This document shows, piece after piece, positions 1-64,000 of a DNA stretch of 64,000 nt. The translations under genes and the position numbers were made by a program. Origin of the DNA: Bacteroidales bacterium. Its GTDB lineage: Bacteria > Bacteroidota > Bacteroidia > Bacteroidales > F082. Position 1 is the first letter of the stretch. Every line of letters begins with the position of its first letter. Under the pieces are notes generated by a model. The model searched no databases and was not told the origin of the DNA. It saw only the letters and a list, made by a program, of their open reading frames with translations. Location: assembly GCA_017538795.1 (NCBI GenBank), contig JAFYIE010000093.1:52125-116124 (forward strand). Reading direction: 5' to 3'.

Positions 1-1
1 A

Positions 2-259
2 GAGGTTTCGTTCGACGTGAAAAACATCGGCAAATACCACGGCGACGAGGTGGTTCAGCTCTATCTCCGCGACGAATACGCCACCATCACCCCTGCCGAG
101 AAGCAGCTCAAAGGGTTCAAGAGAATAAATACTAAAAAGAATGATACTCAAAGAGTTACATTCACAATTCCGACAGCGAATCTAGAACCTGACGAGTTTA
201 CCATCATGGTAGGAGCATCGTCTGACGACATCCGTTTGAAAGAAAAAATTGTAATTTAA
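2..259 (+). CDS. Glycoside hydrolase family 3 beta-glucosidase, C-terminal end only
   Basis: This is the last ~85 codons of a gene whose start lies before the window; the reading frame is open from base 2. The visible part is a fibronectin type III-like domain: residues reading GDEVVQLYLRD, then PAEKQLKGFKRI, then a strand ending in TIMVGASSDDIRLKE. This arrangement is the standard C-terminal domain (Fn3-like) of GH3 beta-glucosidases and xylosidases, which release terminal sugars from oligosaccharides, usually in the periplasm of Bacteroidota. The catalytic domains are outside the window, so substrate cannot be stated. The stop TAA at 257-259 is followed within ~35 bases by the promoter of the next gene. 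Confidence 0.8.
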   Translation, partial: EVSFDVKNIGKYHGDEVVQLYLRDEYATITPAEKQLKGFKRINTKKNDTQRVTFTIPTANLEPDEFTIMVGASSDDIRLKEKIVI

Positions 260-280
260 CTTGTTTTTTCAGAAAATTTG

Positions 281-288
281 TATCTTTG
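281..288 (+). promoter_or_regulatory. Bacteroidetes-type -7 box (TATCTTTG) almost touching the start codon
   Basis: TATCTTTG at 281-288 fits the TAnnTTTG -7 element of the primary sigma factor of Bacteroidota; a TTG at 261-263 is a candidate -33 element. The downstream gene has ATGs at 293 and 299, so the transcript would have almost no leader. Confidence 0.6.
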
Positions 289-292
289 CATT

Positions 293-1603
293 ATGGATAT
301 GCTTATTTTAGTTTCGAAAACGACAAATCGTCTGCATTATATCTTTGACCTTATCTTCAAAGATTTGCTTGGTATTTCTTTCAAATTAACGACTGATAAT
401 GAGACTTTTACGTCTTATAACGGCCCTAAATTCCACTATGGCAACAACCAGTTTTGGAACGAGCCTTTCCAGAAAGCGACGACTCTGCTTTTCGAACACG
501 ACATCACCGAAAAAGAGTTGAAAATCGTTGATTATAAAGATACTAAGGCGATTTTTCCGGTATACAACGACAAGTCGATTTTCCCGTTCGACATCTTCGC
601 GGCCTCATTCTACTTGGTATCGCGCTACGAAGAGTACCTGCCGCACATCAACGACAAATATAACCGCTTTCAGGCTAAGGACTCTATCTTATTCAAAATG
701 AATATGTTAGACAAGCCACTCGTCAACATCTGGGCTATCGAACTGGGCAACATCTTGAAGGCGATTTATCCTGAGATTCAGTTGAAAAAGAAGTCGTTTA
801 CCTTCATTCCGACCTACGACGTCGACGCGGCCTGGGCGTATAAAAACAAAGGTATTTTCCGCACTTTGGCATCATCGGCGCGCGACATTCTCAATGTAGA
901 TTTCAATGAGTTTAAGACAAGGAAGAATGTCATTTTAGGCAGACAGAAAGACCCGTTCGACACTTTCGACTATCAGCTGCAGCTGCAGAAAGAGCTGAAT
1001 CTGCATCCTTTATATTTCATCCTTTGCGGAGAATACGACCTTAACGACAAAAATATCTCGCTGAGAAACGACAACTTCCAGAACCTGATAAAACGTCTTG
1101 GCGACTATGCGAAAGTAGGCATACACCCTTCATTTTCATCATATCTGAACAAAGAGAAAGTCAAGATGGAGGTGACAAACCTCTCGAAGGTGCTGAATCG
1201 CGAAATCACAATAAGCCGACAGCATTTCCTGCGACTACGTATGCCGTTGAGCTATCAGATCCTCATCGATTTGGATATCACCGACGACTACACCATGGGT
1301 TACGCCACACTAACAGGCTTCCGCGCCGGCATCGCCGACACATTCCATTTCTTTGACCTCGAACACGACAACGTCACCAACCTAAATATCCACCCATTCG
1401 CCGTGATGGACGGCACCTTGCGCGATTATCTCGACCTCAACGTCGACGAATCGTACGAAAAAACCGTAAAACTCATACAAGAGGTAAAAAATGTGAACGG
1501 GACATTCATCTTGCTATGGCATAACGAGACGCTCAGCGACGAAAAACGTTGGAAAGGCTGGGTTGCGCTTTATAGAAGAATCCTCGACTACGCACTGAAT
1601 TGA
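293..1603 (+). CDS. Polysaccharide deacetylase-like (NodB-fold) protein
   Basis: A 436-residue protein with an N-terminal ~150-residue region typical of Bacteroidetes deacetylase-like proteins and a C-terminal NodB-like domain. Visible motifs are TYDVD near residue 173 (metal-binding Asp pair), GIHPS near 276 (His motif) and LLWHNE near 406 (C-terminal motif). Family members remove acetyl groups from cell-wall or extracellular polysaccharides; the true substrate here is unknown. The frame could be opened at a TTG at 278, but that TTG lies inside the promoter -7 box, so I choose ATG 293 (ATG 299 is also possible). The stop overlaps the next gene's ATG (ATGA at 1600-1603), so the two are translationally coupled and probably act on the same envelope polymer. 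No signal peptide is obvious. Confidence 0.75.
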   Translation: MDMLILVSKTTNRLHYIFDLIFKDLLGISFKLTTDNETFTSYNGPKFHYGNNQFWNEPFQKATTLLFEHDITEKELKIVDYKDTKAIFPVYNDKSIFPFDIFAASFYLVSRYEEYLPHINDKYNRFQAKDSILFKMNMLDKPLVNIWAIELGNILKAIYPEIQLKKKSFTFIPTYDVDAAWAYKNKGIFRTLASSARDILNVDFNEFKTRKNVILGRQKDPFDTFDYQLQLQKELNLHPLYFILCGEYDLNDKNISLRNDNFQNLIKRLGDYAKVGIHPSFSSYLNKEKVKMEVTNLSKVLNREITISRQHFLRLRMPLSYQILIDLDITDDYTMGYATLTGFRAGIADTFHFFDLEHDNVTNLNIHPFAVMDGTLRDYLDLNVDESYEKTVKLIQEVKNVNGTFILLWHNETLSDEKRWKGWVALYRRILDYALN

Positions 1604-2517
1604 TGATACGTTATTTGACTCATAATCAGATATATACGCAACGTTGGGACGAATGTATTGAGAAAAGTCCCGACGGAAACGTCTATGCTTGGTCGTGGTA
1701 TCTCGATGTGGTTCATCCCAATTGGGAAGCCTTGGTTGAAGACGATTATGAGTGCGTGATGCCCCTTACAGGCAACAAAAAATTCGGCATAAATTATTTG
1801 TTTCAGCCGTTTTTTACACAAAAATTTGGAGTTTTTGGGAAAACCGAGGTAACAGAAGAAAAAATCGAGCAGTTTTTTGAGGCGATTCCAGGGAAATTCA
1901 AGTTTGCGGAGTTTAGAATTAATAAGTCGTATGAGACTGATAATCATCGCAATATTGAACTTTCTTTAAATCAAAATTATTCCGTTTTGGCCGAAAACTA
2001 CCACTCCAACACCAAGCGTAATCTCGCCAAAGCTAAAAAACAAGGCCTGACGATAGTTGAAAACGCTGAACCATCAGCAATAATTGAACTCTTCAGGAAA
2101 AACAGAGGCAAGAAAATAAAACATTGGGGCGACAAAGAATACAATCGGTTGCTGAGCTTAGTCGAAGCAGCCAAGAATCACAGCGCTTGTTTTGTTTTAG
2201 GAGTTCAAAACCCTGACAATCAGTTGATTGCCGGCTCATTTTTCATGACAAGCCACAACAAGATAGTGTTTCTTTTCTCCGGCTCCGACGAGTCGAACAA
2301 AGAGAACCACGGACTGACATTTTTGCTCGATTACGTCATCGAAAAATACAGCGGCACACAAAAAATCCTCGATTTTGAGGGCTCCGACAACGACGGATTA
2401 GCAAGGTTTTACAAGGGTTTTGGAGGAGAGGAAAAATTTTATAAAGAATTGAAGTTCAACAAACTAAATAAATTTTATAACTTTGCGTTGAAAATTTTCA
2501 AACAAAATAAAATTTAA
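1600..2517 (+). CDS. FemAB-like / GNAT-fold acyltransferase
   Basis: A 305-residue soluble protein. The segment around residues 130-290 (YHSNTKRNLAKAKKQGL, then FFMTSHNKIVFLFSGSDES, then LDFEGSDNDGLARFYKGFGG) has the layout of FemAB-like acyltransferases of the GNAT superfamily, which move acyl or aminoacyl groups onto cell-wall or polysaccharide acceptors. The donor and acceptor cannot be read from the sequence. It overlaps the deacetylase gene by 4 bases, so the pair likely forms one operon with a role in surface polysaccharide modification; that role is inference. A second ATG directly follows the first (1603). Confidence 0.65.
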   Translation: MMIRYLTHNQIYTQRWDECIEKSPDGNVYAWSWYLDVVHPNWEALVEDDYECVMPLTGNKKFGINYLFQPFFTQKFGVFGKTEVTEEKIEQFFEAIPGKFKFAEFRINKSYETDNHRNIELSLNQNYSVLAENYHSNTKRNLAKAKKQGLTIVENAEPSAIIELFRKNRGKKIKHWGDKEYNRLLSLVEAAKNHSACFVLGVQNPDNQLIAGSFFMTSHNKIVFLFSGSDESNKENHGLTFLLDYVIEKYSGTQKILDFEGSDNDGLARFYKGFGGEEKFYKELKFNKLNKFYNFALKIFKQNKI

Positions 2518-2523
2518 CAAATC

Positions 2524-3183
2524 ATGGTAAAAGTCATAGAAGTAGGTGCTAAAAACAGCATCATCAACAACTACATAGCTGAGCTTAGAAACGTTGAAGT
2601 GCAAGGCGACAGGATGCGTTTCCGCAGAAATCTTGAACGCATTGGCGAACTCATCGCATACGAAATCAGCAAGACTCTTGATTATGAGACTGTTTGTGTC
2701 ACCACCCCACTCGGTGAGAAAGAGATGAATATCTTGGTTGATCAGCCTGTCCTCGCCACCATCATGCGTGCCGGACTGCCTCTGCATCAAGGCTTTTTGA
2801 ATGTCTTCGACAAGGCCGACAACGCTTTCATCGCGGCATACAGAAAATATGACAAAAACGAGGACTTCGAAATCCGAATCGAATACTATTCAGCCGCCGA
2901 CATCCACGACCGTGTCTTGATGCTAGTCGACCCGATGCTCGCCACAGGTTCCTCTCTCGTGCAGTGCCTCGACGGCCTTCTTCACGACGAAATGACGCCT
3001 AAGAAACTGCATCTCGTGTCTGTCATTGCAAGTGCTGAAGGCGTCGACTACGTGAAAAAGAAACTCAACAAATACGATGCCACCTTGTGGATTGGCAACA
3101 TCGACGACGAACTGACAGCGAAGGCATATATAGTACCAGGATTAGGTGATGCCGGCGACCTCGCATACGGAGAGAAGGAGTAG
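2524..3183 (+). CDS. upp: Uracil phosphoribosyltransferase
   Basis: A 219-residue enzyme converting uracil and PRPP to UMP in pyrimidine salvage, cytosolic. The PRPP-binding loop is seen as MLVDPMLATGSS around residues 132-143, preceded by the ILVDQPVLATIMRAG segment (around residue 60-80) typical of Upp, and the C-terminal region contains VPGLGDAGDLAYG, the uracil-binding end of the family. Length fits the ~210-residue norm. It starts 6 bases after the FemAB-like gene and may be co-transcribed. The stop is TAG, and a 7-bp repeat array begins immediately after it. Confidence 0.93.
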   Translation: MVKVIEVGAKNSIINNYIAELRNVEVQGDRMRFRRNLERIGELIAYEISKTLDYETVCVTTPLGEKEMNILVDQPVLATIMRAGLPLHQGFLNVFDKADNAFIAAYRKYDKNEDFEIRIEYYSAADIHDRVLMLVDPMLATGSSLVQCLDGLLHDEMTPKKLHLVSVIASAEGVDYVKKKLNKYDATLWIGNIDDELTAKAYIVPGLGDAGDLAYGEKE

Positions 3184-3232
3184 TTTGAAATTTGAAGTTT
3201 GAAGTTAGCAGTTGTTCAGTTAGTCAGTTTAA
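3184..3232. repeat. 7-bp repeat array (TTTGAAG/TTAGCAG type)
   Basis: Directly after the upp stop codon come units TTTGAAA, TTTGAAG, TTTGAAG, TTAGCAG, TTGTTCA and a degenerate remainder, all in 7-bp register. It fills most of the gap between upp and the symporter gene. Confidence 0.7.
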
Positions 3233-3263
3233 CACCCAACGGATTAAATATATTTAAACCATT

Positions 3264-4610
3264 ATGGCAAATAATAAAGAAAGTTTCGGTTCAAAATTTG
3301 GGATTATAGCGGCGGCGGCAGGTTCAGCCATCGGATTAGGTAATATTTACCGTTTCCCGTGCGAGGCTGGTGCCAACGGCGGCGGCGCGTTTTTCATAGT
3401 TTATTTAAGCGTGGTGATCCTTCTGGGGTTGCCGCTTATGGTTACCGAGTTTACCATTGGCCGACGTTCGGGCAAGAATCCGGTGGGCGCGTTCAAAGCT
3501 TTGGCTCCGAAAGCAAAAGGCTGGGGCTCAATAGGTTACATGGGCGTGATATGCGCATTCCTCATCCTCGCATTCTACTGCACCGTGGCAGGTTGGACTA
3601 TCGACGCTGTGGGAAAATCCATCATCAACTATTATCACGGCTTGGATAAGGCTACCATCCAGACTGATTTCAACAACCTGATGAACGAGTCGTGGCAACC
3701 TATCCTCAGTGAAGGCATTTTCATCTTCCTCACCGCCTTTATCATCGTAAAAGGTGTGACAAAAGGCATCGAGAAATACTCGAAAATCCTAATGCCCGTG
3801 TTGCTCGGCATACTTATCATCCTCGGTGTCAAATCGTTGACTTTATCAGGTGCAGCTGATGGTATAGAATTCTTCCTTAAACCCGATTTCTCTAAGATTA
3901 CAGGCAAGGTGCTCATCAGCGCGCTCGGACAGGCGTTCTTCTCGTTGAGTTTGGGCATGGGCTGTCTGATAACCTACGGCTCCTACATCGCGAAGAACGA
4001 CAACCTCACCTCCACTGCGTTCGCTGTGTGCATCAGCGACACCCTCATCGCAATTTTGGCCGGCATCGTCATCTTCCCGGCGGCTTTCACGTTCGGAATC
4101 AAGCCTGAAGCAGGCAACGAGCTGGCGTTCGTCACTTTGCCGATGCTTTTCAACCAGATGGCCGGCGGCTATTTCTTCTGCCTGATTTTCTTCTTGCTTT
4201 TGACAATAGCAGCCCTCACCTCATCCATCTCATTGCTGGAAGTGCCGGTTTTGTATCTCACCGAACAGCTGCATATAAGCCGCAAAAAAGCCACTTATTA
4301 CTCGGCACTCGGAGTATTTGTGCTGTGCGTTATTTCAAGTGAAAGTCTGCACGACGGCTCCCCGCTGAGACTTTTCGGAATGAGTGTTTTCGACTCCCTC
4401 GACGCATTCACCTCGACATTCCTGATGACCATCGGTGGCCTGTTGACAGTGATTTTCCTCGGCTGGAAGATGAAGAAAGCCGATTTCATGGACGAATTCA
4501 CGAACAACGGCACCGTCAATATGGAATTGAGAAAAATCATGTATTTCATCATCAAATTCTTAGCACCAGTGGCAATAACAGTAATTTTGATTACACAATT
4601 TATTAAATAA
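3264..4610 (+). CDS. Sodium-dependent neurotransmitter:sodium symporter (NSS/SNF) family transporter
   Basis: A 448-residue inner-membrane protein with about 11-12 hydrophobic segments. The N-terminal signature GSAIGLGNIYRFP (residues ~20-32), followed by GANGGGAFFIVY and GLPLMVTEFTIGRRS, is the family hallmark of TM1/TM2, where Na+ and the substrate amino acid bind. Bacterial NSS members import amino acids or related amines with Na+; specificity cannot be predicted reliably. It stands alone between two repeat arrays; no clear Bacteroidetes promoter is visible in the 80-base gap upstream, so read-through from upp is possible. Confidence 0.88.
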   Translation: MANNKESFGSKFGIIAAAAGSAIGLGNIYRFPCEAGANGGGAFFIVYLSVVILLGLPLMVTEFTIGRRSGKNPVGAFKALAPKAKGWGSIGYMGVICAFLILAFYCTVAGWTIDAVGKSIINYYHGLDKATIQTDFNNLMNESWQPILSEGIFIFLTAFIIVKGVTKGIEKYSKILMPVLLGILIILGVKSLTLSGAADGIEFFLKPDFSKITGKVLISALGQAFFSLSLGMGCLITYGSYIAKNDNLTSTAFAVCISDTLIAILAGIVIFPAAFTFGIKPEAGNELAFVTLPMLFNQMAGGYFFCLIFFLLLTIAALTSSISLLEVPVLYLTEQLHISRKKATYYSALGVFVLCVISSESLHDGSPLRLFGMSVFDSLDAFTSTFLMTIGGLLTVIFLGWKMKKADFMDEFTNNGTVNMELRKIMYFIIKFLAPVAITVILITQFIK

Positions 4611-4612
4611 AG

Positions 4613-4660
4613 TTAGGAGTTAGAAGTTAGTAGTTAAATAATTTCTAACTTCTAACTAAT
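4613..4660. repeat. 7-bp repeat array forming an inverted repeat (TTAGAAG type)
   Basis: Left arm units TTAGGAG, TTAGAAG, TTAGTAG follow the symporter stop codon; the right arm CTAACTTCTAACT (4645-4657) is the exact complement of 4618-4630, giving a 13-bp stem with a 14-base loop. There is no U-tract, so terminator function is unproven. Confidence 0.75.
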
Positions 4661-4673
4661 AAAACCAATTTTT

Positions 4674-5420
4674 ATGGATAATTTCAAGCGTTTTATGACT
4701 TTTTCGCGTGGCGAACGCATTGCAATCATTACTATCGTGTCGATAATTGTTATCATATTGATTGCCAAATACTTAATTATTTCAAATCCTCCAAAACGAA
4801 CGTATTTTTTTCATGATTTGGATTCGATTATTGAACGTAGGAATGCGATGCTGGATTCGATTAGGATTGCTGATTCGATTGAGAAGCAGACTGCCAAACA
4901 GAATCAGATTCCTCGCTACGCTCGGAATGACAGAGCCGTCATTTCGAGTGAACCTCGAGCGAAGAGAGAGGGTAATCGAGAAATCTCCGAGATTTCTCCA
5001 CTTCCTGCGGTCGGTCGAAACGACGTGTTAATCGACATCAACACTGCCGACACCACATTATTGAAACAGTTGCCAGGAATTGGCGGCGCTTACGCAAAAT
5101 GGATAGTGGAATATCGCGAAAAACTTGGCGGATACTGCGAGACAGAGCAGCTGCTGGAGATTTATCGCATGGACACCACACGATACAACGAATTCAAAAA
5201 TCAAGTGAAAATCGATTCGACTTTTATTCCTAAAAGACTGAGAATCAACTCTGATACATTTAAGGTTTTGTTAAAGCATCCTTATCTCGAATTCGACGAC
5301 GTGAAGAAAATTGTGAATCACCGAGAACAAAAAGGAATGATTGCATCGTGGGAGCAACTCGTGAAAGTCGTTGGCGACGCAATCAATCCGAAATTACAGT
5401 ATTATATTGATTATCAATAA
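4674..5420 (+). CDS. Membrane-anchored helix-hairpin-helix (ComEA-like) protein with an in-frame repeat insertion
   Basis: A 248-residue protein with one transmembrane segment at residues ~16-36 and helix-hairpin-helix DNA-binding units from residue ~119: INTADTTLLKQLPGIGGAYA followed by a second HhH-like unit ending at residue ~185, and a further partial copy near the C-terminus (HPYLEFDDVKKIVNHRE). This matches ComEA-type proteins that bind double-stranded DNA at the cell surface during uptake, though many Bacteroidota copies have no tested role. Residues ~78-118 are low-complexity and Arg/Glu-rich and are encoded by a palindromic repeat element inserted in frame (see 4907-5024). The stop abuts the stop of the convergent CcsBA gene with no spacer. 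Confidence 0.75.
   Translation: MDNFKRFMTFSRGERIAIITIVSIIVIILIAKYLIISNPPKRTYFFHDLDSIIERRNAMLDSIRIADSIEKQTAKQNQIPRYARNDRAVISSEPRAKREGNREISEISPLPAVGRNDVLIDINTADTTLLKQLPGIGGAYAKWIVEYREKLGGYCETEQLLEIYRMDTTRYNEFKNQVKIDSTFIPKRLRINSDTFKVLLKHPYLEFDDVKKIVNHREQKGMIASWEQLVKVVGDAINPKLQYYIDYQ
4907..5024. repeat. Palindromic interspersed element inside the HhH coding region
   Basis: About 118 bases made of three alternating half-units: GATTCCTCGCTACGCTCGGA plus ATGACA, then an inverted GTCATTTCGAG half, then a GAGATTTCTCCACTTCC half ending GGTCGAAACGAC. It shares its core (GATTCCTC...CGGAATGACA and the inverted GTCATTcCGAG) with the intergenic copy at 22235-22319. Translation stays open through it and adds ~40 residues to the host protein. 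Confidence 0.7.
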
Positions 5421-7463
5421 TCAACTACCGTATGCGTGCATTCCGCCGAGAAGGTTGACGCCGAAATACGTCATCAGCACGGTGAGGAATGCCAAAATAT
5501 TGAAAATGTGGAAATTCATAGGTTTCTGCAAACCAGGAGCCATGTTTTTGTGCAAAGCGATGGCGTAAACCATCAACGTTATCAGCGACCACGTCTCCTT
5601 CGGATCCCAAGCCCAGTAAGTGCCCCACGAGATATTAGCCCATACCGCGCCAATCATGATGCCGAGCGCCAGACACATCACCGCAGGATAGTGCATCGCA
5701 TGCGAGATGTCGGCCATACGTGTAACAGCAGTCTCCGAATCTTTATTGAAAATCCTGATAACCACAGCGGCTAAGCCGTTTATCAACATGAAAGCGAGCA
5801 AAGCATAGGCAATCATAATCACTGCGACATGCATGCCAAGCAGCGGTGACGAAAGCACCGGCACCAACGGCGTGATTTTCGGGTTTTTCGAGCTCATCAC
5901 CGCGACAAGCATCATCAAACCGCAGACTATCAAACCTGTTGCGACAACATTAACGCCATCGGTCTTCTTCCGTGAAGCCATGACACCTGCCATCAGGAGC
6001 GACACCCAAGCCATAAAATGTTGAGTCTCAGCACTTTTAGTCAACGGGATATATCCAGCCACAATCCAACGCAGTATTATTAAAAACGTCAGGAAGGCGA
6101 ACATTATCCAATTTATTGATAATGAAGTATTTGCAATGAATTTGGATATTTGTTTTCCCATAGCCGTGAAGACGCAGAAAATCACGAAAAGCACTATTCC
6201 GAAAAGTAACGAAAGATAGGCGACATAATTGTATTTTGCCCAGACATTGTAAATTTTCTCGGTTTTGAAGCGGAAATCCGAAGGCAACGACGTCGTTCCG
6301 TCGGCTGCGATGCCGTTTTTCCGCTGGTAAGCCTTGATTTTTGCCAATGTCTCCGAAAGTGTCGCAAAATCCTGTTTCACCACGAGCTCATTAAGATAAC
6401 TCATTGATTTTCTGATAAATATCCATTCGTCATCGCTTAACTTCTCAGGCAGATTGTCATTTGGGCTCAGCCATTTCACCGTTCCGTCGGGCTGTTGGCA
6501 AGGATAAATCTTTGTCAAGGCACCGGTTTGGAACGACTCAACAAGATGTTTCACTTCGTCGCGCTTACTCACCTGACGCTCAGTGCCTTTCCAATATGTC
6601 GGGTAAAACATCCAGCCGGCAAGAACCTGTTCGGGCGTGAAGCCTTGGTAGGTCGTACTTCCGTAAAGTTTCACGGTAAAATCCTTCGCAAACGTCTGCA
6701 TCGGCGATATTCTGCCGCCGTAATAGATGTAAAGGTCACCGATTTCAGCCGCGACATCTTTCGGCAATGTCTTGAGTTCATTGGCATTGGCAACCGGAGC
6801 TATCATCATCATTATCAGCAAGATAGCAAGGCTTTTCGCATATTGCGGCATCGGTTTTACAACTATCTTTTTAATGAAAATCAGAAGCATCGAAATTGTC
6901 AAAAGCAAGTAACCCAAATAAGTCACCGTGATACCCCAAGGGTCGTGCTGAACAGTGAGAGTGCAGCCTTTCAGGTCCTCGTCGAAATCTTCGTTAAAGA
7001 AACGGAATCCCTTGTATTTCAAGATGTTATTCATCGAAATCATGTCTTCTTTGAGGATATTGCCATCGTCGTCGGTGAGTGTCACGTATGAGACATAATC
7101 GGCATGCGACATGGTGCCGGGGTAATAGACGATGTCAAATTTATGCAGCTTGACAAAAAACGGCAACTCGCCTTTAACCGGTTCATTTTCAACAAAATGC
7201 ATGCTGAAATTCTGACTTGTGGTGTATGTCAGGAAGCCGCCGAGCAGAATAAGCACTATCGCCATATGAGTGCCGAAAACAGCAGGTCTTTTCCATGTTT
7301 TCCCTTTAATGACGCTGAAAACCAGCGAGGCGGCGAAGACGAACAGTAATGTCACGAACCACCATTTGTCGTAAAACGGTGTTTTCACTAAAGTGCTGAC
7401 TATCAAAGTGAGGATCGTTATAATCCGCACAATTAACGAGATTCGATGAATATTAATTTTCAT
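5421..7463 (-). CDS. Cytochrome c biogenesis protein, ResB-CcsA fusion type
   Basis: A 680-residue inner-membrane protein. The N-terminal ~200 residues (TM segments, a periplasmic stretch with HFVENEPVKGELPFFVKLHKFDI split by strands) resemble ResB/Ccs1; the C-terminal ~270 residues are CcsA-like with several TM helices and the tryptophan-rich haem-handling motif WGTYWAWDPKET at residues ~613-624. System II fusions of this type carry haem across the membrane and attach it to CXXCH motifs of c-type cytochromes. No cytochrome gene is next to it in this window. A promoter box (TATTTTTG on the minus strand) lies 18 bases upstream of the ATG. Confidence 0.85.
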   Translation of the reverse strand: MKINIHRISLIVRIITILTLIVSTLVKTPFYDKWWFVTLLFVFAASLVFSVIKGKTWKRPAVFGTHMAIVLILLGGFLTYTTSQNFSMHFVENEPVKGELPFFVKLHKFDIVYYPGTMSHADYVSYVTLTDDDGNILKEDMISMNNILKYKGFRFFNEDFDEDLKGCTLTVQHDPWGITVTYLGYLLLTISMLLIFIKKIVVKPMPQYAKSLAILLIMMMIAPVANANELKTLPKDVAAEIGDLYIYYGGRISPMQTFAKDFTVKLYGSTTYQGFTPEQVLAGWMFYPTYWKGTERQVSKRDEVKHLVESFQTGALTKIYPCQQPDGTVKWLSPNDNLPEKLSDDEWIFIRKSMSYLNELVVKQDFATLSETLAKIKAYQRKNGIAADGTTSLPSDFRFKTEKIYNVWAKYNYVAYLSLLFGIVLFVIFCVFTAMGKQISKFIANTSLSINWIMFAFLTFLIILRWIVAGYIPLTKSAETQHFMAWVSLLMAGVMASRKKTDGVNVVATGLIVCGLMMLVAVMSSKNPKITPLVPVLSSPLLGMHVAVIMIAYALLAFMLINGLAAVVIRIFNKDSETAVTRMADISHAMHYPAVMCLALGIMIGAVWANISWGTYWAWDPKETWSLITLMVYAIALHKNMAPGLQKPMNFHIFNILAFLTVLMTYFGVNLLGGMHAYGS

Positions 7464-7480
7464 AGTTAAATTTTAAGCTG

Positions 7481-7488
7481 CAAAAATA
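7481..7488 (-). promoter_or_regulatory. -7 box (TATTTTTG) for the CcsBA gene
   Basis: The complement of 7481-7488 reads TATTTTTG followed by GC, 18 bases before the ATG at 7463. It fits the TAnnTTTG consensus. Confidence 0.55.
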
Positions 7489-7506
7489 CTGATTTTTTAA
7501 ATCGCT

Positions 7507-7851
7507 TCAATAAATTTCACAACAGCGTAACTGTTCGAGCGCCACCTCGCTGCCCATAGTCCAACCGTCACCAAAGTCATAGCCTATATTTATCACCACA
7601 TGAGGCAAATCGATTCTGCCATGACCTTTTGCGTTTTTGTAACGGTCGGGATATGAATAGCGAAACATATTATCGCTGTAAAAATGTCGGGTGAAAACCG
7701 CCTCGCCATAACCTCCAATTGTTAATTTTGATTTTGTAACTTTTTGGTTTTCAGTAGAAATTGTGTCGTTTTCAGCAGCTCTTAAATCTTCCGTCAAGGA
7801 AAAAGAAATCAAAACCGTGAAAGCGAAAAATGATAATAAAAACTTTTTCAT
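7507..7851 (-). pseudogene. Truncated outer-membrane porin-like gene, N-terminal remnant
   Basis: A 114-codon frame with a clear signal peptide (MKKFLLSFFAFTVLISFSL) and then the start of a beta-barrel porin-like family common in Bacteroidales (SKLTIGGYGEAVFTRHFYSDN, KGHGRIDLPHVVINIGYDF, GDGWTMGSE). Full-length relatives run to roughly 400 residues. From family memory, GWTMGSE is normally followed by IEFEHGG and a long acidic stretch before a later VALEQ segment; here GSE is joined directly to VALEQ, then eight unrelated residues and a stop. That suggests an internal deletion plus loss of the barrel. The protein could not form a pore. Called a pseudogene with that caveat. Confidence 0.65.
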
Positions 7852-7945
7852 CTCCTAAAAATTAACGCGTTTGTTGATGAGGCGAAATTACTTCACATCA
7901 TAAAGCGCTGGGGTCATCATTTTTAGGGATTTTTGTTTTTTTTGC

Positions 7946-7966
7946 ATCATCATAATTGGTGATGAT
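7946..7966. promoter_or_regulatory. Short inverted repeat upstream of the polyvalent-kinase remnant
   Basis: ATCATCA (7946-7952) and TGATGAT (7960-7966) form a 7-bp inverted repeat with a 7-base spacer, about 17 bases upstream of a TATATTTG -7 box (7983-7990). It could be an operator; nothing further supports it. Confidence 0.25.
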
Positions 7967-7982
7967 ATGTAAAAATTTTTTG

Positions 7983-7990
7983 TATATTTG
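7983..7990 (+). promoter_or_regulatory. -7 box (TATATTTG) for the polyvalent-kinase remnant
   Basis: TATATTTG followed by CA, 25 bases upstream of ATG 8015. It is intact although the gene it serves is broken. Confidence 0.5.
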
Positions 7991-8014
7991 CATCGTAGAA
8001 AAAATAAAAGAATT

Positions 8015-8785
8015 ATGAACAATGCAGGGGTTTGGGCATCGATTAATGGCATCATTGCGGATGGTTTCACGCCTGAAGGTCTGCAAAAATTGGATAGTTA
8101 TGCAGAACAATTCATCAGCGGGCGGTTGGTATATCAACGATTTTCACCGCGCGAACAGCATGGCTGCGCAGAGGGAGGTGCAACGCATGTCATTGCATCC
8201 TTACTCGCGGGAGCAAAAGCTGGAACAGATAGCGAGCATCAGGCAGCACTCGGCGATTTCAAAAGAGAGTGCCAATTGGGAGCGCAGCAGGAAGCAGTAA
8301 TTGAGATTTCATTTGGATATCAATTAGCCGAAGGAGGCGAAGCCATTGTTTATGACCATGGTTCAACCCTTATCAAATCCATTGGATTGGACTATTTCAT
8401 ACAACCAATTTTTGCACTTGACCGTGTTTCTTTGCACAACGCCTATTTCCCTGAAACAGCAATGAAAGTGCTTGGATTTGGCAGAACTGCAGAGGGTGAT
8501 TTTAAAGTAATTGTTGAGCAACCTTTTATAGAAGGTTCACATGTATCAGACTAAAAAATTGCCGAATTTGCCCAAAAATTAGGCTTCGGTTTAATCAATC
8601 CTAAGAATTGGACTTATGCCACCCCTGAAATCTATTTGAGCGACCTTCATGATGAAAATGTAATACGCTCAAAGGAAGGGAATATTTTCGTTGTTGATTG
8701 CGACATCAGGATAAACACGCCAGAGTTGAAATGTGGTGGAAAAAGAAAATTGAATACTGATATAGAAATCATTAATTACTTATAA
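8015..8785 (+). pseudogene. Polyvalent-protein kinase-like gene, broken by an in-frame stop
   Basis: Reading from ATG 8015 (MNNAGVWASINGIIADGF) the frame gives an N-terminal region with FISGRLVYQRFSPREQHGC and GGATHVIASLLAG, then a kinase-like half with EGGEAIVYDHG, HNAYFPETAMKVLGFGR and EQPFIEGSHVSD. It stops at TAA 8552-8554, then continues in the same frame for 77 codons (KIAEFAQKLGFGLINPKNW, YLSDLHDENVIRS, VVDCDIRINTPE) to TAA 8783-8785. The second half carries the kinase catalytic-loop-like LHDENV and the DFG-like VDCD. I recognise the family as the putative polyvalent protein kinase domain proteins found on Bacteroidales mobile elements; relatives usually have E at the stop position (GAA to TAA is one change) and ~20 more residues where EAVIEI meets SFGYQL here. 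Likely a relic of a lost conjugative or phage-like element. Confidence 0.65.
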
Positions 8786-8872
8786 TCATATATGTAAAAA
8801 CACTATCCCAATTTTTTTGATATTTATCACTCTTCATTCCAAATCACAGAGAAAAAAGATAAAAATTTAATC

Positions 8873-9700
8873 TTATTTTCGCTTATCAACAAAGATTTGT
8901 TGTTGGTCGAGACTAAATGTGAACATGCAATTATAAGCCGCGCTGAGCACACTGAAACTATTCATGCCTGCAGGACGATAAAGAAGAAAATTGCAGATGT
9001 CGGTCGGCGTGATGAAAGGATTGTCTTTCAGATGTGAATGCACTGTCATTCTTACTTCCTCGCCACCTTCTTTTGTCGGAATAGATATCAATGAATTATG
9101 ATATTTGCGGAAAGCAATCGGCTCCAGATTATCGTCGAAATCAATCGAATAATCATTACCGAAAGGTATCAGATCATGCTTAACAGTTCCTTGAAGGACA
9201 TACATCCTGATAAGACGGTCATTCATTTCTATAATATCAATATTCGGGGAGCCAAATGACTTGGACGCAAACAGCATTTTATCGCCATATTTGCTGATGG
9301 CTCTCTCAAGAATTATATTCTTTCTATGCCACAAAGTCCTCTCTACCTCTGAAATCGGACGGATAGAGTCGATGACATACGCTTCATTGCCAAGTGTGCT
9401 GGTTCGGTATTCAAGCACACAGTTTTCGTTGTTTCTATCAAAGAAAACAACTGCCCAGGTGTTGGCATCAGGCTTATAAGTGACACTGCCGCCCACATTC
9501 GCCAAATCACATTTTTCAAACATGAGATCAGTGGCAATCCAGTTGGCTCGCTCCGAGTAATAAAGTTGAAAACCTTCAGCGACAATGCTGTCGTTAATTG
9601 CTTGCATTTGGGCAGTCGATGGCATCTTTTTCAAAGTCGAGCATGATGCAAGACCAAATGCCACACAACAAAGTGTAAGTAACAGTTTTACGTTTTTCAT
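8873..9700 (-). CDS. Lipoprotein of unknown function
   Basis: A 275-residue protein with a lipoprotein signal peptide: Lys-containing start, hydrophobic stretch, and lipobox LASC with the lipidated Cys at residue 20. The mature part begins STLKKMPSTAQMQAINDSIVAEGFQLYY and has mixed alpha/beta character; the C-terminal half includes a basic HSHLKDNPFITPTDICNFLLY segment. I recognise no domain. It should sit in the periplasm or outer membrane. It is divergent from the GNAT-transporter fusion gene across a 20-bp perfect inverted repeat that contains both -7 boxes, which suggests joint control. Confidence 0.75.
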   Translation of the reverse strand: MKNVKLLLTLCCVAFGLASCSTLKKMPSTAQMQAINDSIVAEGFQLYYSERANWIATDLMFEKCDLANVGGSVTYKPDANTWAVVFFDRNNENCVLEYRTSTLGNEAYVIDSIRPISEVERTLWHRKNIILERAISKYGDKMLFASKSFGSPNIDIIEMNDRLIRMYVLQGTVKHDLIPFGNDYSIDFDDNLEPIAFRKYHNSLISIPTKEGGEEVRMTVHSHLKDNPFITPTDICNFLLYRPAGMNSFSVLSAAYNCMFTFSLDQQQIFVDKRK

Positions 9701-9708
9701 AGCAATTG

Positions 9709-9757
9709 TTTTTTCGGTGCAAATATAACAAAAATCATTATATTTGCACCGAAAAAA
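9709..9757. promoter_or_regulatory. Divergent promoter pair inside a 20-bp perfect inverted repeat
   Basis: Bases 9709-9728 and 9738-9757 are exact reverse complements (arms TTTTTTCGGTGC... and ...GCACCGAAAAAA) separated by 9 bases. Each arm contains a -7 box: TATATTTG at 9739-9746 for the rightward gene (ATG 9766) and its complement at 9720-9727 for the leftward lipoprotein (ATG 9700). Arms of this length go beyond the promoter consensus and could bind a shared regulator. Confidence 0.7.
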
Positions 9758-9765
9758 GCATCTTT

Positions 9766-11490
9766 ATGTCAAAGATTGACAATTCTCAACCAACCCGCAA
9801 AATTCGCAAAGTGTCGTTGCCTAAAGACGGCGAACGACTGCTCGAGGTCTTCGCGGCAGCGAAAGGCATCATGGCGGCGGATGGGAACGGGAACCAGTGG
9901 ACTGACGGCTATCCGTCGCTGGAGATTGTACAGGCTGACATAGAGAAAGACGGCGGATTTGTGGTCGAAGACGATGGGAAAATAGTGGCTTATTTCGCAT
10001 TTCTGCACTCGCCAGAACCGACATACGACAAGATTTATGACGGCAAATGGCTCGACGACACGAAACCTTACCACGTGATACACCGCATCGCGAGTTTCCC
10101 CAAAGTGCATGGTATCTTCCAGAGTATCATGGAGTTCTGCTTCGCAAGGGAACGCAACATCCGCATCGACACGCATCGCGACAACAAAATAATGCAGCAT
10201 AACATCCAGAAATTTGGATTCAAATATTGCGGCATCATACATCTCGCCAACGGCGACGAACGTTTAGCATATCAGAAAATGACAGAAAAGAAAAAACTTT
10301 CCCTTACCGCCCAAATCGGCATCGCCCTCGTGCTGGCGGTGATAGCTGGCGTGCTGCTGCGCAACCAGGCTGATTTCGTCAATGAATATATCAAACCGAT
10401 TGGCGCGATCTTCCTTAACTTATTGAAATTCATCGTGGTGCCACTGGTGCTATTCTCAATAATGGCAGGCATTCTTTCGATGAACGACATCTCGAAAGTG
10501 GGCAGGCTTGGACTCCGCACCTTAATTTATTTTATAACGACAACCCTTTTCGCGGTGACGCTAGGACTCGTCGTGCCAAGTCTGGTGAAAGGCTTTCTCC
10601 CGACAATCCACATCAGCACGGAAGCCATTGCAGAAGCCGTCGAGACGCCTCATCTGACGATGATGGACCAGATAGTCGCAATGTTTCCCGACAACCTCCT
10701 TACGCCGATCAACTCGATGGCGATGATGCAGGTCATTGTGATTGCCCTGTTTTTCGGCATAGCAATGGTGCACGTTGGCGAAAAAGGCGCGATGGCGCGC
10801 AAGGTGACGCTCAGCTTCAACGACGTGGTGTGCAAGATTTTGGAATATATCATGGCTTTGGCCCCTATCGGTGTGTTCTGCATGCTTACACCAGTGGTGG
10901 TTGAAAACGGTCCGTCGGTGCTTGGCTCCTACGCGGCGCTGGTGGCTTTGGCATATTTCTGCTTTGCAGTACATGCTGGCTTGGTTTATTCTTCAGCAGT
11001 ATGGTTTCTGGGCGGTCTGTCACCACTGAAATTCTTCAAAGGCATGCAACCAGCCATGCTGTTCGCCTTCTCAAGTGACTCGTCAGTGGCGACACTGCCT
11101 TATTCCATGCAATGCACCGAGAAACTTGGCGTCAGCAAAGACATCGGGCGTTTTGTGCTGTCGCTGGGTGCGACCATCAACATGGACGGCGTAGCCATCT
11201 ATCTCGGCGTCGCGTCGGTGTTTATGGCGAACTGCTGCGGCATCGACCTCTCCATGAGCCAGTATATGGCAATAGCGTTCGCTTCAACAATAGCTTCCAT
11301 CGGAACGCCGGGTATCCCTGGAGGTAGCTTGGCGCTGATGGCGATGGTGTTCGCGTCGGCAGGAATCCCTGTAGAATGTGTGGCAGTAGCGGCAGGCATC
11401 GACCGAATCATCGACATGGGACGCACCGTGATGTCGGTCACCGGCGACGCATCTTGTGCCATCGTGATGCAAAAACTATCTAAAGTCTAA
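9766..11490 (+). CDS. Fusion: GNAT acetyltransferase domain + dicarboxylate/amino acid:cation symporter (DAACS)
   Basis: A 574-residue single frame. Residues 1-171 form a GNAT-like N-acetyltransferase domain (GGFVVEDDGKIVAYFAF, then IHRIASFPKVHGIFQSIMEF as the acetyl-CoA region, then HRDNKIMQHNIQKFGFKYCG and GDERLAYQK, a typical GNAT C-terminus). Residue 172 is a Met beginning a full 403-residue glutamate/aspartate symporter: SSDSSVATLPYSM, GATINMDGVAIYLG, GTPGIPGGSLALMA and DRIIDMGRTVMSVTGD are the DAACS hairpin and TM7/TM8 motifs. Known DAACS members import acidic or neutral amino acids with Na+ or H+. The join is in frame with no stop between the two. The frame extends upstream into the promoter, so ATG 9766 is chosen. 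The last codons (L-S-K-V-stop) come from a 7-bp repeat array. Confidence 0.85.
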   Translation: MSKIDNSQPTRKIRKVSLPKDGERLLEVFAAAKGIMAADGNGNQWTDGYPSLEIVQADIEKDGGFVVEDDGKIVAYFAFLHSPEPTYDKIYDGKWLDDTKPYHVIHRIASFPKVHGIFQSIMEFCFARERNIRIDTHRDNKIMQHNIQKFGFKYCGIIHLANGDERLAYQKMTEKKKLSLTAQIGIALVLAVIAGVLLRNQADFVNEYIKPIGAIFLNLLKFIVVPLVLFSIMAGILSMNDISKVGRLGLRTLIYFITTTLFAVTLGLVVPSLVKGFLPTIHISTEAIAEAVETPHLTMMDQIVAMFPDNLLTPINSMAMMQVIVIALFFGIAMVHVGEKGAMARKVTLSFNDVVCKILEYIMALAPIGVFCMLTPVVVENGPSVLGSYAALVALAYFCFAVHAGLVYSSAVWFLGGLSPLKFFKGMQPAMLFAFSSDSSVATLPYSMQCTEKLGVSKDIGRFVLSLGATINMDGVAIYLGVASVFMANCCGIDLSMSQYMAIAFASTIASIGTPGIPGGSLALMAMVFASAGIPVECVAVAAGIDRIIDMGRTVMSVTGDASCAIVMQKLSKV

Positions 11491-11528
11491 GGTCTAAAGT
11501 CTAAGGTCTAAAGACTAATGTCTAAAAT
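11480..11528. repeat. 7-bp repeat array, seven units of CTAAnnn
   Basis: Exact register: CTAAAGT, CTAAGGT, CTAAAGT, CTAAGGT, CTAAAGA, CTAATGT, CTAAAAT. The stop TAA of the plus-strand transporter lies in unit two and the stop TAG of the minus-strand rhomboid gene lies in unit six, so this array ends both convergent genes. Confidence 0.85.
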
Positions 11529-12213
11529 ATCTCGGCTGCGTCAGCTCTTCTTTTGGAGGCTCGGGGACATCCCAATAAGGGTCTTCATCGTCATTTTCGT
11601 TTTCGTCTTCGTTTTCGTCATCTTTTTCTCGTTGAGGACCCTCTTTGCGATAGACGATGGCGAGCGCAACGCCCATGATGAATCCTGAGAGATGCCCTTC
11701 CCAGGAGATATGATTTTCGATGGCATATTTAGGATAAAGTCCCCAAATCAAACTTCCGTAAAGGAAAATCACGAGAAACGAGACGATGACAAGGCTTTTG
11801 TTGCGTCTGATGAAGCCGCTGAGCATCAGGAAAAACGCCAAACCATAAATCAAGGCGCTGGCTCCAATGTGAACGCCGCCTCGTGCACCGCACCATGTCA
11901 GCAAACCGGTTGAGAACATCAAAAGAAGGCTTATCTTGGTGGCTATTGGCTTGTAGAAATAATAAAGACAAGCTCCTAACACTATGATTGGCAAGGTATT
12001 AGCATAAAGATGACTCCAGCTTCCATGAAGGAAATGGAACAAGAAAATGCCAAGAATGCCGTCGGCTTGCAACGGCTTGATGCCGAGAAACGATAAGTCA
12101 AGATGAAAGACCACCTCGACGCATTTTACCAGCCAAATGATGACGACAAACGCCAGCGGGACTATAAAACTGCGCAGAAGCCGGTTTCTCTCATCTTTGA
12201 CATCGCTGTCCAT
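11515..12213 (-). CDS. Rhomboid family intramembrane serine protease
   Basis: A 232-residue protein with about six membrane helices. It has the family landmarks: HLYAN (His68, Asn72; oxyanion side), the nucleophile motif GASA (Ser119) and the catalytic His174 in GHLSGF. Rhomboids cleave transmembrane proteins within the membrane; the substrate is unknown. The C-terminus is an acidic, Asp/Glu/Asn-rich cytoplasmic tail (about residues 198-215). Its ATG overlaps the purE stop (TGATG), so it is the second gene of a purE-rhomboid operon. The last residues and stop codon fall in a 7-bp repeat array shared with the convergent transporter gene. Confidence 0.88.
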   Translation of the reverse strand: MDSDVKDERNRLLRSFIVPLAFVVIIWLVKCVEVVFHLDLSFLGIKPLQADGILGIFLFHFLHGSWSHLYANTLPIIVLGACLYYFYKPIATKISLLLMFSTGLLTWCGARGGVHIGASALIYGLAFFLMLSGFIRRNKSLVIVSFLVIFLYGSLIWGLYPKYAIENHISWEGHLSGFIMGVALAIVYRKEGPQREKDDENEDENENDDEDPYWDVPEPPKEELTQPRYFRH

Positions 12214-12719
12214 CAGTTGGTCTTGAATTTGTAATGAATCTCCTTCAGCTCCTCGTTGGCCTTGGCGATTTTTTTCTTCAAGTTTTCCTTGTAGTTGACC
12301 ACTTGTTTGGCTATCGAAGGATCGCCGACCGCAAGGATTTGAGCCGCCAAGATAGCAGCATTCAACGAGTTGTTGATTCCCACCGTCGCCACCGGAATTC
12401 CTGGAGGCATCTGCACTATCGAAAACAGTGCGTCCATGCCGTCGTTGCCCGATTTTACCGGGATTCCGATGACAGGTATCGGGGTCATCGCAGCTATCAC
12501 ACCCGGCAGATGTGCCGCCATTCCAGCCGCGGCGATAATCACTTTTATGCCACGTTTCTGTACGTTTTTAGCGAATTCTTCAACCAATTCAGGCGTGCGA
12601 TGTGCGCTCAAGGCATTCATCTCGAAAGGGATCTCCATCTCATCGAAAAACGTCAAAGCCTTTTCCAAAACCGGAAGGTCCGACGTGCTTCCCATAATTA
12701 CACTTACTAAAGGATTCAT
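12213..12719 (-). CDS. purE: N5-carboxyaminoimidazole ribonucleotide mutase
   Basis: A 168-residue class I PurE, which converts N5-CAIR to CAIR in purine synthesis. Diagnostic residues are VIMGSTSDLPV near the N-terminus (residues 7-17), the catalytic His40 in SAHRTPE, and AAGMAAHLPGVIAA and GIPVKSGNDGMDALFSIVQMP further on. The frame could start 8 codons earlier, but those codons overlap the promoter; ATG 12719 begins MNPLVSVIMGS and lies ~20 bases after a TACCTTTG -7 box. It is co-directional and overlapping with the rhomboid gene. Synteny gives no obvious functional link between the two. Confidence 0.93.
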   Translation of the reverse strand: MNPLVSVIMGSTSDLPVLEKALTFFDEMEIPFEMNALSAHRTPELVEEFAKNVQKRGIKVIIAAAGMAAHLPGVIAAMTPIPVIGIPVKSGNDGMDALFSIVQMPPGIPVATVGINNSLNAAILAAQILAVGDPSIAKQVVNYKENLKKKIAKANEELKEIHYKFKTN

Positions 12720-12740
12720 TTTATAAAAATTTATTTTTTG

Positions 12741-12770
12741 CAAAGGTACTAATAAAAATTTTTATATTTG
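12741..12770. promoter_or_regulatory. Divergent promoter pair between purE and hpt
   Basis: The complement of 12741-12748 reads TACCTTTG (for purE), and 12763-12770 reads TATATTTG (for hpt); both are followed by CA. Two purine genes are thus fired from one short region; no purine riboswitch or clear operator is visible. Confidence 0.6.
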
Positions 12771-12813
12771 CAAAAGTTAATAATTTTTAACATAATTTTA
12801 TAACACTTTGATT

Positions 12814-13353
12814 ATGAGCATCATAAGAGTTTCCGACAAGGAATTTGCTCCTTTTATCCCACAGGAAAAAATTGAAAATGAAATTCATCGCATCGCCAAT
12901 GAAATCAAGCGAGACATGATTGACAAGGAGCCGCTGTTTCTCGTCATGCTTAACGGCGCGTTCATGTTTGCCGCCGAGCTGTTCAAGAGCCTCGACATGC
13001 CTTGCGAAATGGCGTTCGTGAAATACAAAACCTACGTCGGGACGCATAGCACCGGCAAGCCAAACGAGATGTTGGGCATTGAGCCTGAGAAAGTTAACGG
13101 CAGAAACATCGTCATCGTGGAAGATATCGTCGACTCTGGTTTCACCATGACAGAATTGCTCAAAGACCTGAATAAAAAAGGCGCGAAGAGCATTAAAATC
13201 GCCACAATGATGTTCAAGCCTAAAGCTTTGAAATACGATCTCAAGATGGACTATGTCGGAATGGAGATCGGCAACGACTTCATCGTCGGCTACGGCCTCG
13301 ACTACAATGAATACGGAAGAAATCTGAAAGAAATCTATAAAATTGTTGAATAA
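12814..13353 (+). CDS. hpt: Hypoxanthine phosphoribosyltransferase
   Basis: A 179-residue purine-salvage enzyme converting hypoxanthine or guanine plus PRPP to IMP or GMP. The PRPP-binding motif VIVEDIVDSGFTM is at residues ~100-112 and the N-terminal FLVMLNGAFMFAAEL is the usual 6-oxopurine PRTase core. A TTG two codons upstream also opens the frame, but ATG 12814 is preferred. The stop and the adk ATG overlap (TAATG), so hpt and adk are coupled: salvage to the monophosphate followed by nucleotide phosphate balancing. Confidence 0.93.
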   Translation: MSIIRVSDKEFAPFIPQEKIENEIHRIANEIKRDMIDKEPLFLVMLNGAFMFAAELFKSLDMPCEMAFVKYKTYVGTHSTGKPNEMLGIEPEKVNGRNIVIVEDIVDSGFTMTELLKDLNKKGAKSIKIATMMFKPKALKYDLKMDYVGMEIGNDFIVGYGLDYNEYGRNLKEIYKIVE

Positions 13354-13919
13354 TGAATATCATACTTTTTGGACCTCCAGGTGCTGGTAAAGGCACTCAG
13401 TCACAACAACTTAAGGAAAAATACAGTCTCACTTACCTCTCAACTGGCGACATTTTGCGCGAAGAGATGGCTGCCGAGACCGAAATCGGTAAAAAAGTAA
13501 AAGACATCATCAGCAAAGGTGGCTTGGTGTCGGACGAAATCGTGGTTTCGATCATCAAAGGCAGAGTCGGCGCCAACCTGAAATCAGCAGGATTTTTGTT
13601 CGACGGATTTCCACGCACTGTGAAACAAGCCGAGATGCTCGACGAGATTATGAAAGGCTTCTCATTGAAAATCAATGCCGTTTTGAGCCTCGAGGTGCCA
13701 GAGGACATCCTCATCGCCCGCATGCTCGAACGTGGCAAGACCAGCGGTCGCGCCGACGACAACATCGACTCAATCAAACACCGTTTCGTGGAATACAGAG
13801 AGAAGACCGCACCGGTTCTCTACTACTACAAGAAACAGGGCAACCTCATCGGAATCAACGGTGTTGGCGAGATCTCAGATATTTTCGCGAACCTCTGCAA
13901 AGAAATTGACAAATTATAA
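13353..13919 (+). CDS. adk: Adenylate kinase
   Basis: A 188-residue enzyme interconverting ATP + AMP and 2 ADP. P-loop GPPGAGKGT at residues 7-15, AMP-binding LSTGDILR and GFPRTVKQAE, and the short-form lid with LERGKTSGRADDN; no zinc-binding Cys cluster is present. The length matches the short bacterial form. It directly follows hpt with a 1-base overlap. Confidence 0.95.
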   Translation: MNIILFGPPGAGKGTQSQQLKEKYSLTYLSTGDILREEMAAETEIGKKVKDIISKGGLVSDEIVVSIIKGRVGANLKSAGFLFDGFPRTVKQAEMLDEIMKGFSLKINAVLSLEVPEDILIARMLERGKTSGRADDNIDSIKHRFVEYREKTAPVLYYYKKQGNLIGINGVGEISDIFANLCKEIDKL

Positions 13920-13921
13920 TG

Positions 13922-13968
13922 GTAGGGGCGAATAATTATTCGCCCGGGCGAATGTGATTCGCCCCTAC
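13922..13968. repeat. GTAGGGGCGAAT palindromic element
   Basis: A 47-base imperfect double palindrome: GTAGGGGCGAAT...ATTCGCCC followed by GGGCGAAT...ATTCGCCCCTAC. The outer arms (GTAGGGGCGAAT / ATTCGCCCCTAC) are exact complements. It fills the gap between adk and malQ and ends 6 bases before the malQ start. A shorter hairpin with the same GGGGCGAA core lies at 36761-36782. Confidence 0.75.
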
Positions 13969-13974
13969 AAATTA

Positions 13975-15402
13975 ATGATGAATTACCAGTATTACAGCGG
14001 CGTCGCCGTTCCTGTCTTTTCGCTGCGGAGCGAGGACGGCTGCGGCATCGGTGAGTTTCTCGACTTGAAGAAGCTCGCCGACTGGTGTGCTGCGACAGGT
14101 TTGAAGCTCATTCAGATTCTGCCGATTAACGACACCACCACCGACGGCGGCTGGGGCGATTCATATCCTTATAAGTCGATAAGTACCAAAGCGTTACATC
14201 CGATTTATCTCAATGTTGAAAAGGTCGAAAAACTGAAAGACGAGAACGACATAAAACGTTTTCAAGAGCTGAAAAAAGAGCTCAACGCCAAGGAATTTGT
14301 AGATTATCCTGAGGTTTTCAAAGCCAAGATGGATTATCTTAAAAAGGTGTATGACCAGAAACGCGGTAAGAAACCTGATTTTTACGAGTTTCTGCAACAG
14401 CATTGCGACGCTCAGCTCACCGAAGCCGTTGATTATCTGCATTCTAAGGGTATCATGCTGAAGGGCGACCTGCCCATTGGCGTGAACCGAGAGAGCGACG
14501 ATGTTAAACAGAATCCGCATCTTTTCAACCTGAATATGGAAACCGGCGCTCCGCCTGACGGCTTCGCGCCTCAAGGCCAAAACTGGGGCTTTCCTACATA
14601 CAACTGGGCAGCGATGGAGGCTGAAGGTTTCCAATGGTGGAAAGAACGCGTCGCTTGGTTCAAAAAATATTTCGACGCCCTGCGCATCGACCATATCCTT
14701 GGATTTTTCCGCATCTGGGAGATTCCAAAAGGCAGTCCGGATGCCAGCTACGGCCATTATTCGCCGGAAAACCCGAGATTGTGGGAGATTGAGGGACGGA
14801 AAAGGTTGTCAACAATATTTGATTTGCCAACCGTAGAGAGGCACGGCCGTGCCTCTCTACAAACGGACAAACCGCTGTTAATCTGTGGCGAAGACCTCGG
14901 CATGGTGGCGCCGTGTGTGCCGGGCGTGATGCGTGAATTAGGCATCCTCAGCCTCGAAGTGCAGCGTATGCCAAAACAGAGTGGTCGCCCGTTCAGCGAC
15001 CCGCGCGAGAACCCGTATCTGAGCGTCAACACCACAGGAACGCACGACATGCCTACGATTCGCGGATGGTGGGAACAAGACCGTACATTATCAGCACGTT
15101 TCTACCACGAGATGCTGAAACATACGGATAATCCGCCGTATTTCTGCGAGCCATGGGTGTGCCAGGAAATCGTTGAGCAGCACATGAACTCAAGTTCACA
15201 ATGGGTCATCCTCCCGATTCAGGACTATATCGCGATAGACGGCAACTTCCGTTGGGATAACACCTGGGACGAGCAAATCAACGAGCCAGCCGACCCGAAA
15301 TGGCGCTGGAAATACAGAATGCACCAGAGCGTGGAGGCATTACTAAAAAATGAAAAATTGACATTGACATTAAAGAAAATGATAAAGAATTACAGCCGTT
15401 AG
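13975..15402 (+). CDS. malQ: 4-alpha-glucanotransferase (GH77), short form with a palindrome-coded insertion
   Basis: A 475-residue amylomaltase-type enzyme that transfers alpha-1,4-glucan segments. It opens with VAVPVFSLRSEDGCGIGEF and has all three GH77 catalytic acids: nucleophile Asp239 in RIDH, acid/base Glu306 in GEDLG and Asp358 in GTHDMPT. Many Bacteroidales MalQ proteins are ~900 residues with N-terminal CBM20 starch-binding domains; this one lacks them. Between the nucleophile and the acid/base the spacing is 67 residues, longer than the ~47 I recall for Thermus MalQ; about ten of the extra residues (VERHGRASLQ) are coded by a perfect 28-bp palindrome at 14833-14860. ATG 13975 is immediately followed by another ATG (13978). 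The stop TAG is the first codon of a 7-bp repeat array. Confidence 0.88.
   Translation: MMNYQYYSGVAVPVFSLRSEDGCGIGEFLDLKKLADWCAATGLKLIQILPINDTTTDGGWGDSYPYKSISTKALHPIYLNVEKVEKLKDENDIKRFQELKKELNAKEFVDYPEVFKAKMDYLKKVYDQKRGKKPDFYEFLQQHCDAQLTEAVDYLHSKGIMLKGDLPIGVNRESDDVKQNPHLFNLNMETGAPPDGFAPQGQNWGFPTYNWAAMEAEGFQWWKERVAWFKKYFDALRIDHILGFFRIWEIPKGSPDASYGHYSPENPRLWEIEGRKRLSTIFDLPTVERHGRASLQTDKPLLICGEDLGMVAPCVPGVMRELGILSLEVQRMPKQSGRPFSDPRENPYLSVNTTGTHDMPTIRGWWEQDRTLSARFYHEMLKHTDNPPYFCEPWVCQEIVEQHMNSSSQWVILPIQDYIAIDGNFRWDNTWDEQINEPADPKWRWKYRMHQSVEALLKNEKLTLTLKKMIKNYSR
14833..14860. repeat. Perfect 28-bp palindrome inside malQ
   Basis: The left half GTAGAGAGGCACGG is exactly complementary to the right half CCGTGCCTCTCTAC with no spacer. 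It is in frame and open. A related intergenic element (GTAGAGACACG...) occurs at 57431-57460. Confidence 0.85.
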
Positions 15403-15482
15403 CCATTAGCCACTAGTCATTAGGATTGTTCTTCCGACAACAACTAATGGCTAATAGCTAATGGCTAATAGCTAATGGCTAA
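15400..15482. repeat. 7-bp repeat array, facing arms TAGCCAT ... CTAATGG
   Basis: Left arm TAGCCAT, TAGCCAC, TAGTCAT starts at the malQ stop codon itself (TAG 15400-15402). The right arm at 15444-15482 is CTAATGG, CTAATAG, CTAATGG, CTAATAG, CTAATGG, CTAA. The arms are complementary and could form a long stem. Confidence 0.85.
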
Positions 15483-15488
15483 AAAAAC

Positions 15489-16367
15489 ATGAAATTCCCA
15501 CTGATAAAAAACACCACACAAGGCAGCAAACTCCTGACCTTCACGCTATTGCTAATCTTCGGATTGATTTTTAGCAGCTTACTCGGATTTTTGATAACCA
15601 TGATGAACGGTGGAGGCTTTACCGATTTGAAAAATCTACAAATCACACAAATTTTAAATCAGGTAGTGGGCTTCATGCTGCCACCTGTTCTTTACGTGTT
15701 GCTTGTCAAGGAAAAGCCTTTTAACTATCTGGGATTCAAGAAGATACCAATCTGGTCGTTACTCGGCATAGTTGCAATGCTCACAATTATCCCGTTCCTC
15801 AGCATGGTGTCGGAATGGAACGACGGCATCGTTTTTCCTGAATCGTTGCGCGCGCTTGAAGAAAAACTGCGCGGCACTCAGGAAATGTCAGAGAAAATCA
15901 TAAAGATGTTCATCTCACAAGGCTCGCTTTTCTCCAGTTTGGTAATTATCGCGGCTTTGGCGGCCGTCAGCGAGGAGCTTCTATTCCGTTCGGTGATACA
16001 GAAAGCGTTCGTCAAAGTCATCGGGAACCCGCACCTCGCAATCGTCGTGACAGCCATCATTTTCTCGGCTTTCCACATGGATTTCTTCGGATTTTTCCCA
16101 CGCGCGATTCTCGGCCTGATGCTCGGCTATATGTTCTATTTCAGCGGTTCCATCTTCCCGTCGATGCTGATGCACTTCGTCAACAACGCCACAATCGTGG
16201 TACTTTACTACATGAACACACGAGGCTTCAGCGACATCGACGTGGAATCATTCGGCAGCACCAGCAATGCAATTGTGATAATTTTGAGCTTAATCGTAAC
16301 AGTCGCAATATTTATAACTTGTTATCGTTTAAAAAACAAAACTGAACAACTAAAAAATGACAATTGA
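15489..16367 (+). CDS. CPBP family intramembrane glutamic endopeptidase (CAAX-protease-like)
   Basis: A 292-residue protein with about eight membrane helices. The CPBP/Abi motifs are seen: SEELLFR (paired Glu around residues 162-163), FSAFHMDF (His ~196) and the C-terminal SMLMHFVNN (His/Asn ~229-232). Eukaryotic relatives process CAAX proteins; bacterial members are linked to bacteriocin self-immunity or membrane proteolysis, with the substrate unknown here. It overlaps the next gene by 11 bases. Confidence 0.85.
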   Translation: MKFPLIKNTTQGSKLLTFTLLLIFGLIFSSLLGFLITMMNGGGFTDLKNLQITQILNQVVGFMLPPVLYVLLVKEKPFNYLGFKKIPIWSLLGIVAMLTIIPFLSMVSEWNDGIVFPESLRALEEKLRGTQEMSEKIIKMFISQGSLFSSLVIIAALAAVSEELLFRSVIQKAFVKVIGNPHLAIVVTAIIFSAFHMDFFGFFPRAILGLMLGYMFYFSGSIFPSMLMHFVNNATIVVLYYMNTRGFSDIDVESFGSTSNAIVIILSLIVTVAIFITCYRLKNKTEQLKNDN

Positions 16368-16746
16368 CAAGCTTTTCATATTTAAATTCCTAAAGTTCGG
16401 AGTCGTAGGATTTTCCGGCGTTTTCGTTGATTTCGGCATCACCTGGCTCTGCAAGGAGAAAATCAAAATCAACAAGTATGTGAGCAACGCCATCGGCTTC
16501 ATCTGCGCCGCCACGTCGAACTATATTTTAAACCGAATCTGGACGTTCCAGAGCGAGAATGCCGAGGTCGCCACGGAATACGGGAAATTCATGCTTGTTT
16601 CCGCTATCGGATTGGGAATCAATTCGTTAACGCTTTATCTTTTGACCGACAAATTGAAATGGAATTTCTACGTCAGCAAGATTTTCGCTATCGGCGTCGC
16701 CACGCTGTGGAATTTCTTCGCGAATGTGATGTTTACCTTTAAATAA
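16357..16746 (+). CDS. GtrA family small membrane protein
   Basis: A 129-residue protein with four predicted membrane helices. The N-terminal FLKFGVVGFSGVFVDFGITWLC and the middle NYILNRIWTFQS (with the conserved N-R-x-W-x-F pattern) are typical of GtrA proteins, which are thought to flip polyprenyl-linked sugars or assist cell-surface polysaccharide decoration. It overlaps the CPBP gene. Its substrate is not predictable. Confidence 0.88.
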   Translation: MTIDKLFIFKFLKFGVVGFSGVFVDFGITWLCKEKIKINKYVSNAIGFICAATSNYILNRIWTFQSENAEVATEYGKFMLVSAIGLGINSLTLYLLTDKLKWNFYVSKIFAIGVATLWNFFANVMFTFK

Positions 16747-16770
16747 AAAGAATTTCTTTTTTCCCTTTCT

Positions 16771-17274
16771 TTACACTAATTCCGTATATTTTTTCAAGAA
16801 ATCCTCTGCAAAAATCAGCGGCATCAGGTTATCCATTTTATCGCTGATGATGATCGGACCTTCTTCGCCCTGCATGATGACGCGCAGCGGCTGGTTGTGA
16901 CGGCTCTCCGCCTCTATCATCACCTGACGGCAGCTGCCACAAGGCGGGACGGGCTGCGTAATCTTTCCGTCGCTGCCAATAGCTGTGACAGCGAGAGCAA
17001 CGATAGGCTGATCGGGATAGTTGGCTTGAGCCGAGAACAATGCCACGCGCTCAGCACAGAGTCCTACAGGATAAACCGCGTTTTCCTGGTTGCAACCTAT
17101 GACAATGGTTCCGTTTGCAAGTCGCACCGCAGCACCTACACGGAACTTCGAATATGGTGCGTATGCGCTCTTTGCGGCTTCCTTTGCTGCAAGCAAAAGG
17201 GTGCGGTCATCGTCGTTCAGCTCGTCGATGGAGTTGAACTCAAGAAAAGAAAGTGTGAGTTTATGTTTTTTCAT
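16771..17274 (-). CDS. cdd: Cytidine deaminase
   Basis: A 167-residue zinc enzyme converting cytidine and deoxycytidine to uridine forms in pyrimidine salvage. The zinc/catalytic motifs are CAERVA (Cys73, Glu75) and PCGSCRQ (Cys112, Cys115), with the N-terminal SAYAPYSKFRVGAAV and GCNQENA substrate segments. It starts 5 bases after the S41 peptidase gene stop and is the last gene of the minus-strand run. Confidence 0.93.
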   Translation of the reverse strand: MKKHKLTLSFLEFNSIDELNDDDRTLLLAAKEAAKSAYAPYSKFRVGAAVRLANGTIVIGCNQENAVYPVGLCAERVALFSAQANYPDQPIVALAVTAIGSDGKITQPVPPCGSCRQVMIEAESRHNQPLRVIMQGEEGPIIISDKMDNLMPLIFAEDFLKKYTELV

Positions 17275-17279
17275 GTCTG

Positions 17280-18932
17280 TTAATTTGTTCCTTTCAAAAT
17301 GTTATTGTATTGTTCCTGGTCAAGGATGATTTCAAAAGCCTTCTTCAGCTCATTGTCGTCGTCCAGAGTAGAGATAATACGGCCTTTCTGATAGTAATAA
17401 CGGCTCACAATCTCATATTTCAACAGGTCTTCGATCTCGTCTCTGTTGTCGACAAGGTCTTTTGTCTTCTCCTCCTCTATCTTCGCAACCACTTGATTAA
17501 GAACTGGTTGTATCTCATCGAGATAACCTTCGAGTTTGGCTGTCTTTTCAAGTGTCTTGATGTCCAACTCGCTCTTCGAAGTAAACGTAAATCCTTCATC
17601 CTTAACGAATTGCATAAAGTCGTCGTAAATTTTATCGGTGATTTGAAAATCTTTTGCCGGCTTTATCGATTTATGCTCGCTGTAAAACTTGTTGGCGTAT
17701 TTGAAGAACAAGTTTTTCGCGTAAAGATGTGTGGCGATTGTCGACATCAGCTCAGGTTCGATCTTCACATCCGGCTGGATGCCGTGACCTTCGTAAACGA
17801 CGCGGCCGTTAGCGGTGTGGAACTGTTTGCCGAGGGTGTCGTTCTTGGCGATAGTGTCGGCATTTCTCTTGTTCTTTTTCGAATAATCTATTTCCTGGAT
17901 GCAGCGGTTGCTTGGCAGGTAATAATGTGCCACCGTCACCTTGATTTGAGTGTTGTAACTCATAGGTAAGATATTCTGTACCAAGCCTTTACCGAAGGTT
18001 CGCTGTCCCACGATGACGCCCCTGTCGAAGTCCTGAATCGAGCCGGAGACGATTTCCGATGCCGACGCGCTGCCTTCGTTGACGAGAATCACGAGCGGGA
18101 TGTCGAGGTCGAGAGGCTCGTTTTTAGTGTAGTGGTTATAGTTCTGGTCGGCGACCTTACCTTTCTGATACACAACGAGTTTGTTCTTAGGAACGAACAT
18201 ATTCACAATGTCGACGGCCTCGTTGAGCAGACCGCCGCCGTTGCCACGCAAGTCAAGGATGAAACCCTTGAGCTCGTGTTCCTTCTTCATGTCGACAATA
18301 ACTTTTTTAAGCTCCTTGGCGCAATCTTTGGTAAACTGCGACAAAATGGCGTAGCCGATGCCATTGTCGAACACCGTCGAATAAGGGATGTTGTCGATTT
18401 TTATCTTCTCGCGTTTGAGTTCCTTCACGATAGGCTCTTTCTCGCCGAGACGCTGCATCTTCAGTTTCACGGTGGTGCCAGGAGTGCCTTTCAGCAACTC
18501 GCTTATCTCGCTTGAGTTTTTACTTGACACATCTATTCCGTTGATTTCCAAGAATATATCACCAGGAATCAGACCAGCTTTCGCGGCGGGAAATCCTTCG
18601 TAAGGCTCCGAAATCATCGTTTTGCCGTCGGAATACTGAATAAGCGAGCCTATGCCGCCGTATTCGCCTGTCGTCATCAGTTTCACGTCTTCGATTTGCG
18701 ACTCCGGGATGAAAACAGTGTATGGGTCGAGGCCTTGGAGCATGGCGTTTATGGCTGTCTCGTTGAGTTCCGCCGGATTAATCTCGTCGACGTAATACAT
18801 ATTGAGCTGACGCAACACATTATTATATATGTCGATGCTCTTCGAAATTTCAAAATTGTTCTTTCTCGTCTGCGCATTGACGTTTATCGCAGTGAGAATC
18901 AGCAGGATAATGGTTAATTTAAGATATTTCAT
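17280..18932 (-). CDS. S41 family C-terminal processing peptidase (periplasmic)
   Basis: A 550-residue protein with an N-terminal signal peptide (MKYLKLTIILLILTAINVNA), a PDZ domain (AAKAGLIPGDIFLEINGIDV), and the S41 catalytic core: LDLRGNGGG, nucleophile serine in NEGSASASE around residue 288 and the lysine in RTFGKGLVQ around 312. CtpA-type proteases trim or degrade envelope proteins from the C-terminus. A ~150-residue C-terminal extension rich in Lys/Glu follows. An upstream in-frame ATG would add six residues coded by repeat sequence; ATG 18932 at the signal peptide is more likely. Its leader contains a 7-bp repeat array. Confidence 0.9.
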   Translation of the reverse strand: MKYLKLTIILLILTAINVNAQTRKNNFEISKSIDIYNNVLRQLNMYYVDEINPAELNETAINAMLQGLDPYTVFIPESQIEDVKLMTTGEYGGIGSLIQYSDGKTMISEPYEGFPAAKAGLIPGDIFLEINGIDVSSKNSSEISELLKGTPGTTVKLKMQRLGEKEPIVKELKREKIKIDNIPYSTVFDNGIGYAILSQFTKDCAKELKKVIVDMKKEHELKGFILDLRGNGGGLLNEAVDIVNMFVPKNKLVVYQKGKVADQNYNHYTKNEPLDLDIPLVILVNEGSASASEIVSGSIQDFDRGVIVGQRTFGKGLVQNILPMSYNTQIKVTVAHYYLPSNRCIQEIDYSKKNKRNADTIAKNDTLGKQFHTANGRVVYEGHGIQPDVKIEPELMSTIATHLYAKNLFFKYANKFYSEHKSIKPAKDFQITDKIYDDFMQFVKDEGFTFTSKSELDIKTLEKTAKLEGYLDEIQPVLNQVVAKIEEEKTKDLVDNRDEIEDLLKYEIVSRYYYQKGRIISTLDDDNELKKAFEIILDQEQYNNILKGTN

Positions 18933-18936
18933 ATTT

Positions 18937-18978
18937 CTTTCAACTTTCAACTATCAACTTTCAACTGTTAACTTTCAA
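18937..18978. repeat. 7-bp repeat array (CTTTCAA type)
   Basis: Six units: CTTTCAA, CTTTCAA, CTATCAA, CTTTCAA, CTGTTAA, CTTTCAA. On the coding (minus) strand this is TTGAAAG repeated between the yidD stop and the S41 gene start, in the middle of an operon. Confidence 0.8.
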
Positions 18979-18981
18979 CTG

Positions 18982-19215
18982 TCATGGTACTGGGTCATAA
19001 CCTGAGCCGCCCCAGGGGTTACACGATGCCACTCGTTTTATCGTCAGCCAGCCGCCTTTGATTGCGCCGTACTTGCGAATCGCCTCGATGCTGTAGTTGG
19101 AGCATGTCGGGGTGTAGCGGCAGTTGCGTCCGATGAAAGGAGAAAGCGTGTACTGATATATTTTTATCAGCAAAATCAAGAAGTTAGCCGGCAGTTTTAT
19201 AATGAATTTTATCAT
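18982..19215 (-). CDS. yidD: Membrane protein insertion efficiency factor
   Basis: A 77-residue protein with the YidD core: [30 protein letters not shown] and [16 protein letters not shown] (three conserved Cys). YidD sits at the inner face of the membrane and helps YidC-dependent insertion. It overlaps rnpA by 4 bases, matching the common rnpA-yidD order near yidC. Confidence 0.93.
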
Positions 19216-19601
19216 AATTTCTCAACCAAACGTTCAACAACTTTCTTTATCTTCTCCTCCACCTCGCTGTATTTCAATATAACGGTGGCGGTATATACTA
19301 ACGCAACATCCAGCGTTTTGTTGTTTGCTTGGCATAATTTCATCAGCTCCGACTTGTTTTTTCGCCAACCTTCACGGATAAGTCGCTTCACTCGGTTGCG
19401 TTTAAAGGCGTGATGAAATCTTTTTTTAGAAACGGAAATAAGTATTCTCGGAATCGCATCTTCCTGATTCTCAGCATCATAAAGATGGACAACTACACGA
19501 AAAGGATACAACGAAAATCCTTTTCCTTCTTCAAATAAAGTCTGTACAGCTTTTTTAAGATAGATACGCTGCGATTTCGGTAGTCCTTCCTTGAGTTCCA
19601 A
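19212..19601 (-). CDS. rnpA: Ribonuclease P protein component
   Basis: A 129-residue basic protein, the protein subunit of RNase P that matures tRNA 5' ends. The family signature is seen as [22 protein letters not shown] (residues ~65-85), and the N-terminal part [21 protein letters not shown] is typical. It follows hemD with no spacer and overlaps yidD. The usual rpmH neighbour is absent, as often in Bacteroidota. Confidence 0.93.
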
Positions 19602-20366
19602 TTATTTTTTCTTTGCTTTTTTGATTTCAGCCTCAAGGTACTCTTCGATAGCCATAGTTATTGAAGGGGCTGTCTGTGTAGGAGCGCTGAGGCTAAGATT
19701 GAAACCGGCGTCGGTGACGGCCTTGGCTGTTGACGAGCCGAGAGCGCCTATCGCCACTTCGCCTTGCACGAAGTTCGGGAAGTTGATTTTCAGTGAGTCG
19801 ATACCGGCAGGGCTGAAAAACACGAGCATGTCGTATTTTGTAATATCTATTTCGTGAAGATCAGACGGCACGGTGCGGAAAAGCATTGATTTCTTGAAGT
19901 TGAGCTTCGCCGCGTTCATCATCTCGGTGTAATCCTCACTCGTCACGATGTTGGAAGAAGGCAGGAAATATGTCTCTTCTTTGTGTTTCTTCATTATCTC
20001 GATAAGGTCGGCAAAAGTCTGGTTTCCATAGAAAATCTTACGTTTGCGGAACTGTATATAATGCTGGAGATACAGTGCTGTCGACTCATTCACGCAGAAA
20101 TATTTGAGGTCGTCCGGCACGGTATAACGCATTTCCTTTGCGATGCGAAAGAAATGATCCACAGCGTTGCGGCTTGTCAGGATGATTGCGGTATAATCAG
20201 TGAGTTTCACATGGTCTTGCCTCAATTCTGAAGCTTCCACGCCTTCCAACTTGATAAATTTCTCAAAATCTATCTTGACATTATACTTCTTGATGATACT
20301 TTCCCAATGAGTTTTAGAAATATCAGCTGGTTTTGGCTGTGAAACGAGTATGTTTTTGATCTTCAT
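19602..20366 (-). CDS. hemD: Uroporphyrinogen-III synthase
   Basis: A 254-residue HemD-like protein, which closes and inverts ring D of hydroxymethylbilane in tetrapyrrole synthesis. The sequence has the two-lobed HemD pattern: ILVSQPKP at the N-terminus, AIILTSRNAVDHFF, FCVNESTALYLQ, then DMLVFFSPAGIDSLKINFP and AIGALGSSTAKAVTDAGF. HemD is poorly conserved, but the order DUF4271-hemD-rnpA-yidD is a known Bacteroidales arrangement, which raises confidence. ATG 20366 (MKIKNILVSQPKP) is preferred over an in-frame ATG five codons upstream that overlaps the previous gene. Confidence 0.82.
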   Translation of the reverse strand: MKIKNILVSQPKPADISKTHWESIIKKYNVKIDFEKFIKLEGVEASELRQDHVKLTDYTAIILTSRNAVDHFFRIAKEMRYTVPDDLKYFCVNESTALYLQHYIQFRKRKIFYGNQTFADLIEIMKKHKEETYFLPSSNIVTSEDYTEMMNAAKLNFKKSMLFRTVPSDLHEIDITKYDMLVFFSPAGIDSLKINFPNFVQGEVAIGALGSSTAKAVTDAGFNLSLSAPTQTAPSITMAIEEYLEAEIKKAKKK

Positions 20367-20368
20367 CT

Positions 20369-21109
20369 CTATAATACACAATTAGTTACAATCAATCTAC
20401 ACATCATCGTGATGGCTATTGCCACCGGTATGATTTCGAGGGTGCAAAAATACAAAAAAATATTAAACAAATTCATTTTTGATAAAATTTGGAATTCAAA
20501 AAATGTTTTTATAATACGAATCCCAATAAAAATAAGTAAAAGAGAAAATGTTATAATTAAAATTGTTTTTGTCGGGTAGAAAATTATGACGAGGCCGAGA
20601 ACTATCATTAGGATATTGATGACCGTCATGGCGGAAAGATGCGCCACTTCATGATGATTTGTCGCCGTCTCTATATCGAAAAGCCATCCGTAAAGAGATA
20701 TAAAAAGGTATTGGATGATAAGCAAGGCCGCGATGAAGACGCATACATCGACGTAAAAGCCCCAGCTGCTGTAAAGTATTGTATTTCCTGAGAAAACGAG
20801 CACTATTTTCTGAATTATCAAGGCCAAAAGCGCCACATAAGCCACAAAAACAGACAACCCGTTGATACTCATGACTGGATTCCATTCGCGCGTCATCTTG
20901 TCAAAATCGGAAGTTTTGAACGACACAGCCAACATTGTACGGAAGCGCAATGCGAACAGCTGTTTATTAATCATCATTAATATTATGGCTAAGAAAACGA
21001 CAATGAAATTCCACGAGGGCGAAATATACTCCACAACACGCGGCAGCGGCTCGCACATCGAACCGATATTTTCTGTAACTATCTGAAAATCAATAGTGTC
21101 ATTCATCAA
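20369..21109 (-). CDS. DUF4271 domain membrane protein
   Basis: A 246-residue protein with about six membrane helices, an N-terminal periplasmic or cytosolic stretch, and a conserved-looking core (FKTSDFDKMTREWNPVMS, then YGWLFDIETATNHHEVAHLSAMTVINILM). It matches DUF4271, a Bacteroidota family without known function that regularly precedes hemD. First gene of the minus-strand operon DUF4271-hemD-rnpA-yidD-S41-cdd; a TAATTTTG promoter box lies 22 bases upstream. Confidence 0.82.
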   Translation of the reverse strand: MMNDTIDFQIVTENIGSMCEPLPRVVEYISPSWNFIVVFLAIILMMINKQLFALRFRTMLAVSFKTSDFDKMTREWNPVMSINGLSVFVAYVALLALIIQKIVLVFSGNTILYSSWGFYVDVCVFIAALLIIQYLFISLYGWLFDIETATNHHEVAHLSAMTVINILMIVLGLVIIFYPTKTILIITFSLLLIFIGIRIIKTFFEFQILSKMNLFNIFLYFCTLEIIPVAIAITMMCRLIVTNCVL

Positions 21110-21131
21110 AATCCATCTTGATTTTATTCTG

Positions 21132-21180
21132 CAAAATTATTGAAAAAATTTGGATTATTAAGATAAGATTTGTATTTTTG
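21132..21180. promoter_or_regulatory. Divergent promoters between the DUF4271-hemD operon and pta
   Basis: The complement of 21132-21139 reads TAATTTTG (leftward). Rightward, TTTG at 21149-21152 and TATTTTTG at 21173-21180 are spaced by 20 bases, a textbook Bacteroidetes -33/-7 pair in front of pta (ATG 21222). Confidence 0.65.
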
Positions 21181-21221
21181 CAGAATATTTTTTAGCATAA
21201 CAATATCAAAACATAATTACA

Positions 21222-22232
21222 ATGGGACTCATTGAAGAAATCATCCAAAACGCGCAGGCCAACAAGCAGCGCATCGTGCTCCCAGAGGGAGATGAACCAA
21301 GAACATTGAAGGCAGCCGACCGCATCATCGCCGACGGCATCGCTGACGTTATTTTAATCGGACCAGCTCAGAAAATCGCCGACATGGTCGCCGAATTCGG
21401 TTTGAAAAACATCAAAAACGCTCGCGTCATAGATCCTCAGACCAACCCTGAGAGACAGAAATACGCCGATTTGCTTTTCGAACTTCGCAAGAGCAAAGGC
21501 ATGACACCGGAGCAGGCATACGACCTCGCAGGCAACTTCATGTACCTCGGCATTTTGATGGTGAAGGCAGGTGAAGCCGACGGTCTCGTCAGCGGCGCAC
21601 GCTCAACCACAGGCGACATGCTCCGTCCTGCCTTGCAGATCATCAAGACTGTTCCTGGAGTTACATGTGTTTCAGGTGCTTTCACGATGTTCTTACCTGA
21701 AGGATGCCCTTACGGCACCAATGGACGTATGGTGTTTGCCGACTGCGCAGTCACACCTATGCCAACAGCCGAACAGCTCGCTGAAATCGCCATCTGCACA
21801 GCCGATACAGCAAAGGCAATCGCTAAGATCGACCCTGTGACAGCCATCTTGAGCTTCTCGACCAAGGGTTCAGCAAAACACGAAGTCGTTGACAAAGTCA
21901 TCGAGGCCACACGCATCGCACAGGAGCGTCGTCCTGACCTCGTCCTCGACGGTGAACTTCAGGCTGACGCCGCCATCGTGCCATCAGTCGGCTCAAGCAA
22001 GGCTCCGAACAGCCCGGTGGCAGGTAAAGCCAACACATTGGTATTCCCATGCCTCGAGGTGGGTAACATCGCTTACAAACTCGTGCAGCGTCTCGCCGGC
22101 GCCGAAGCAGTGGGTCCAGTGCTCCAAGGCTTGGCAAAACCTTGCAACGACCTCAGCCGCGGATGCTCAATCGACGATGTTTACAAACTCGTTGCGATTA
22201 CTTGCAACCAAGCGATTGCACAGAAAAAGTAA
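21222..22232 (+). CDS. pta: Phosphate acetyltransferase
   Basis: A 336-residue short-form Pta, converting acetyl-CoA and phosphate to acetyl phosphate and CoA. Characteristic stretches are QRIVLPEGDEPRTLKAADRI near the N-terminus, the DGLVSGARSTTGDMLRPALQ active-site region (~residues 120-140), and GELQADAAIVPSVGSSKAPN (~245-263). With ackA downstream it makes ATP from acetyl-CoA produced by PFOR. A palindromic repeat element lies between pta and ackA. Confidence 0.95.
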   Translation: MGLIEEIIQNAQANKQRIVLPEGDEPRTLKAADRIIADGIADVILIGPAQKIADMVAEFGLKNIKNARVIDPQTNPERQKYADLLFELRKSKGMTPEQAYDLAGNFMYLGILMVKAGEADGLVSGARSTTGDMLRPALQIIKTVPGVTCVSGAFTMFLPEGCPYGTNGRMVFADCAVTPMPTAEQLAEIAICTADTAKAIAKIDPVTAILSFSTKGSAKHEVVDKVIEATRIAQERRPDLVLDGELQADAAIVPSVGSSKAPNSPVAGKANTLVFPCLEVGNIAYKLVQRLAGAEAVGPVLQGLAKPCNDLSRGCSIDDVYKLVAITCNQAIAQKK

Positions 22233-22234
22233 AT

Positions 22235-22319
22235 GAGATTCCTCCCTTCGGTCGGAATGACAGCGGTTTATGGTTAGCAACGACCATTGTCATTCCGAGC
22301 ACGAAGTGCGAGGAAACTC
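22235..22319. repeat. Palindromic interspersed element between pta and ackA
   Basis: Left arm GAGATTCCTCCCTTCGGTCG plus GAATGACA and right arm TGTCATTCCGAGC...GCGAGGAAACTC are imperfect complements around a ~24-base loop. It belongs to the same family as the copy inside the HhH gene at 4907-5024. It begins 2 bases after the pta stop. A stem here could alter the pta/ackA expression ratio. Confidence 0.75.
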
Positions 22320-22346
22320 AAAAAAAAGAAATAAAATTTTACAATT

Positions 22347-23546
22347 ATGAAGATATTAGTTTTAAATTGCGGTTCGTCATCAATTAAGTATCAGTTGATT
22401 GAGATGGACGAGAAGAACCACTCGGTATTAGCCAAGGGTTTGTTGGAGCGCATCGGCCTCGAAATGGGCGAATTCACCCACAAATGGAACGGACAGAAGC
22501 ACTACGAACAGCTTCCTATCCCGAACCACACAGAGGGTATCAAGATTGTGCTTCAAGCACTTACAAATAAAGAATACGGCGTCATCAGCGACCTGAAAGA
22601 AATCAAAGCTGTCGGTCACCGTGTGGCACACGGCGGAGAGAAGTTCACTCACAGCGTCCGAATCGACGACAACGTCATCAACATGATTAAGGATCTCTGC
22701 GACCTCGCTCCATTGCACAACCCAGGCGCTCTTCAGGGCATCGCGGCAATGCAGGCAGTGCTTCCGGGCATCCCGATGGCAGCAGTGTTCGACACATCGT
22801 TCCACGCCACCATGCCGCCAGAGGCATATCTCTACGCTATTCCTTACGAATACTATGAGAAATACCGTGTACGTCGCTACGGATTCCACGGCACAAGCCA
22901 CAAATACGTCGCTGAAAAAGCCGCTGAATATGTCGGCAAAGACTGGAAAAACACGAAAATCGTCACATGCCACCTCGGCTCAGGCGCATCTATCGCAGCA
23001 GTTGAAAACGGCAAGTCGGTGGAGACATCAATGGGCTTCACCCCTGTCGAAGGCCTCGTGATGGGCAGCCGCACCGGCGACCTCGACCTTGGCGCTTTCA
23101 TGTACATCATGGACAAGGAAGGCTACAACACCAAGGAGATGAACACTTTGGTGAACAAGAAGTCGGGACTCATCGGCATCACCGGTAACTCGCAGGATAT
23201 GCGCGACGTGCGTGCAGGCCGTGATGCTGGCGACGAGCGTTGCACCTACGCCTTCAACATGTTCGCACACCGCGTAAAGAAATACATCGGCGCTTACGCA
23301 GCCATCATGAACGGCATGGACGTCCTCGTGATGACAGGCGGCATCGGCGAAAACGCATGGTTTATGCGTGAGGCCATACTCGAAAACATGGAGTTCTTCG
23401 GCATCAAGATCGACAAGAAGCTGAACGAGACCATCATGGGCGACGCAGCCGTCATCTCAACACCTGACTCAAAGGTGAAGGTGGTTGTATATCCTACAGA
23501 CGAGGAATATATGATTGCTAAGGATACGTTTGATTTGGTCAAATAG
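22347..23546 (+). CDS. ackA: Acetate kinase
   Basis: A 399-residue enzyme making acetate and ATP from acetyl phosphate and ADP. N-terminal phosphate-binding VLNCGSSSIKYQL (residues 4-16), HRVAHGGEKFTHS, the FDTSFHATMPPEAYLYA segment (~residues 148-165), GFHGTSHKYVA and TGGIGENAWFMRE near the C-terminus are all diagnostic. Partner of pta. The stop TAG is the first codon of a 7-bp repeat array. Confidence 0.96.
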   Translation: MKILVLNCGSSSIKYQLIEMDEKNHSVLAKGLLERIGLEMGEFTHKWNGQKHYEQLPIPNHTEGIKIVLQALTNKEYGVISDLKEIKAVGHRVAHGGEKFTHSVRIDDNVINMIKDLCDLAPLHNPGALQGIAAMQAVLPGIPMAAVFDTSFHATMPPEAYLYAIPYEYYEKYRVRRYGFHGTSHKYVAEKAAEYVGKDWKNTKIVTCHLGSGASIAAVENGKSVETSMGFTPVEGLVMGSRTGDLDLGAFMYIMDKEGYNTKEMNTLVNKKSGLIGITGNSQDMRDVRAGRDAGDERCTYAFNMFAHRVKKYIGAYAAIMNGMDVLVMTGGIGENAWFMREAILENMEFFGIKIDKKLNETIMGDAAVISTPDSKVKVVVYPTDEEYMIAKDTFDLVK

Positions 23547-23603
23547 CCATTAGCCATTAGTTGTTAGCCATTAGAGCTCTAACTAGTGGCTAATAGCTAA
23601 TGG
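23544..23603. repeat. 7-bp repeat array with facing arms (TAGCCAT ... CTAATGG)
   Basis: TAGCCAT, TAGCCAT, TAGTTGT, TAGCCAT, TAGAGCT, then CTAACTA, GTGG, CTAATAG, CTAATGG. It starts at the ackA stop codon (TAG 23544-23546), has an AGAGCTCT palindrome at its centre and ends 3 bases before the stop of the convergent PAS gene. Confidence 0.85.
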
Positions 23604-23606
23604 CTT

Positions 23607-23930
23607 TTATCCTCTATCGTAATGCGGCATCTCCTCAGGAATGACCATTGAATATTCAACAAGACCTTTTATGACGCCGTCTTCATACCAAGGTGTTTGG
23701 TAAATAATTTTTTTCTTGCCTTTCTTCGAAATTGTATATACATTGGTGGCTGCGGCACTCAACATGTGTTTTATTATCTGTTGCGAACGCTCGTTGTGGC
23801 AGCCCATCATATTTTTGCCACGGACATCGCCATTGACTTCAATAGAGCTATTGTTCTGATACACAACATTTCCTTCAGTGTCGCTCACCGTGATAGCGAC
23901 ATTCACTTCTTTAAAAAAATCGATATTCAT
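23607..23930 (-). CDS. Stand-alone PAS domain protein
   Basis: A 107-residue protein consisting almost wholly of one PAS fold: AITVSDTEGNVVYQNNSS (first strands), VRGKNMMGCHNERSQQIIKHML (helical middle) and KKKIIYQTPWYEDGVIKGLVEYSMVIPE (final strands). There is no output domain. Similar short PAS proteins occur in gut Bacteroidales; whether they bind a cofactor or a ligand is unknown. A Cys-His pair (GCHNE) could be a ligand or metal site, which is speculation. A TAATTTTG promoter box lies 23 bases upstream of its ATG. Confidence 0.75.
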   Translation of the reverse strand: MNIDFFKEVNVAITVSDTEGNVVYQNNSSIEVNGDVRGKNMMGCHNERSQQIIKHMLSAAATNVYTISKKGKKKIIYQTPWYEDGVIKGLVEYSMVIPEEMPHYDRG

Positions 23931-23952
23931 AGTTTTTTAATTAAATTTTTTG

Positions 23953-24000
23953 CAAAATTACATAATTTATATTTAAATTGAAATAAAATCGTTATATTTG
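23953..24000. promoter_or_regulatory. Divergent promoters between the PAS gene and the LptF/G permease gene
   Basis: The complement of 23953-23960 reads TAATTTTG (leftward to the PAS gene), and TATATTTG at 23993-24000 points right to the permease. The rightward box contains an in-frame TTG that must not be taken as the start codon. Confidence 0.6.
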
Positions 24001-24018
24001 CAGACTATTTTTACAGTT

Positions 24019-25479
24019 TTGAAAAAGCTATATTTCTACATAATAAAATCGTATATTGGCACATTTATTTTCACGTTTTTTGTTGCCATTTTCATCCTTT
24101 TGATGCAGTTTTTGTGGACTTACATCGACGATTTCATCGGTAAAGGCCTGGAATTCAGCGTCATGTTCAAGCTGCTTTTATTTACTTCCGTCACCTTCGT
24201 CCCTATGGCTTTGCCGCTGGCGATTCTGCTCTCGTCGCTGATGTGTTTCGGTAACTTAGGCGAATATTACGAACTCGTCGCGATGAAGGCGAGCGGTATA
24301 TCCACCTGGAAGATAATGCGCCCGTTGCTTTATTTCTCACTGATAATGAGCATCTTGGGATTTTTCTTCTCGAACAACGTGATGCCAGTGGCCAACCTCA
24401 AGATGCAGACGATGCTTTACGACGTGAGTCATAAAAAGATGACGCTCGAAATTCCAGAAGGCGTGTTTTATCGCGGCATCGACAAATATGTCATCAAGGT
24501 GGCGAAGAAAAGCAAGGACGGCAACTGGATGTACGACGTGATGATTTACGACCACACCGACGGTAAAGGAAATGTGAAAGTCACCGTAGCCGACTCAGGC
24601 TACATGGCCATGACGCCAAGCCAGCGTGAGATGATTTTCACGCTTTACGACGGATACAACTACAGCGAAGTCATTGACGACAAAGACTATCGCATCCGCC
24701 GTCCGTTCCAGAAGATGGCCTTCAAACGGCAGTTTGTGATATTCGACATGTCGCAGTTCGACATGAAACACATGAGCGAAGACGCTTTCAAGAACCATCA
24801 GACGATGATGAACATCAAGCAGTTAAACATCGCGATAGACTCTCTGAACATCGAATACGGCAACAGGATGGAATCGAACAACAAGTCGTTGATAAACAGG
24901 TTCCAATATCTAAACATGGATAAAGACAATCTTGTGAAGGCCGACGCCAAAATCAAGAAAAGATATGGCACCGCGACAAACAACGACACTATCCCTGTTT
25001 TCCTTTGGCCACTGTTGAGCAACCTCCCGGAGAAGGAACGTCAGTCGGTGATAAGCATCGCCGCCGCCAACACCACCAACATGAAAGAGAGCATCTCCAT
25101 CTCCGACAACAATATGAGGCGTTTCAGGATCAACATCAGAAAACACGAGCAGGTGCTGAACCAGAAGTTCACGTTGAGTGTGGCGTGCATACTGTTTTTC
25201 TTCATAGGCGCTCCGCTCGGGGCCATCATCCGCAAGGGCGGCTTGGGCATGCCTGTCGTCGTCAGCGTGGTGTTTTTCGTGATTTATTACGTCATCACCA
25301 TCATTGGAGAACGTGTGGCGGTAAACGGCGAGATGTCGGTGTTCCTCGGTGCGTGGATCTCGTCGATAGTGCTCTTCCCTATCGGCATCTTCCTCACCTT
25401 CAAGGCAACCACCGACGCCGCTCTGCTCGATGCCGAGTCGTGGAAGAAACTCTTTTCAAAAAAACGTAAAAAAAGCTAA
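24019..25479 (+). CDS. LptF/LptG family permease (YjgP/YjgQ), lipopolysaccharide export
   Basis: A 486-residue inner-membrane protein: three N-terminal helices, a large periplasmic beta region (residues ~130-370) and three C-terminal helices (ending FLTFKATTDAALL). Typical signatures are FVPMALPLAILLSSLMCFGNL, ELVAMKASGISTWKIMRPLL and, near the end, FFIGAPLGAIIRKGGLGMPV. LptF/G subunits, with LptB2, extract LPS from the inner membrane. There is no ATG near the start; TTG 24019 (reading M-K-K-L-Y-F-Y) sits ~19 bases after the -7 box and is my choice, as the other TTG (23998) is inside the box. It heads a run with two glycosyltransferases. Confidence 0.88.
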   Translation: MKKLYFYIIKSYIGTFIFTFFVAIFILLMQFLWTYIDDFIGKGLEFSVMFKLLLFTSVTFVPMALPLAILLSSLMCFGNLGEYYELVAMKASGISTWKIMRPLLYFSLIMSILGFFFSNNVMPVANLKMQTMLYDVSHKKMTLEIPEGVFYRGIDKYVIKVAKKSKDGNWMYDVMIYDHTDGKGNVKVTVADSGYMAMTPSQREMIFTLYDGYNYSEVIDDKDYRIRRPFQKMAFKRQFVIFDMSQFDMKHMSEDAFKNHQTMMNIKQLNIAIDSLNIEYGNRMESNNKSLINRFQYLNMDKDNLVKADAKIKKRYGTATNNDTIPVFLWPLLSNLPEKERQSVISIAAANTTNMKESISISDNNMRRFRINIRKHEQVLNQKFTLSVACILFFFIGAPLGAIIRKGGLGMPVVVSVVFFVIYYVITIIGERVAVNGEMSVFLGAWISSIVLFPIGIFLTFKATTDAALLDAESWKKLFSKKRKKS

Positions 25480-25484
25480 ACGAT

Positions 25485-26705
25485 ATGAATATCCTTCTGT
25501 TATGCAATAAATCACCGTTTCCGCCGAGTGAAGGCGGTCCGATGGCAATGAACAGCGTCGTCATGGGGCTGCTGGAAGCTGGTCATAACGTGAAAGTGAT
25601 GGCTTTCAACAGCAACAAGTATCACGTCGACGTTGAAAGCATCCCTGAGGAATATCGCAAGAAGACAAGGATTGAATTTATCGATATAGACTTGAGTGTC
25701 AAGCCAATAGAAGCTTTGAAAAACCTGTTCTCCGACGAGTCGTATCACGTCAAGAGATTCGTTTCGGAGAAGTTCAGAAACAGACTCATCGAGGTCTTGA
25801 AGGAAGAGAAATTCGACATAGTGCAGCTTGAGATGATTTACATGGCGCCGTACATCGAGACCATCAGAGAGCATTCCGACGCGACGATAGTTTTGCGCGC
25901 ACACAACGTGGAGCATAAGATATGGGAACGCATATCGAAAAAGACAGTTTTCTTCGCCAAGAGATGGTATATCAACCACCTCGTACAGACCTTGCGAAGC
26001 TACGAGATGAGCATACTCGACAAAGTCGACGGCATTGCCGCGATAACGATAACCGACGCCAGTTTTTTCCGACGCGTGACGGCGACACCGGTGATAGACC
26101 TGCCTTTCGGCGTTGACATCGACAAGTTCGACCCTGTTTTCGAGGTCAGCGACGCCCCAACATTCTATCATATCGGCTCGATGAACTGGATGCCTAACGA
26201 AGAAGGCATAAAATGGTTTTTGAAAAACGTTTGGAAGAAGGTGACAAAACGCGTTCCAAAGGCGAAGCTGTATCTGGCGGGAAGAAACATGCCTAAATGG
26301 ATCTATAAGAAGAAGATAAGAAACGTCGAGGTGGTAGGTGAAGTGCCTGACGCTCATGAGTTTGTAAATCAGCACAACGTGGCGATAGTACCGCTTTTGT
26401 CGGGCAGCGGCATGCGCATCAAAATCATCGAGTCGATGGCATTGGGAAAGACCGTGATCACGACGTTGGTGGGTGCCGAAGGCATTCAATATTCCGAGTT
26501 CGACAACATCATCATCGCCGACAACGAGCCAAAGATGGTGGAGAACATCGTCAGGCTGTACAAGCACCCCGAAGAAGCAGAGGCAATAGGCCTCAACGCG
26601 CGCCGTCTCGTCGAGGAAATTTACGATAACAAAAAGATTATCAACAGGTTGGAGATTTTCTACAACGAGTTGAAATCGAAAAGAGAAATAACTGTTTTAA
26701 ACTAA
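25485..26705 (+). CDS. Glycosyltransferase family 4 (GT-B fold)
   Basis: A 406-residue cytosolic enzyme. N-terminal MNILLLCNKSPFPPSEGGPMAMNSV is the GT4 acceptor-side loop; the C-terminal GT1 domain has FYHIGSMNWMPNEEGIKWF, AKLYLAGRNMP and LLSGSGMRIKIIESMALGKTVITT, the nucleotide-sugar-binding region with the conserved Glu. It follows the Lpt permease by 5 bases and abuts the next glycosyltransferase, so a role in LPS or capsule synthesis is likely; the sugar is unknown. It is paralogous to the next gene. Confidence 0.88.
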   Translation: MNILLLCNKSPFPPSEGGPMAMNSVVMGLLEAGHNVKVMAFNSNKYHVDVESIPEEYRKKTRIEFIDIDLSVKPIEALKNLFSDESYHVKRFVSEKFRNRLIEVLKEEKFDIVQLEMIYMAPYIETIREHSDATIVLRAHNVEHKIWERISKKTVFFAKRWYINHLVQTLRSYEMSILDKVDGIAAITITDASFFRRVTATPVIDLPFGVDIDKFDPVFEVSDAPTFYHIGSMNWMPNEEGIKWFLKNVWKKVTKRVPKAKLYLAGRNMPKWIYKKKIRNVEVVGEVPDAHEFVNQHNVAIVPLLSGSGMRIKIIESMALGKTVITTLVGAEGIQYSEFDNIIIADNEPKMVENIVRLYKHPEEAEAIGLNARRLVEEIYDNKKIINRLEIFYNELKSKREITVLN

Positions 26706-27884
26706 ATGAAGATTTTCGTATTATTACCAAGGATTCCGTGGCCGCTTGAGAAAGGCGACAAGCTCAGAGCTTACAACCAAATCAAGCAGTTGGCGAAAAA
26801 CAACGAAATAATTCTCTGCGCCCTGAACGACAACAAAAAAGTCGACAAGCAAGCGGCCTTTCAGGCGATGCAGCCATTCTGCGCTTCAATAAACTTCATC
26901 GATCTCCCTAAAATAGGCATACTTTTCAATGTTTTCAGGTCGTATCTGCTCGGCTTGCCGATACAATGCGGCTATTTCTACAGCTCGAAGGCAAAGAAGA
27001 AGATACATCAACTCATCGAGCACCACAAGCCCGACATGCTTTTCGGACAGTTGTTACGTGTGGCGCCTTATCTTCATAAAGTCAAAATCCCGAAGACCAT
27101 CGACTACCAAGACGTTTTCTCGATGGGAATGAAACGCAGAGCCGAGATAGCGGGCATCTTCACGAGGCCGTTTTTCGAGATGGAATACAACCGCTTGAAG
27201 AGATACGAGAACAAGATTTTCGACGAGTTCGACGTTAAGACCATCATCAGCGAGCCTGACCGCGCCAACATCGACCATCCCGACAAAAATAAAATACTCA
27301 TAGTGCCGAACGGCGTCGATCACGACTATTACAAGCCGTTGGAGCGTGAGAAAAAATACGACATCGTATTCACCGGCAACATGGGATATGCGCCCAACGT
27401 CAACGCAGTGGAGTTTTTGGCTTATGAGATCATGCCGAAGGTGTGGGAAGATTTCCCGAACGCGAAGCTGTATATCGCCGGCGCCCAGCCCGACATGAGA
27501 GTTAAGAAAGTGGCTTGCGACAACATCATAGTGAGCGGCTGGATCGACGACATGCGTGAGGCATACGCCCAGAGCCGCATCTTCATAGCGCCGATGCGCA
27601 TCGGAACAGGACTGCAGAACAAGCTTCTCGAGGCAATGTCGATGAAGATTCCGTGCATCACCACGTCATTGGCCAACGGGTCGCTACATGCCGTCAACGG
27701 GAAGGAGATTTTGGTCGACAACAGCTCATCGGAGCTCGCCGCCGACATCGTTTTCCTTTTGAGACATCCCGACAAAGCCGCTGAGATAGCAGAAGAAGGA
27801 TATAATTTCGTGAACCGCGTCTACGACTGGGGAGCAGCGACGAAGATTATGGAAGACGCGATGATAACAGTTTTACAAAGTTAG
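26706..27884 (+). CDS. Glycosyltransferase family 4 (GT-B fold), second copy
   Basis: A 392-residue enzyme starting on the base after the previous stop (TAA then ATG). Start IFVLLPRIPWPLEKGDKLRAYN is typical of GT4 enzymes; the C-terminal domain has YDIVFTGNMGYAPNVNAVEFL, AKLYIAGAQP and RIGTGLQNKLLEAMSMKIPCITT. It shares architecture with the preceding gene and probably adds a neighbouring sugar on the same glycan. The stop TAG belongs to a 7-bp repeat array. Confidence 0.88.
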   Translation: MKIFVLLPRIPWPLEKGDKLRAYNQIKQLAKNNEIILCALNDNKKVDKQAAFQAMQPFCASINFIDLPKIGILFNVFRSYLLGLPIQCGYFYSSKAKKKIHQLIEHHKPDMLFGQLLRVAPYLHKVKIPKTIDYQDVFSMGMKRRAEIAGIFTRPFFEMEYNRLKRYENKIFDEFDVKTIISEPDRANIDHPDKNKILIVPNGVDHDYYKPLEREKKYDIVFTGNMGYAPNVNAVEFLAYEIMPKVWEDFPNAKLYIAGAQPDMRVKKVACDNIIVSGWIDDMREAYAQSRIFIAPMRIGTGLQNKLLEAMSMKIPCITTSLANGSLHAVNGKEILVDNSSSELAADIVFLLRHPDKAAEIAEEGYNFVNRVYDWGAATKIMEDAMITVLQS

Positions 27885-27960
27885 TAGTTAGAAGTTAGCA
27901 GTTTGAAGTTAAACTAAACATCCGACAACTGCTAACTACTAACTGCTAACTACTAACTAA
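27881..27960. repeat. 7-bp repeat array with facing arms (TTAGTAG ... CTACTAA)
   Basis: Left: TTAGTAG, TTAGAAG, TTAGCAG, TTTGAAG. Right (27929-27960): CTGCTAA, CTACTAA, CTGCTAA, CTACTAA, CTAA. The first unit contains the stop codon of the upstream glycosyltransferase; the arms can pair. It fills the whole gap to ettA. Confidence 0.85.
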
Positions 27961-27966
27961 AAAATT

Positions 27967-29640
27967 ATGGCACAAAACGACGACAAAAAAATCATCTTCT
28001 CGATGGTCGGAGTGAGCAAAATCATACCGCCGTCACGACAGATTTTGAAAGACATTTACCTCTCGTTTTATTATGGAGCGAAGATAGGCATCATCGGCTT
28101 GAACGGCGCCGGAAAATCAACATTGCTGCGCATCATCGCCGGCAAAGAGAAGTCGTACAACGGCGAAGTGGTGTTCTCGCCGGGCTATTCCGTTGGAATG
28201 CTCGACCAGGAACCGCAACTCGACGACAGCAAGACAGTGCGCCAAGTTGTGGAAGAAGGCGCGCAGGAAGTTGTGGATTTGCTCAAAGAATACGAAGAGA
28301 TAAGTAATAAATTCGCAGAACCGGATGCTGATTTCGACAAACTCATCGAGCGACAAGGCGAGCTGACTGAGCTCATCGAACAACACGACGGATGGAACCT
28401 CGACAGCAAACTCGAGCGTGCCATGGACGCGTTGAACTGCCCCGATGGCGACACTCCGGTGAAGAACCTCTCGGGAGGTGAACGCCGTAGAGTAGCTTTG
28501 GTTCGTCTGCTCCTGCAGGAACCTGATATCTTGCTCCTCGACGAGCCAACCAACCACCTCGACGCAGAGGCAATCCAATGGCTGGAAAGCCATCTGCAGC
28601 AATATAAAGGTACTGTGATCGCTGTCACCCACGACCGTTACTTCCTCGACCATGTTGCAGGATGGATTCTCGAACTCGACCGTGGCGAAGGCATTCCATG
28701 GAAAGGCAACTACTCGTCGTGGCTCGACCAGAAGACCGCACGCATGGCGATGGAAGAAAAGACAGAAAGCAAGCGCCGCAAGACTTTGGAACGCGAGCTC
28801 GAGTGGGTGCGCATGGCGCCAAAGGCACGCCACGCCAAGGGCAAGGCACGTCTGGAGTCGTACGAGAAGATGCTCAATGAAGACGTGAAAGAGAAAGAAG
28901 AAAAACTCGAGATATATAGTCCAAATGGCGACCGTCTCGGCAACAAAGTCATTGAGGCTAAGAACGTTACAAAAGCCTTCGGCGACAAAGTGTTGTTCGA
29001 AAACCTCAGCTTCAGTCTGCCTCCGGCGGGCATTGTGGGCGTGATTGGACCTAACGGAGCAGGTAAAACCACCCTCTTCCGCATGATTATGGGCCTCGAA
29101 AAACCTGACGCAGGCACCTTCGAAGTCGGCGAGACGGTGAAAATAGGCTACGTCGACCAGCAACATGCCGAGATCGACCCAGAGAAGACCGTCTGGGAAG
29201 TGATTTCTGGCGGCAACGAGCTCATACAGCTCGGCAAGCGCACCATGCCTTCGAGAGCCTACGTCTCGAGATTCAACTTCGGCGGCGACGCTCAGCAAAA
29301 GAAAGCGGGAGTGCTTTCAGGCGGTGAAAGGAACAGAATGCACTTGGCCTTGACGCTCAAGCAAGAAGCCAACGTTTTGCTTCTCGACGAGCCGACTAAC
29401 GACATCGACGTGAACACTTTACGCGCTTTGGAAGAAGGTTTGGAGAACTTCGCGGGCTGCGCCGTTATCATCTCGCACGACCGCTGGTTCTTGGATAGAA
29501 TCGCGACACATATCTTGGCATTCGAAGGCGACTCGCAGGTTTATTTCTTCGAGGGAAGCTATTCGGAATACGAAGAAAATAAGATCAAACGTCTTGGTAA
29601 TCAACAACCTAAAAAATTTAGATACAAAAAATTGATGTAA
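27967..29640 (+). CDS. ettA: Energy-dependent translational throttle protein EttA (ABC-F ATPase)
   Basis: A 557-residue protein with two ABC domains and no membrane part: Walker A GLNGAGKST (~residues 43-51) and GPNGAGKTT (~360), signatures LSGGERRRVAL and LSGGERNRMHLAL, Walker B LLLDEPTNHLD and LLLDEPTND. Between them lies the arm and charged linker (KRRKTLERELEWVRMAPKARH). EttA binds the ribosomal E site and gates elongation by ATP/ADP level. Length equals the E. coli protein (~555). It ends 1 base before the T9SS cargo gene. Confidence 0.93.
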   Translation: MAQNDDKKIIFSMVGVSKIIPPSRQILKDIYLSFYYGAKIGIIGLNGAGKSTLLRIIAGKEKSYNGEVVFSPGYSVGMLDQEPQLDDSKTVRQVVEEGAQEVVDLLKEYEEISNKFAEPDADFDKLIERQGELTELIEQHDGWNLDSKLERAMDALNCPDGDTPVKNLSGGERRRVALVRLLLQEPDILLLDEPTNHLDAEAIQWLESHLQQYKGTVIAVTHDRYFLDHVAGWILELDRGEGIPWKGNYSSWLDQKTARMAMEEKTESKRRKTLERELEWVRMAPKARHAKGKARLESYEKMLNEDVKEKEEKLEIYSPNGDRLGNKVIEAKNVTKAFGDKVLFENLSFSLPPAGIVGVIGPNGAGKTTLFRMIMGLEKPDAGTFEVGETVKIGYVDQQHAEIDPEKTVWEVISGGNELIQLGKRTMPSRAYVSRFNFGGDAQQKKAGVLSGGERNRMHLALTLKQEANVLLLDEPTNDIDVNTLRALEEGLENFAGCAVIISHDRWFLDRIATHILAFEGDSQVYFFEGSYSEYEENKIKRLGNQQPKKFRYKKLM

Positions 29641-29641
29641 T

Positions 29642-31261
29642 ATGAAAAAACTTTTTACTACATTTATCGTTATTTTATTGAGTATCAATGCATTTGCATT
29701 GGACGTTTGGGACGGCAGTGCTTCACCTTGGACGCATGGCAGCGGCACTTCCAGTAATCCTTATCTCATTGAAACGGCAGAGAACCTCGCCTATCTCGCC
29801 CAGAAAGTCAACGAAGGCTATCAGGCACAAGGCATGGCGGTCTTTAAATACACTTATTTCCTGTTGACCGACGACCTTGACTTGAACAACATCAATTGGA
29901 CCCCGATCGGAAGTATTAACATGAACATGCAAGGCTTTTATTTTGCCGGAGTTTTCGACGGCTGGTATCACAATATCGACCATCTGAAGATTCAGACAAA
30001 TGCGGATGTCTGCGGCCTCTTTGCAGGCTTGGGCGGAGAGCAAGGACCTCCACCAGGAGACAGAACTGGAGTTATTAAGCATCTATCTGTGACCAACGGC
30101 AACATCACATCGACAGGCACCGGTGCGGCAGGCATCGTGGGTGGAATGGCTGGCGAAGCATTTGTCTATCAATGCAGTTTTTCCGGCACCATCAGCGTTA
30201 GCAACAACGGTTCTTATTGCGGCGCAGGCGGTATTGCAGCGGCCATAGCAGAAAACTCAGGCATCGATGAGTGCTCGTTCCATGGCAGCATCACAGCAAC
30301 CAACAACGGAGGCTTCACTGGAGCGGCAGGAGCGGGCGGCATCGTCGGTATCGCCATGAATCAAGCGACGATAAGCCAATGCTATAACACTGGCACCATC
30401 ACAGGCAGCGCATTTATGTTAAGTGTAGCAGCAGGCATCGTGGGCGCAACATTGCAGGAAAATAACGTGAGCGTTCGAGATTGCTACAACGTTGGCACAG
30501 TGAACGCAGGAACAAAAGGAGGCATCTTCGGCATGGTGAGCCCTATCAACCCGACGAAAGACGAAGTATCTATTGACGTCAGCAACTGCTTCTACCTCAA
30601 CACCTGCGGCGGAACCACCAACTACGGCACCTCAAAAACATCTGATGAGATGAAGACCGAGCAGTTCAAGAACCAAATCGACATGAGTTCACACGCTTTT
30701 GTGATGGACAACGGCACCAACAACGGCTACCCTATCCATGCTCTCACTGGTTTCATAATTTACGAAGCCAAAGATGTCACAGCACATACAGCAACGCTGT
30801 CGGCCGATCTACATCCAGGAAATGCTTCATTCTCAAGGGCTTACTTTTTCTATGATAACGAAGCTGGCACATATTATCATGAGGTTGAAATCGGCACCGA
30901 AGGCTATGTGGAAGCCATCATTGAAAACCTCGAGCCAAACACAGCCTACATGTTTTCCATGAGCGCAGAATATTCCGACGGTGGTTTCGTCGGCTTCAGC
31001 CCACACTGGTTCATGACTTCCGACAACGAAGGAATTGCCGAAATCTCAAATTCAGATATTTGCATCTACCCTAACCCGACTTCAGATTTCATCCGTATCG
31101 GAAACGTTGAGCCTCAATTTGTTACAATCTATTCCATTGACGGAAGATTGGTAAAAACAGTTGAAAATGCCAACGTTGTTGACGTAAGGGATCTGAACAA
31201 AGGGGTGTACCTTATTAATATAGACGGAGCTATTAAAAAGTTTTTAGTCTTTAGTTACTAG
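29642..31261 (+). CDS. Secreted GLUG-repeat protein with a T9SS type A sorting domain
   Basis: A 539-residue exported protein. Signal peptide MKKLFTTFIVILLSINAFA; then Gly-rich beta-helix repeats resembling GLUG motifs (AAGIVGGMAGEA, AGGIAAAIAENSG, AGGIVGIAMNQATISQC, AAGIVGATLQENN), each followed by a Cys-containing loop; then a fibronectin III-like module (~residues 380-460); and a C-terminal type IX secretion domain from ~residue 475 (CIYPNPTSDFIRIGN ... SIDGRLVKT ... LNKGVYLINI). GLUG proteins are surface adhesin-like; the ligand is unknown. The SprA channel it would need is in this window. The last residues (VFSY) and stop come from a 7-bp array. Confidence 0.85.
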   Translation: MKKLFTTFIVILLSINAFALDVWDGSASPWTHGSGTSSNPYLIETAENLAYLAQKVNEGYQAQGMAVFKYTYFLLTDDLDLNNINWTPIGSINMNMQGFYFAGVFDGWYHNIDHLKIQTNADVCGLFAGLGGEQGPPPGDRTGVIKHLSVTNGNITSTGTGAAGIVGGMAGEAFVYQCSFSGTISVSNNGSYCGAGGIAAAIAENSGIDECSFHGSITATNNGGFTGAAGAGGIVGIAMNQATISQCYNTGTITGSAFMLSVAAGIVGATLQENNVSVRDCYNVGTVNAGTKGGIFGMVSPINPTKDEVSIDVSNCFYLNTCGGTTNYGTSKTSDEMKTEQFKNQIDMSSHAFVMDNGTNNGYPIHALTGFIIYEAKDVTAHTATLSADLHPGNASFSRAYFFYDNEAGTYYHEVEIGTEGYVEAIIENLEPNTAYMFSMSAEYSDGGFVGFSPHWFMTSDNEGIAEISNSDICIYPNPTSDFIRIGNVEPQFVTIYSIDGRLVKTVENANVVDVRDLNKGVYLINIDGAIKKFLVFSY

Positions 31262-31292
31262 AGTCTAACGACTAATGACTAAAGACTTAACT
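31244..31292. repeat. 7-bp repeat array ending two convergent genes
   Basis: TTAGTCT, TTAGTTA, CTAGAGT, CTAACGA, CTAATGA, CTAAAGA, CTTAACT in exact 7-bp register. It contains the stop TAG (31259-31261) of the plus-strand cargo gene and, on the other strand, the stop TAG (31281-31279) of deoC, and codes the last residues of both proteins. Confidence 0.85.
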
Positions 31293-32118
31293 CTTCCATT
31301 ACTTTGCCGGCCAATCTGCTGGTGCCGACACGGAAATAGTTATTATTGAGCCATTTCTCGCCGAGGATGTCTTTCACTATATAATAATAGGTGAGTGCAT
31401 CCTCGATAGTTGACATGCCACCGGCAGGTTTGAAACCTACCATCTGGCCTGTCGCCTCGTAGTATTCCTTGATGGTGTCGCACATCACAAGAGCTGCCAT
31501 AGGTGTGGCATTGACAGCGATTTTCCCTGTCGAAGTCTTGATGAAATCAGCACCCGCCAAGATAGCTAACTCGCTGGCTTTGCGGATGTTAGCCGGAGTT
31601 TTCAGCTCGCCGGTTTCCAAAATAACCTTAAGATGAACAGGTGATTTACAAATCTCACGAATCGCCTGAATCTCGTTGTAAACCTCGTCATAATTCCCTG
31701 CAAGGAATGTGCCGCGTGAAATCACCATATCGACCTCGTCGGCACCCTGCTCAACGCAATATGCGACCTCTTTTTTCTTCAAATCGAACGGCATCTGACC
31801 CGAAGGGAAGCAACACGCCACCGTCGCCACCTTGATTCCGCTACCTTTCAACAAGCCCTTAGCCTGCTTCACAAACGGACTGTAGATACAGATGGCAGGA
31901 ACCGAGATTCCCATGCTATTCTTCTGAAAATCAATGGCTTTGGCGCAAAACTCCTCAATCTTCTTGGCATTGTCAAACGCCTCTAAAGTGGTAAAATCGA
32001 TGCTCTGGAAAATGGTTTTCAACGCCTCTTTTCTGTCGCCCTGAGACTGTTTTTTAACAATCGCCTCAATCCTCGACTGAAGCTGTTCCTCTGTATAATT
32101 ATAAGATTTGAAATTCAT
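31279..32118 (-). CDS. deoC: Deoxyribose-phosphate aldolase
   Basis: A 279-residue class I aldolase cleaving 2-deoxyribose-5-phosphate to glyceraldehyde-3-phosphate and acetaldehyde in deoxynucleoside breakdown. The Schiff-base lysine is in DFIKTSTGK (~residue 192); GADEVDMVISRG, VHLKVILETGEL and VGFKPAGGMSTIEDAL are the other landmarks. It has a ~50-residue N-terminal extension over the shortest members, common in Bacteroidota. A TATCTTTG promoter box lies ~25 bases upstream. The C-terminal S-L and stop codon come from the repeat array. Confidence 0.93.
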   Translation of the reverse strand: MNFKSYNYTEEQLQSRIEAIVKKQSQGDRKEALKTIFQSIDFTTLEAFDNAKKIEEFCAKAIDFQKNSMGISVPAICIYSPFVKQAKGLLKGSGIKVATVACCFPSGQMPFDLKKKEVAYCVEQGADEVDMVISRGTFLAGNYDEVYNEIQAIREICKSPVHLKVILETGELKTPANIRKASELAILAGADFIKTSTGKIAVNATPMAALVMCDTIKEYYEATGQMVGFKPAGGMSTIEDALTYYYIVKDILGEKWLNNNYFRVGTSRLAGKVMEELSL

Positions 32119-32142
32119 AAACAGTTATTTTTTAACAACATG

Positions 32143-32171
32143 CAAAGATACTAAAAAAATTCCTAATTTTG
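32143..32171. promoter_or_regulatory. Divergent promoters between deoC and the porin-like gene
   Basis: The complement of 32143-32150 is TATCTTTG (leftward); 32164-32171 is TAATTTTG (rightward). Both are followed by CA or GC as usual for this genome. Confidence 0.6.
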
Positions 32172-32197
32172 CACAAAATTTAGAATACATATTTCAA

Positions 32198-33265
32198 ATG
32201 AAAAAATATCTGTTATTAACACTTTTCGCAATTTTCGCGACAGCGTCATTTTCTCAGGAATTAGATCTTAAAGACTTCAAAATCAACAAGTTGAAACTTG
32301 AAGTTAGAACCGATTTCGATCATTTTTCCGATGGCGACAGCTCTGGCTTCAGCGGCAGATATCTCAACTTCGTCATTTCAGGCGACATCACAAAAGAGCT
32401 TTTTTACGCTTATCGTCAGAGACTTAACAAGGTACAAGGCAACAACAACTTTTTCGATGCCACAGATTATCTCTATCTCGGTTGGCGTATCAACAAAAAC
32501 TTCTCGTTGACGGTCGGTAAGGAAGTCGTGGCGATGGGCGGCATCGAGTATGACCTCGCTCCTATCGATGTGTATTTCCATTCGCTGTTTTGGAGTAATT
32601 TCAACTGTTACGAGTTCGGTACCAATTTCATCTACACCTCAGATGACGAGAGAAACATCATCACTTTACAGTTTACCAACTCACCATTTACCAACGAGCT
32701 CTACGACAATCTTTACAACTACAGTTTACATTGGCGTGGCAATTTCAAGCATTTCGGACCTGTCTGTTCCGTTAACATGTATGAATACAAAAAAGGAGCT
32801 TTCCTAAATGTCATAGCTCTCGGAACATCTTATCAGTTCGGTCCGGTGTCAGGCTATCTCGACTTTGCCAACCGCGCACACGGCGACCAGTATCAGTTTT
32901 TCTTTAAAGACATAACCTACATCGGCCGTGTCGGTGTCACATTTTGGGATAAAAAAATGCACGTTTACGCGAAAGGCGGCTGCGATGTTAACGACGCTCA
33001 AGAGCGTGATATTACAGCGAACTTGGCGCATGACATATGCATTCCTCCGGGATCCGAGATGTATTTCTATGGCGGCGGCCTGGAATTTTACCCTTTGAAA
33101 GGAAGAGACGACATCCGTATACACGCTTTTCTCGCCGTCAATGACATTACCAGAGAAATGAGGCTCAACTTCGCTTCAAATTCACTGGCGCCTACCGACG
33201 TACACGGCATCTATTATCAAGCCAATTTCGGTATAACATGGAGACTTAATTTCATCGACAGATAA
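32198..33265 (+). CDS. Outer-membrane porin-like beta-barrel protein
   Basis: A 355-residue protein with signal peptide MKKYLLLTLFAIFATASFS and a mature part made of alternating amphipathic strands ending in an aromatic-rich C-terminus (NFGITWRLNFIDR). The layout (RYLNFVISGDITKELFYAYRQRLNK, then LYLGWRINKNFSLTVGKEVVAMGG) matches the OprO/OprP-like porin superfamily of Bacteroidota. The frame extends 30 codons upstream through the promoter, so ATG 32198 is the start. Its substrate is not predictable. Probably first gene of a run with the Gate-domain protein and aldo/keto reductase (gaps of 11 bases). Confidence 0.78.
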   Translation: MKKYLLLTLFAIFATASFSQELDLKDFKINKLKLEVRTDFDHFSDGDSSGFSGRYLNFVISGDITKELFYAYRQRLNKVQGNNNFFDATDYLYLGWRINKNFSLTVGKEVVAMGGIEYDLAPIDVYFHSLFWSNFNCYEFGTNFIYTSDDERNIITLQFTNSPFTNELYDNLYNYSLHWRGNFKHFGPVCSVNMYEYKKGAFLNVIALGTSYQFGPVSGYLDFANRAHGDQYQFFFKDITYIGRVGVTFWDKKMHVYAKGGCDVNDAQERDITANLAHDICIPPGSEMYFYGGGLEFYPLKGRDDIRIHAFLAVNDITREMRLNFASNSLAPTDVHGIYYQANFGITWRLNFIDR

Positions 33266-33276
33266 AACTTCATATT

Positions 33277-34425
33277 ATGAAAATAAGACAATGGCAATTT
33301 TTAAGTAAGAGACGTCTCGAGGCGGGCATTTTCCTCCTCGTTTTCGGTCTTTTCTTTGGATTTTTGGGAACAAAGATGGGGACAGCCAACATGCTGAACA
33401 CCATCATGCAGACATCATACCATCTCCTTTTGGAGAGTGTCTTCTTCCTGATGGCGATGTGCGTGGTGTCGGGCGCTCTCGGCAAACTTCTCGTGGAGTT
33501 CGGCGTGGTGCGACTCATCGAATATGTGCTCCGCCCCTTGATGAAGCCTATCTACAACCTCCCAGGCGTGGCGGCTCTCGGCGGAATCCTCACGTTTTTG
33601 TCGGATAACCCAGCCATCATCACCCTCTCGAAAGACAAACATTTCTCACATTATTTCAAGAAATATCAACTCGCTTCGTTGACCAACTTCGGCACAGCGT
33701 TCGGCATGGGATTGGTGGTGATTTTCTATATGCTCGGTCTCGGCTTCCTCAAAGGAGCCTTGGTCGGCTTGCTTGGCGCAATCATCGGAAGTATTGTCTC
33801 CACAAGGCTGATGCAGAAGTTCACGCTCAAGGCATACCCTGAGCTTGACGCTGAAGAAGAGCCTGAAGGCGGCGACGAGCAGAAAATCTCGTTCAAGTCG
33901 CAAGGCAACGTGTTCCTGCGTTTCCTCGACGCCATCCTCGACGGCGGCAAGGAAGGCGTGGCAATCGGATTAGCTATCATCCCGGGCGTCCTCATCATCT
34001 CCACAGTGGTGATGATGCTGACATTCGGTCCGGCGACAGGTGCTGAATACACTGGCGTGGCATACGAAGGCGTGCCTGTATTGCCTTATCTCGCAGGAAA
34101 GATCGACTTCGTTTTCGACTGGCTTTTCGGCTTTAAGAACCCTGAGTTAGTAGCGTTTCCTATCACCTCGCTCGGCGCCGTAGGCGCCGCGCTCGGTCTG
34201 CTCCCGAAGTTCATCGCCGAAGGCATAATCGACAACAACGCCATCGCAGTGTGCACCGCCATCGGAATGTGCTGGAGCGGCTTCTTGAGCACTCACACCG
34301 CCATGCTCGACTCTCTCGGACACCGCGAACTCATCCCTAAGGCCATCGGCGCCCACACCATCGGCGGCCTCGTGGCAGGCATCTCGGCACACTGGATTTA
34401 CGTTTTATTGGCATTCATTTTCTAA
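33277..34425 (+). CDS. Nucleoside-recognition (Gate) domain membrane protein, CD0519/CD1768-like
   Basis: A 382-residue inner-membrane protein with around nine hydrophobic segments and two Gate-like halves. Typical segments are GILTFLSDNPAIITLSKDK, SLTNFGTAFGMGLVVIF and TAIGMCWSGFLSTHTAMLDSLGHRELIPKAIGAH. A charged cytosolic loop (ELDAEEEPEGGDEQ) lies in the middle. The family is annotated in clostridia as CD0519/CD1768 membrane proteins; function unknown, possibly transport of a nucleoside or ion. The deoC gene is on the other strand nearby, so nucleoside transport is tempting but unproven. Confidence 0.75.
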   Translation: MKIRQWQFLSKRRLEAGIFLLVFGLFFGFLGTKMGTANMLNTIMQTSYHLLLESVFFLMAMCVVSGALGKLLVEFGVVRLIEYVLRPLMKPIYNLPGVAALGGILTFLSDNPAIITLSKDKHFSHYFKKYQLASLTNFGTAFGMGLVVIFYMLGLGFLKGALVGLLGAIIGSIVSTRLMQKFTLKAYPELDAEEEPEGGDEQKISFKSQGNVFLRFLDAILDGGKEGVAIGLAIIPGVLIISTVVMMLTFGPATGAEYTGVAYEGVPVLPYLAGKIDFVFDWLFGFKNPELVAFPITSLGAVGAALGLLPKFIAEGIIDNNAIAVCTAIGMCWSGFLSTHTAMLDSLGHRELIPKAIGAHTIGGLVAGISAHWIYVLLAFIF

Positions 34426-34436
34426 ATCTCAGAGAA

Positions 34437-35444
34437 ATGGATAAAGTAGTCCTTGGCAAAACAGGTTTCGTCGTAAACAAAAACGGCTTCGGGGCGTTGC
34501 CGATACAGCGCATCTCGAAGGACGAGGCGGCATATCTGCTGCGCAAAGCTTACGACAACGGCATCACATACTTCGACACTGCTCGATTTTACACCGACAG
34601 CGAAGAGAAGATGGGATACGCCTTCCAAGGCATGCGCGATAAGATAATCATTGCCACAAAAACAGGCGCGACCACCGTCGAAAACTTCTGGAAAGACCTC
34701 AACACCAGCCTCGGACTGCTCAAGACCGACTATATCGACCTTTATCAATTCCACAACCTCGCTTTTTGTCCGAAACCCGGCGACGGCACCGGACTCTACG
34801 AGGCTATGCTCGAAGCGCAGAAACAAGGAAAAATAAGACATATCGGCATAACAAATCACCGCTTGAAAATCGCAAAAGAAGCAATAGATACCGGGCTTTA
34901 CGAAACGATGCAGTTCCCGTTCTCGTATCTCGCATCCGACAAGGATTTGGAGATTGTTGAGATGTGCAAGCAAGCCAACATGGGGTTCATCTGCATGAAG
35001 GCTTTGTCGGGCGGCTTGATTACCGATTCAGCCACAGCATACGCGTTTTTAAACCAATACAAGCACGTTTTGCCTATCTGGGGCATCCAGAAAGAATCGG
35101 AACTCGATGAATTCATCTCATATCAGACCAACCCACCTGCGATGACCGAGGAACGCTGGGCCAAGGTAAAAAAAGACAAGGAAGAACTTTCGGGCGACTT
35201 CTGCCGTGGCTGCGGCTATTGTCTGCCCTGCCCTGCCGGCATCTACATCCCCGACTGCGCAAGAATGAGCCTCTATCTGCGCCGCGCCCCACTGAGCGTC
35301 TACCTCGGCGACGAGTACAAAGAGAAAATGGAGAAGGTGAAAGGCTGCCTCCACTGCGGTCAGTGCAAGAAGAAATGCCCTTACGGCCTTGATACCCCGA
35401 CGCTTCTTCAAAAGAATTACGAAGATTTCTTGACGTTTTTATAA
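34437..35444 (+). CDS. Aldo/keto reductase with a C-terminal ferredoxin-like [4Fe-4S] domain
   Basis: A 335-residue enzyme. Residues 1-250 are an AKR barrel with the catalytic set: Asp in YFDTARFYTDSEE, Tyr in the same stretch, Lys in IIATKTGAT and His in YQFHNLAF. Residues ~255-335 carry two Cys clusters, CRGCGYCLPCPAGIYIPDC and CLHCGQCKKKCPYG, able to bind [4Fe-4S] clusters. Such fused reductases in anaerobes may take electrons from ferredoxin instead of NADPH. It follows the Gate protein by 11 bases; the substrate is unknown. Confidence 0.88.
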   Translation: MDKVVLGKTGFVVNKNGFGALPIQRISKDEAAYLLRKAYDNGITYFDTARFYTDSEEKMGYAFQGMRDKIIIATKTGATTVENFWKDLNTSLGLLKTDYIDLYQFHNLAFCPKPGDGTGLYEAMLEAQKQGKIRHIGITNHRLKIAKEAIDTGLYETMQFPFSYLASDKDLEIVEMCKQANMGFICMKALSGGLITDSATAYAFLNQYKHVLPIWGIQKESELDEFISYQTNPPAMTEERWAKVKKDKEELSGDFCRGCGYCLPCPAGIYIPDCARMSLYLRRAPLSVYLGDEYKEKMEKVKGCLHCGQCKKKCPYGLDTPTLLQKNYEDFLTFL

Positions 35445-35452
35445 AATTTTCC

Positions 35453-35460
35453 TATTTTTG
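35453..35460 (+). promoter_or_regulatory. -7 box (TATTTTTG) for the aspartate kinase gene
   Basis: TATTTTTG at 35453-35460, with TTG at 35430-35432 exactly 20 bases upstream as -33 element; ATG at 35486. Confidence 0.6.
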
Positions 35461-35485
35461 TGACGTTATTTTATAAAATTTCGTC

Positions 35486-36754
35486 ATGATTAATCGTGTT
35501 TTTAAATTTGGTGGTGCATCAGTAAAAGACGCTGATGCTGTGAGAAACCTCAAGCATATCCTTGAGAATGAAGACCGTAGCGATTTGATGCTCGTCATCT
35601 CAGCAATGGGAAAGACTACCAACGGCATTGAGAAAGCGCTCAAGGAATTCCGTGACGCCGACGGCCATCTTGAGATCAGCGCCCTCAAAGACCTCATGGA
35701 ATATCACGAGAAAATCATGCTCAATCTCTTCGGCAACAACACCGAACATCCTGTGTTTGAAGCGGTTACAAATCTTTTCTTGGATTTATATCTCAACCTT
35801 CAGGAGACCGGCTACGACTACGATTATCAGTACGACCAGACCATCAGCTTCGGCGAGATGCTGTCGACAACGATAATCTCGGCATATTTGAATGACAACG
35901 GCATCGCCAACAAACTCCTCGACGCTCGCCAATACATCATCACCGACCATACTTTCCGCGCAGCCAACGTCGACTTTGACGAGAGTCGACTGAGGATTCA
36001 GAAACTGCAGAAAGAACACGACGGCACGATGTACATCACACAAGGTTTCATTGGCTCGTCGACAAAACCTGTGGTGACAACGACACTCGGTCGCGAAGGC
36101 TCCGACTACACTGGAGCTATCTTTGCCAACTTGCTCAATGCCAAAGAGTTATCAGTTTGGAAAGACGTTGACGGAGTGCGCAACGCCGACCCGAAACGCT
36201 TTGAGCACACCGAGAAGATTCCGCATCTCTCCTACTCCGAAGCCACCGAGCTAACATTCTACGGTGCCACCGTTTTGCACCCTAAGACCACCAAGCCTTT
36301 GCAAAACAAGAACATCCCGCTGAAGGTGCGCTGTTTCCTCGATGCTTCATTGGAACCAACAATCGTTGACGGCAGCGACGAGTTTATCAAATACATCCCG
36401 TCGTTCATTGTCAAAGACAATCAAACACTTGTGACGATTCGTCCGCGCGACTATTCGTTCATGAACGAGCAGAACCTCGGCATTCTCTTCGGCATGCTCA
36501 ACGAGCTGAACATCCACGCCAACATGATTCAGACCTCGGCCTTGAACCTCTCAATCTGCTTCGACGAGAACGAGCGCAAACTACAGCAGCTCATCGCCGC
36601 CCTCGAGCAGTCGTTCATCATCCGCTACAACAACGGCCTGCAGCTCTTCACCATCCGCCACTACAAAAATGGCATCGAAAAAGATTTCATAAAAGGGAAA
36701 GAAGTTTTTGTGGAACAAAGGAGCCGCAGCACACTGCAATTAGTGATATCGTAA
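35486..36754 (+). CDS. Aspartate kinase (monofunctional)
   Basis: A 422-residue enzyme phosphorylating aspartate for Lys, Met, Thr and Ile synthesis. The kinase domain begins FKFGGASVKDADAVRN (residues 5-20) and contains TTTLGREGSDYTGA (~200) and VWKDVDGVRNADP (~225). A C-terminal ACT-type regulatory region follows (SFMNEQNLGILFGMLNELNIHANMIQTSA split by turns). It lacks a homoserine dehydrogenase domain. Which end product controls it cannot be read here. Confidence 0.9.
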   Translation: MINRVFKFGGASVKDADAVRNLKHILENEDRSDLMLVISAMGKTTNGIEKALKEFRDADGHLEISALKDLMEYHEKIMLNLFGNNTEHPVFEAVTNLFLDLYLNLQETGYDYDYQYDQTISFGEMLSTTIISAYLNDNGIANKLLDARQYIITDHTFRAANVDFDESRLRIQKLQKEHDGTMYITQGFIGSSTKPVVTTTLGREGSDYTGAIFANLLNAKELSVWKDVDGVRNADPKRFEHTEKIPHLSYSEATELTFYGATVLHPKTTKPLQNKNIPLKVRCFLDASLEPTIVDGSDEFIKYIPSFIVKDNQTLVTIRPRDYSFMNEQNLGILFGMLNELNIHANMIQTSALNLSICFDENERKLQQLIAALEQSFIIRYNNGLQLFTIRHYKNGIEKDFIKGKEVFVEQRSRSTLQLVIS

Positions 36755-36760
36755 AAAAAT

Positions 36761-36782
36761 GGGGCGAAAAATGTTTCGCCCC
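36761..36782. terminator. GGGGCGAAA hairpin between aspartate kinase and PFK
   Basis: GGGGCGAAA (36761-36769) and TTTCGCCCC (36774-36782) form a 9-bp stem with a 4-base loop, 7 bases after the aspartate kinase stop. It is GC-rich and lies between convergent genes, so terminator use is plausible; it also resembles the core of the GTAGGGGCGAAT element at 13922-13968. Confidence 0.55.
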
Positions 36783-36784
36783 TT

Positions 36785-36815
36785 CTAATGTCTAATGTCT
36801 AAAGACTAAAGTCTA
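36785..36815. repeat. 7-bp repeat array of CTAAnnn units
   Basis: CTAATGT, CTAATGT, CTAAAGA, CTAAAGT, then CTA. The final CTA (36813-36815) is the TAG stop of the minus-strand phosphofructokinase gene. Confidence 0.8.
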
Positions 36816-38033
36816 TTCCGCCCAGTTCAAAATCTTCCTGAAATCGTATTCCTCAGGATTCTCAACGAATTTCTTCGCTCCTTCGTAGTCGGCTGGAGTG
36901 ATGTACTGCATGCAGTGATTGAACACTAATTTTGCCTTCTCGCCCTGCATGTTCACCAAACGCGGTTTCACCTTGCCGTTCTCGTCCTCCACATCCTTCA
37001 GATACAGCGGACTGACCTGACCCTTCGGGTCGGCAGTGACCATGGCGCCTGTGATGCCCATGTCGAACAGTTTCTTCACGCCGTAGCCAAGGATTGAGCA
37101 ATATTGCAAATCGAAAGCGCAAGGATCGACACAACGGATTTCGTAACCAACTTCCACCGGACGGCTCTTGATGTTCAAGCCTAACATCTTCAATCTTTGT
37201 TGCAGTAACATGTTGAAAATGTGAGCTTTACTAACGTTGCCGAGTTCCGGATGGCCGTGCTCGTCGTAGGTAAAGTTCACGCCCGAATTGTGAATCTCTT
37301 CGTCAGTCATAAAGTGGAACACACCTTCCGAGACACTCGCCACGCCGTAGTTGATACCCAGCATCTTACGTTTGATCATCGAGCTGATGATGAGTCGCAA
37401 AATCTTGTCGAAGGTGACCTCTGTCTTGTAGAACATCTCCGGGATGATAATCATCGGGTAATGGCAGGCATAGCCCATGCCGAATGCCAGGTGACCAGCC
37501 TCACGACCCATCGCCGACACCACAAACCAGTTGCCGCTGGTGCGCGCGTCTTCGTAGACGGTCTGCAAAATCTTCACACCCGCTTCTTTCGCTGAATAAT
37601 AGCCGAAAGTAGGGCTGCCTTCAGGCAATGGAAGGTCGTTGTCGATAGTCTTCGGCACATGGATATTCTGAACATGTACATTGTTCTTCATCAAGAACTT
37701 AGAGATGCGGTTCGCTGTCGAAGCGGTATCGTCGCCACCGATGGTAACAAGCAAATTCACATCGTTTTTCACAAAGAAATCAACGTTAAACTCCTCGTCT
37801 TTCGGTTTGTAACGGCTCATCTGCAGCGCCGAGCCTCCCATCCTCATGATCTGGTCGGCATAGAGGAAGTCGATGTCGACAGTCCTCGGGTTCGGCTTGA
37901 ACAGGTTTTTATATCCTTCATGGAGTCCGATCACACGGAAACCGTCGTTTAAAAATGTCTTTGCCACAGTGCTCACCACCGTGTTGATGCCTGGTGCCGG
38001 ACCGCCGCCGGCGAGAATAACTATTGATTTCAT
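36813..38033 (-). CDS. 6-phosphofructokinase, pyrophosphate-dependent type
   Basis: A 406-residue PFK. The phosphoryl-donor motif is GGDDT (Gly99-Thr103) and the substrate loop PKTIDND begins at residue 127; the Asp in GGDD and Lys in PKTIDND are the pair that marks PPi-dependent PFKs, whereas ATP enzymes have GGDGS. Other landmarks are LAGGGPAPGINTVV, MGREAGHLAFGMG and IRCVDPCAFDLQYC. It makes fructose-1,6-bisphosphate reversibly with PPi, common in anaerobic Bacteroidales. Donor use is inferred from the motifs only. A TAAATTTG promoter box is ~43 bases upstream. Confidence 0.87.
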   Translation of the reverse strand: MKSIVILAGGGPAPGINTVVSTVAKTFLNDGFRVIGLHEGYKNLFKPNPRTVDIDFLYADQIMRMGGSALQMSRYKPKDEEFNVDFFVKNDVNLLVTIGGDDTASTANRISKFLMKNNVHVQNIHVPKTIDNDLPLPEGSPTFGYYSAKEAGVKILQTVYEDARTSGNWFVVSAMGREAGHLAFGMGYACHYPMIIIPEMFYKTEVTFDKILRLIISSMIKRKMLGINYGVASVSEGVFHFMTDEEIHNSGVNFTYDEHGHPELGNVSKAHIFNMLLQQRLKMLGLNIKSRPVEVGYEIRCVDPCAFDLQYCSILGYGVKKLFDMGITGAMVTADPKGQVSPLYLKDVEDENGKVKPRLVNMQGEKAKLVFNHCMQYITPADYEGAKKFVENPEEYDFRKILNWAE

Positions 38034-38075
38034 ATTATTATAAATTTAATTTCGAAATAACGAAAAGAACAACCG

Positions 38076-38148
38076 CAAATTTACAAAAATAGTTTTTAAA
38101 ACAAACAAAAAATATTCCTTTTTCGTACAGAAATTTTTATTATTTTTG
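38076..38148. promoter_or_regulatory. Divergent promoters between the PFK gene and ruvA
   Basis: The complement of 38076-38083 is TAAATTTG (leftward); TATTTTTG at 38141-38148 points right to ruvA (ATG 38179). The 145-base gap is A/T-rich and holds no ORF or RNA that I recognise. Confidence 0.5.
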
Positions 38149-38178
38149 CAAGTTTAAAGTTGATATACAATTTTTGAT

Positions 38179-38760
38179 ATGTATAGTTTCATTTCAGGAA
38201 CCGTCGTTGAGAAGAATCCAACCTACGTTGTGATTGATAATCAAGGCATTGGCTATATGATTAACATCACGCTGAATACTTTCACGGCGATCGGCGAGCA
38301 AGAAAAAGTAAAGCTCTTTGTACATCTTGCGATACGAGAAGACGCACACGTGCTCTATGGTTTTTACACCGAACAGGAGCGCGAGTTGTTCCTTCAGCTC
38401 ATCACGGTGTCGGGAGTGGGATGCAACACAGCTCGTCTGATCTTGTCGTCGATGACAGTGAGCGAGGCTGTTGACGCCATCGCGACCAACAATGTCAGGA
38501 TGATTCAGGGAGTGAAAGGCATAGGTGCCAAGACTGCCCAACGCATCGTAGTCGACCTTCACGACAAAGTAGGAAAACTCGAGACAGGCGGCGAAATTTC
38601 TCCAATCGGAAACAATACATTGAAAGATGAGGCGTTATCAGCATTAATGGTTTTAGGGTTTAATAAGACAAGCATTGAGAAGACGTTGGATAAGCTCCTC
38701 AAACAGATGGAGAATCCTACCGTTGAGGAACTTATAAAGGAATCACTGCGACTTTTGTAA
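38179..38760 (+). CDS. ruvA: Holliday junction branch migration protein RuvA
   Basis: A 193-residue protein: N-terminal OB fold (MYSFISGTVVEKNPTYVVIDNQG split at the strand), two HhH motifs (TVSGVGCNTARLILSSM and GVKGIGAKTAQRIVVDL) and the C-terminal RuvB-contact domain (DEALSALMVLGFNKTSIEKTLDKLL). RuvA binds four-way junctions and recruits the RuvB motor. It ends 10 bases before sprA, the order seen across Bacteroidota. Confidence 0.95.
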   Translation: MYSFISGTVVEKNPTYVVIDNQGIGYMINITLNTFTAIGEQEKVKLFVHLAIREDAHVLYGFYTEQERELFLQLITVSGVGCNTARLILSSMTVSEAVDAIATNNVRMIQGVKGIGAKTAQRIVVDLHDKVGKLETGGEISPIGNNTLKDEALSALMVLGFNKTSIEKTLDKLLKQMENPTVEELIKESLRLL

Positions 38761-38770
38761 AAGAATTATT

Positions 38771-41700
38771 ATGATTTTTAAGAAATTTAAATACATTTTA
38801 ACGTTATCGTTGCTTTGTCTGGGCTTCAACGTCTGGGCGCAAGAGGGCATCTCGCTGAAAGAGCCGTCGAACATAACGCGAACAATACAATACGACCCGG
38901 TCACCGGAAAATATGTCTTCGTCAGCAAAATCGGCGACTTCACATACAGCGACCCTGTTTACATGACGCAGGAGCAGTATTCCGAATACGTTAAAAACCA
39001 AGCGATAAAAGATTACTGGAAAGACCGTCGCGAATCGGCGATGGGCAACAGCAACTCCAACGCTCTCATCCCTCCTATCTACCTCGGCGGCAAGGCTTTT
39101 AAGAAGATCTTCGGTAGCAACACCATCGATATCAAGCTACAAGGTTCCGCCGACGTCACCTTTGGAATCAAATACCAACGCAGAAGAGACCCGTCGCTCA
39201 CCGTGGCACAACAAAAAGTCACCAACTTCGACTTTGAAGAAAACATCCAGATCAGCGCGTCGGCTAAGATCGGCGAGAGAATCTCCTTCAAGATGAGCTA
39301 TAGCACCAAGACACAGTTCTCTTTCGAAAACAAATTCTCTCTGAAATATGAAGGCGATGAGGACGACATCCTGCAGCTCCTCGAACTCGGTAACGTGAGC
39401 ATGCCTCTCCGAAGCACCTTGATCACCGGAACGCAGTCGCTCTTCGGTATCAAGACGAAATTGAAATTCGGAAAGACGACAGTCACAGCCATAGCGTCAT
39501 ATCAGGAAAGTGAGACACAAAACATAGCTGTCAGCGGCGGCGCGCTCACACAGAAATTCGAGCTTGAATGCATCGACTACGAAGAAAACAAGCACTTCTT
39601 CTTGAGCCAATACTTCCGCGAACATTACGAAGAAGCACTCGCCTCCCTTCCAACGGTGACATCAGACATCAACATCACAAAGCTCGAGGTCTGGGTAACC
39701 AACACCAACGCCAACTTTGAAAACTGCCGCAACATTGTGGCTTTCACCGACTTAGGCGAAGGTAAAGAAGAGTGGATTTACAACCAGAATAAAGTTCATC
39801 CAAACTATTATTCAGACCCTGCATACCCTGATGATAGCTTAGCCAACGACCTTCTGTATAACATGGATATGACGCAGATTCGTGACATCAACACCGTGAC
39901 GTCGTACCTCACAGGACAAGGCTACACCTCGGGTCGCGACTTCGAGAAGATCCAGAAGGCAAGAAAGCTGTCGTCAAACGAATACACGCTGAACAGCAAA
40001 TTAGGTTTCATCACACTTAATATAACCCTCAACTCAAACCAGACCTTGGCCGTGGCTTACCAGTATACCATCATCGGCCAAGACGGAGTGTTCCAAGTCG
40101 GTGAGTTCTCCGACCAAGGCATCAACGAGCCTAATATGTTGACCACCAAGATGTTGAAAAGCACTACCATCAATACCAAGATGCCTATGTGGAACCTCAT
40201 GATGAAGAACGTCTATAACATCAGGGCATTCCAGATCGCTTCGACGAACTTCTCGATGGATATCCTTTACCTTGGCAACGACAACGGTGTCGCAACAGGT
40301 TATTTCGCCGACGCTCCCGAGGACATCAGAGAGTACTCGTTGCTTCACCTCATGGGCATGGACCGTTTGAACTCGCAAAACAACCCTATCGAGGGCGGTG
40401 ATGGTATGTTCGACTTTATTAACGGCGCGGCCACCAGCGGCGGTACCATCAACGCGGCGACGGGACGTATCTACTTCACCGTTCTGGAGCCTTTCGGCAG
40501 TCAGATCAGAAACAAAATCTTCCCGGATAACCCTGAGCTTGCCGATAAATACGCATACGATTCGTTGTACACCATGACCAAAGTCATGGCTCAGCAATAT
40601 ACCGACAAAAACAAATTCCGTCTCGAAGGACGTTACACGTCATCGTCAGGCAGCGAAATCAACCTCAACGCGCTCAACGTACAGCCTGGCTCGGTGAAAG
40701 TGACAGCCGGCGGCATCCCGTTGATAGAAAACGTCGACTACACCGTCGACTACACCCTCGGACGCGTTACGATTCTTAACGAGGCGCTGCTTAACTCGGG
40801 AACGACGATTAATGTGTCGCTCGAGAACAACACGGCGATGTCGACGATAAGAAAGACATACCTCGGAGCGCGTGTCGAACATGAGATCAACCCTACCTTC
40901 ATCGTCGGAGGTACCATCTTGCATTTGAGCGAGCGTTCGTACACATCTAAAGTCAACTACAACGACGAGCCTATATCCAACACCATCTACGGCTTCGATG
41001 TCAACTATCAAACCGACTCGCAATGGCTCACCGACGTGCTCGACAAACTCCCGCTCTACGAAGCCAAGACGAAGTCAAGAATCACGGTTTCGGGCGAGTT
41101 CGCGCGTTTCATCCAAGACATCAACAGAAACTCAGGAACAGGCACGTCATATATCGACGACTTTGAAGGCGCTAAATCGACAATCGACATGCACCAGTGG
41201 AACTTCTGGCATCTCGCCAGCACGCCACAAAGTCAGGCCAACCTCTTCCCTGAAGGAAACGTCTCAGGTCTGGACAACGGCAAAAACCGTGCAAAACTTG
41301 CGTGGTATATCATCGACCAGTCGGTGTTCTACGACAGATACGGCAACCTGCGTCCTTCAAACATCACCAACGAAGAACTTTCCGATCACCGCGTGCGTCA
41401 GGTGCTCATCAACGAGCTTTATCCTAACCGCGACGTGCAGATTGGAACATCCACCAACGTGTCGGTGTTGAACCTCGCTTACTATCCAAACCTGCGTGGC
41501 CCTTACAACTACGACACTGAGAACATCAACAACGACGGTACGTTCTCCAACCCTGAAGAAAGATGGGGCGGTATCATGCGAGCAATCGAGTCGTCGGACT
41601 TCAACTCCACCAACGTGGAATACATCGAGTTCTGGATGATGGACCCGTTTTTTGAAGGTCAAGATCAAACTAACGTCGGTCAACTTTATTTCAACCTCGG

Positions 41701-44700
41701 TGATATCTCGGAAGATATTCTCCGCGATGGAAGAAAAGCCTACGAGCACGGATTGCCGACATCGGCATACGTTGAGAACGTCGACACCACCGTCTGGGGC
41801 CGTGTCCCGTCGTTACAGGCTCTCGTCAACGCCTTCAACAACGACCCGAGTTCACGTCAATACCAAGACGTCGGTTACGACGGTTTAGGCGATGACGACG
41901 AGCGCTCGTTCTTCGCCGACTTCCTCACCGCGATGAGAGGAAAAATCAGCAGCGAGGCGTATGACAAACTCTCGAACGACCCTTCATCGGATGACTACCA
42001 CTATTTCCGTGGCGGCGACATGAACAGCGACCCGCTTTACAGCAGCATCCTCGAACGTTATAAACGATACAACGGCAACGAAGGCAACTCACCTTCTGAA
42101 AGCCAATATACTGAAGACTATACGACAAACAACACCAGTCTCCCGGATCAGGAAGACATCAACGGCGACAACACCTTGAGCGAGTCGGAGAACTACTACC
42201 AATACGTCATCGAACTCGACCCTGAGAAGATGCGCGTTTCAGGTCAGAACTTCATCTCCGACATCCATGAGACCAACGTACAAGTCGCCAACGGACAAAC
42301 CAAACACATCAAATGGTATCAGTTCCGCGTGCCTGTCCGTGAGCCGAGCCGCGTTATCGGTAACATCGAAGGCTTCAGCTCCATCCGTTTCATGAGAATG
42401 TTCCTCAAAGGATTTAAAAGCGACATCGTGTTGCGTTTCGCCACCCTCGACCTTGTGAGAGGTGAATGGAGAACATACACCAACGCCATCCAGGCTCCTG
42501 GCGAATATCAGCCTGGTGACCAGACAAACCACACTGTGTTCGAGATGTCGGCAGTCAATATTGAAGAAAACAGCGGTCGTTACCCTGTGCCTTACTGCAT
42601 CCCTCCGGGAATCCAGCAGGAAGTCTTCACAAGCGCCACATCAGTGATCCGACAGAACGAGCAAGCTCTCCAGCTTACAATCAAAAACCTCGTCGATGGC
42701 GATGCCCGCGGAGTTTATAAGGCGACCGAGTTCGACTTCCGATTCTACAAGAGGTTAAAGATGTTCGTCCACGCCGAAAGCATCTATGAAAGCGACCCTG
42801 TCCAAGACTACGAAGTCACCGCCTTCATGCGTTTCGGTTCCGACTTGACCGACAACTACTACGAATACGAGGTACCTCTGAAGATGACGCCTTGGGGCAC
42901 ATCGGTCACCGACGAATACGGCATCTGGCCGGAAGAGAACAACTTCGACATCGAGTTCAGCAAGGTGGTCAACGTCAAGACAAACCGTAACTCAGCTATC
43001 GCTAACGGCAACACCGAGGTAAAAACCAACCGACTCTACTGCGAGCCCGACGGCAAAAACACCATCAAGGTGTTAGGTAACCCAACCATCAGCGAGGTGC
43101 GCTCCATGATGATAGGTGTCAGAAATCCTAAAGTCGACGGCGAGATATCGCAAGACAAGAGCGTCGTCGTATGGATCAACGAGTTGAGAATGACTGACCT
43201 CAGCAGCAACGGCGGTTATGCCGCGACAGGACGCGTGGAGGCGACACTCTCCGACCTCGGCCGCATAGCAGTAGCCGGATCATACAAGTCATCAGGATAC
43301 GGTTCTCTCGAGTCGAAGATTACCGAGAACGAGATGAAATCCAACAAATATTACAACATCTCCACCGATATCGACTTCGGTAAGTTTATGGCTCCTGAGA
43401 AAACTGGCATCACGGTGCCGGTGCACTTCGACCATAACAAGACCGTCATAACACCTGAATACAACCCTCTCGACCCTGACGTAAAACTCGACAGAGCCTT
43501 GCAGGATCTCGACGGACACGGCAAAGACTCACTCAACGCACTCGCGAGAGAAGTCACGACGCAGACCAACTTCAACATCACCAACATGCGCAAGAACCGT
43601 GTTGGCAACAAGAAACCTCATTTCTGGGATGTGGAGAACCTCAACGCGTCGTACGCCTACACAAGCCAAGAGCAGTCGACACCTGACATGGAATACAACC
43701 GACAGAAGACATATCGTGGCGGCATCGGATATGCTTACACCACAGGCGCCAAGCCATGGACTCCTTTCGCCAAGAAGAAATGGGCATCTCCGGCTTACAT
43801 GCTTCTGTTCAAGGACTTCAATCTGTATTATCTGCCAAAGAGCTTCTCATTCAACACCGAGATGAACCGTCAGATCCACACACAGAAGATGCGTAACAAA
43901 TCGTCAGGCTTAGTGCTGCTCAAAGAAACAGTAGCGAAGAGCTGGGACTGGACGAGAACCTATGACTTCCGTTACGACCTGACGAAGAACCTCAGCTTCA
44001 CATACAACGCATCTACTGCAGCTTACATCTACGAGCCTGCGGGCAACCCCGACCATGGCTCCGCTGAATGGAAAGCCAACAGAGACACCATCATCGACGA
44101 AATCCTGAAGTTCGGTTCCATCTCACGATTCAACCAGACCGTAAAAGTCAGTTACACTACACCTATTAATAAATTACCGTACTGCGACTGGCTCGGAATG
44201 ACAGTCAACTACACCGGTAACTATCGATGGATCGCCAACTCACGTTCACTTCAGAAACGTCTCGGCAACAGAATCGAGAACGACAACAACGTACAGGTAA
44301 CGACCACCGCTGATCTCACGAAGCTGTACAACCGGTCGTCTTACCTCAAGAACCTCTTCACGCCTCGTCGTGCCAATAACAACAACAGAAGCAGAGTCGC
44401 AAACAACAGAAACGACTCACTCCAGAAGAAAGAAAAGACGAGCATTGGAAAAGCCATCGGCGACAACACGCTGCGTATCCTCTTCAGCGTTAAGAAGATA
44501 TCGTTCACATACACCAAAAGCGGCGGCGTCGGGTTACCTGGCTACATGCACACTCCGAACCTGTTCGGTATGACCTACGCCATGGCTCCGGGATTAGGCT
44601 TCGTGCTCGGTCAGAACGACAACGTGCTTAACAACGCCATCAACAAAGGATGGTTGAGCACCGATTCAACATTCAACCAACCTTACACGGAGAGAATGAG

Positions 44701-45826
44701 CGAAGCATATAATTATAAGGTGTCGTTAGAACCGTTCACCGACCTCAAGATCGAGCTCACCGGTAACCGCACCTACGCGGAGAACTTCTCTGAATACTTC
44801 CGTGCCGACGAGATGGGAATATTCCAGTTCTACACCCCTACGACAAGCGGAAACTTCAGCATCTCCTACTTCATGGCGACGACATCGTTCACCGACGGCG
44901 ACGTACTCTTCAACAACCTTTGCAACTATCGCGAAGAAATAGCTGAACGTCTGGCACACGGCAACCAAGCCTGGATCGACATGGGAATGCCTTACGTTGA
45001 AGACGAAGAAGGCAACCTCTACCCTTACGGCTACACCGCCTCTTCACAGGAAGTACTCACCTACGCCTTCCTCGCGGCATACAGCGGCCAGAGCCCAGGT
45101 AGCACGTCACTCACTCTCTTCAAGAAAGTGGCTTTGCCAAACTGGAACATCACATTCACCGGCCTTACAAAGATACCGTCGCTGAAGAAGATCTTCAAGA
45201 CCATCACTTTGACGCATTCGTATAAGTCGACATTCTCGGTCTCATCATGGTCAAAGAACATCAACTACGACGAAAACGACCAGATGCAGGTGTTCCCGGG
45301 CACCAACACCATCATCCCGAAATACGACATCTCACAGATACTCCTCACCGAGCAATATTCGCCTCTCTTCGGTATCACCTTGGCGTTCAACAACTCTTTG
45401 ACACCATCATTTGAATACAAGAAATCAAGGACGATAACACTCGGATTCAGCAACAACCAAATCACAGAGGTCAACGGACGTGAGATCGTCATCGGATGCG
45501 GTTACACCTTCAAAGACCTCGGCTTCAACCTCTCTGAGCTCGACGGCAGCAATGCAAGAAACGTCACCAACGACTTGAAGCTCAAGCTTGATATCGGTTT
45601 CAGAAGAGACATCACGACTTTGCGAAGCATCGACGAGAGAAACAGCCAGGTGTCGGCCGGACAAGACAAGGTCAACATCTACCTCACCGGCGACTACAAC
45701 CTGAGCCAGCGTCTCACAGTGCAGGCATTCTTCAAATACGACATGACGAACCCGTTCGTTTCCAACGCTTACAAGACAACCAACATATTTGCCGGCGTCA
45801 CGGCACGCTTCAGTCTGTCGCAATAA
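38771..45826 (+). CDS. sprA: Type IX secretion system translocon SprA
   Basis: A 2351-residue outer-membrane protein with signal peptide (MIFKKFKYILTLSLLCLGFNVWA) and then a very long strand-rich sequence, the size and position of SprA/Sov, the giant 36-strand barrel that carries T9SS cargo across the outer membrane. Recognisable family parts: PPIYLGGKAFKKIFGSNTIDIKLQGS near residue 100 (split by turns), ISASAKIGERISFKMSYST, TSYIDDFEGAKSTIDM and the terminal SLSQ. The reading frame is intact over 7 kb with codon use like its neighbours. The gene sits between ruvA and gcvH as in other Bacteroidota. Its presence supports live T9SS export of the GLUG cargo protein; other T9SS genes are outside the window. 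Confidence 0.93.
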   Translation: MIFKKFKYILTLSLLCLGFNVWAQEGISLKEPSNITRTIQYDPVTGKYVFVSKIGDFTYSDPVYMTQEQYSEYVKNQAIKDYWKDRRESAMGNSNSNALIPPIYLGGKAFKKIFGSNTIDIKLQGSADVTFGIKYQRRRDPSLTVAQQKVTNFDFEENIQISASAKIGERISFKMSYSTKTQFSFENKFSLKYEGDEDDILQLLELGNVSMPLRSTLITGTQSLFGIKTKLKFGKTTVTAIASYQESETQNIAVSGGALTQKFELECIDYEENKHFFLSQYFREHYEEALASLPTVTSDINITKLEVWVTNTNANFENCRNIVAFTDLGEGKEEWIYNQNKVHPNYYSDPAYPDDSLANDLLYNMDMTQIRDINTVTSYLTGQGYTSGRDFEKIQKARKLSSNEYTLNSKLGFITLNITLNSNQTLAVAYQYTIIGQDGVFQVGEFSDQGINEPNMLTTKMLKSTTINTKMPMWNLMMKNVYNIRAFQIASTNFSMDILYLGNDNGVATGYFADAPEDIREYSLLHLMGMDRLNSQNNPIEGGDGMFDFINGAATSGGTINAATGRIYFTVLEPFGSQIRNKIFPDNPELADKYAYDSLYTMTKVMAQQYTDKNKFRLEGRYTSSSGSEINLNALNVQPGSVKVTAGGIPLIENVDYTVDYTLGRVTILNEALLNSGTTINVSLENNTAMSTIRKTYLGARVEHEINPTFIVGGTILHLSERSYTSKVNYNDEPISNTIYGFDVNYQTDSQWLTDVLDKLPLYEAKTKSRITVSGEFARFIQDINRNSGTGTSYIDDFEGAKSTIDMHQWNFWHLASTPQSQANLFPEGNVSGLDNGKNRAKLAWYIIDQSVFYDRYGNLRPSNITNEELSDHRVRQVLINELYPNRDVQIGTSTNVSVLNLAYYPNLRGPYNYDTENINNDGTFSNPEERWGGIMRAIESSDFNSTNVEYIEFWMMDPFFEGQDQTNVGQLYFNLGDISEDILRDGRKAYEHGLPTSAYVENVDTTVWGRVPSLQALVNAFNNDPSSRQYQDVGYDGLGDDDERSFFADFLTAMRGKISSEAYDKLSNDPSSDDYHYFRGGDMNSDPLYSSILERYKRYNGNEGNSPSESQYTEDYTTNNTSLPDQEDINGDNTLSESENYYQYVIELDPEKMRVSGQNFISDIHETNVQVANGQTKHIKWYQFRVPVREPSRVIGNIEGFSSIRFMRMFLKGFKSDIVLRFATLDLVRGEWRTYTNAIQAPGEYQPGDQTNHTVFEMSAVNIEENSGRYPVPYCIPPGIQQEVFTSATSVIRQNEQALQLTIKNLVDGDARGVYKATEFDFRFYKRLKMFVHAESIYESDPVQDYEVTAFMRFGSDLTDNYYEYEVPLKMTPWGTSVTDEYGIWPEENNFDIEFSKVVNVKTNRNSAIANGNTEVKTNRLYCEPDGKNTIKVLGNPTISEVRSMMIGVRNPKVDGEISQDKSVVVWINELRMTDLSSNGGYAATGRVEATLSDLGRIAVAGSYKSSGYGSLESKITENEMKSNKYYNISTDIDFGKFMAPEKTGITVPVHFDHNKTVITPEYNPLDPDVKLDRALQDLDGHGKDSLNALAREVTTQTNFNITNMRKNRVGNKKPHFWDVENLNASYAYTSQEQSTPDMEYNRQKTYRGGIGYAYTTGAKPWTPFAKKKWASPAYMLLFKDFNLYYLPKSFSFNTEMNRQIHTQKMRNKSSGLVLLKETVAKSWDWTRTYDFRYDLTKNLSFTYNASTAAYIYEPAGNPDHGSAEWKANRDTIIDEILKFGSISRFNQTVKVSYTTPINKLPYCDWLGMTVNYTGNYRWIANSRSLQKRLGNRIENDNNVQVTTTADLTKLYNRSSYLKNLFTPRRANNNNRSRVANNRNDSLQKKEKTSIGKAIGDNTLRILFSVKKISFTYTKSGGVGLPGYMHTPNLFGMTYAMAPGLGFVLGQNDNVLNNAINKGWLSTDSTFNQPYTERMSEAYNYKVSLEPFTDLKIELTGNRTYAENFSEYFRADEMGIFQFYTPTTSGNFSISYFMATTSFTDGDVLFNNLCNYREEIAERLAHGNQAWIDMGMPYVEDEEGNLYPYGYTASSQEVLTYAFLAAYSGQSPGSTSLTLFKKVALPNWNITFTGLTKIPSLKKIFKTITLTHSYKSTFSVSSWSKNINYDENDQMQVFPGTNTIIPKYDISQILLTEQYSPLFGITLAFNNSLTPSFEYKKSRTITLGFSNNQITEVNGREIVIGCGYTFKDLGFNLSELDGSNARNVTNDLKLKLDIGFRRDITTLRSIDERNSQVSAGQDKVNIYLTGDYNLSQRLTVQAFFKYDMTNPFVSNAYKTTNIFAGVTARFSLSQ

Positions 45827-45866
45827 AAAATATTTTGATAAATGTTTATCATGATAAAATAAATTG

Positions 45867-45874
45867 TATTTTTG
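45867..45874 (+). promoter_or_regulatory. -7 box (TATTTTTG) for gcvH
   Basis: TATTTTTG followed by CA at 45867-45874; ATG 45915. It lies in the 88-base gap after sprA, so gcvH need not depend on sprA transcription. Confidence 0.55.
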
Positions 45875-45914
45875 CAGGGTAAATTTTTGAATTATAAACT
45901 ATTAAAAATAAGAT

Positions 45915-46292
45915 ATGAATATTCCTACAAACTTAAAGTACACTAAGGATCACGAATGGATCCGTTTAGAAGGAGACAACGCATACATCGGCATCACCGA
46001 CTATGCACAACATGAACTTGGCGACATCGTTTTCGTCGACGTCGACACACTTGACGAGACACTCGAGGCAGAAGAGACATTCGGAACAATCGAAGCTGTT
46101 AAGACATCTTCAGAAATGTTCATGCCAGTGGGCGGCAAAGTCATCGAATTCAACGAAGAACTCGCCGACGCTCCTGAGAAAGTCAACAAAGACCCATACG
46201 GCGAAGGCTGGATCATCAAAGTCGAAGTGACAAACGCAGCTGAGATGGACAACCTCCTCGATGCAGAAGGTTACAAAGCCCTCATCGGATAA
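45915..46292 (+). CDS. gcvH: Glycine cleavage system H protein
   Basis: A 125-residue lipoyl carrier. The lipoylated lysine is Lys63 in [13 protein letters not shown], and the N-terminal [20 protein letters not shown] is diagnostic. GcvH shuttles the aminomethyl group between GcvP, GcvT and GcvL; those genes are not in the window. With GlyA (end of window) it links glycine and serine one-carbon flow. Its stop is 3 bases before the VanZ-like gene. Confidence 0.95.
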
Positions 46293-46295
46293 CAA

Positions 46296-46700
46296 TTGGG
46301 ACGTCTGACAAGACATATCTACCCCGGCTTGTTCTGCGGTATCATCATCATGGTACTATGCGGCCTGCCGGGGTCTTATTTTCCAAAAGTCAGGACTTTC
46401 TGGGAATGGCTGGGACCGGACAAAATAGTGCATTCACTGATGTTCGCCGTCTTCGCCTTCATGGTTATTTTCGGCTATAGGAAAGAATACTGCGAAAGAG
46501 AGAAACAGTATAGAGTTAAGCTTCAATGGATCACTCTGACTGTGGCAATAGCATACGGCGCCTTCACAGAAATAATGCAAGTCTACATCTTTAGAGGAAG
46601 ATATGGCAGTTTTTATGACTTTATGGCCGACGTAATCGGCTGTATCTTAGGCGTTTTCCTATTTAAAATCATTTTCCGAAAAAAAATGATAAAAAATTAG
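46296..46700 (+). CDS. VanZ family membrane protein
   Basis: A 134-residue protein with four membrane helices. The VanZ pattern is seen in WEWLGPDKIVHSLMFAVFAF (DK.xH near residues 39-45) and AFTEIMQVYIFRGRYGSFYDF plus MADVIG. The start is TTG 46296, three bases after the gcvH stop; no ATG fits. VanZ proteins are linked to teicoplanin resistance in Enterococcus, but in Bacteroidota the gene simply travels with sprA-gcvH and its role is unknown. Confidence 0.8.
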   Translation: MGRLTRHIYPGLFCGIIIMVLCGLPGSYFPKVRTFWEWLGPDKIVHSLMFAVFAFMVIFGYRKEYCEREKQYRVKLQWITLTVAIAYGAFTEIMQVYIFRGRYGSFYDFMADVIGCILGVFLFKIIFRKKMIKN

Positions 46701-46722
46701 TTCACCATTCAATAATTTTTGC

Positions 46723-46730
46723 TAACTTCG
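46723..46730 (+). promoter_or_regulatory. Weak -7 box (TAACTTCG) for the TonB gene
   Basis: TAACTTCG then CA at 46723-46730, one mismatch from TAnnTTTG; ATG 46765 follows 34 bases later. Confidence 0.35.
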
Positions 46731-46764
46731 CAGCGTTATTTAAACAAGATTAAAAATTAACATT

Positions 46765-47448
46765 ATGGAAATAAAAAAATCACCAAAAGCGGATCTTGAC
46801 GGCAAGAAGTTGACCTTCACACTCGTCGGTTTAGTCGTTTCTTTGTTTATCATTTGGCGCGTGTTCGAATATAAGAGCTACGACAAACAAACTCTCGACG
46901 CATTCCAAAGACAAGTGGAAGTCATCGAAGAGGAAATGGTCGAAATCACAAAACAGGAAATGCCAAAACCTCCTGTCCAGGCTCCAAAACCTCAGGTGAC
47001 ACAAATCCAAGTGGTGGAAGACGACGTTGAAGTTGAAGATATCGAACTCAACGCTGAAGTCGACCAGAACGAGGAAATCGAGGAATACGTCTACGACGCT
47101 CCTGAGATTGAAGATGAAGAGCTTGAGGAACAGGAAGTCTTCACCATCGTTGAGGAGATGCCTGACTTCCCTGGTGGCATGGGTAAACTTCTCGAATACA
47201 TCGCCAAGAACGTCAAATACCCAATGATGGCTCGTGAAAGCGGCATCACAGGAACAGTGTTCGTAAGCTTCGTCGTCGAACCTGACGGATCTATCTCCAA
47301 CGTGGGTATCCTCCGCGGTATCGGTGGTGGCTGCGACGAAGAAGCTATGCGCGTCGTACAAAGCATGCCTAAGTGGAAACCTGGCAAACAGCTCGGTAAC
47401 CCGGTGCGTGTCCAGTACATGGCCCGCGTGGTGTTCAAGCTCCAGTAA
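46765..47448 (+). CDS. Energy transducer TonB
   Basis: A 227-residue protein: one N-terminal transmembrane helix (~residues 14-33), a proline/acidic periplasmic spacer (PKPPVQAPKPQ then a long Glu/Asp-rich stretch), and a C-terminal TonB domain from ~residue 130 (MPDFPGGMGKLLEYIAKNVKYP, GTVFVSFVVEPDGSI, MPKWKPGKQLGNPV, YMARVVFKL). It couples inner-membrane proton motive force to outer-membrane receptors. ExbB/ExbD are not adjacent. The acidic instead of basic spacer is usual in Bacteroidota. Confidence 0.9.
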   Translation: MEIKKSPKADLDGKKLTFTLVGLVVSLFIIWRVFEYKSYDKQTLDAFQRQVEVIEEEMVEITKQEMPKPPVQAPKPQVTQIQVVEDDVEVEDIELNAEVDQNEEIEEYVYDAPEIEDEELEEQEVFTIVEEMPDFPGGMGKLLEYIAKNVKYPMMARESGITGTVFVSFVVEPDGSISNVGILRGIGGGCDEEAMRVVQSMPKWKPGKQLGNPVRVQYMARVVFKLQ

Positions 47449-47471
47449 CCCGACATCATTAAAAAAATATG

Positions 47472-47501
47472 AAAGAGACATAACAAAATGTCTCTTTTTT
47501 T
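47472..47501 (+). terminator. Rho-independent terminator after tonB
   Basis: AAAGAGACAT (47472-47481) and ATGTCTCTTT (47488-47497) form a 10-bp stem with a 6-base loop and run into a T-tract. The following promoter box TATCTTTG (47504-47511) starts directly behind it. Confidence 0.8.
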
Positions 47502-47503
47502 GT

Positions 47504-47511
47504 TATCTTTG
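47504..47511 (+). promoter_or_regulatory. -7 box (TATCTTTG) for the LytTR regulator gene
   Basis: TATCTTTG at 47504-47511 immediately downstream of the tonB terminator; GTG start at 47538. Confidence 0.55.
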
Positions 47512-47537
47512 TAACCGATTTATTAAAACAACACGAC

Positions 47538-48440
47538 GTGGATACAAGAAAATACAAACTGAAACTCTTTGGAAACAAAGAACTTCCAGGCTACCTCCTC
47601 GAAAAGAACAACGTCATACGCATGATTCTTTTCACAACAGTGTATTCTCTCGTGTTCATCAACATCTTCCGCCCATTCAACTCCGAGACGTGGATCCCAA
47701 ACAACAACAGCACCAACTACATGATGTATTCATCGCTTATGGTGCTCGTCGGAATGGTGGTGGTGTCAATAAGCCGTATGGTGATGAATTTCGTCGTGAA
47801 AAAAGTGTCACTCACCTACCCCGACTATTTAATATGGCTCGTCAGCGACGCATTTATAGTGTCGATTTTCTACGTTTTCATCGCCTATAAAGTAGGATTT
47901 GTCGATAACTATCTGAACGACCATCCCAATACAACACCATGGGAGGCCATCTACTCCATCTTCTGGAAATCGACAGCCAACACCGTGTGGATGCTCCTGA
48001 TACCATATACGATATCACTCCTATTCCTTGACAATCAATATCTTAAAAACAGGATAAAAGAAATAGGCGACAGAGTTCCTGAAAGAAACATACTGCATTT
48101 TAAAGACGAGAAAGGCGAAACCCGACTCTCTATCAACGTCGAGAACGTGTTTTATGCCGAATCAGCAGATAACTACGTGATTATCAAATACATAAACAAC
48201 GACAAACTCGTCGATTTCTTCTTGAGGACAAACCTCAAAAAGCTCTCCGACGACCTGCGCGACACCCCTATCCAACGTTGCCACCGTTCGTTTATGATAA
48301 ACCTTCTGCACGTCACCTCGCTCAAAAAAGACCAGACAGAATTCATAATACAGTTCGACACCACAAGCATCAAAGACATCACTGTGTCGAAGACCTACCA
48401 AGATGCCATCATGGATGCATTTATGAAATACCAGAAATAA
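47538..48440 (+). CDS. Membrane-bound LytTR-family DNA-binding regulator
   Basis: A 300-residue protein with four membrane helices in the first ~180 residues (MILFTTVYSLVFINIF, MVLVGMVVVSISRMVM, VSDAFIVSIFYVFIAY, TVWMLLIPYTISLLFL) and a C-terminal LytTR domain (~200-300: VENVFYAESADNYVIIKY, RCHRSFMINLLHVTSL, IKDITVSKTYQDAI). Transmembrane LytTR regulators sense envelope signals and bind DNA directly. The start is GTG. It lies 6 bases upstream of a TPR protein gene and both may form an operon; target genes are unknown. Confidence 0.87.
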   Translation: MDTRKYKLKLFGNKELPGYLLEKNNVIRMILFTTVYSLVFINIFRPFNSETWIPNNNSTNYMMYSSLMVLVGMVVVSISRMVMNFVVKKVSLTYPDYLIWLVSDAFIVSIFYVFIAYKVGFVDNYLNDHPNTTPWEAIYSIFWKSTANTVWMLLIPYTISLLFLDNQYLKNRIKEIGDRVPERNILHFKDEKGETRLSINVENVFYAESADNYVIIKYINNDKLVDFFLRTNLKKLSDDLRDTPIQRCHRSFMINLLHVTSLKKDQTEFIIQFDTTSIKDITVSKTYQDAIMDAFMKYQK

Positions 48441-48446
48441 AGCGTT

Positions 48447-50396
48447 TTGAAGAAGTTTTTAGTCATATTGTTCTTGCTTTCCGTCATCCCCTTTGCGGAG
48501 ATGAACGCCCAAATCAACCACAAGCACTTCGTTTTGATGGGAAAGCTTGAGCTCTCGAAAGAGAACTATTCCGAGGCCATCAAGAACTTCAACATCGCCA
48601 TCATCGCGAAGCCTAACGACTTTGAAGGATATTTCCTTCGCGGAATAGCGAAATTCAGCCTCGGCGACTACAACGGCGCTGTCGAAGACTTCACCAGAAC
48701 GCTTGAAATCCACCCTCTGTACGTGAGAGCGTATCATTATCGCGGTGTCTCCAACGACAAACTGGCAAACTACGCCGACGCCATGGCCGACTACAAAAAA
48801 GCCATCAGCCTCGATCCTTTCAGCGAAGAGCTGCACATAGCGTCGGGCTCTACCTTGATGCATCTCAACGACTACAAAGACGCCGTCGCTGAGTTCGACA
48901 CCGCTCTCATCATCAACCCCGACAACGCCAACGCTTACATCTCGCGAGGCATAGCAAAGCGCTATCTCGAAGACCTCGACGGTGCCCTCAACGACATGAA
49001 CAGCGCCGTTTATAACGACTTCTTCAACATGGAGGCTGTGGTGCGACGCGGCATGATAGAACTGGAACGCTCCGAGTACGAGAACGCCATGAACGACTTC
49101 AACTACGCCCTGAGGATGGACAAAGAAAACCCTCTGATTTATTTCAACCGCGCCGTAGCATACCTCAACCTCGGCGACACCACAGCGGCTCTGCAGGACT
49201 ATGAGAAAGTCAACAACCTCGACCAACGCAACGCCCTAACCTACTTCAACCGCGCCATCATCTACTCCATCCGCGAAGAATACGACGTCGCTCTCGCGTT
49301 ATACAATAAGGTGATAGAGATAAACCCGCAAAACATCTACGGATATTTCAACCGAGGCATCCTCTTCTACAAAATGAAAGACTGGGACAACGCCGAAGAC
49401 GACTTCACCAAAGTCATCGAGCTGTTCCCCGACTTCATCGACGCATGGATAAACCGATCCATCGTGAAATTCGAGAAAAACGACATCCGCGGAGCGGAAC
49501 AAGACCAATATCGCGCCAAGCAAATCATGGCATTCATAAGCGAAGACAAAGCCAACGTCGACTCGCTTTTCAGCCATTATCAGAAAATGGACTACAACAA
49601 AATCATCAATTTCGAATCGGATTTTGTGAACGGCAACCGCCAGAAAACGCTCGTCCAGTTCTCTGAAATCGACATCAAACCTCGCGAAAGCTTCATAATA
49701 AACATCACCGAGGACGAAAAATATTACATCGACGCTACGCTAAGCCATCTTTCGGAAAAGAACAACCTCAACGGGAAAATAGCATACGTCACGAACGACC
49801 TGTTTAGCAAAAACCATAAGTCATTCCTCAACGACTCTATCATAAACACCGTTGACAACCAAAGCCTTAGAACTTTCTTAAACGGAATCTACAACTTCGA
49901 GATTTTCAACTATCAAAGAGGTGAAAACCTGTTCTCGTCACTCCTCGACGACCCTGTTTTAGGCGTATATGCAGGCATAAATCTGTCGGCTTTGCTCAAC
50001 GCCAAGGCAGAGCTGGTGGTCACCGACAAGAATTACGAAAATTCGATTTACATCACACAGAAAAAAGCAAACGATAACTTCTCTCCAACGCAGGAGAAGC
50101 CCGATTATCAGCAGTCGCTGAACGTCATCAGCAACGTGCTGAATAAAAACAAAAAGAACCCTTACATCTGGTTCAACATCGGCAACATTCATCTGCAGAT
50201 GCAGGAGTTTGAAAAGGCCATCGACGACTATACCAGAGCGATACAATACGAGAAAAACCTCGCCGAAGCCTATTACAACAGGGCTCTCACGTTACTTTAC
50301 CTGAACAACAAAGCCCAGGCCATCAAAGATTTAAGCAAAGCAGGCGAACTTGGAATACAAGACGCCTACGTAGTGATGAAAAGATTTAGCGAATAA
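48447..50396 (+). CDS. Tetratricopeptide repeat (TPR) protein, exported
   Basis: A 649-residue protein with signal peptide (MKKFLVILFLLSVIPFAEMNA) and at least ten TPR units through residues ~25-360 and again ~555-640. Units recur every 34 residues with the pattern ...AYHYRGVSNDKLANYADAMADY... and YFNRAIIYSIREEYDVAL. A non-TPR region lies between ~375 and 540. TPR arrays bind partner proteins; the partner is unknown. The only fitting start is TTG 48447, six bases after the LytTR stop. Its stop is 2 bases from the stop of the convergent gene. Confidence 0.87.
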   Translation: MKKFLVILFLLSVIPFAEMNAQINHKHFVLMGKLELSKENYSEAIKNFNIAIIAKPNDFEGYFLRGIAKFSLGDYNGAVEDFTRTLEIHPLYVRAYHYRGVSNDKLANYADAMADYKKAISLDPFSEELHIASGSTLMHLNDYKDAVAEFDTALIINPDNANAYISRGIAKRYLEDLDGALNDMNSAVYNDFFNMEAVVRRGMIELERSEYENAMNDFNYALRMDKENPLIYFNRAVAYLNLGDTTAALQDYEKVNNLDQRNALTYFNRAIIYSIREEYDVALALYNKVIEINPQNIYGYFNRGILFYKMKDWDNAEDDFTKVIELFPDFIDAWINRSIVKFEKNDIRGAEQDQYRAKQIMAFISEDKANVDSLFSHYQKMDYNKIINFESDFVNGNRQKTLVQFSEIDIKPRESFIINITEDEKYYIDATLSHLSEKNNLNGKIAYVTNDLFSKNHKSFLNDSIINTVDNQSLRTFLNGIYNFEIFNYQRGENLFSSLLDDPVLGVYAGINLSALLNAKAELVVTDKNYENSIYITQKKANDNFSPTQEKPDYQQSLNVISNVLNKNKKNPYIWFNIGNIHLQMQEFEKAIDDYTRAIQYEKNLAEAYYNRALTLLYLNNKAQAIKDLSKAGELGIQDAYVVMKRFSE

Positions 50397-50398
50397 AC

Positions 50399-50842
50399 TT
50401 AGTTTATAAGCTGAAGCTCGTTTACCTTATTAAACTTATGATTGACGCCGTAATCGTCCTCATATTCCATAAAGTCGAGTTCCAAAACCTTCAAATTATA
50501 AATTTTCGGGATAACTCCACCGATTTCCATGTGATATAAATGGGTGAACAGGTTGTGCTCAAGAGTCCATTCGACCTCTGTGCCCTCGTCTTCCTGAACA
50601 TCGTCGGCCAAATCCCATGTAACGGCGCTACCGTCTTCGTTGTAACGGTAATACAGCTCGTTTTCCTTCCAAACACCAATCAGAAGGTCCTCATCGAACT
50701 CGATATCATGGAAAACCTCAGGTTCAAGCACTTCAGGCTGATAATATTTTCTATGGTCGGCAAACCAGATGTAATACACTGCATAAGCGATACCTGCCGC
50801 AGCTAAAATAATCAGAATTGTGATCCAAAATTTCTTTTTCAT
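50399..50842 (-). CDS. Small membrane-anchored protein of unknown function
   Basis: A 147-residue protein with one N-terminal transmembrane helix (ITILIILAAAGIAYAVYYIWF) and a periplasmic domain containing LLIGVWKENELYYRYNEDGSAVTWDLADD, which resembles the start of lipocalin-like small beta barrels (GxW near the start, strands ending in D/E). Acidic overall. I do not recognise a named family. It follows the transglutaminase-like gene by 10 bases and is probably co-transcribed. Confidence 0.6.
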   Translation of the reverse strand: MKKKFWITILIILAAAGIAYAVYYIWFADHRKYYQPEVLEPEVFHDIEFDEDLLIGVWKENELYYRYNEDGSAVTWDLADDVQEDEGTEVEWTLEHNLFTHLYHMEIGGVIPKIYNLKVLELDFMEYEDDYGVNHKFNKVNELQLIN

Positions 50843-50852
50843 AGTTGTTCAG

Positions 50853-52484
50853 TTATTTCGTTTTCAGTTTGATAACCTTCGGGGTTTTGTCTTTGTATTG
50901 CGGCATTGCCATTCCGATTCCGGCGTTGATGTATGTCGGGTCGCAGACATAATATTTCTTTCCGCCATAAACAAAGCCGTCGCCTTTCACGTTAGCATCG
51001 TCGCCAAAATAAACTGCCGTCGCCACATGGCCTTCATACTGGAGACCGATGACCTTTGCGTTGGTGTATTTCTGAACCAGCCATGCGAACAATGCCGAGC
51101 GGTCTTCGCAGTCGCAATACGGATAACCGATGACCTCCTCCGGATAGAAATATTTCTCGTATCCGAACTGTTCCTCGTCGGTTTGATAGTCGAAGCCTGT
51201 CTGCACGAAATGCAGCAGCATGCCGATAAACTGCGTCGGGGTGTAATCCGATTTCATGTCGTTGAACGCCTTTTGAAGCACCTGCTGCGCCTCGATAGAG
51301 ACCGGCGACACGAAGTAAATCGGGAACACCGTCATCGGGACATCGTCGAGATAGGCTATGTGAGCCTTGTTGTAAGGCAAAGTGATCTCTTTGTCCTTTG
51401 TGAGTTTCAACGTCCTCGTGATGTCGCAGCTGCCCATGTTGAGGATGTGGTTGAAGTCGAGCGACATCTGTTTCTTTTCTGAATCCTGCTTGCAGAAGTC
51501 GTATGAATAAACTGGTTCCTTAGCTTTTCCACCACCGTAAACAGTATAATATTTCACTTGGTTTTTGCCGCTCTCGTCGTCAGCGAAGCGGAAGAACGTG
51601 TACGAATACACCTGTTTGCTGTTGTCGAGGGCTATGAGAAGCGTCAGACTTCCGGAGTCTTTGCCGCGAGCCAAGCGTGCCTTGAAACCGCCTTCGTTGC
51701 GAAGCATATAGAAGCAGAAAAGCACACGGTCGTTGACGTTCTCGAACATCCTCTCCGAAAGGGTGCGCAACACGCAGAAATAGCCCCATTCGTTAAGACC
51801 GAAATCGTTGACTATTTTGTCGATTTCATTCCAAAGCTCTTTCGTCTCCTCACGGCATTTGGCGATTTTTGAGAAGTATTCGGCCACGTTTTTCTCCTCC
51901 ACATCAGCGCTCTTGATCTTAAGCTTCGAGTCGACATGGATAACGACCTCTCTGCCATAGAAATTAAGCATTATGTTAGAGCTGTTGTCGATTTTAAACT
52001 TCTTCGTCTTATCGTAATCTTTTGTCGGGAGGTCGACAGCGCCGTTAGCGCCGATACGGCTCCTTTGCTCATAGTTGTTAGTCTCATCTTTATCATCGTA
52101 AGCAACTGCTATAGCATGAGTTACCTTTGGCAACTCCTCGTCCGAGGCATACATTATCTCTTTTGAGACGATATTCGCGTTTTCATCGTTTTTCTTTGCC
52201 ACAGGAGCCTTCTCGATTTTAGGTCCCGTCAAAGCAAGCTGTTCCTTCGCGAATTCATTAAACAAAGCCCAGTCTTTAGCGACGAACTCAGCGAATTCGG
52301 CGTTCTGTTTGTCGACAAAATCCTGATATTCCTTTTGTTTCTCCTGAACACCTTGCTGATAATCTTTTTGCTGCTGCTCCATCTGTTTTCTCTGTGCCTC
52401 AAGAAACTTCTGATATTCGTCATCTTGTGAGAAAGCGGTAAATGCAACCAAAACAAGTGCTATTGCGAAAACAATTTTCTTCAT
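50853..52484 (-). CDS. Exported protein with a transglutaminase-like C-terminal domain
   Basis: A 543-residue protein: signal peptide MKKIVFAIALVLVAFTAFS, a Glu/Gln/Lys-rich coiled-coil (FLEAQRKQMEQQQKDYQQG, ~residues 25-80), a strand-rich middle, and a C-terminal papain/transglutaminase-like module with the triad order Cys (CDCEDRSALF, ~457), His (YEGHVATAV, ~485) and Asp (YYVCDPTY, ~513). It could be a cysteine protease or an amide cross-linking enzyme; the substrate is unknown. The frame could extend 15 codons upstream, but those cross the promoter; ATG 52484 is at the signal peptide. Confidence 0.78.
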   Translation of the reverse strand: MKKIVFAIALVLVAFTAFSQDDEYQKFLEAQRKQMEQQQKDYQQGVQEKQKEYQDFVDKQNAEFAEFVAKDWALFNEFAKEQLALTGPKIEKAPVAKKNDENANIVSKEIMYASDEELPKVTHAIAVAYDDKDETNNYEQRSRIGANGAVDLPTKDYDKTKKFKIDNSSNIMLNFYGREVVIHVDSKLKIKSADVEEKNVAEYFSKIAKCREETKELWNEIDKIVNDFGLNEWGYFCVLRTLSERMFENVNDRVLFCFYMLRNEGGFKARLARGKDSGSLTLLIALDNSKQVYSYTFFRFADDESGKNQVKYYTVYGGGKAKEPVYSYDFCKQDSEKKQMSLDFNHILNMGSCDITRTLKLTKDKEITLPYNKAHIAYLDDVPMTVFPIYFVSPVSIEAQQVLQKAFNDMKSDYTPTQFIGMLLHFVQTGFDYQTDEEQFGYEKYFYPEEVIGYPYCDCEDRSALFAWLVQKYTNAKVIGLQYEGHVATAVYFGDDANVKGDGFVYGGKKYYVCDPTYINAGIGMAMPQYKDKTPKVIKLKTK

Positions 52485-52504
52485 AATTAATCTATTTAGC
52501 ACTG

Positions 52505-52563
52505 CAAAAATAATAAAAAACATTAACAAAGTGAATAATTTTCATAAAAAAACAGTATCTTTG
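52505..52563. promoter_or_regulatory. Divergent promoters between the transglutaminase-like gene and the ftsB-like gene
   Basis: The complement of 52505-52512 is TATTTTTG (leftward, ATG 52484); TATCTTTG at 52556-52563 points right (ATG 52578), leaving a ~10-base leader. Confidence 0.55.
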
Positions 52564-52577
52564 CAAAAAATTTTTTC

Positions 52578-52874
52578 ATGACTTTTAAAGATTTTTTAAA
52601 GAAATTAACAAACAAATATATCCTCGCCACGCTTATCTTTGCGGCGATAATCGTTTTTTTCGACCAATACAACGTTTTTGAGCAAGGCAAGAGCTACAGG
52701 AAGCTTCGCAAGGTGAAGAAACAGGTTGAATATTACGACCGCGAAATCAAGCAGCAGGAACAGACACTGCACGACTTGAAAAGCGACTCGGCACTTTTAG
52801 AGAAAGTGGCTCGCGAACAGCATAAAATGAAACGCGACGACGAGGTCATCTACATCTTGGATAAAAAAGAATAA
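52578..52874 (+). CDS. FtsB/DivIC-like septum formation initiator protein
   Basis: A 98-residue bitopic protein: one transmembrane helix (~residues 15-30, ILATLIFAAIIVFF) and a coiled coil (~35-80, KLRKVKKQVEYYDREIKQQEQ) ending in the FtsB-like LLEKVAREQHKMKRDDEVIYI. FtsB proteins bridge FtsL and FtsQ in the divisome. The family is short and variable, but this combination is typical of Bacteroidota septum formation initiators. Confidence 0.82.
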   Translation: MTFKDFLKKLTNKYILATLIFAAIIVFFDQYNVFEQGKSYRKLRKVKKQVEYYDREIKQQEQTLHDLKSDSALLEKVAREQHKMKRDDEVIYILDKKE

Positions 52875-52915
52875 TTTTTGAAAAATTTTAACGTTAAATA
52901 TCAAATCTTAAAAAA

Positions 52916-53326
52916 ATGAAAAAGTACTTTTTAGCAATCGGTCTCGTGGCATTTTTGATGACATCATGCTGCGACAAACAGGAAAACAAACAGAATTGTG
53001 AACAGAACTGCAAAGACAAGAAAGAGCAGTGCGACAAGCATCAGCATGAATGTGACAAACATCAGCATGAGTGCGATCATCACGGCCAGATGCCAGAGAT
53101 GTGCCCAGATATGATAAAAGCAATGGACAAAATCATCGAATGCGTCGCCGAATGGGATAAACTCTCAGAAGAGCAGCAGGCTGAAGTCGTTAACATGGCA
53201 AAGCAGATGCAGGAAATGAAAGCCAACATGCCAAAACCTGAATGCGACAAACACGAAGGAAAGTGCGACCACAAAGACGGCAAGAAATGCGATGGCAATC
53301 ACGAGAAATGCGAACACAAGAAATAA
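52916..53326 (+). CDS. Cys/His-rich lipoprotein, likely metal-binding
   Basis: A 136-residue protein with a lipoprotein signal (hydrophobic run then LMTSCC; lipidated Cys at ~18). The mature chain holds about a dozen further cysteines and about ten histidines. CDKHQHE is repeated with Cys every seven residues (C39, C46, C53), then CDHHGQ, and a second cluster near the end (CDKHEGK, CDHKDGKK, CDGNHEK, CEHKK). Between them lies a helical stretch (IKAMDKIIECVAEWDKLSEE). The pattern suggests binding of soft or transition metals at the cell envelope; it is not a known family to me. It ends 20 bases before the PFOR gene and may be co-transcribed. Confidence 0.75.
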   Translation: MKKYFLAIGLVAFLMTSCCDKQENKQNCEQNCKDKKEQCDKHQHECDKHQHECDHHGQMPEMCPDMIKAMDKIIECVAEWDKLSEEQQAEVVNMAKQMQEMKANMPKPECDKHEGKCDHKDGKKCDGNHEKCEHKK

Positions 53327-53346
53327 TCTAAATATTTAATAAAAAT

Positions 53347-56300
53347 ATGGCAGAAAAAAAGTTTATGACATGCGACGGTAACCAGGCTGCGGCTCATGTT
53401 GCCTACATGTTCAGCGAAGTTGCCGCCATTTATCCTATCACCCCGTCATCACCGATGGCAGAGTATATCGACGAATGGGCAGCAAAAGGTCAGAAAAATA
53501 TTTTCGGCGACACAGTGAAAGTCGTTGAGATGCAGTCAGAGGCTGGTGCTGCAGGCGCAGTGCACGGCTCATTGCAGGCTGGTGCTTTGACCACTACCTA
53601 CACAGCATCACAGGGCTTATTGCTGATGATCCCTAACATGTACAAAATCGCCGGTGAGTTGCTCCCAGGCGTATTCCATGTCTCAGCACGTGCTCTCGCA
53701 GCACAGGCATTGTCAATCTTCGGCGACCACGCCGACGTGATGAGCGCCCGCCAGACAGGTTTCGCAATGTTGGCAACAAGCTCAGTGCAGGAAATCATGG
53801 ACCTCGCCCCTGTTGCGCACCTCGCAGCAATCGAAGGCCGCGTGCCGTTCCTCCACTTCTTCGACGGATTCCGCACATCACACGAGATCCAGAAGGTTGA
53901 AGCAGCCGACATGGAGAAACTCCGCAAGCTCGTCAACTACAAGGCTTTGAAGGCATATCGCGACAGAGCTCTTAACCCAGAGCACCCTGTGACACGCGGT
54001 ACAGCACAGAACCCTGACATCTACTTCCAGACAAGAGAGTTGCAGAACAAATACTACGACGCTCTTCCTGACATCGTAGCAAAATATATGAAACAGCTGA
54101 GCAAGATCACCGGTCGTGAATATGCTCCATTCGTTTACTACGGCGCAAAAGACGCAACAGACGTCATCATCGCTATGGGTTCAGTCAACGACGTCATCAA
54201 GACCGTCATCGACAAGGAGAACAAAGCAGGCAAGAAACTCGGTCTCGTGACAGTTCACCTCTATCGTCCATTCAGCGTGAAGTACCTCGGCGCAGTCCTT
54301 CCTGAGACAGTGAAACGTATCTGCGTGCTCGACAGAACAAAAGAACCGGGTGCAAACGGTGATCCTCTGTACCTTGATGTTGTTGAAGCATTTGCAAACT
54401 GCAAAGATATCCCTGCAGAGAACAAGCCTCTCATCATCGGCGGCCGCTACGGTTTGTCATCAAAAGACACCACACCAGCTCAGATTTTGGCAGTTTACAA
54501 GAACCTCGCTTCAAACAAGCCAATGAACCAGTTCACCGTCGGTATCAACGACGACGTGACACACCGTTCACTCAAAGTCGGTAAGGAAATCTCTATCCTT
54601 CCGAAGGGCACATTCGAAGCTAAGTTCTACGGCCTCGGCGCAGACGGTACTGTGGGTGCTAACAAGAACTCTATCAAGATCATCGGCGACAACACCAACA
54701 AGTACAGCCAGGCTTACTTCGACTACGACTCAAAGAAATCAGGCGGCTACACCTGCTCACACCTTCGTTTCGGCGACCAGCCAATCTTGGCTCCTTATCT
54801 CGTCGGCACACCAGACTTCGTGGCAGTGCACGTCCCGTCATATCTTAAGAAATACGACTGCCTCCGCGGTTTGAAGAAGAACGGAACATTCCTCTACAAC
54901 TCACCATGGAGCGTTGCTGAGACAAAGAAACATCTTCCGGATTTCGTGAAGAAGTATCTCGCTCTCAACAATATTAATATGTACATCATCGACGCCACCA
55001 AGATCGCTAACGAGATCGGTTTGGGCAACCGTACCAACACCATCCTCCAGAGCGCATTCTTCAAGATTTCAGGCGTTATCCCTTACGACCTCGCAGTTCA
55101 GCAGATGAAGAAGTTCATCGTGAAGAGCTATGGTAAGAAGGGTGAAGACATCGTCAACATGAACTACGCAGCTGTTGACCGCGGCGGTGAAATCACAAAG
55201 GTTGAAATCCCGGCCGAATGGGCAAAACTCGACTGCACAACCGACTTCGTGTTCGAGCACAACGCCGACGATCCTGAGTTCATCAACAAGGTGATGCGTC
55301 CGATGGTCGCCCAGTGCGGTAACGACCTCCCAGTGAGCGCATTCAAAGACATCGTCGACGGTACATTCCCGGCAGGTACAACAGCCTACGAGAAACGTGG
55401 CGTCGCCACCGTCGTTCCTGAGTGGAACCCAGCCAACTGTATCCAGTGCAACCAGTGCGCTTTGGTCTGCCCTCACGCAGCAATCCGCCCGGTCGTCATG
55501 ACAGATGCAGAGATGAAGAAGGCTCCAAAGAGCATGAACGCCATCGACGTCAAGATGCCGAAGGAATTGGCAGGCATGCACTTCAGAATGCAGGTTTCAG
55601 TCATGGACTGCACAGGCTGCGGCAACTGCGCCGACGTCTGCCCTGCTAAGGAGAAAGCATTGGTGATGAAACCGTTCGAAAGCCAGCTTGACGAAGCCAA
55701 GAACTGGGAGTACGGTCAGAAGAAAGTCACCTACAAAGACAACCTCATCGACAAATACGCCAACACCAAGAACAGCCAGTTCGCACAGCCGTTGTTCGAG
55801 TTCTCGGGCGCCTGCGCAGGCTGCGGTGAGACACCTTATATCAAGACCATCACACAGCTCTTCGGTGAGAGAATGCTCGTCGCCAACGCAACAGGTTGCT
55901 CGTCAATCTACGGCGGTTCGGCACCTGCGACACCTTACTGCAAGAACAACCGTTCAGGCAAGGGCGTGGCATGGGCTAACTCATTGTTCGAAGACAACGC
56001 TGAGTTCGGTCTCGGTATGGCAACAGCCACACGTAAGCTCCGCGACCGCATCGAGCTCATCATGAAAGACGCTATCGCCAACTGCAAATGCTGCAGCGAC
56101 GACCTCAAGAAGCTGTTCCAGGCTTGGATCGACAACCGTGAAGACGGCATCAAGACAGCCGAGTTAGCCGACAAGATCGTTGCCGGTTGCGAGAAATGCG
56201 GCTGCGACAAGTGCATGCAGATCCTCGACCTCAAAGATCATCTCGTGAAGAAGTCACAGTGGATCTTCGGTGGTGACGGTTGGGCATACGATATCGGATT

Positions 56301-56904
56301 CGGCGGCTTAGACCACGTGTTGGCATCAGGCGAAGACGTCAACGTCCTCGTCCTCGACACTGAGGTTTACTCGAACACAGGCGGTCAGTCATCAAAGGCT
56401 ACACCAGCCGGCGCTGTCGCCAAGTTCGCTGCATCAGGTAAGAAGGTGCGCAAGAAAGACCTCGGCATGATTGCCAAGAGCTACGGCTACGTCTATGTGG
56501 CACAGGTGGCAATGGGTTCATCACAAGCCCAGTATTTCAAGGCAATCAAGGAAGCTGAAGCTTATCCTGGACCATCACTCATCATCTGCTACGCTCCATG
56601 TATCAACCATGGTATCAAGATTGGTATGGGTCACTCACAGATGGAAGAGAAACTCGCCGTCGATTGCGGTTACTGGCACCTCTGGCGCTTCAACCCAGCT
56701 GAGGAAGAAGCAGGTCAGAACGGTTTCCACCTCGACAGCAAAGAGCCTGACTGGAGCAAATTCCAGAACTTCATCATGGGCGAAGTCCGTTACAACTCAC
56801 TGCTGAAGACCTTCCCAGAAGAAGCAAAAGAACTGTTCGCCAAGACCGAGCAGTTTGCTAAACTGAGATATGAAGGATATAAGAAGTTGAGCGAAGGGAA
56901 ATAA
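53347..56904 (+). CDS. nifJ: Pyruvate:ferredoxin (flavodoxin) oxidoreductase
   Basis: A 1185-residue single-chain PFOR, decarboxylating pyruvate to acetyl-CoA and CO2 with reduction of ferredoxin. Domains in order: N-terminal pyruvate-binding domain (YPITPSSPMAEYIDEWA), transketolase-like C-terminal part of the alpha segment, two [4Fe-4S] ferredoxin-type clusters (CIQCNQCALVCPHA and CTGCGNCADVCPAKEK, ~residues 698-770), the extra Cys region (GACAGCGETPYIK) and the TPP domain (GGDGWAYDIGFGGLDH and TEVYSNTGGQSS). Length matches the fused enzyme (~1170-1190). It feeds Pta-AckA. A clear hairpin terminator follows at 56961-57000. Confidence 0.96.
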   Translation: MAEKKFMTCDGNQAAAHVAYMFSEVAAIYPITPSSPMAEYIDEWAAKGQKNIFGDTVKVVEMQSEAGAAGAVHGSLQAGALTTTYTASQGLLLMIPNMYKIAGELLPGVFHVSARALAAQALSIFGDHADVMSARQTGFAMLATSSVQEIMDLAPVAHLAAIEGRVPFLHFFDGFRTSHEIQKVEAADMEKLRKLVNYKALKAYRDRALNPEHPVTRGTAQNPDIYFQTRELQNKYYDALPDIVAKYMKQLSKITGREYAPFVYYGAKDATDVIIAMGSVNDVIKTVIDKENKAGKKLGLVTVHLYRPFSVKYLGAVLPETVKRICVLDRTKEPGANGDPLYLDVVEAFANCKDIPAENKPLIIGGRYGLSSKDTTPAQILAVYKNLASNKPMNQFTVGINDDVTHRSLKVGKEISILPKGTFEAKFYGLGADGTVGANKNSIKIIGDNTNKYSQAYFDYDSKKSGGYTCSHLRFGDQPILAPYLVGTPDFVAVHVPSYLKKYDCLRGLKKNGTFLYNSPWSVAETKKHLPDFVKKYLALNNINMYIIDATKIANEIGLGNRTNTILQSAFFKISGVIPYDLAVQQMKKFIVKSYGKKGEDIVNMNYAAVDRGGEITKVEIPAEWAKLDCTTDFVFEHNADDPEFINKVMRPMVAQCGNDLPVSAFKDIVDGTFPAGTTAYEKRGVATVVPEWNPANCIQCNQCALVCPHAAIRPVVMTDAEMKKAPKSMNAIDVKMPKELAGMHFRMQVSVMDCTGCGNCADVCPAKEKALVMKPFESQLDEAKNWEYGQKKVTYKDNLIDKYANTKNSQFAQPLFEFSGACAGCGETPYIKTITQLFGERMLVANATGCSSIYGGSAPATPYCKNNRSGKGVAWANSLFEDNAEFGLGMATATRKLRDRIELIMKDAIANCKCCSDDLKKLFQAWIDNREDGIKTAELADKIVAGCEKCGCDKCMQILDLKDHLVKKSQWIFGGDGWAYDIGFGGLDHVLASGEDVNVLVLDTEVYSNTGGQSSKATPAGAVAKFAASGKKVRKKDLGMIAKSYGYVYVAQVAMGSSQAQYFKAIKEAEAYPGPSLIICYAPCINHGIKIGMGHSQMEEKLAVDCGYWHLWRFNPAEEEAGQNGFHLDSKEPDWSKFQNFIMGEVRYNSLLKTFPEEAKELFAKTEQFAKLRYEGYKKLSEGK

Positions 56905-56910
56905 TCTTTA

Positions 56911-56945
56911 AGAAGCCAGAAGACAGTAGTCAGAAGACAGAATAA
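56911..56945. repeat. 7-bp repeat array (AGAAGAC type)
   Basis: AGAAGCC, AGAAGAC, AGTAGTC, AGAAGAC, AGAATAA, in 7-bp register, starting 6 bases after the PFOR stop codon. A divergent sequence class but the same period as the TTAGnnn arrays. Confidence 0.65.
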
Positions 56946-56960
56946 AGATATTCCACACTG

Positions 56961-57000
56961 AAAAAACCGGCGCGTCGATAAAAAGATGCGTCGGTTTTTT
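56961..57000 (+). terminator. Rho-independent terminator after PFOR
   Basis: AAAAAACCGGCGCGTC (56961-56976) pairs with GATGCGTCGGTTTTTT (56985-57000) through ten core pairs (two of them G-U) plus A/T tails, ending in a run of T. The symmetric tails could serve both strands. Confidence 0.8.
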
Positions 57001-57022
57001 GTTTCTGTATCAAAATTTTTCT

Positions 57023-57030
57023 TATCTTTG
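57023..57030 (+). promoter_or_regulatory. -7 box (TATCTTTG) for the small exported protein gene
   Basis: TATCTTTG at 57023-57030; ATG 57052 follows 22 bases later. Confidence 0.55.
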
Positions 57031-57051
57031 CCCCTGTAATAACTATCATCA

Positions 57052-57399
57052 ATGCGCATTCTAATCGCCATATTATTCGTCTTATTTGCCAATTTGGGAT
57101 ACTCAAAGGCTGAGCGCCCCACTATTGTCGATGAGACGCGAAGCGAATTGATGAGTTTTTACAATGCCGCTGCCGACACACAAAATGCTGTTCAGCATGA
57201 AACAACAGCCTACACTGTGAATGTCAGTGTAAGAGTTTTGCCTAACCGAACCCGAACTGTAAGTAATATCAATATAAGACAAGTGCTGTTATCTACGCAC
57301 AAACCTACAGTTTCTAAATTAATACATCGTTCCATCATTAAACTAATCGCGTTCCCGAAGGAATACCACGTATTCCGGTTGAGACGCATCCTGGTTTAG
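57052..57399 (+). CDS. Small exported protein of unknown function
   Basis: A 115-residue protein with a signal peptide (MRILIAILFVLFANLGYSKA) and a basic, Ser/Thr-rich mature part ending KLIAFPKEYHVFRLRRILV. No domain is recognised and there are no cysteines, so it is not a lipoprotein. It has its own promoter box and is bounded by the PFOR terminator and a palindromic element, so it is a single-gene unit. Real coding is likely from the promoter-start-signal peptide arrangement, but I cannot confirm homologues. Confidence 0.55.
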   Translation: MRILIAILFVLFANLGYSKAERPTIVDETRSELMSFYNAAADTQNAVQHETTAYTVNVSVRVLPNRTRTVSNINIRQVLLSTHKPTVSKLIHRSIIKLIAFPKEYHVFRLRRILV

Positions 57400-57430
57400 C
57401 GGTTTCCGTTTTTTCGTTTTTCAAAATCAT

Positions 57431-57460
57431 TGTAGAGACACGATGAATCGTGCCTTTACA
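57431..57460. repeat. GTAGAGACACG palindromic element
   Basis: TGTAGAGACACGAT (57431-57444) and ATCGTGCCTTTACA (57447-57460) are complementary with two mismatches and a 2-base centre. It is related to the perfect palindrome inside malQ (14833-14860). Confidence 0.65.
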
Positions 57461-57494
57461 AATCATCATTTATTTACAAATTTAAAACAAGAAA

Positions 57495-57887
57495 ATGGAA
57501 ACAAATCATATTGCGGACCTCGCTAAATACGAGCTACCCGAGCTGAAGCGTAAAGGCTTCTTCCGCCGCTGGCACTATATGCCTACACAAATGGCAGTGA
57601 GCAAAAAAGAATATTATTTCATCGAATATGAATATAAAGACTTAAAGGAAAGCCTTGAAAATCATAAGTTTAACGATTTGAAAAAACTTCATTGCAAGGT
57701 GCTGAATCCTATCGAATTAGTTGTTGTAAGCACCATTGACGAGAAGTTCGCAGCCGCACAAATTCGTCGTTACCAGACCTCTGTCTTCAAGCCAGAAACC
57801 GAAATCATGGTTTTCAAAGACGCTGATGCGGTAGCATTTCTCGGATTTTTAAAAGAGTTAAAACCGGATGACAAAGGGTATTTTTAA
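57495..57887 (+). CDS. Small soluble protein of unknown function, paralogue of the next gene
   Basis: A 130-residue protein without signal peptide or membrane helix. Its C-terminal half (KVLNPIELVVVST, then FAAAQIRRYQTSVFKPETEI plus MVFKDADAVAFLGFLKEL) aligns with the C-terminus of the downstream protein (YIAIQMFKYEPFEYKPQTDI, YVFKDVAAM), so the two are tandem paralogues with the shared core [A/I]Q-(K/R)Y-x-P-x-T-[D/E]-I-x-VFKD. The function is unknown. Confidence 0.65.
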   Translation: METNHIADLAKYELPELKRKGFFRRWHYMPTQMAVSKKEYYFIEYEYKDLKESLENHKFNDLKKLHCKVLNPIELVVVSTIDEKFAAAQIRRYQTSVFKPETEIMVFKDADAVAFLGFLKELKPDDKGYF

Positions 57888-57918
57888 TCATATTTTTAAA
57901 TTTTAATAATCATTTATC

Positions 57919-58434
57919 ATGAAAACTACAATATCAGACAATATTAACACCTGCTTCCTGCCGGATTTGCAGAAGAAAACCAACATTACATCAATAACTA
58001 TCAGCGTGGTTTTATTAGTTTTTGCTGCTTCAATGTTTTATCTTTCCCACATAAAACAAAGCGATATTATCACTTCGACGGAGATTTTCCTTGGCGTGGT
58101 CGCCATTTGTGTTGCGATTTTTTTGTTAGGATGGCAAAGAACTAAACTAATAAACAAAGAAACCGGTTCCGTCGTGTCGAAAGACCACATTTTCTATAAT
58201 CCTGTTGATTTTTATGGTATCAAGGCAGCCCTTGAAGAAGAGAATTTTGAGGCTTTTGCCGGTTTCAGGCGTCAGCAGGAAGGCAACGTCCAAACGGTTT
58301 TCTATTTCTCTGCCGACCATAAATACATAGCTATTCAGATGTTCAAATATGAGCCTTTTGAATACAAACCACAGACTGACATCTACGTTTTCAAGGATGT
58401 CGCGGCAATGAAACTGATTGAAAAAATCAAATAG
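57919..58434 (+). CDS. Two-helix membrane protein of unknown function, paralogue of the previous gene
   Basis: A 171-residue protein with two membrane helices (~residues 25-42 SITISVVLLVFAASMFYL and ~52-70 TEIFLGVVAICVAIFLLGW) and a cytosolic C-terminal domain that shares YKPQTDIYVFKD with the preceding soluble paralogue. It lies 31 bases downstream in the same orientation. It looks like one domain occurring in soluble and membrane-anchored versions. The stop TAG is the first unit of a 7-bp repeat array. Confidence 0.65.
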   Translation: MKTTISDNINTCFLPDLQKKTNITSITISVVLLVFAASMFYLSHIKQSDIITSTEIFLGVVAICVAIFLLGWQRTKLINKETGSVVSKDHIFYNPVDFYGIKAALEEENFEAFAGFRRQQEGNVQTVFYFSADHKYIAIQMFKYEPFEYKPQTDIYVFKDVAAMKLIEKIK

Positions 58435-58508
58435 TCTTTATTTTTTAGTCTTTAGACGTTAGATTATAGACTATATACAACTAAGGTCTATTGACTAACG
58501 TCTAAAGC
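58432..58508. repeat. 7-bp repeat array with facing arms (TAGTCTT ... CTAACGT)
   Basis: Left from the stop codon at 58432: TAGTCTT, TATTTTT, TAGTCTT, TAGACGT, TAGATTA. Right (58481-58508): CTAAGGT, CTATTGA, CTAACGT, CTAAAGC. The right arm codes the C-terminal A-L-D-V-S-Q and stop (TAG at 58490-58488) of the minus-strand antiporter. Confidence 0.82.
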
Positions 58509-60011
58509 CTTTTCATCATTATTTTCTGAAATCAAAAGCAATTTGTCACCTTTTTTCAAAAACAAACCGCCATTTGGAACGATGTATTTGTGATGACGCT
58601 TGACAATCATCACCAGAGTGCCTTTAGGAAGCGGATAATCTTTCAGAAATGCCTCATCCTCAACGATTTGCTGCTGCAACACTGTATTAAGCTCTTCGGG
58701 AATCTCCACGCCGAAATGCTCCGGTCCGCTGATGTCTTTTTCTCCAAGATTCAAAATCTTAGCCATAAAAGGAATCGTAGTCCCTTGAATGATAAGCGAC
58801 AGTAATGTTATGAAAAACACCACGTTAAAGACAATCTCGCCGCCTTTTATGCCGTTAACGAAAGGATAAGTAGCAAAAATGATGGGCGCAGCGCCTCGCA
58901 GCCCCACCCAAGAAACGAAAATCTTGTCTTTGAGCCCTATTTTCCTGAAAGGAAGAAGGCTAAGCCAAACCGCGAGAGGTCGCCCAACAAGGATGATGAA
59001 AACTCCAATTATTATTGCCGGAACAGCCATCGTCATCATGGTGTGCGGCGTGACAAGCAGCCCTAACATGAGGAACATTATGATTTGAACAAGCCAAACC
59101 AATCCGTCGAGAAGCTTGTCGATGCTGCGTCGCTCAGTCACTTTGCGGCTGCCGAAAAGCGAATGTATTTTACCTCCTATTTTAATGTCACTGTCAACCA
59201 AACCGGCATTTCCAACCACAATTCCCGCGATGTAAACGGCAAGATAGCCATTGCCACCAAGCATGTCGCATATCGAAAAAGTCAGGAAAATAAAGCCGAT
59301 AATGAGTATTTGATATAGAGCCTTGTTTTCCAATTTCAGTTTGTTGTGAACCCAGACGTAAACTCGTCCAAAGGCGAAACCACCAACAAAACCGACCACA
59401 AATTGCAGCAGGAAAATCAGGATAATATGAAGCACACTGATATTGGCGCCACTGCCGTTTTGCACCACCTGAATCATCACGATGGTAAGCATATATGCCA
59501 TCGGGTCGTTACTGCCGCTTTCGAGCTCCAAAGTCGGCTGAAGATTATCGCGAAGCTTGAGTTTCTGCGACCTTAAAATGCTGAAAACCGATGCCGAATC
59601 GGTTGACGACATCGTGGCAGCAAGAAGCAGCGCCAAAGCAAGAGGAACCGACAGGGCTTTTTCAAAAACAAAACCCACACCATAGATGAAAAAACCAGTA
59701 AACACTGTGGTCAGCAGCACTCCCACCGTCGCCAAAACCAGTCCCGGACCTATCACCGGCTTAATCGTCTCAAACCTCGTGTCCATGCCGCCAGTGAACA
59801 AAATTATGGTGAGCGAAATCATCCCGATAAACTGGGCGACCTGATAGTTGCTGAAATGAATTCCGACCCCGTCTTCGCCGAAAAACATACCCACCACGAG
59901 AAAAATCAACAGCGTCGGGACACCTATTTTATATCCCGCTTTCGTTATCAAGATGCTGAAAATCAAAATAACAGCAGCAAATAACAGAAAATTCCCAGCT
60001 GTGATTATCAT
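58488..60011 (-). CDS. Potassium/proton antiporter of the CPA1 family (CvrA/NhaP2-like)
   Basis: A 507-residue protein with about 12-13 membrane helices and a cytosolic C-terminal TrkA-C-like domain (~residues 420-500: PKGTLVMIVKRHHKYIVPNGG, LKKGDKLLLISEN). CPA1 signatures are FTGGMDTRF, SSTDSASVFSIL and LELESGSNDPMAYML; the paired Ser-Asn-Asp-Pro region carries the ion-binding Asp. It would extrude K+ or Na+ in exchange for protons; which ion is inference. The last six residues derive from a 7-bp repeat array. A TATTTTTG box lies 24 bases upstream of its ATG. Confidence 0.88.
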   Translation of the reverse strand: MIITAGNFLLFAAVILIFSILITKAGYKIGVPTLLIFLVVGMFFGEDGVGIHFSNYQVAQFIGMISLTIILFTGGMDTRFETIKPVIGPGLVLATVGVLLTTVFTGFFIYGVGFVFEKALSVPLALALLLAATMSSTDSASVFSILRSQKLKLRDNLQPTLELESGSNDPMAYMLTIVMIQVVQNGSGANISVLHIILIFLLQFVVGFVGGFAFGRVYVWVHNKLKLENKALYQILIIGFIFLTFSICDMLGGNGYLAVYIAGIVVGNAGLVDSDIKIGGKIHSLFGSRKVTERRSIDKLLDGLVWLVQIIMFLMLGLLVTPHTMMTMAVPAIIIGVFIILVGRPLAVWLSLLPFRKIGLKDKIFVSWVGLRGAAPIIFATYPFVNGIKGGEIVFNVVFFITLLSLIIQGTTIPFMAKILNLGEKDISGPEHFGVEIPEELNTVLQQQIVEDEAFLKDYPLPKGTLVMIVKRHHKYIVPNGGLFLKKGDKLLLISENNDEKALDVSQ

Positions 60012-60035
60012 TTTTTAATTGATTTAAATCCTTTG

Positions 60036-60096
60036 CAAAAATACTTATAAAAATTGATAAAAACAAATGATTCAATAAGATTTTTTCATATCTTTG
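60036..60096. promoter_or_regulatory. Divergent promoters between the antiporter and FMN reductase genes
   Basis: The complement of 60036-60043 is TATTTTTG (leftward); TATCTTTG at 60089-60096 points right (ATG 60125). Confidence 0.55.
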
Positions 60097-60124
60097 CCCC
60101 AACAAACATAAAATTTTTCACACT

Positions 60125-60676
60125 ATGAAAACTATCCTCTTTATCGTCGGATCTTTAAGAAAACAATCATTCAATAGACAATTAGCCAAGTTGGCAGAAA
60201 ACATGCTCGCCGACCGCTTCGACATAAAGTATCTCGAATTTGAAGATGTGCCTCTCATGAATCAGGATTTGGAGGCTGAAACTCCTGAAACTGTGAAGCG
60301 TGTCCGCCAGGAAGTGCTCGCAGCCGACGGCATATGGATTTTCACTCCGGAATATAACTTCAGCTACCCAGGACTGCTCAAAAACCTCCTCGACTGGCTT
60401 TCTCGCCCGATGGATATCAGCAACTTCGCAAATCCATCAGCCGTGGTAGGCAAAAAAGTGACAGCATGCGGCGCAGGCGGCAAAAACCAGACTATGTCAT
60501 GCCGCGCGAAACTCAACGAGTTGCTTGAATTTATCAAGATGGACGTGATGAAAGAACCGCAAACAGGTATTGCCCTTGGCCTCGAAGCATGGACAGAAGG
60601 AAAATTCGTCCTCACAGATGAACAAATTGCTCAACTGAAGGAACAAGCTGAAAAATTTGCGAAATTTATTCAATAG
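60125..60676 (+). CDS. NAD(P)H-dependent FMN reductase (flavodoxin-fold)
   Basis: A 183-residue flavoprotein of the NADPH-dependent FMN reductase family. FMN-phosphate loop IVGSLRKQSFNRQLAKLAE (residues ~7-25), TPEYNFSYPGLLKNLLDWLSRP (~75-96; the YN segment contacts the flavin) and VTACGAGG follow the family. Members reduce FMN, azo compounds, quinones or chromate; physiological use is unclear. It is a single gene behind its own promoter, with the next start 57 bases on. Confidence 0.87.
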   Translation: MKTILFIVGSLRKQSFNRQLAKLAENMLADRFDIKYLEFEDVPLMNQDLEAETPETVKRVRQEVLAADGIWIFTPEYNFSYPGLLKNLLDWLSRPMDISNFANPSAVVGKKVTACGAGGKNQTMSCRAKLNELLEFIKMDVMKEPQTGIALGLEAWTEGKFVLTDEQIAQLKEQAEKFAKFIQ

Positions 60677-60733
60677 ATTATGCAGCAAAAAATGATTTTT
60701 TACGTTCTATTATAAACGTTTAAAATTATATCC

Positions 60734-61648
60734 ATGAAAAAACCCTACTCCGTCATTCGCAGTATCCTCGCCGTTATTGGCGCTTTGGCAATCATTGCTG
60801 CCATCATCGTTTGGATCGAATCACCAAAATACGATTGGTATTTAGACAAAAACAACTATGGATTACTCAACGAACGCATCGAATTATTGCGCACATCAGG
60901 CGAATATGCAGCAGACACCAATGTATTTGAAATGAAAATCGCTCAAAATGAAATGAGAGCACAAGAGATTCGCGATTATTTCCAACTAGACACTCTTTAT
61001 CCTGAAAATGCCACCACTTGGGAGAAAACCGTCGCAATCGGAAAATTCGTGTCATCAAAAATCCCGCACGCCAACCAAAGAAAATGGCCCAAAGATGTGA
61101 ACGCCATCGGATTATGGGAATATATAAAAGAAGTCGAACCTGCTTTCAACTGCCGCCTGCATAGCATTTTTGCTTTCGAATTATTCCTTTCGGCAGATAT
61201 CAAAGCAAGATATATCACCTGCATGTCGCAAGACAAAGACGACCCGGATTGTCACGTCGTCAACGAAGTGTGGCTGCCGGAACTCAACAAATGGGCTATG
61301 GTCGACACCGATATGGGCGGACATTATGTCACGGATAAAAACGGCACTCCCCTATCACTCAAAGAGATGCGCGAACATTACATCTCAGGCGAGAAAATGC
61401 TGATATATCCTGCTTTCGGAAAGGCTCAAAAAGATAAAGATTATTACGCCTATATGGCGAAAAACACCTATTGGTTCTCCTGCTGGGGAACATTGTCGTA
61501 TTATCAGGAAGATTACAAAGTGGAAGACATTGACCGTAACAGCTACGTCAACCTGATTCCATCAGGATACACACCATACGGCATCGACGAAGGCTATATC
61601 GTCACCACCGATGCTGAAAAGTTCTGGGATGCAGCTTTTGCTGAATAA
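60734..61648 (+). CDS. Membrane-anchored transglutaminase-like protein
   Basis: A 304-residue protein with one N-terminal transmembrane helix (~12-30, AVIGALAIIAAIIVWI) and an extracytoplasmic transglutaminase-like domain: Cys in AFNCRLHSIFAFELFLS (~140), His in DCHVVNEVWLP (~174) and Asp in WAMVDTDMGG. It may be a cysteine protease-like or transglutaminase-fold enzyme acting on envelope proteins. This is the second such protein in the window besides the one at 50853-52484, but the architectures differ. Confidence 0.72.
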   Translation: MKKPYSVIRSILAVIGALAIIAAIIVWIESPKYDWYLDKNNYGLLNERIELLRTSGEYAADTNVFEMKIAQNEMRAQEIRDYFQLDTLYPENATTWEKTVAIGKFVSSKIPHANQRKWPKDVNAIGLWEYIKEVEPAFNCRLHSIFAFELFLSADIKARYITCMSQDKDDPDCHVVNEVWLPELNKWAMVDTDMGGHYVTDKNGTPLSLKEMREHYISGEKMLIYPAFGKAQKDKDYYAYMAKNTYWFSCWGTLSYYQEDYKVEDIDRNSYVNLIPSGYTPYGIDEGYIVTTDAEKFWDAAFAE

Positions 61649-61657
61649 ATCCTGAGA

Positions 61658-62062
61658 TTATTTATCGTATTTTTCTTTCAGTTTTTCCATCTTTTCGTGG
61701 GCTTCCTGAATCTCATCGATATAATCGGTCGTAACGAAAATGTGGTTGAACACACCTATTGTCAAAGGATAATCTTTACCATCATAATTGACAATACCTA
61801 CGTTGTAAATAAAACAATCCTTAATTGTAAGTAAATCTTCGATTTGGAATTGTGTCAAGGCAAAATCGGCCAACATGTCGGCATCAACGCCATACTGCTC
61901 AAACAATTCGTCCATCCCCTCTATATTGGAGACTTGTTCTTTAAAAAGCTCGGTGAGTTTTTCTGCCGCCACTTCATAGTGCTTCTCAGGTGACGGAACT
62001 GTAACTTTCATAACAATCGCCAAAGCAGCGAGAATGATGATAAAAATAAATAGTTTCTTCAT
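61658..62062 (-). CDS. Small membrane-anchored protein of unknown function
   Basis: A 134-residue protein with an N-terminal hydrophobic segment (LFIFIIILAALAIVMKVTV) followed by SPEKHYEVAAEKLTEL and a domain with NVGIVNYDGKDYPLTIGVFNHIFVT. The end is a Lys/Glu helix. It faintly resembles DUF4359 proteins (membrane segment, then PSPEKH-like motif and a C-terminal FNxxFV strand), which I cannot confirm. An in-frame ATG seven codons upstream lies over the promoter; ATG 62062 is preferred. Its stop is 9 bases from the convergent transglutaminase-like gene. Confidence 0.6.
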   Translation of the reverse strand: MKKLFIFIIILAALAIVMKVTVPSPEKHYEVAAEKLTELFKEQVSNIEGMDELFEQYGVDADMLADFALTQFQIEDLLTIKDCFIYNVGIVNYDGKDYPLTIGVFNHIFVTTDYIDEIQEAHEKMEKLKEKYDK

Positions 62063-62080
62063 GACTGATAGTTTTTTTTG

Positions 62081-62139
62081 CAAAAATAATAAAATATTTT
62101 CTAATACGCCAATTTATCCATTAATAATTTGTAACTTTG
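62081..62139. promoter_or_regulatory. Divergent promoters before the small membrane genes
   Basis: The complement of 62081-62088 is TATTTTTG (leftward, ATG 62062); TAACTTTG at 62132-62139 points right (ATG 62155). Confidence 0.5.
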
Positions 62140-62154
62140 CAAAAAATATAAATT

Positions 62155-62340
62155 ATGCCGTTTATAGTATTATTAATAGGTGCCATCCTTGGTGTGGTGG
62201 CGGTTTTGGAAATCCTCGACGAGCCGATTACTCTGATGGGGAAAATAATAACAATCTTTATCGTCATTGGCACGAACTGGATTGGAATCCTTATTTATTA
62301 CCTCATCTTAAGAAGAAACCTTTATAAATGGTTCAGGTAA
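62155..62340 (+). CDS. Small two-helix membrane protein (PLDc_N-like)
   Basis: A 61-residue protein with two membrane helices (PFIVLLIGAILGVVAVLEIL and IITIFIVIGTNWIGILIYYLI) and a basic C-terminal LRRNLYKWFR. The W-x-G-x-x-x-Y-Y-L pattern in helix two resembles phospholipase D-nuclease N-terminal (PLDNc) proteins. Its TAA overlaps the ATG of the next gene (TAATG), so it is translationally coupled to the formyl-THF cyclo-ligase gene. Confidence 0.68.
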   Translation: MPFIVLLIGAILGVVAVLEILDEPITLMGKIITIFIVIGTNWIGILIYYLILRRNLYKWFR

Positions 62341-62864
62341 TGGACAAGAAAGAACTTCGCGCAAACATCAAACTTCTCAAGAAACAGCACACCAAAGAGC
62401 AACTTCTTGAGCAGTCGGAAACTATTTTATCCAAACTTGAGCAGCATCCTGATTTCCAGAACGCTCATATCGTAATGATTTACAGCGCTTTACCTGATGA
62501 GGTTCAGACCCAAGCTTTCCTCGAAAAATGGCGTCATAAAAAGAAAATTATCTTACCAACAGTTGTTGGAGACGATATAATTCCTGTTGAACTTGCTGAA
62601 AACACTGGCTTTGCCGTCGGCGATTTCAATATTTTGGAACCTCAAAACGTGCCTTACACCGGCGATTACGACCTTATAGTGGTTCCTGGCGTTGCCTTCG
62701 ATAGAAACGGAAACCGTATCGGCCGCGGCAGAGGCTATTACGACCGCTTTTTATGTAAACATCTGAACGTCAAACGAATAGGAATTTGTTTCGATTTCCA
62801 ACTTGTCGATGAGGTTCCTACCGAGCCGAATGATATTAGAATGGATGAAGTGATTTCGTTGTAG
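62340..62864 (+). CDS. 5-formyltetrahydrofolate cyclo-ligase
   Basis: A 174-residue enzyme converting 5-formyl-THF and ATP to 5,10-methenyl-THF. The family signature is the C-terminal VVPGVAFDRNGNRIGRGRGYYDRFL (split: VVPGVAFDRNGNRIG and RGRGYYDRFL, ~residues 112-136), preceded by the N-terminal basic substrate region KKELRANIKLLKKQH. It fits with glyA downstream (convergent) as part of folate one-carbon metabolism. ATG 62340 is chosen over an upstream GTG. The stop TAG is the first codon of a 7-bp repeat array. Confidence 0.92.
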   Translation: MDKKELRANIKLLKKQHTKEQLLEQSETILSKLEQHPDFQNAHIVMIYSALPDEVQTQAFLEKWRHKKKIILPTVVGDDIIPVELAENTGFAVGDFNILEPQNVPYTGDYDLIVVPGVAFDRNGNRIGRGRGYYDRFLCKHLNVKRIGICFDFQLVDEVPTEPNDIRMDEVISL

Positions 62865-62973
62865 TCTTTAGTCATTAGTTGTTAGTCTTTAGTAATCTGA
62901 CAAAATAAAAAGAGCTGCATTCGCAGCTCTTTTTGTATATTAGAACTAAAGTCTAAGGTCTAAAGTCTAATTA
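62862..62973. repeat. 7-bp repeat arrays flanking a terminator (TAGTCTT ... CTAAAGT)
   Basis: Left (62862-62896): TAGTCTT, TAGTCAT, TAGTTGT, TAGTCTT, TAGTAAT, the first unit being the stop of the cyclo-ligase gene. Right (62946-62973): CTAAAGT, CTAAGGT, CTAAAGT, CTAATTA; the last TTA is the TAA stop of glyA on the minus strand. A true terminator lies between the arms. Confidence 0.85.
62907..62934. terminator. Bidirectional rho-independent terminator
   Basis: AAAAAGAGCTGC (62907-62918) and GCAGCTCTTTTT (62923-62934) form a perfect 12-bp stem with a 4-base loop; A-tract on one side and T-tract on the other allow use by both convergent genes. Confidence 0.87.
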
Positions 62974-64000
62974 CCATGCAAACAATGGTCTGTCAGCCAT
63001 CATTTCGTTAACCTTAGCCTTCACTGCCTCGAGTTTCTTGGTGTCGTCGATGTGGCTGATGACGTCGTCAATCAAGTCAACGATTGGCTCCATCATGTCT
63101 TCCTTCAAACCACGTGTTGTGATAGCTGGAGTACCGACGCGCAGACCTGAGGTCTGGAATGGTGAACGGCTGTCGAACGGAACCATGTTCTTGTTGACTG
63201 TGATGTCAGCCTGAACGAGGGTGTTCTCAACCATCTTACCTGTAATCTCTGGGAATTTTGAACGAAGGTCGATGAGCATCAAGTGGTTGTCTGTGCCACC
63301 GCTGATGATGTTGTAACCTCTGTCGCTGAATGCCTTAGCCATTGCTGCTGCGTTCTTCTTCACTTGGAGGATATACTCGAAGTATTCATCTGACAAAGCC
63401 TCGCCGAATGCGACTGCCTTTGATGCGATGACGTGCTCGAGTGGTCCGCCCTGTACGCCTGGGAACACTGCGCTGTTGAGCAACGCCGACATCATCTTGA
63501 TCTCACCCTTAGGTGTTGTCAAGCCCCATGGGTTCGGGAAGTCTTCACGCATCATGATCATACCGCCACGTGGTCCACGGAGGGTCTTGTGTGTGGTTGT
63601 TGTCACGATATGGCAATACTCCAATGGGTCGTTGAGGATGCCGCGGGCGATCAAACCTGCCGGATGTGAGATGTCAGCCATCAAGATAGCGCCAACTGAG
63701 TCTGCAGCCTTACGCATACGTGCATAGTCCCAATCACGTGAATATGCCGAAGCACCAGCGATGATGAGTTTCGGCTTGTACTGAGCGACTTTCTTCTCCA
63801 TGTCGTCGTAGTCGACCATACCGGTTTCCTTGCTCACTTCATAAGCGACTGGATTGTAAAGGATACCTGATGAGTTTACCGGTGAACCGTGTGAAAGGTG
63901 TCCGCCGTGTGAGAGGTCGAGACCCATGAATGTGTCGCCTGGTTTCAAGCAAGCCATCAGCACTGCCATGTTAGCCTGTGCGCCTGAGTGTGGCTGCACG
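62971..64000 (-). CDS. glyA: Serine hydroxymethyltransferase, 5' part beyond the window
   Basis: The C-terminal ~343 residues of GlyA, which interconverts serine and glycine with tetrahydrofolate. The frame runs off the window end; the Met-like start at 63999 is really a GTG valine codon in [16 protein letters not shown]. The PLP lysine is in [14 protein letters not shown], with [13 protein letters not shown] and [18 protein letters not shown] also diagnostic. The C-terminus MADRPLFAW is complete. The stop codon falls at the end of a 7-bp repeat array. Confidence 0.95.

Follow-up and report, generated by a model that had tools for sequence, protein, structure and literature searches.

Tandem heptamer arrays at stop codons in a Bacteroidales genus: placement, orientation and change between species

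Tandem arrays with a period of seven bases lie in the gaps behind genes of a Bacteroidales genome (G000; 2.48 Mb in 122 contigs, 93.5% complete), where they touch stop codons more often than random placement within the same gaps predicts. Array-free orthologs in related genomes mostly end at the same position, and from this comparison an array appears mostly to begin on, and to take over, a stop codon that was already present. We favor, with a probability of about 0.6, the reading that the arrays are heptamer microsatellites of the STRR type, produced by slippage and hairpin-templated copying and bounded by selection on the coding sequence. The STRR heptanucleotide repeats of cyanobacteria are short tandem heptamers used for strain fingerprints. 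Heptamer arrays are found in several phyla, and we know of no accepted origin for them.

Arrays of the window

The window is the whole stretch of 64 kb that was analysed, positions 52125-116124 of contig C30 in G000. Genes were called with a codon-based script (363 genes in 464 kb), in which the choice of start codon does not affect the stop positions. The closest named relatives of its AckA are from Bacteroidales metagenome genomes, mostly of the ruminant gut. The arrays and the two genes that flank the headline array are as follows.

11479..11526, no strand: headline array (TCTAAAG/TCTAAGG)n in a convergent gap (sequence, TRF and period scan)
9706..11490, plus strand: SDF-family Na+:dicarboxylate symporter (Pfam PF00375)
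11515..12213, minus strand: rhomboid protease (Pfam PF01694)
3184..3213, plus strand: TTTGAAG-type array directly behind the UPRTase stop (period scan, relatives)
4611..4655, plus strand: inverted pair TTAG..CTAA behind the SNF transporter stop (period scan, TTAG/CTAA run scan)
15394..15482, plus strand: inverted pair after malQ (stem-loop of -39.4 kcal/mol, z -8.0)
18937..18984, minus strand: TTGAAAG-type array that starts on the TGA of yidD (period scan, relatives)
23544..23606, plus strand: inverted pair after ackA (stem-loop of -35.9 kcal/mol, z -7.2)
27879..27960, plus strand: inverted pair after a glycosyltransferase gene (stem-loop of -33.9 kcal/mol, z -7.9)
31244..31282, no strand: short inverted pair between the GLUG-protein gene and deoC (TTAG/CTAA run scan)
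36784..36815, minus strand: array that starts on the TAG of PFK (period scan, relatives)
56911..56942, plus strand: AGAAGAC-type period-7 array, not of the TTAG type, behind the pyruvate:ferredoxin oxidoreductase gene (TRF)
58445..58505, no strand: inverted pair between a hypothetical gene and the Na/H exchanger gene (TTAG/CTAA run scan)
62862..62970, no strand: arrays at both convergent gene ends, 5-FTHF cyclo-ligase and glyA (TRF, TTAG/CTAA run scan)

The headline array, which the first-pass annotation had placed at 11480..11528, is real; TRF describes it as 48 bases at 11479-11526, with 6.9 copies of period 7. Both stop codons are inside it, as had been claimed: the plus-strand transporter ends in the TAA at 11488-11490, and the minus-strand rhomboid in the TAG at 11515-11517. 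The units, described as TTAGnnn/CTAAnnn, are not uniform, with TCTAAAG, TCTAAGG and ACTAATG alternating as 14-mers. The final codons and the stop of the transporter lie inside array units, and G064, the only ortholog fetched that has no trace of an array, ends two residues further on. The last residues of the transporter are probably array-encoded. The rhomboid stop (after YFRH) is at a position common to four array-free relatives (G015, G077, G075 and G062), and the protein ends 3-7 residues later in G064, G072, G066 and G017. From stop to stop, the gap has 24 bases in G000, 10 in G026, 10 in G005 and 3 in G011, or 3 bases plus 3, 1, 1 and 0 units, respectively. This change in 7-base steps agrees with the expectation that unit number varies among sister species. 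In G064 the two genes overlap and the array is absent. No good fold was obtained for either strand of the headline array (z of -1.1 and 0.4).

Arrays had been described for at least twelve gaps of the window, and ten distinct gaps have TRF rows at period 7, in addition to 31244-31282 and 58445-58505. The description of all arrays as TTAG/CTAA does not hold for three gaps, which are mainly TTTGAAG (3184), TTGAAAG (18937) and AGAAGAC (56911). The stop is located within a unit, as claimed, for MalQ (where the TAG is unit 1), AckA, the glycosyltransferase, the GLUG protein, DeoC, PFK, the Na/H exchanger and 5-FTHF cyclo-ligase. The hypothetical gene at 58 kb also has its stop in a unit, and the next unit there reads TTTAT. 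At glyA the array begins just past the TAA. Many of the window arrays are halves of inverted pairs, a feature that had been missed (see below). A terminator-like hairpin lies between the two arrays of 62862..62970. Known RNA families were rejected as an identity, with no match in the window in Rfam at the gathering score.

A period-7 array follows the UPRTase stop in seven of eight relatives, and its units differ among them (GTTTACn, GTTTAGA, ATTGATA, TTTACTG). In relatives, the same TAA of the SNF transporter has other repeats behind it, or weak or no arrays. The region behind this stop (window 4611-5024) contains heptamers in G000, an 8-base array in G072, and palindromic GGCAAGGCATGCCTTGCC or GTCATTTCGA repeats in other relatives; this place seems to be a general landing or tolerance site. 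Palindromic repeats are also present in the gene of a small HHH-motif protein, in a variable region at about 4925-5024 inside the ORF at 4674-5420. They are of the CATTTCGA type here and of the GGCAAGGC type in G026 and G005, and are apparently translated through in frame. In G011, malQ takes its last residues and its TGA stop from an unrelated GTCATTTCGA...AGAAATCTC palindrome.

Abundance of period 7

A motif-free period scan (score of 14 or more) finds six arrays at period 7 in the window. Over periods 2-30, non-multiples of 7 have none except two arrays at period 12, and three first-order Markov resamplings of the window gave no arrays at periods 6, 7 and 8. In 464 kb of G000 there are 33 period-7 arrays, compared to at most three at any non-multiple of 7 (periods 3-30). 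The pattern TTAGnnn x4 has 134 matches in the G000 genome, and its reversed control has none. At least one match is present in 35 of 35 other genus genomes searched, in 10 of 24 genomes from other families of the order, and in 68 of 198 genomes drawn from the phylum (at least 90% completeness, G000 included). The reversed control is sometimes nonzero, and it exceeds the pattern in some other-family genomes (84 vs 3 in G051), which carry GATT-type heptamers of their own. In G027, GAA accounts for 45 of the 66 TTAGnnnTTAG, across 15 sites. Such units common to many loci of one genome hint at spread between loci.

Placement at stop codons

The expectation for each array was obtained by sliding it at random within its own gap. 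In 464 kb of G000, 25 of the 34 arrays bordering a 3′ end touch the stop (within 3 bases), with 14.8 expected (P=2.5e-5), and the phasing to stops is non-random, as proposed in the first-pass annotation. For G000, G017 and G027 pooled, 49 of 97 arrays touch the stop (29.8 expected, P=1e-6). One array at a stretch edge was left unplaced in the 464 kb, and four in the three-genome placement. The counts are 13/15 in gaps below 60 bases (12.0 expected), 14/24 in gaps of 60-100 bases (9.6 expected, P=0.047), and 22/58 in gaps of 100 or more bases (8.2 expected, P=3e-6). G027 alone has 15/39 arrays at stops (8.0 expected, P=0.004), and G017 alone has no significant excess (9/24, 6.9 expected, P=0.19). 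The stretches of these two genomes were picked for holding arrays, which biases their density and not the placement. Contacts with start codons are about as frequent as random placement predicts (6/84, 4.3 expected). Random insertion was dropped as an explanation, on the basis of the stop-touching excess over random placement in the same gap.

The heptamers are mostly intergenic. None of the 33 arrays in 464 kb of G000 is wholly in a called gene and 146 of their 1111 bases are coding. In the three genomes, arrays wholly within genes number 0 (G000), 3 (G017) and 12 (G027), compared to 102 in gaps; of the 16 in-gene arrays counted, one in G017 was an N-run and was removed, with the gap counts unaffected. 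The 12 in-gene heptamers of G027 (for example L054 and L056) include CAACAG/GACTGTT types. Divergent gaps hold 3 of the 33 arrays in 464 kb of G000, one of these being an A/T run.

The stop codon recurs at exactly +7 in 15 of 26 touched genes of G000 and in 16 of 32 touched genes of six other genomes, compared to 7% and 5% of untouched genes, respectively. Recurrence at other shifts is 0-4%, save for shifts 4 and 11 in G000 (12% and 8%). An array that overlaps a stop produces the +7 recurrence by definition, and the informative part is that the arrays extend that far. The similarity of the last four coding bases to the next unit is somewhat above that of shuffled pairs (1.54 of 4, compared to 1.02; G000, P=0.0045). 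TAG makes up 30 of 51 touched stops, compared to 133 of 697 over all genes (Fisher P=5e-11).

Part of the coincidence with stops is arithmetic, because 7 is coprime to 3 and TTAG/CTAA has a stop on each strand. As a result, any frame entering a TTAG/CTAA array ends within three units. MacGregor makes the same point for TAACTGA, which has stops in all frames (PMC4679880).

Three other repeat families served as controls, scored within 12 bases of stops. By this measure, the heptamers of seven genomes give 61/106 (45.5 expected). The CATTTCGA repeats are also enriched (17/27, 9.8 expected), and the AGAGACG/CGTCTCT motifs are not (5/20, 8.0 expected), the latter being a short motif with 103 of 124 matches in genes or unplaced. 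The third family has two usable elements.

Orientation

Arrays at their own stop mostly have the GT (TTAG) strand in sense. By motif, the ratios are 21:3 in G000, 29:1 in six genus genomes and 2:1 in four other-family genomes; by composition, they are 18:4, 27:5 and 3:4. In the four other-family genomes, 3 of 60 arrays could be assigned to a stop. Arrays located up to 20 bases ahead of a start have the CA strand in sense, with ratios for the same three groups of 4:0, 11:4 and 4:0 by motif (none significant alone) and 4:0, 13:5 and 4:0 by composition. Summed over the three groups by motif, the GT sense prevails at stops by 52 to 5 and the CA sense before starts by 19 to 4. The totals for the genus are 50:4 and 15:4 by motif, and 45:9 and 17:5 by composition. 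The GT-sense bias at stops is firm within the genus.

The stop-codon arithmetic cannot account for this bias, because CTAA would end frames as well. Slippage together with selection does not predict it either, since CTAA stops equally and TAA is the commonest stop. Rehm and colleagues give the same orientation rule for Xanthomonas (PMC4692102). In the part of MacGregor's paper used here (PMC4679880), TAACTGA mostly points to starts, consistent with the orientation in our genomes. On the other hand, the 13 TAACTGA sets that overlap stops have the other strand in sense, which is inconsistent with it.

Inverted pairs and folding

Among 65 TTAG/CTAA gaps in three genomes, 27 hold an inverted pair, (TTAGnnn)n-loop-(CTAAnnn)n, and none has only the reverse order; a gap holding both orders would count among the 27. 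Eighteen of these pairs are in G000 and nine in G017. The other 38 gaps have runs of a single kind, including all 18 in G027, where no inverted pair was found. For successive period-scored arrays of all genomes, GT is followed by CA in 21 cases to 1 by motif and in 24 to 5 by composition, and this order is strong, but not absolute.

In G000, the two arms of a pair are more alike than under permutation (P=1.5e-4, 18 pairs); for the nine pairs of G017, P=0.065. The three paired gaps that were folded have energies of -34 to -39 kcal/mol (z -7.2 to -8.0), and T runs come after some of the right arms. In the gap that follows the glycosyltransferase gene, the period is 7 in both arms of the G000 pair and 8 in both arms in G026. 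This joint change of period is the strongest evidence for copying of one arm from the other.

The loop core ATTAGRATTGTTC has two copies in G000, both in array loops, at two loci. It is rare, with one or two copies each in 13 of 40 genomes, and the reversed control matches a few as well. No non-heptamer 8-mer among the top listed is common to three or more loops in G000 or G017; in G000, the 8-mers that recur in at least three loops derive from the heptamers, and G017 has no such 8-mers.

Very long heptamer arrays are present in G059, from another family (L071, 5525-5718; L067, 7338-7493). They have GT and then CA units, which are not plainly complementary, and the order can therefore hold without a matching hairpin.

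Stop codons of array-free orthologs

Fifteen window genes have an array at or just behind the stop, and 11 of them had orthologs among twelve relatives. Orthologs with period-7 and period-8 scores under 9 were taken as array-free (a few have weak traces), and a stop was at the same position if there was no length difference beyond the aligned end. Of 49 array-free orthologs, 38 end at the same position, 8 within 3 residues, and 3 further away. Their stops are TAA in 34, TAG in 9 and TGA in 6, while TAG is used by 11 of the 15 source-genome genes with an array. Among the 23 orthologs that do have an array by these scores, 22 keep the same end position. The arrays had been thought to supply the stop codons; with 38 of the 49 orthologs ending at the same place without one, and 34 of the 49 using TAA, that idea is not borne out, and an array would mostly begin on, and take over, the pre-existing stop. 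The exceptions are DeoC and the GLUG protein, whose last residues (SL and FLVFSY, respectively) are encoded by the array at 31244..31282. The Glug profile scores 20.2 bits on the latter protein, just under the cut-off of 20.5.

The ackA stop is TAG here and TAA in all eight relatives compared; DLVK is the AckA C terminus in each of these relatives, including the one that has an array. Of 40 ackA loci (39 readable), only L080 and L081 have a 7-base array behind the stop, and only L086, a named relative, has an 8-base array, which is palindromic. For PFK, GAATAA in the array-free G017 is followed directly by a terminator hairpin. The order is GAATAG, array, and hairpin in G000 and G026, placing the array between the stop and the terminator.

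The suggestion that arrays grow by slippage from a TAG-ending seed agrees with MalQ, the rhomboid and the glycosyltransferase, where gene ends in array-free or sister genomes resemble the unit. It does not agree with PFK, where the first unit shares only the TAG. Since the PFK units are unlike the gene end beyond this TAG, local duplication cannot be the origin there.

Change between species

The unit sequence differs between species. Likeness was compared for 31 stop-side arrays of 15 genes, with permuted labels as reference. Arrays at the same locus in different genomes are alike (0.466 vs 0.299 permuted, P=0.001), and arrays within one genome are alike across loci more weakly (0.356 vs 0.302 permuted, P=0.014). 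Because the same-locus likeness is stronger, the arrays appear to be inherited and to drift in place. Hairpins are present in gaps that have 1-2 bases, or overlapping genes, in relatives.

Origin of the arrays

In the favored reading, an array would nucleate and grow in the gap directly behind a gene, by replication slippage in 7-base steps. The two-armed form would arise by strand switching at a hairpin, with each arm copied from the other. Selection on the protein would halt growth toward the gene, and an array reaching the ancestral stop would absorb it as its first unit, often converting TAA to TAG. What was observed is the register, the 7-base steps, the conserved stop position, the arm matching of G000 and the TTAG-then-CTAA order; the molecular events (slippage and template switching) and the boundary (selection) are inferred. 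The arrays need have no function; the long stem-loops may act as 3′ mRNA structures.

A dispersed, palindromic heptamer element of the REP/MITE kind, copied between loci and landing at gene ends with a TAA/TAG junction, could also give the genome-wide favorite units (GAA in G027), the likeness of arrays across loci of one genome, the occurrence of both ATTAGRATTGTTC copies of G000 in array loops, and the TTAG..CTAA order. However, likeness is stronger at the same locus between species, the loop core is rare, and the loops share no other such 8-mer among the top listed. The Y1 transposase is the enzyme tied to REP sequences (RAYT). It (PF01797) has no match in G000, at 93.5% completeness, or in the array-rich G005, G017, G027 and G034, and it is less numerous in genomes with denser arrays (Spearman -0.34, P=0.04, 36 genomes). 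RAYT/REP mobility was dropped on these grounds, and we consider such an element a rather unlikely source. Selection of the stem-loops for transcription termination or 3′ mRNA stabilization, which would account for their location behind stops and their palindromic form, is unlikely. The stable folds of the three paired gaps, the joint change of arms between species and the few arrays in divergent gaps (3/33) are consistent with it, but 38 of the 65 gaps are single-kind, the headline array does not fold, several gaps hold both an array and a canonical terminator, and hairpins also occur where relatives have gaps of 1-2 bases or an overlap. With a crude detector, canonical terminators are equally rare with an array (4/37 stops) and without (38/524), and replacement of canonical terminators was dropped for this reason.

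Selection of arrays as backup stops, ending translation in all frames on both strands, is highly improbable. Period-7 TTAG/CTAA does close six frames within 21 bases by arithmetic, and no array is wholly in a gene in G000. In comparison, G011 has GTTTACn at the same UPRTase stop, a unit without a stop on the sense strand, several arrays of G055 are 100 or more bases away from both gene ends, and the CTAA type would serve equally, yet is rare at stops. It is also doubtful that stop codons are the priming or junction site, with hairpin-templated copying from TAA/TAG that sends GT heptamers outward, CA heptamers being mirrored, in one class that spans Bacteroidales, Xanthomonas and perhaps other phyla. 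A universal orientation rule is less likely because the composition scores of other families and the stop-overlapping TAACTGA sets oppose it. If the stop-priming reading were true, heptamer arrays would be one general class with a shared mechanism.

The genus provides many orthologous gaps for comparing the units, in sequence and number, as well as arm matching and stop codons. In these comparisons the stop usually predates the array, the period can change jointly in both arms, and strand order within the genus goes with the gap, which makes the origin of the repeat testable. Annotators should be aware that a repeat encodes the final codons of some proteins.

Comparison with known repeats

The link to stop codons is not new. 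The first-pass annotation knew of no such description, and overlap of heptamers with stops was reported in 2015 for TAACTGA and GGGAATC. Together, the sections used of the two 2015 papers contain heptamer arrays, their intergenic place, the stop overlap, all-frame stops, the orientation and inverted pairs (PMC4679880, PMC4692102). The register, the conserved stop in array-free orthologs, the arm matching and the joint period change were not found in the literature covered, in which subscription journals were largely outside the scope and papers were represented in part.

REP sequences are likewise palindromic, extragenic and of high copy number; on the other hand, their building block is a small palindrome of 20-40 bases, according to the portion of the source used (PMC3733652). 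No REP-like conserved palindrome core was found among the loop 8-mers of G000 and G017.

The Xanthomonas GGGAATC and Beggiatoaceae TAACTGA heptamers, as described in the sections used, have much of their placement in common with the arrays here. GGGAATC and the GGGGA(C/T)T of Nostoc are G-rich and quadruplex-forming, in contrast to the units here, which are TTAG, GTTA or TTGA (PMC4692102). The traits of the GGGAATC kind, with the G strand in sense behind stops and antisense before starts, and with convergent pairs, are found in this genus. A stop in repeat register and ortholog stop positions were not found reported for GGGAATC in the part of that paper used.

TAACTGA also has 7-base units with stops in all three frames, and is present in Beggiatoaceae, Cyanobacteria and five Bacteroidetes, some Bacteroidetes having long arrays (PMC4679880). 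Thirteen sets overlap the stop of the upstream ORF, and indels between two Cyanothece are mostly 7-base steps. There are differences as well, as far as the used part of that paper extends: TAACTGA is one fixed unit, mostly just upstream of starts, with one inverted repeat only, and its stop-overlapping sets have the CA strand in sense, opposite to the stop arrays here. MacGregor proposes it as a translational regulator (PMC4679880). Units of TCAGTTAN were seen only in G026, at period 8, and the units here are TTAGnnn, TTTGAAG and TTGAAAG. On sequence, the arrays here are best classed as a variant of the STRR-type heptamers, and not as the same repeat. They do not amount to a new system, but to a cleanly measured variant of a kind of bacterial repeat that has received little study.
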